A stretch of 14,266 nucleotides of DNA, taken from Clostridium sp. CAG:253 (GTDB lineage Bacteria > Bacillota > Clostridia > Lachnospirales > Lachnospiraceae). Both the position numbers and the translations under genes were made by a program. The DNA is taken from the NCBI GenBank assembly GCA_000436755.1, contig FR887277.1, forward strand, positions 1 through 14,266. The letters run 5' to 3'. The notes under the pieces are model-generated. The model saw only the letters and a list, made by a program, of their open reading frames with translations, was not told where the DNA came from and searched no databases. Position 1 is the first letter of the stretch; each line of letters begins with the position of its first letter. Positions 1-14,266 of this stretch are shown here, one piece after another.

Positions 1-974
<974 letters not shown>

Positions 975-1010
975 CTATATTATAATCTCTTTATTTCATA
1001 TTTTATTAAA

Positions 1011-1631
1011 CTAATTAACTACTTTTACCATGCTGTGTCTCACAACACTTTCTTTGTACATGTAACCTTTCTGCATTTCTTCTGCAACTGTTCCGCTTTC
1101 CAATGAATCATCATCTACAGCCATAACAGCGTTGTGAAGGTTCGGATCAAACTCTTTTCCTACTGCTTCAATAGGCTTAACTCCCATCTCTTCAAAAGCA
1201 GTGAGCATCTGTTTGTAAACCATTTCTACGCCTTTAACAAAAGGTGCATCTTTTTCTTCCTCAGGAACTCCCTGTAATCCTCTCTCAAAGTTATCCATGA
1301 CCGGAAGAATTTTTTCAATCACACTCTTTGCTCCGACTTCAAACATCTGGCTCTTTTCTTTTTCTGAACGCTTACGGAAATTTTCAAACTCAGCAAGCTG
1401 TCTCACCCTCATATCTTCAAGTTCTTTAACTTTCTCTTCAAGCTTTTCAACTGCCTTGTCTTTTTTTCTTCCAAACTTCTTTTCTTTCTTTGGTGTTTCT
1501 TCACCGGAAGTTTCCTCTTTTTTATCTTCTGCTGTTTCTGTTGTTTCTTCTACAGCATCATCAACACTATTTTCATCTTTTACTTCTTCAATATCTATGT
1601 CTTTTTTTATATCTTTATTGTCTGCTGCCAA
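1011..1631 (-). CDS. grpE: Nucleotide exchange factor GrpE
   Basis: GrpE releases ADP from DnaK and so drives its chaperone cycle; it is a cytoplasmic dimer. The 206-residue protein has a low-complexity, acidic and lysine-rich N-terminal tail (about 1-60, probably disordered). A coiled-coil stretch follows (about 60-100, with VEKLEEKVKELEDMR and FENFRKRSEKEK). The GrpE core holds the family signature FDPNLHNAV at 161-169 and ends with the beta-domain GYMYKESVVRHSMVKV. The initiation codon is TTG at 1631-1629, preceded by AGGTGG and AGGA on the coding strand. No in-frame ATG lies near this point and the next Met is around residue 74, so TTG is the only sensible start. hrcA ends 20 bases upstream and dnaK begins 48 bases downstream. 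It is controlled by the CIRCE operator upstream of hrcA. Confidence 0.97.
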   Translation of the reverse strand: MAADNKDIKKDIDIEEVKDENSVDDAVEETTETAEDKKEETSGEETPKKEKKFGRKKDKAVEKLEEKVKELEDMRVRQLAEFENFRKRSEKEKSQMFEVGAKSVIEKILPVMDNFERGLQGVPEEEKDAPFVKGVEMVYKQMLTAFEEMGVKPIEAVGKEFDPNLHNAVMAVDDDSLESGTVAEEMQKGYMYKESVVRHSMVKVVN

Positions 1632-1651
1632 TTTCCTGCCACCTCTCTTAT

Positions 1652-2713
1652 TTATTTGTCCTTGAATATATCATCAAGTTCAGACATTAGCGACTGCAAT
1701 GTACTTACAACCTTATCATAATCCATTCGTTTTGGTCCTACAATGCCAATTTTTCCATATACACCTTCGTGTATTTTATATGTCGCCGTAACAACTGAAC
1801 AATCTTTCATGGTATCTACTTTTGTTTCATTTCCGATATAAACCTGAATGTCATGAGTATCACTTGAACCCGATTTCTTAGAATCACTTTCACCTGCTTT
1901 TGATTCTGCCGTATCAAGCCAGTCACCTATAATATTTTTTTCCTCAAAGGCATTTAATATCTCTGTTGCACTTGCCTTATCCGAAAGTTCAGGATATTTT
2001 AAAATGTTTGTAGCACCACTCGTATAAATTTCTAAATCATCATCTTCAGTAAGTGCCTTACCGATAACTTCCAAAACCGAATCGATAACTTCCGTATAGC
2101 TGCCAACCTGTTCTTTTATCTTTCTGATAATAGCCAAGTTCATCTCGGTAACATCAAGACCGTTTAATGTGGTATTTAAAATAAAGTTTAACTTTACCAT
2201 CATCTCCTGGTCTATCGAACCCTCGACTTTTACTATTTCATTTTTAACTACATTGTTGTCAAGAACTATGACTGCCAGAATGCTGTCTGCATCAACCTGT
2301 GTAAGCTGGATAAACTTAACTTTCTTCGACTCATATCTCGGTCCCGAAACAAGTGTCGCATAATTTGTATTGTTTGCAAGAAGCTTAGCTACCTGTTTAA
2401 GTAATACATCTATCTTTCCCGCTTTTTGTTCAAGTTCATCTTTCAGATTCATAACTTCACTTGTCTTATCATCAAGCATCGTATCTACATAAAGACGATA
2501 ACCTTTGTCAGAAGGAATTCTGCCTGCTGATGTATGAGGCTGTATGATATATCCCATCTCTTCAAGATCAGACATCTCATTTCGGATAGTCGCTGAACTT
2601 AGATTCAAGTCTGTATCTTTTGAAATCGTTCTTGAACCAACCGGCTCTCCGGTTTCAAGATAAGTTCTGATAATCGTTTGAAGTATCTTTAACTTTCTAT
2701 CATCTAACTCCAC
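1652..2713 (-). CDS. hrcA: Heat-inducible transcription repressor HrcA
   Basis: HrcA represses class I heat-shock genes by binding the CIRCE inverted repeat; its activity depends on GroEL in characterised Firmicutes. The 353-residue protein has the usual length. The N-terminal winged helix-turn-helix holds LSSATIRNEMSDLEEMGY at about 38-55, then the HrcA-typical HTSAGRIPSDKGYRLYVD at about 60-77. The rest is the GAF-like and dimerisation region, ending with the conserved GKIGIVGPKRMDYDKVVSTL. The start codon is GTG at 2713-2711, preceded by a GGGAG ribosome site 7 bases away; the nearby ATG in TTAGATGATA is out of frame. It is the first gene of the operon, directly downstream of CIRCE (2739-2765), so it represses its own transcription. 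A Ser/Asp-rich stretch at about 265-285 (SKAGESDSKKSGSSDTHD) looks like a flexible insertion. Confidence 0.97.
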   Translation of the reverse strand: MELDDRKLKILQTIIRTYLETGEPVGSRTISKDTDLNLSSATIRNEMSDLEEMGYIIQPHTSAGRIPSDKGYRLYVDTMLDDKTSEVMNLKDELEQKAGKIDVLLKQVAKLLANNTNYATLVSGPRYESKKVKFIQLTQVDADSILAVIVLDNNVVKNEIVKVEGSIDQEMMVKLNFILNTTLNGLDVTEMNLAIIRKIKEQVGSYTEVIDSVLEVIGKALTEDDDLEIYTSGATNILKYPELSDKASATEILNAFEEKNIIGDWLDTAESKAGESDSKKSGSSDTHDIQVYIGNETKVDTMKDCSVVTATYKIHEGVYGKIGIVGPKRMDYDKVVSTLQSLMSELDDIFKDK

Positions 2714-2738
2714 TTAACCACTCCCTTCTGTTTCTCTG

Positions 2739-2765
2739 TTAGCACTCTTTGTGGTGGAGTGCTAA
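2739..2765. promoter_or_regulatory. CIRCE operator (HrcA binding site)
   Basis: Perfect inverted repeat: TTAGCACTC at 2739-2747, a 9-base spacer (2748-2756) and GAGTGCTAA at 2757-2765. This matches the CIRCE consensus in both arms and in spacer length. It lies between the sigma-A promoter -10 box (2778-2783) and the GTG start of hrcA, so it falls at or just after the transcription start. HrcA bound here would block initiation of hrcA-grpE-dnaK and, once transcribed, the repeat could fold in the 5' leader. Confidence 0.97.
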
Positions 2766-2777
2766 CATCTATAAAGT

Positions 2778-2806
2778 AAGATAGCACGCATATAAAATCT
2801 TGTCAA
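2778..2806 (-). promoter_or_regulatory. Sigma-A promoter of hrcA-grpE-dnaK
   Basis: On the minus strand there is a perfect -35 box TTGACA (2806-2801), a 17-base spacer and the -10 box TATCTT (2783-2778, 4 of 6 matches to TATAAT). The predicted start is near 2771, only a few bases before CIRCE, which is the classic layout for HrcA-repressed operons. The promoter is read from sequence alone. Confidence 0.85.
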
Positions 2807-2847
2807 GGATATTTTGAAACTTTTTTATTTTTTTTGCAACTTAATAC

Positions 2848-2873
2848 TGAAGTCTTACCAAATAAGTCGATAT
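2848..2873 (+). promoter_or_regulatory. Possible sigma-28 (SigD/FliA-type) promoter for the FliK-like gene
   Basis: GTCGATAT at 2866-2873 differs by one base from the SigD -10 element GCCGATAT. A TGAA at 2848-2851 lies 14 bases upstream and differs by one base from the -35 element TAAA. The spacing is within the range used by motility sigma factors. A sigma-A reading is also possible, because TATAAT occurs at 2871-2876 and again at 2880-2885, but no good TTGACA lies 16-18 bases before either. The downstream gene has a flagellar-type domain, which favours the sigma-28 reading. Confidence 0.4.
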
Positions 2874-2893
2874 AATAGATATAATGATGCAGT

Positions 2894-2923
2894 ATTGCGA
2901 AAATTGCATGGCAATGAAGCAAT
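2894..2923 (+). promoter_or_regulatory. Nested hairpin in the leader of the FliK-like gene
   Basis: Four copies of one five-base word form two stacked helices. ATTGC at 2894-2898 pairs with GCAAT at 2919-2923, and ATTGC at 2903-2907 pairs with GCAAT at 2911-2915. They are separated by a purine internal loop (GAAA on one side, GAA on the other) and closed by a 3-base loop. CAAT at 2920-2923 could instead pair with ATTG at 2931-2934, which gives a competing fold. It lies in the probable untranslated leader, about 50 bases before the start codon. No known riboswitch class is recognised. Confidence 0.3.
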
Positions 2924-2970
2924 CCGTGGCATTGGTTGGTAATAATAATATTAAAAAAACGAGGAAAAAT

Positions 2971-5202
2971 ATGGACAATAATACAAATAGAATAAATTCA
3001 CTAAATGCAAACAGATTAAACAGCCAGACATCAAACGGACGTGCACAGTCCAGGACCTCCACATCACGCGGCGGAAACGCCGGCACACAAAGTTCAGGTT
3101 CCGTATCACGCACTCCCGGCGGAAACAGTGACTATGGCGTTGCCAGAAGTGCAACCCAGCTCAGAGTGGGTGACATTGTAAAAGGTGAGATTTCTGACCT
3201 AAGGGGCAACGAGATAACTGTCACTCTTGATAACAATACCATATTAAAAGGATATATAGAAGACAGCTCAAAGCTTTCAATCGGACAAACTGCAGCCTTT
3301 TCGCTCAGCAGTCCAAATCCCGGTCAGATTTTGCTCTCCCCTGTCAAAAACAGCTACTCTGATACGGAATTAAATCTTATAAACAAAGCCCTTGAAGAAG
3401 CGGGACTTCCTAATACAGAGCACAATCAGGCAACAGTAAAAGCTCTTATGGACAATCTCCTGCCAATAAACAAAGAGTCGATACAGTCCCTTATGCAACA
3501 GGCTTATGACTGTAAAACAGAAGATTTTTCAACTCTCGCCATAATGAAAAGGCTTATGATGGATATAAATGAAGATACCGTATCACAATTTTCAAGTTAC
3601 AGACACGGGACATATCATCTTATTGACAAGCTTTCTTCGCTTTCTTCGGAAATACCTGATTTGCTTAGTTCACTTTCGCAAAATGCCGATTCACAATCAG
3701 TTGCCGCATTTGGTGAAAAGCTTATATCAATACTTTTTCAGTCATTTAATGAAGAAAATAACATGGCAAACTCCCCTTCCATATCTTTTCTGACTGATTC
3801 AGAGCGTCAGGAGCTTATGGACATACTTTCTAATACGGCAATGACAGAAGATACTCTTGAACAACTTGAAAACGGTACATTGTCTCTCCACGATACACTT
3901 ACCATACTCAGAGACTCTGCCGGAAGCAAATCACTTGTTTTTCCGGACGGAACAAATCCTACAAACGAGCTTTTTCAGCAGACCCTTTTAAACATTGACA
4001 GTACACTTGAATCCGCAACGGATATTTCAAAATTAAAAAATACGGATTTATTTAAAAACATTCCTACTATCAATGAAAATGCACCGATAAACGAAACCAC
4101 TGAAACTTCTGATACTGCTGAGGCATCCGAAGTTTCAGAAGATGCTGGCAATGCTGGTGATTTGTCTGAAAACACTGTAACACAGAACAATGCCGCACCT
4201 GACAGTAAAATTGGATTTGCCGCAAAATTCCTTCATAATATTACGGAAAGTGCAAAAAATTCAATCAACAGCATGTTACAGCAATCATCACAAAACGCTG
4301 ATAATCCGCAGTCATCCGCTTCAAATACTGTTATTGATACGCTCTGCGAAAAATTTCAGACATTAGGCAGAGAAAACGACTACCTTAGTACATTTCTTGA
4401 TAAGGATGCCAGAACAGAACTTTTAAACACGCTCTCAAAATTACCTATAAGCAGATCTCTCATTGTAAAAATTGCTTCGGGAAATGCCAGCGCAAAAGAA
4501 GTTCTTGCTGTCATCAAAAATGTCATACCGCTGTCAGAGCCTGAACTTATAAACGAACTTTTTAAATCCCAGTCTTTTGAAACTTTGTTTTCAAAGGTAC
4601 TGCAAAGTACATGGACTCTTTCACCACAAAAGTTAAAGGATGGAGAAAACATAAATTCTTTCTACAACAAAATGCATGAGCAATTAAAAGATTTTGAATC
4701 ACTTATAAAATCAAACCTTTCAGGTCAGGATTCAGATAATTTAGGTCAAAATGCAAGAGATGCACAGAGCAATATCGAATTTATGAAAACTTTAAGTGAG
4801 GCATTTTCATATTTCCAAATGCCACTAAAGTTGAAAAATCAGGATGCACATGGCGACCTCTATGTATACACAAAGAAAGAAAAATTAAGAAAGAACCTTG
4901 ACAATATACATGTACTTTTACATCTTGACATGGAAAATTTAGGTGCACTGGATGTCTATCTTGATAAAAATCACAATGAAATAACTACAAAATTTATATC
5001 AGATAATGACAAATCAATCGACCTTCTTGCCACAAATGCAGATATGTTAAAAGATGCACTTAACTCTCAGGGATATGCCTGCCATGTTAAAATAGAAAAA
5101 GCTGACGCAAGCACAAGCACTATTGATGAATTTATCAATACAAAAATAAACACGCAGCAGACAACTGAAATGAAAAGATTTTCTTTTGATATAAGAGCTT
5201 AG
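2971..5202 (+). CDS. FliK-like protein (possible flagellar hook-length control)
   Basis: Predicted 743-residue soluble protein with no signal peptide or membrane segment. Residues 1-60 are polar and low-complexity (rich in N, S, T, G). Residues about 62-125 form a small beta-rich domain (LRVGDIVKGEISDLRGNEITVTL, then SIGQTAAFSL). A long helical and polar middle follows, with an acidic Thr/Glu-rich linker around 370-410. The last ~140 residues resemble the C-terminal domain of FliK: a predicted beta region with LHLDMENLGALDVYL, then ITTKFISDNDKSIDLLATNADMLKDALNSQGY. FliK measures hook length and switches flagellar export substrate. The start is ATG at 2971 with GAGG 6 bases upstream. The reading frame stays open back to 2884, but that ATG overlaps promoter-like sequence and lacks a ribosome site. 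It stands alone, diverging from hrcA and converging on a PilZ gene. Flagellar function is inferred from fold-level resemblance; it may be annotated elsewhere as a DUF family. Confidence 0.6.
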   Translation: MDNNTNRINSLNANRLNSQTSNGRAQSRTSTSRGGNAGTQSSGSVSRTPGGNSDYGVARSATQLRVGDIVKGEISDLRGNEITVTLDNNTILKGYIEDSSKLSIGQTAAFSLSSPNPGQILLSPVKNSYSDTELNLINKALEEAGLPNTEHNQATVKALMDNLLPINKESIQSLMQQAYDCKTEDFSTLAIMKRLMMDINEDTVSQFSSYRHGTYHLIDKLSSLSSEIPDLLSSLSQNADSQSVAAFGEKLISILFQSFNEENNMANSPSISFLTDSERQELMDILSNTAMTEDTLEQLENGTLSLHDTLTILRDSAGSKSLVFPDGTNPTNELFQQTLLNIDSTLESATDISKLKNTDLFKNIPTINENAPINETTETSDTAEASEVSEDAGNAGDLSENTVTQNNAAPDSKIGFAAKFLHNITESAKNSINSMLQQSSQNADNPQSSASNTVIDTLCEKFQTLGRENDYLSTFLDKDARTELLNTLSKLPISRSLIVKIASGNASAKEVLAVIKNVIPLSEPELINELFKSQSFETLFSKVLQSTWTLSPQKLKDGENINSFYNKMHEQLKDFESLIKSNLSGQDSDNLGQNARDAQSNIEFMKTLSEAFSYFQMPLKLKNQDAHGDLYVYTKKEKLRKNLDNIHVLLHLDMENLGALDVYLDKNHNEITTKFISDNDKSIDLLATNADMLKDALNSQGYACHVKIEKADASTSTIDEFINTKINTQQTTEMKRFSFDIRA

Positions 5203-5249
5203 CGTAATGTATCATTGACATTTCGTCAAATAAATAGACACGTAATGAC

Positions 5250-5293
5250 AAAAAATGCTCCCTTTCTCATACACTGGAAAGGAAGCATTTTTT
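5250..5293. terminator. Bidirectional intrinsic terminator
   Basis: Two 17-base arms (5250-5266 and 5277-5293) are complementary apart from one position, around a 10-base loop. The stem starts with six A and ends with six T, so each strand has a U-run after its hairpin. The single exception is a C/A mismatch on the plus strand but a G-U wobble on the minus strand, so the fold is slightly better for the minus transcript. It lies between the convergent FliK-like and PilZ genes and can end both. Confidence 0.9.
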
Positions 5294-5342
5294 ATTTAAT
5301 CTACCTGATTAAATTATTTTCTCAAATATTTATTTTTTTGAT

Positions 5343-5726
5343 TTATTCGTTTTCCCCATCTTCATCAGAATGACATTTTGAATATTCGTTCTCTATATCA
5401 TCAAATATATAGTCAAATATTGATGGCATACCCACAAACTCACATCCGTAAAGTGTAGTTCCGTCCTCTTTCTGCTTTCTTCTTACTATCTGCACTACAC
5501 AGTTTAAACAGTCATTCTTTTGTTCAAATTCGAGCCTTGAATTAAAGTAAAAACCTATAGGCAGAACACTTTTAGTTATAAACCCAATACCATTTCTTGA
5601 AATATCTGTTATCTCAACAGGCGCATTTATATTTTTTACATGAACATTGTCCTGTTTAAATAACGACGACACTTCAAGATGCATAGTGATTGGTATACGT
5701 TTACTTCTTCTTTTTTCAGCACCCAT
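5343..5726 (-). CDS. PilZ domain protein, probable cyclic-di-GMP receptor
   Basis: Small cytoplasmic protein of 127 residues consisting of little more than one PilZ domain, which binds the second messenger cyclic-di-GMP. Both binding motifs are visible: the arginine motif RxxxR within KRRSKR (R6 to R10), and the D/NxSxxG motif as DISRNG (D41, S43, G46). The beta-barrel continues to about residue 105 (YGCEFVGM), followed by an acidic tail (DDIENEYSKCHSDEDGENE). The start is ATG at 5726, with a long GGAGGTGAGG ribosome site just upstream. gatB ends 26 bases upstream on the same strand with no terminator between, so it is probably transcribed with gatCAB. The bidirectional terminator at 5250-5293 follows. 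In other bacteria stand-alone PilZ proteins adjust motility, adhesion or exopolysaccharide; the target here is unknown. Confidence 0.9.
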   Translation of the reverse strand: MGAEKRRSKRIPITMHLEVSSLFKQDNVHVKNINAPVEITDISRNGIGFITKSVLPIGFYFNSRLEFEQKNDCLNCVVQIVRRKQKEDGTTLYGCEFVGMPSIFDYIFDDIENEYSKCHSDEDGENE

Positions 5727-5752
5727 ACCCTCACCTCCATTTTTATTTAAAT

Positions 5753-7189
5753 CTACTTGTCAAGTATTTCTTTTAATATCTGGTTTATCATTCCCGGATC
5801 AGCTTTTCCCTGTGTAGCTTTCATAGTCTGGCCTACAAGGAAACCTATAGCTTTCTTCTTTCCGCTGTGATAATCTTCTACTGACTGTGGATTGTCGGCA
5901 ACTATCTTTTCAATAGTTTCTTTTAATGCTCCGTCGTCAGTATCATTTTTAAGACCATTTTCCTCAACATACTTTTCAGGATCAATATCATCAGTAAATA
6001 CCTTTTCAAATACTTCTTTCGCAACTGAACTGTTAATAACTCTGTTTTCTGCGAGATTTATAAGTTTTGCAAGGTTTTCAGGAGAGAATTTAAGCTGTTC
6101 AGGCTCCATCTCATTTTCCTTCATAAGACGCATTGTCTCAACCATAAGCCAGTTTGATACCTTTTTAGGGTTGTTGCAAAGTGCTGTTGTAGCTTCAAAA
6201 ATATCAGCAAGATGCTTGTTCCCAGTAAGAATGTCCGCATCATATTCAGGAAGATTATATTCTTCAACATATCTTGTAAATTTCTCATCTCTGAATTCAG
6301 GCTGGTTATTCTTTATCTCCTCAAGCCATTCATCACTTATAATTATAGGAACAAGGTCAGGTTCAGGGAAATATCTGTAATCCTGTGCATCCTCTTTTGA
6401 ACGCATCGCATAAGAATACTCTTTTGTGTCATCCCATCTTCTTGTCTCCTGTACAACCTTTTCACCTGCTTCAATAAGGTCTATCTGACGCTCTCTTTCT
6501 CCTTCTATCGCTCTTGCAATAGCCTTGAATGAGTTAAGATTTTTCATCTCTGTTCTTGTTCCAAACTCTGTAGCTCCGACTTCTCTTACCGAAAGGTTTA
6601 CATCAGCACGCATTGAACCCTCCTGTAATTTACAATCAGAAGCACCGAGATACTGAACTATAAGTCTGAGTTTTTCAAGATATGCGATAACTTCCTCAGC
6701 AGACCTCATATCAGGCTCAGATACTATCTCTATAAGCGGTACACCAGAACGGTTAAAATCTACAAGCGAACTCTCGCCCCACTCGTCATGCACAAGTTTT
6801 CCGGCATCTTCCTCCATATGAATCTCATGTATTCCAATACTCTTCTTAACACCACTTTCTGTCTCTATATCAATATGTCCGTTTCTGCATATAGGCTGAT
6901 ATAACTGTGAAATCTGATAATTCTGCGGGTTATCGGGATAAAAATAATTTTTTCTGTCAAATTTACAATTCTGGGTGATTGTACAATTTGTGGCAATACC
7001 TACTGCTGTGGCATATTCAACAACCTTTTTATTAAGTACCGGAAGTGACCCCGGCATACCTGTACATACAGGGCATGTATGTGAATTTGGTTTTCCGCCA
7101 AACTCTGTAGAACATCCGCAAAAAATCTTTGTCTTTGTGGCAAGCTCTACATGTACTTCCAATCCTATGACTGTTTCATACTGTTTCAT
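5753..7189 (-). CDS. gatB: Asp-tRNA(Asn)/Glu-tRNA(Gln) amidotransferase subunit B
   Basis: GatB is the tRNA-binding and kinase subunit of GatCAB. It activates the side chain of mischarged Glu-tRNA(Gln) or Asp-tRNA(Asn) with ATP so that ammonia from GatA can amidate it. The 478 residues match the family length. The protein opens with YETVIGLEVHVEL, then paired cysteines CGC (24, 26) and CPVC (39, 42) of the zinc site. KFDRKNYFYPDNPQNYQISQ and IHMEEDAGKL follow. The C-terminal YqeY-like tail domain ends with HSGKKKAIGFLVGQTMKATQGKADP. The start is ATG at 7189 with AGAGG close upstream; a tandem duplication places a second, out-of-frame ATG 10 bases later. It is third in the gatC-gatA-gatB order, 17 bases after gatA. 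Confidence 0.98.
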   Translation of the reverse strand: MKQYETVIGLEVHVELATKTKIFCGCSTEFGGKPNSHTCPVCTGMPGSLPVLNKKVVEYATAVGIATNCTITQNCKFDRKNYFYPDNPQNYQISQLYQPICRNGHIDIETESGVKKSIGIHEIHMEEDAGKLVHDEWGESSLVDFNRSGVPLIEIVSEPDMRSAEEVIAYLEKLRLIVQYLGASDCKLQEGSMRADVNLSVREVGATEFGTRTEMKNLNSFKAIARAIEGERERQIDLIEAGEKVVQETRRWDDTKEYSYAMRSKEDAQDYRYFPEPDLVPIIISDEWLEEIKNNQPEFRDEKFTRYVEEYNLPEYDADILTGNKHLADIFEATTALCNNPKKVSNWLMVETMRLMKENEMEPEQLKFSPENLAKLINLAENRVINSSVAKEVFEKVFTDDIDPEKYVEENGLKNDTDDGALKETIEKIVADNPQSVEDYHSGKKKAIGFLVGQTMKATQGKADPGMINQILKEILDK

Positions 7190-7192
7190 ACT
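7171..7192 (-). repeat. Tandem 10-base duplication over the gatB start codon
   Basis: The ten-base unit ctgtttcata (plus strand) occurs twice back to back at 7171-7180 and 7181-7190, with two bases of a third copy. Each copy holds an ATG on the minus strand (7189 and 7179). The first is the gatB start. The second is in another frame and would give a four-residue peptide ending at TAG (7165-7167). The ribosome site is spaced for the first ATG. Confidence 0.75.
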
Positions 7193-7206
7193 TTACCTCT
7201 TTTCCA

Positions 7207-8667
7207 TTAATCTGCAAGCGGACTGTGTTTAAATTCTCTTGTCTGCTCAAAACTATATGCTGCACGTATAATATTCTTTTCCTTAAAGCAGTCACCAATA
7301 AGCTGCAAACCAATCGGAAGACCATTTGAATCCATTCCGCATGGAACAGTTATACCCGGCAGTCCTGCAAGGTTTACTGAGATAGTATATATATCTCCAA
7401 GATACATCTTAAGCGGATCACTCAAACTTTCACCAAGCTTTGGTGCCGTTGTAGGTGCTGCAGGTCCTAAAATAACATCATATTTTGCAAATGCATCATC
7501 AAAAGCTTTCTTTATGAGAGCTTTTGTTCTGAGGGCCTTAAGGTAATATGCATCATAATATCCTGAACTTAATACAAAAGAGCCAAGCATAATTCTTCTT
7601 TTTACTTCTGCTCCAAATCCTTCAGAACGTGATTTCTTATACATGTTATGAAGACCGTCATATTCCTCTGTGCGGTATCCGTATTTTACACCGTCAAATC
7701 TTGCAAGGTTTGAACTTGCCTCTGCACATGCAATAACATAATATGCAGGGATGGCATATTCGACAAGGCTTAAATCAAATTCTTCAACTATAGCACCTTT
7801 TTGTTCAAGAACTTTGGCAGCATTTAAAACAGCATCCTTTACTTCACTGTCAAGACCCTCACCAAAATAATCCTTAGGAATACCTATCTTCATACCTTTT
7901 ACATCATCAACAAGTGCTGATGTAAAGTCTAGATCATCTCTATTTACGGAAGTTGAATCTTTCTCATCATGTGATGCTATCACTTCAAGAATTGTAGCAC
8001 AATCTGTTACATCCTTTGCAACAGGTCCTATCTGGTCAAGTGATGAACCATATGCGATAAGTCCATAACGTGACACTGTGCCATATGTCGGCTTTATACC
8101 TGTAACTCCGCAAAATGAGCTAGGCTGTCTTATAGATCCGCCTGTATCGGAACCGAGTGCATAGAAACATTCTTCTGCCGCAACTGCCGCACATGAACCT
8201 CCTGAAGAGCCTCCCGGAACATGTTCTAAATTCCATGGATTTTTAGTCTCTCCATATGCAGAAGTCTCTGTTGTACTTCCCATCGCAAACTCGTCCATAT
8301 TGGTCTTTCCCAGAATAACCGCACCTGCTTTTTCAAGGTTTATAACTGCCTCAGATGTAAATGTAGGCACAAAATTTCCAAGAATTTTTGAACTGCATGT
8401 TGTAAGCATTCCCTCTGTACACATATTGTCCTTTACCGCAACCGGTACACCTGCAAGCGGCCCGTCAAGTTTACCATCATCTATAAGTTTTTGAACTTCC
8501 TCCGCTCTCTTTAATGCGCCCTCTCTGTCAACAGTCACAAAACTGTTTACCTTTTCTTCCTTTGCATCGATGGCATCAAGAGCAGCCTTTGTAGCTTCCA
8601 CTACCGTAACTTCTTTATTTTTAATCTTTTTTCCCAGCTCAACGGCTGTAAGATTCATCAAAGACAT
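7207..8667 (-). CDS. gatA: Asp-tRNA(Asn)/Glu-tRNA(Gln) amidotransferase subunit A
   Basis: GatA is the glutaminase subunit of GatCAB. It frees ammonia from glutamine and passes it to GatB. It belongs to the amidase-signature family with a Ser-cisSer-Lys triad. With the start chosen here (ATG at 8667, GGAGG 7 bases upstream) the triad falls at K79 (VAVKDN), S154 (PGGSSGGS) and S178 (GSDTGGSIRQPS). These are the numbers I recall for Staphylococcus aureus GatA, which supports the start. The reading frame also has an ATG nine codons earlier (8694), but it lies inside gatC and lacks a ribosome site. The protein is 486 residues, the usual length. It lies 16 bases after gatC and 17 before gatB. GatCAB suggests that Gln-tRNA or Asn-tRNA is made by the indirect route. 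Confidence 0.98.
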   Translation of the reverse strand: MSLMNLTAVELGKKIKNKEVTVVEATKAALDAIDAKEEKVNSFVTVDREGALKRAEEVQKLIDDGKLDGPLAGVPVAVKDNMCTEGMLTTCSSKILGNFVPTFTSEAVINLEKAGAVILGKTNMDEFAMGSTTETSAYGETKNPWNLEHVPGGSSGGSCAAVAAEECFYALGSDTGGSIRQPSSFCGVTGIKPTYGTVSRYGLIAYGSSLDQIGPVAKDVTDCATILEVIASHDEKDSTSVNRDDLDFTSALVDDVKGMKIGIPKDYFGEGLDSEVKDAVLNAAKVLEQKGAIVEEFDLSLVEYAIPAYYVIACAEASSNLARFDGVKYGYRTEEYDGLHNMYKKSRSEGFGAEVKRRIMLGSFVLSSGYYDAYYLKALRTKALIKKAFDDAFAKYDVILGPAAPTTAPKLGESLSDPLKMYLGDIYTISVNLAGLPGITVPCGMDSNGLPIGLQLIGDCFKEKNIIRAAYSFEQTREFKHSPLAD

Positions 8668-8683
8668 AACTTTCCTCCATTCT

Positions 8684-8980
8684 CTATCCCACAATAGTTT
8701 TTGGCACTACAAAACTATCATCTTTTTGCTCCGGCGCATTTGCAAGAGTCTGCTTTGTACCATCACCGTTTGTAACCACATCCTCCCTGAATACATTGTT
8801 GACCGGGAAAACATGAGACATAGGCTCGACACTTGATGTATCAAGTTCGTTTAACTTGTCTATATAATCAAGCATTTCTTCCATATCTTTTTTAGCTTTT
8901 TCTTTTTCTTCATCACTAAGTTCAAGCTTTGCGAGAATTCCAACATAATCTATTGTTTCATCAGAAATAATATTTGCCAT
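8684..8980 (-). CDS. gatC: Asp-tRNA(Asn)/Glu-tRNA(Gln) amidotransferase subunit C
   Basis: GatC is the small subunit that wraps around GatA and GatB and stabilises the complex. The 98-residue protein is of normal length. It has the typical helical N-terminus ([20 protein letters not shown]) and a helical [18 protein letters not shown]. The conserved segment [19 protein letters not shown] follows at about 51-69. The ATG at 8980 is preceded by GTGAGG. An in-frame GTG at 8992 is part of this ribosome site and is a less likely start. It is the first gene of gatC-gatA-gatB. A hairpin at 9005-9031 separates it from the upstream DUF1002 gene; no strong promoter is visible in the 69-base gap, so part of its transcription may come from the dapL promoter. 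Confidence 0.97.
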
Positions 8981-9004
8981 ATCCAACCTCACTTTAAATC
9001 ATAA

Positions 9005-9031
9005 GAGGCTCGCTCATTTTGGGCGAACCCC
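9005..9031 (-). terminator. Hairpin between the DUF1002 gene and gatC, possible weak terminator or attenuator
   Basis: On the minus strand a 9-base-pair stem forms between 9031-9023 and 9013-9005, including two G-U wobbles, with a 9-base loop. The wobbles are better pairs on the minus strand than on the plus. It is followed by TTATGATTT rather than a clean U-run, so termination is probably partial. It lies 18 bases after the DUF1002 stop codon and 24 bases before the gatC start. Confidence 0.55.
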
Positions 9032-9049
9032 ATTTCTTCATTATATTAT

Positions 9050-9979
9050 CTACCCAAACAAACCTGAGAAAAAGTTTGTTATCGCTGTAAATATATTACC
9101 AAAGAAATCCCCAATTTTCTCACCGAGACCCTTTGTATCTACATTTGCAAGGTCAATACCTTTTTCTTTTAATTTGTTATATATATCAGATGCCTGTTTT
9201 GCTATCTTATCAGAATCAATATCTTCTTTAGATACTTTCATCATCATATTTGTAAGCTTTTCAACATCATCATCTGAAAGGTCAAGACCAAGCTCATTTG
9301 CCGCCTGCTCTATTGCATCTCTTATATCAGTTTCAGATGAAAGCTGGTCTTCAAATACTGCCTTTTTAGCTGCTGCAACAAGTTCGGTAACCTTCTGTGT
9401 ATCCCCTACATTTTTTGCAACCTCCGCCGTAGTGACAAGTTCATCTGTTGCCGTATCCATTGTCTTTTCGGATATTTCCTCTCCTGTCATAACAGAATAA
9501 GCTTTCATTGCACCGACAAGTGCCGATGTACCTGATATATCAAAAGGTCCGACAACCGTTACCTTTGCATCTGAAAGTCCCGCCGTAACGAGTGCATTAC
9601 AATACATACCTGATGTGCAGTATGTAATATGTTTTGTCGAAACATTTACACCACTGTCCTCATCTGCCTTTACGACCATAACGGATGATAAAGCTCTCGT
9701 ACCTATAACCGAATCAGACATATAATCACCAAGGTAATCATGTTCATCTTTATTTGTAATCTCAATTGTTTTATAATCGGACAAATCATTTTCGGTAATA
9801 CCAAATCCGTCAAGCACGGCTGCCTTTTCCTTTGCATTAAGGTCTGCTCCAAATGCAATATATTTTGATGTTCCTGTAACTGCATCTGCCGACACCACAT
9901 TTTTCTGTACCGCCACCGAAGTAGCAACAACTCCGGCAGCAAGTACAATACCCATCGCTCTAACTATACACTTTTTCAA
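9050..9979 (-). CDS. Exported DUF1002 family protein
   Basis: Protein of 309 residues, related to the DUF1002 family that includes Bacillus subtilis YpuA; its function is unknown. A signal peptide is clear: MKKCIVR, then a hydrophobic stretch (about 8-24), with a likely cleavage site after A-D-A (residue 33). The mature part begins with an alpha/beta region (YIAFGADLNAKEKAAVLDGFGI). It contains a conserved-looking YCTSGMYCNALVTAGLSDAKVTVVGPFDISGTSALVGAMKAY, split here as YCTSGMYCNALV and VGPFDISGTSALVG. A helical C-terminal half ends in an aromatic, amphipathic tail (FFGNIFTAITNFFSGLFG) that could touch the membrane. The start is TTG at 9979-9977, with ATGAGG 8 bases upstream; the next in-frame ATG would remove part of the signal peptide. 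It follows dapL by 27 bases on the same strand and is probably co-transcribed. Confidence 0.85.
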   Translation of the reverse strand: MKKCIVRAMGIVLAAGVVATSVAVQKNVVSADAVTGTSKYIAFGADLNAKEKAAVLDGFGITENDLSDYKTIEITNKDEHDYLGDYMSDSVIGTRALSSVMVVKADEDSGVNVSTKHITYCTSGMYCNALVTAGLSDAKVTVVGPFDISGTSALVGAMKAYSVMTGEEISEKTMDTATDELVTTAEVAKNVGDTQKVTELVAAAKKAVFEDQLSSETDIRDAIEQAANELGLDLSDDDVEKLTNMMMKVSKEDIDSDKIAKQASDIYNKLKEKGIDLANVDTKGLGEKIGDFFGNIFTAITNFFSGLFG

Positions 9980-10006
9980 TATAATTCCTCATTTCTATCA
10001 ATAAAA

Positions 10007-11227
10007 TCAGGCTTTTCCTGCTTTGATACGTTCCATAGCCTTCTTTGTATTTTCAAGACTTCCAAACGCTGTCAGTCTGAAATATCCTTCACCGCTTGGA
10101 CCAAATCCTGAACCAGGTGTTCCAACGATATTAAGTTTTTCAAGGAGATAATCAAAGAATTCCCATGAAGTCATCTTATCAGGAGTTTTAAGCCAGATAT
10201 ACGGAGCATCAACACCACCGTAAACTTCATATCCTGCACCTGTAAGCCCTTCTCTTATTATCTTAGCATTGTTCATATAATATGCTATCTGCTCTTTAGT
10301 CTCTTTCTTTCCTTCTTCAGTGTAAACTGCCGCACCTGCTGCCTGAATGATATAAGGAGCACCGTTAAACTTAGTTCCGTGACGACGTGCCCAAAGGCTG
10401 TGAAGCATAACATCTCCGCATTTAAGTTCCTTAGGAATAACAGTAAATCCAAGTCTTGTACCTGTAAATCCTGCATTCTTTGAGAAACTTCTAAGCTCGA
10501 TTGCGCATCCCTTTGCACCCTCGCACTCATAGATTGAATGAGGTACATTTTCAGAAGAAATATATGCCTCGTAAGCTGCATCATAAATGATAACCGCACC
10601 AATCTTTAATGCATAGTCAACCCATACCTGTAACTGGTCTTTTGTGATAGTTGTTCCTGTAGGATTGTTAGGGAAGCAGAGATAAATAATGTCTGGCTCT
10701 TCCTTAGGAAGTTCAGGAACAAAGTTGTTCTCTTTTGTGCATGGCATATAAATAACATCTGACCACTTTTCTGTTTCAGGATTATACTCGCCTGTACGGC
10801 CTGCCATAGCATTTGTATCTACATATACAGGATAAACAGGGTCACATACGGCAATCTTATTGTCAACTGCAAAAATGTCACCGATATTTCCTGAATCACT
10901 CTTTGCACCGTCACTTACAAAAATTTCATCTGCTGCAATATCGCATCCTCTTGCCTTATAATCGTTTTCAACGATTGTATTACGGAGGAATTCATATCCA
11001 AGGTCAGGAGCATATCCCTTAAATGTCTCCTTTACTGCCATCTCGTCAACTGCACTGTGAAGTCTTTTTATAACCGCCGGTGCAAGAGGTAATGTAACAT
11101 CACCAATACCGAGTTTGATAACTTCTTTATCAGGATTTGCTGCTGTGTATGCTGCTACTTTCTTTCCAATGGTAGAAAAAAGATAACTACCAGGTAATTT
11201 TAAATAATTGTCATTAATTTTAAACAT
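10007..11227 (-). CDS. dapL: LL-diaminopimelate aminotransferase
   Basis: PLP-dependent class I/II aminotransferase that turns tetrahydrodipicolinate into LL-diaminopimelate in one step, using glutamate. This feeds lysine and peptidoglycan synthesis and bypasses the DapD/DapC/DapE steps. With ATG at 11227 the protein has 406 residues, the usual DapL length. It begins with the family-typical [20 protein letters not shown]. It has [12 protein letters not shown] near 37-48, [14 protein letters not shown] near 69-82 and CFPNNPTGT at 184-192. D216 and Y219 of YDAAYEAYI probably contact the cofactor. The PLP lysine is K250 in [15 protein letters not shown]. The reading frame is open to an earlier ATG at 11263, but that region overlaps the predicted transcription start and the GGCGGG ribosome site sits between the two. 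A DUF1002 gene follows by 27 bases. Confidence 0.97.
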
Positions 11228-11269
11228 TCTAAACTTAACCCGCCTTTCAGTATATTTTCTCAATTACAC

Positions 11270-11298
11270 ATTTTACACGAAACCTTTTGTTATTGCAA
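11270..11298 (-). promoter_or_regulatory. Sigma-A promoter of dapL
   Basis: On the minus strand -35 TTGCAA (11298-11293) is followed by a 17-base spacer and -10 TAAAAT (11275-11270, 5 of 6 matches). Transcription would start near 11263, giving a leader of about 35 bases. That leader is too short for a lysine riboswitch or T-box. It lies just downstream of the terminator of the preceding sugar operon. Confidence 0.65.
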
Positions 11299-11317
11299 GA
11301 TGTGATATTTTAACAAA

Positions 11318-11362
11318 CATAAAATCAAAGATAGCTGTTCACACCTGTGATGCGAACAGCTA
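11318..11362 (-). terminator. Terminator of the alpha-galactosidase/kinase-phosphorylase operon
   Basis: A perfect 9-base inverted repeat, TAGCTGTTC at 11332-11340 and GAACAGCTA at 11354-11362, encloses a 13-base loop. It starts 7 bases after the stop codon of the kinase-phosphorylase gene. On the minus strand the stem is followed by ATCTTTGATTTTATG, which is U-rich but interrupted. The placement at the end of the operon, before a new promoter, supports the call. Confidence 0.75.
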
Positions 11363-11369
11363 ATATCAT

Positions 11370-13601
11370 TTATGATAATTTTTCATTTATAGTATATTCC
11401 ATTTTTTCAAAATCTACCGTAAGCTCTGCTGATTCTGACTTGTAACTCCATTTTATTTTTAATATTGTATCATATGAAGTAAATTCTATCCTCGCTGCTT
11501 TCTTAAATACACTGCAGGTATTTCTAAAAGCAATCATTTCTATCTGCCTTTTTACAACATCTCTGTCTGCGTTTTCCAATATATACGCTGTGTCAAGATT
11601 TGTTCTGTTGATTTCCTTATGACCATCCTTTCCAGCCTTTCTGACTGCCTCATGATCATTTTTACCAGCAAACAGATCAAGATACCATATCTGCGGTTTA
11701 CCAGGCATAAACAACTGCAAGGCCCTTGCAACGAGCAGCTTCTTGTCATCTTCTCCCAATGCACTGTAAAAGGTTGAATTAACCTGATAATATATATTTT
11801 TCTGACCATGAAGATTTTTTATATAGCCTCCACGATTTACGATAGTATCAATAAGTCCCTGTATTCTTTCCTCTGGTATCAGACCTTTCAGATCGAGAAG
11901 AGGTATCCCGTCATGGCAGCCAAGCATATTAACTGTTGATATATTTTTCTCAATTACTTCTTTTCCCCATCTGACAAGCGTATCACCATTTTTATTTTCA
12001 ATAGCATCTATAATGAGTCCCGGCATAAAGAAGTCATATGTTATATAACCTTTTTTTGCAATCTTTTCATATATCTTCTCATTATATCCTGCATGAATCT
12101 CAGGTAAAAGTTTAAGGTCATAAACTTTAGCTTCCTCTGATACCTTTGAAAGAAGTTCCCATGTTCCCGGCTCATTTAAGAAATTTTTTTCTCCCGGCTC
12201 TTTTGGTGCATATGCAAAAGCATCGAGACGGACTATCTTCACTCCATACAATGCGAGTTTTTTCAGCACCTCCCTATAATAATCCCATACAAGCTCAGAT
12301 TTTATATTAAGATCCATCTGCCCAAGATATCTTTCATTTCCATCGCTGTCACATTCCACTTTCTGATAAAAAGTATTCCAGTATGGTACTTTCTTTCCAT
12401 CCGGCATACGAACCATCAAGATAGGAAGTCCCGGTTTTCTAAAAAACATTTTATCAGTATATTTTTTGTCAGGTATCAAAACTCCATCTTCATTTAATTG
12501 TCCATATCCGTCCCAGAATAAATTCCAATTGATAAAGAAATCTTTATATTCAGAATTTTCCCCATTTTCTAATATATCCTTAAATTGAGGAGAGTTTACT
12601 GAAAGATGATTCATAACAAAATCCATCTTTAGCGTAAGTCCCATATTTGACAGTTCTCTGATATCCTCTTTGGAAGCCATAGTCCCCTCCAGATCATAAT
12701 CGATTACAGAAAATCCTCTGTCAAGATCGGAATGAAATACACTCGGCAACATATAAATTGATGAAAATGCCCCGGATGTATAGCTTTTTATAAATTCAAT
12801 AAGCCCGCTGACATTTCCATTTATACTGTCGGGATAAACATTAAGCATAGGTCTTATGTCAAAATCTTCATATTTTTCAACATACTCTTTATATGAAATT
12901 ATACTTCCATCTATATCAACTATCATTTTTGCACCCGCAACCTGTCCTAAAAGTTTTTCCTGCTCTAGTTTTAAAACAAGTGATATAAAATCACTGCCCG
13001 CATTTGCATTTCTGTTTCTTTTTACTCTTCTCTGATAAGTAAGTTCAGGTGTGCTATGCAGATAAATAGGATAATCTATATTTTTTAAATTCTCATTATT
13101 TCCATGTGTCCATTCCAAAATGATGATACTTATATCTGAAACATCAACATCCTCAAACCATATATCCTCTTTTTTAGTTCCCATCCTTTTTAAGCTAAGG
13201 ATATCTTTTCCGCTTTTAAACTGTTCAAGTATGTTATTTATAGTGTCATAATCTATCTCATCCGGTCCGCATAAATATCTTCTCAAGCCATCTACGCCCG
13301 ATTCATCATATATTTTTTGTCTCATCATGTCATTTTCTACAGGAATCCTTATTGGATAATTATCACCTGAAATAACATAATGTCCGATACCTTTTTCGCC
13401 AAACATCTGTGCAAGCAAAACAGCAAAACTTGACTTTCCTGAACCTGAGCCTCCATATAATGACACAACAATCTTATCTTTATTTTCTATGTTTTCTTTA
13501 AGTTCAGCAAAAAGTTTTGAAAATATATTTTCTGCTTTTTCTTTCTGGTCAGGTCCTATCTCAACAACATCTCCCGGCATATCACCTTTAATCTTTTTCA
13601 T
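11370..13601 (-). CDS. P-loop sugar kinase / GH13_18 sucrose(-phosphate) phosphorylase fusion
   Basis: A 743-residue cytoplasmic protein with two domains. Residues about 1-245 form a P-loop kinase of the uridine kinase/phosphoribulokinase type, with Walker A GGSGSGKSS (K56), then SGDNYP, and IIILEWTHGN with E163 in the Walker B position. Residues about 250-743 are a complete GH13 subfamily 18 phosphorylase, starting NVYPDSINGNVSGLIEFI. Its catalytic residues are all present: nucleophile D460 (VRLDAFAY), acid/base E501 (LLPEIHAGY) and transition-state Asp D564 (GCHDGIPLLD). YQVNSTFYSALG, FMPGKPQIWYLDLFAGKND and EINR are subfamily hallmarks. Such enzymes split sucrose or sucrose 6'-phosphate with phosphate to glucose 1-phosphate and fructose or fructose 6-phosphate. 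The ATG at 13601 is preceded by ATGAGG; an ATG at 13613 lies within that site. It follows a GH36 alpha-galactosidase by 74 bases. The likely role, phosphorylating sucrose freed from raffinose and then cleaving it, is inference. Glucosylglycerate or other glucosides remain possible. Confidence 0.88.
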   Translation of the reverse strand: MKKIKGDMPGDVVEIGPDQKEKAENIFSKLFAELKENIENKDKIVVSLYGGSGSGKSSFAVLLAQMFGEKGIGHYVISGDNYPIRIPVENDMMRQKIYDESGVDGLRRYLCGPDEIDYDTINNILEQFKSGKDILSLKRMGTKKEDIWFEDVDVSDISIIILEWTHGNNENLKNIDYPIYLHSTPELTYQRRVKRNRNANAGSDFISLVLKLEQEKLLGQVAGAKMIVDIDGSIISYKEYVEKYEDFDIRPMLNVYPDSINGNVSGLIEFIKSYTSGAFSSIYMLPSVFHSDLDRGFSVIDYDLEGTMASKEDIRELSNMGLTLKMDFVMNHLSVNSPQFKDILENGENSEYKDFFINWNLFWDGYGQLNEDGVLIPDKKYTDKMFFRKPGLPILMVRMPDGKKVPYWNTFYQKVECDSDGNERYLGQMDLNIKSELVWDYYREVLKKLALYGVKIVRLDAFAYAPKEPGEKNFLNEPGTWELLSKVSEEAKVYDLKLLPEIHAGYNEKIYEKIAKKGYITYDFFMPGLIIDAIENKNGDTLVRWGKEVIEKNISTVNMLGCHDGIPLLDLKGLIPEERIQGLIDTIVNRGGYIKNLHGQKNIYYQVNSTFYSALGEDDKKLLVARALQLFMPGKPQIWYLDLFAGKNDHEAVRKAGKDGHKEINRTNLDTAYILENADRDVVKRQIEMIAFRNTCSVFKKAARIEFTSYDTILKIKWSYKSESAELTVDFEKMEYTINEKLS

Positions 13602-13640
13602 ATAAAACCTCATTTCTGTATATAATCATTTAGAGCTGAA

Positions 13641-13655
13641 GCAGGTAAAACCTGC
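13641..13655 (-). other. Small hairpin between the alpha-galactosidase and the kinase-phosphorylase genes
   Basis: A perfect 6-base inverted repeat (GCAGGT at 13641-13646, ACCTGC at 13650-13655) with a 3-base loop lies 20 bases after the GH36 stop. No U-run follows on the minus strand, so it is not a convincing terminator. It could stabilise an mRNA end or tune expression between the two genes. Confidence 0.4.
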
Positions 13656-13675
13656 CCCAACTCCATTACACTACA

Positions 13676-14266
13676 CTAGCATCTCTTTAACTCAACCTGC
13701 CAGCTCTGATATTCCCCAAGTTCCGGCATAAATGGCATTCCTATGTTCATAAGTGCCTCAGCAGGATATATTTTTCCTGTCTTTACATCTTTATATGTAA
13801 CATTCTCATTTAATCCTTTAAATCTGACATACAACGGCTGCATATTTCCATGCATCTTTAAGCACACAACATTTACAAGCACATCATCTCCGTCTTTTGA
13901 AACAAACTCCCATGCTGCTACCGGATCTTTGTATGGATCACTAAGTCTGTAATATAGACCATTATGAATAAGCTCTGCCTCTTTCTTAAATGTTTTTATC
14001 TGTTCCTTTATCGTATTTTTCTCGGCTTCAGATACTTTTCCCAAATCTAATTCATATCCAAAACTTCCTGACATTGCAACAACACCTCTTGTATCGATAG
14101 ATACACTGCGTCCTGTCTGATGGTTTGGAACTGCTGAAACATGTGCGCCAACTGCTGAAACAGGATAGCCAAATGATGTTCCATACTGGATCTTTGTTCT
14201 ATCTATCGCATCCGTATTGTCACTGCACCATATCTGTGGTGTATAATAAAGCATTCCGGCATCAAA
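13676..14266 (-). CDS. GH36 alpha-galactosidase, C-terminal part, cut by the window edge
   Basis: Alpha-galactosidase removes terminal alpha-1,6-linked galactose from raffinose, stachyose or melibiose. Only the last 196 residues are visible. They begin FDAGMLYYTPQIWCSDNTDAIDR, split as FDAGMLYYTPQIW and CSDNTDAIDR; the first Asp of CSDNTD is the acid/base residue in characterised GH36 enzymes. KIQYGTSFGYPVSAVGAHVSAVPNHQTGR is another hallmark, seen as YGTSFGYPVSAVG and HVSAVPNHQTGR. The rest is the C-terminal beta-domain, ending VELKRC. The catalytic nucleophile lies beyond the right edge, as do the start and promoter. The protein stops where ordinary GH36 enzymes stop, with no C-terminal kinase domain. 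The next gene on the strand, 74 bases on, begins with such a kinase domain. The two genes are probably one transcript. No signal peptide information is available. Confidence 0.93.
   Translation of the reverse strand, partial: FDAGMLYYTPQIWCSDNTDAIDRTKIQYGTSFGYPVSAVGAHVSAVPNHQTGRSVSIDTRGVVAMSGSFGYELDLGKVSEAEKNTIKEQIKTFKKEAELIHNGLYYRLSDPYKDPVAAWEFVSKDGDDVLVNVVCLKMHGNMQPLYVRFKGLNENVTYKDVKTGKIYPAEALMNIGMPFMPELGEYQSWQVELKRC

Follow-up and report, generated by a model that had tools for sequence, protein, structure and literature searches.

Which carbon of sucrose does the sucrose kinase of gut Lachnospiraceae phosphorylate? In Ruminococcus gnavus, AgaSK is a GH36 alpha-galactosidase with a C-terminal sucrose kinase, and its gene adjoins that of the sucrose 6F-phosphate phosphorylase (SPP) RgSPP. 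Excerpts of the published work on this locus leave a gap, in which the kinase is said to give sucrose 6G-phosphate and its SPP partner takes sucrose 6F-phosphate only. A stretch of DNA of 14,266 nucleotides from Clostridium sp. CAG:253 (contig FR887277.1; the window) encodes a kinase and an SPP in one polypeptide, and such a natural fusion provides a direct and cheap test of the phosphorylated carbon. Within the portions of the open-licence literature consulted, we found no printed account of a kinase-SPP fusion and no assayed enzyme that carries one. We propose, with good but not full confidence, that this single chain splits sucrose in two steps, with the product of its kinase feeding its SPP domain.

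Layout of the locus

The fusion gene occupies positions 11370–13613 of the reverse strand, on which all features below lie. Its longest open reading frame has 747 aa from the first ATG, and residue numbers follow this frame. The real protein probably has 743 aa, judging from the sequence around the fifth codon, an ATG at 13601: a Shine-Dalgarno-like GAGG (13608–13611) stands six bases 5' of it, and the 743-aa homologue P0001, which differs at 4 of 743 positions, begins at the equivalent position. Residues 5–248 (12870–13601) form the N-terminal P-loop kinase domain, with a Pfam PRK match at residues 49–202 (E 1e-6). Residues 254–743 (11385–12854) form the GH13_18 SPP domain, matched by Pfam Alpha-amylase at 266–512 (E 1.9e-8) and by PDB chain 6s9u over its whole length (E 5.5e-171). 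The fusion is genuine and no assembly slip, because 398 sequences belong to the cluster of P0001, and further homologues are fused as well (P0002, 740 aa; P0003, 747 aa; P0004, 749 aa; kinase-part identity 86, 58 and 58%). The nearest named relative among the homologues listed is P0009, from Lachnospiraceae.

Upstream, positions 13676–14266 encode the C-terminal 196 aa of a GH36 alpha-galactosidase, whose start lies beyond the window end (Melibiase, E 7.2e-41; GH36 C-terminal domain, E 3.5e-18). This chain stops at 13676, at the point where AgaSK-type chains continue into their kinase, and 62 bp (13614–13675) separate the stop from the kinase-SPP frame. The GH36 enzyme thus carries no C-terminal kinase and, with the stop between them, does not form a whole AgaSK enzyme with the kinase. 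Directly 3' of the fusion gene, a terminator-like hairpin of 14 pairs is found (11332–11362; fold z -3.5), with a tail that is T only in part; a scan of the region detected two such sites, no more than in shuffled sequences (mean 1.3, sd 1.2).

The R. gnavus AgaSK/RgSPP locus and the window have the order galactosidase-kinase-SPP in common, with a homologous kinase, and the same three activities may be expected in the window. AgaSK joins the kinase to GH36, whereas the window protein joins it to SPP. An Agathobacter rectalis plasmid locus shows this order too, with transporter genes, AgaSK, and then an SPP gene overlapping AgaSK by 11 nt. The Clostridium sp. L2-50 locus, known here by description, resembles the window in having a GH36 without a kinase and a kinase apart from it, the two genes being called 'separated' in an excerpt of PMC7688924. 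Identities between the window and its AgaSK/SPP relatives (SPP 62–65%, kinase 46–48%, in-window GH36 part 57–59%) are near the minima given for a four-locus comparison in the part of PMC6521584 consulted (62.5, 44.2 and 60.9%, respectively). The initial annotation had described this galactosidase, the single polypeptide of 743 aa and the gene order, and these descriptions hold, the length with probability.

Residues and folds of the two domains

The phosphorylase counterpart of the window SPP is IcSPP of Ilumatobacter coccineus (PDB 6s9u), whose solved chain of 531 residues is without a kinase domain. The two share 53.5% identity and agree in all 9 of the catalytic and specificity residues that were checked. 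The full GH13 triad read at first is present, with D464, E505 and D568 aligning with IcSPP D223, E264 and D327. At subsite +1, R392, K599, Y609, Q610 and K666 correspond to IcSPP R152, K364, Y377, Q378 and K434. Loop A, KNIYYQ (residues 605–610, 11784–11801), fits KXXYYQ, the signature of strict SPPs according to a review available in excerpt, which lists IcSPP K434 first for fructose-6-phosphate affinity (PMC7178133). The promiscuous TtSPP differs from the window at K666, K599 and Y609 (R, S and H), and sucrose phosphorylase 7qqj differs in subsite +1 at K666 only (R). Lysine stands at the position of K666 in 74 of 75 fused proteins of near-full length (1 truncated) and in all 114 single SPPs, counts that omit P0121 and the fused rows P0072, P0115 and P0237 (GH13 part below about 400 aa). 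We notice that P0121 is a likely chimaera, since only its second half is near-identical to the window. By its residues, the phosphorylase domain belongs with the strict sucrose 6F-phosphate phosphorylases. Its nearest named relatives are from Butyrivibrio and Agathobacter (best 120 of 8000 scored). The predicted model of the full chain (pLDDT 88.7, pTM 0.74) has 6s9u as its best structural match (TM 0.91 by target). The sucrose phosphorylase equivalog model TIGR03852 (NCBIfam) scores 318.3 bits, below its cut-off of 334.4.

In the kinase domain, Walker A GGSGSGKSS (residues 54–62, 13428–13454), SGDNYP and IIILEWTHGN are all found, as listed in the initial annotation. The domain is 46–48% identical to five AgaSK-type chains, a set without the R. 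gnavus AgaSK sequence itself, and 47.0% identical to the named A. rectalis AgaSK. Walker A, GD.YP and EWTH are kept in all 78 fused, all 34 GH36-fused and all 122 kinase-only sequences; for the last, completeness was judged by uniform lengths, and they come from a search whose length limit omits long chains, so their share is uninformative on the frequency of fusion. Homology together with Walker A, GDNYP and EWTH places the window kinase in the AgaSK family rather than among uridine kinases, whose udk model (TIGR00235) gives 25.2 bits against a curated cut-off of 220.3. A GDMPGD motif, to which no role is assigned, lies at residues 10–15 (13569–13586). DMPGD occurs in 75 of 78 SPP-fused kinases and in none of the 34 GH36-fused ones.

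The predicted kinase fold falls in a broad group of small-molecule kinases, including pantothenate and uridine kinases, phosphoribulokinase and the putative fructose-transport kinase 3c8u. This breadth would allow the kinase to act on another sugar, such as fructose or a different alpha-glucoside, with the fusion serving synthesis or a substrate yet to be found; phosphorolysis is reversible, as an excerpt of PMC6720575 states. We regard this alternative as very unlikely, for the closest tested relative, the isolated kinase of R. gnavus AgaSK, phosphorylates sucrose (PMC7688924, in excerpt), subsite +1 of the SPP fits a fructose 6-phosphate leaving group, and the neighbour gene encodes a GH36 galactosidase. 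A scaffold or regulator that has lost catalysis might be suspected from position 88, beside SGDNYP, where the window has I and its near copy P0001 has R; we give it hardly any credence, as Walker A, D84, E167, R196 and R199 are kept and are invariant across a 12-row alignment.

Pairing of kinase and phosphorylase among homologues

The initial annotation supposed that the kinase had moved from the galactosidase to the phosphorylase. The homologues do not bear this out. Among 120 listed kinase homologues, 75 are kinase-SPP chains and 34 are GH36-kinase chains, in a search that covered chains up to about 1307 aa (1.75x the query), so that GH36-kinase-SPP triple fusions fall outside; the named kinase-SPP chains listed are from Lachnospiraceae and Actinomycetota. 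We built a kinase tree from 234 domains reduced to 87 representatives, and an SPP tree from 192 domains (P0121 included) reduced to 50 and then, without P0121 and eight long fused rows, to 41. The single SPPs in these trees come from the 120 closest to the window out of 8000 scored, and distant SPPs are under-sampled. A single clade of fused kinases is rejected in the kinase tree (AU p 1e-12), as is one of fused SPPs in the SPP tree (AU p 0.006). With 50 rows the fused state in the SPP tree needs 8 changes, 4 of them forced, and in each tree (kinase; 41-row SPP) the well supported branches require at least three changes of pairing. The GH36-fused kinases form their own clade with the window kinase outside (support 99/93). 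A local shift of the protein boundary would still fit, since a single clade of the window group and the GH36-fused kinases (AU p 0.34), and one of the window SPP group with two single SPPs, one of which adjoins an AgaSK gene (AU p 0.215), are not rejected. We chose the AU-test groups with the trees already in view, and four of the fused kinases sit on long branches, which makes these p-values softer than they look. The pairing of kinase and SPP thus seems, from these trees, to have changed more than once in evolution. Gains and losses are not separable in unrooted trees, as a single ancient fusion that was later split several times also gives non-monophyly.

Mobile elements were searched as well. 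On plasmids, 353 records matched and 1 covered most of the query; 39 of 40 listed records match residues 256–745 only, at about 35% identity, and are phosphorylases without this kinase. Among phages a single record was returned, MT837371.1. The contig, unverified and 7 kb long, carries a divergent kinase (33%) amid sugar-transporter genes. It looks bacterial and ends right after the kinase, so the region for an SPP lies beyond it. In viral contigs, 0 of 55 pattern matches were confirmed. A search of genome contigs for related loci confirmed 1 of 28 stretches, judged no relevant relative; it sits in what we take to be a malto-oligosyltrehalose synthase-like protein.

A proposed route and the phosphorylated carbon

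In the proposed mechanism, the upstream GH36 enzyme would remove galactose from raffinose-type sugars, the presumed source, and supply sucrose. The N-terminal kinase would transfer the gamma-phosphate of ATP to sucrose, probably at C6 of the fructose unit, giving sucrose 6F-phosphate, which the SPP domain would split with Pi into glucose 1-phosphate and fructose 6-phosphate. The net reaction would be sucrose + ATP + Pi -> glucose 1-phosphate + fructose 6-phosphate + ADP, with two hexose phosphates gained per ATP. This reaction pair, suggested from the outset, appears sound given the residues of a strict 6F-type phosphorylase and a kinase of the AgaSK family.

On the other hand, an excerpt of PMC7688924 states that AgaSK phosphorylates C6 of glucose, the product being named by mass spectrometry. 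Such a product would not feed a 6F-specific SPP, which counts against our reading. The kinase might then make sucrose 6G-phosphate and the fused activities serve separate branches, with the SPP substrate coming from elsewhere, for example by the transporter uptake of sucrose 6F-phosphate proposed in PMC6521584, as far as consulted. We find this improbable, because fusion and neighbourhood with a 6F-signature SPP would then have repeatedly united enzymes without a common intermediate. The repeated pairing argues instead for a 6F-kinase, whose product is the substrate of the SPP.

Channelling of the intermediate, which the initial annotation raised, receives no support from any analysis run. In the predicted model, the kinase joins the SPP at its first barrel strand by a short linker (helix 241–248, strand 256–259). 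In TIM barrels this end generally points away from the active site, which makes a direct tunnel inside a single chain less likely.

We lean, by a modest degree, towards a wider reading, in which AgaSK kinases are ATP:sucrose 6F-phosphotransferases that form with strict SPPs a PTS-independent route, repeatedly fused, split and re-paired in Bacillota and Actinomycetota; AgaSK, with its GH36 fusion, would be a narrow variant, and the printed assignment to glucose C6 would be wrong. If our proposal is true, a single enzyme would yield glucose 1-phosphate and fructose 6-phosphate from sucrose and ATP, and a settled carbon would close the raffinose and sucrose pathway in gut Lachnospiraceae.

A kinase and a phosphorylase in one chain

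On the minus strand, the last 196 residues of a GH36 alpha-galactosidase (13676–14266, from the ORF and domain matches) are followed by a 62-bp gap, an ORF of 747 codons (11370–13613) and a terminator-like hairpin (11332–11362; fold z −3.5 against shuffles). A pattern scan for terminator-like sites found two against a chance mean of 1.3, no excess. Judging from the sequence, the fusion gene more likely starts at its fifth codon (ATG at 13601) than at its first, because this ATG has GAGG six bases upstream and P0001, a near copy of the fusion protein (743 aa, four differences), begins at the matching codon. We number residues in the 747-aa frame.

Residues 49–202 weakly match the Pfam PRK/uridine-kinase family (E 1e-6). 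Residues 254–743 match IcSPP, the strict sucrose 6F-phosphate phosphorylase (SPP) of Ilumatobacter coccineus (E 5.5e-171), with 53.5% identity in the GH13 domain. Alignment places the catalytic residues at D464, E505 and D568, and R392, K599, K605, Y609, Q610 and K666 align with R152, K364, K373, Y377, Q378 and K434 of IcSPP. The initial annotation, which described a kinase joined to a GH13_18 enzyme with its whole triad in one polypeptide, is thus borne out, and the phosphorylase part agrees with a characterised GH13_18 enzyme at all nine sites.

Several of these sites are common to the sucrose phosphorylase 7qqj; therefore K666, which is R in both 7qqj and the promiscuous TtSPP, and loop A carry most weight. 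Loop A reads KNIYYQ and fits KXXYYQ, the pattern of strict SPPs according to a review (PMC7178133). The general sucrose phosphorylase model scores the fusion at 318.3, below its cut-off of 334.4. All nine sites are kept in 112 of 114 SPPs without a kinase and in 63 of the 75 fused proteins whose GH13 domain is nearly complete (window counted); the 12 others miss K605 alone (ten), K605 and K599 (one) or K666 alone (one, a 662-aa chain taken as truncated).

Elsewhere in the window, a protein of 772 aa that carries a FliK (flagellar hook-length control) domain (2884–5202, plus strand) adjoins a PilZ protein (5343–5726, minus strand), which suggests a flagellated host. The gene of a DUF1002 protein (9050–9979, minus strand; E 1.7e-73) is flanked by a short gene reading as gatC and an aminotransferase gene.

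Breadth of the kinase family

Searching with residues 1–250 against candidates of about 411–1307 aa, a limit too short for three-domain GH36-kinase-SPP chains, gave at least 136 matches from the best 7993 candidates. The 120 matches listed comprise 75 kinase-SPP chains, 34 GH36-kinase chains and 11 kinases with a tail of ~140 aa, shares that depend on query, candidate set and length limit. Names given by the sources place fused chains in Lachnospiraceae (Bacillota) and in Propionicimonas, Actinotalea and Nitriliruptoraceae (Actinomycetota). A second search, with a kinase alignment as query, returned 887 proteins; its listing adds 112 to those of the first search, namely 111 kinase-only proteins and one fragment of a fusion, a share reflecting a length limit that excludes long chains.

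The (G)DMPGD motif (fusion residues 10–15; 13569–13586, minus strand) occurs in 75/78 fused, 122/122 kinase-only and 0/34 GH36-fused proteins. The tailed kinases (P0074, P0088, P0090–P0092, P0095, P0100, P0102–P0104, P0120 and also P0341) are about 450 aa long, and their C-terminal ~140-aa domain resembles DUF3237 in the one tail tested (E 4e-4; 20.6 bits, under the Pfam cut-off of 24). The kinase-only P0240 and the SPP P0122 are both given 28381 for the longest contig, which hints that they adjoin each other. We also notice a divergent member of the kinase family at 239–1147 of MT837371.1, an unverified Bacteriophage sp. record; its neighbours read as a gene for a LacI-type regulator and genes of a sugar ABC transporter, and the record looks bacterial.

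Gene order and possible histories

In a plasmid locus of Agathobacter rectalis, genes for an AraC regulator, a solute-binding protein and two permeases accompany those for AgaSK (946 aa, labelled alpha-galactosidase) and SPP (491 aa, labelled sucrose phosphorylase). This locus has the same galactosidase-kinase-SPP order as the window and differs solely in the chain boundary, in agreement with the initial annotation. In contrast, 39 of the 40 plasmid records listed (353 matched) match the GH13 part alone. In A. rectalis the genes for AgaSK and SPP share 11 nt (9578–9588) that are read in different frames, and a slip there could yield a three-domain chain. According to PMC7688924, the galactosidase and kinase genes of Clostridium sp. 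L2-50 are 'separated'; the kinase gene of that strain may be a kinase-SPP fusion like that of the window.

In the 87-domain kinase tree, all six GH36-fused kinases form one clade (support 99/93). The kinase-SPP state takes seven changes there, at least three forced by well supported branches; the fused state takes seven in the 41-domain SPP tree (three forced) and took eight in a first, quick 50-domain SPP tree (four forced), counts that cannot separate fusion from fission. Holding all 38 kinase-SPP kinase rows as one clade is rejected (p 1.1e-12), as is a single clade of fused SPPs in the 41-domain tree (p 0.006). In the SPP tree the window and its fused relative P0003 are sister to each other (100/99), a pairing that has only weak support among the kinases (73/66). 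P0121, a 556-aa SPP, is nearly identical to the window in its second half and not in its first, and is probably an assembly chimaera.

With groups chosen after the trees were seen and four fused kinases on long branches, joining the window group to the GH36-fused kinases (p 0.34) or to two single SPPs, one being the AgaSK neighbour in A. rectalis (p 0.215), is not rejected; joining it to other short fusions gives p 0.041 in the kinase tree (eight) and 0.133 in the SPP tree (five). An AgaSK-like locus whose chain boundary shifted is one possible origin of the window gene. The trees do not establish the initial annotation's transfer of the kinase from galactosidase to phosphorylase; derivation from the galactosidase is one of several possible courses and, given how widely kinase-SPP chains occur, the less natural one.

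Proposed reaction and the phosphorylated carbon

The separate parts and the AgaSK/SPP locus are already known; in the passages retrieved from open-licence papers we found no account of the kinase-SPP fusion, its breadth or its bearing on regiochemistry. PMC7688924 describes phosphorylation of sucrose by the AgaSK kinase in isolation, and strict SPPs convert sucrose 6F-phosphate into Glc1P and Fru6P (PMC7178133, PMC6720575, PMC10112845). By analogy, the kinase domain of the fusion would convert sucrose and ATP into sucrose phosphate and ADP, and the SPP domain would convert sucrose 6F-phosphate and Pi into Glc1P and Fru6P. Taken together, the two steps should yield Glc1P, Fru6P and ADP from sucrose, ATP and Pi.

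This pathway is least secure at the phosphorylated carbon. PMC7688924 places the phosphate added by AgaSK on glucose C6 and identifies the product by mass spectrometry; if this is true, the fused kinase and SPP would share no intermediate. Since the kinase and SPP families are paired repeatedly, we consider fructose C6 the better guess for the site phosphorylated by the fusion kinase.
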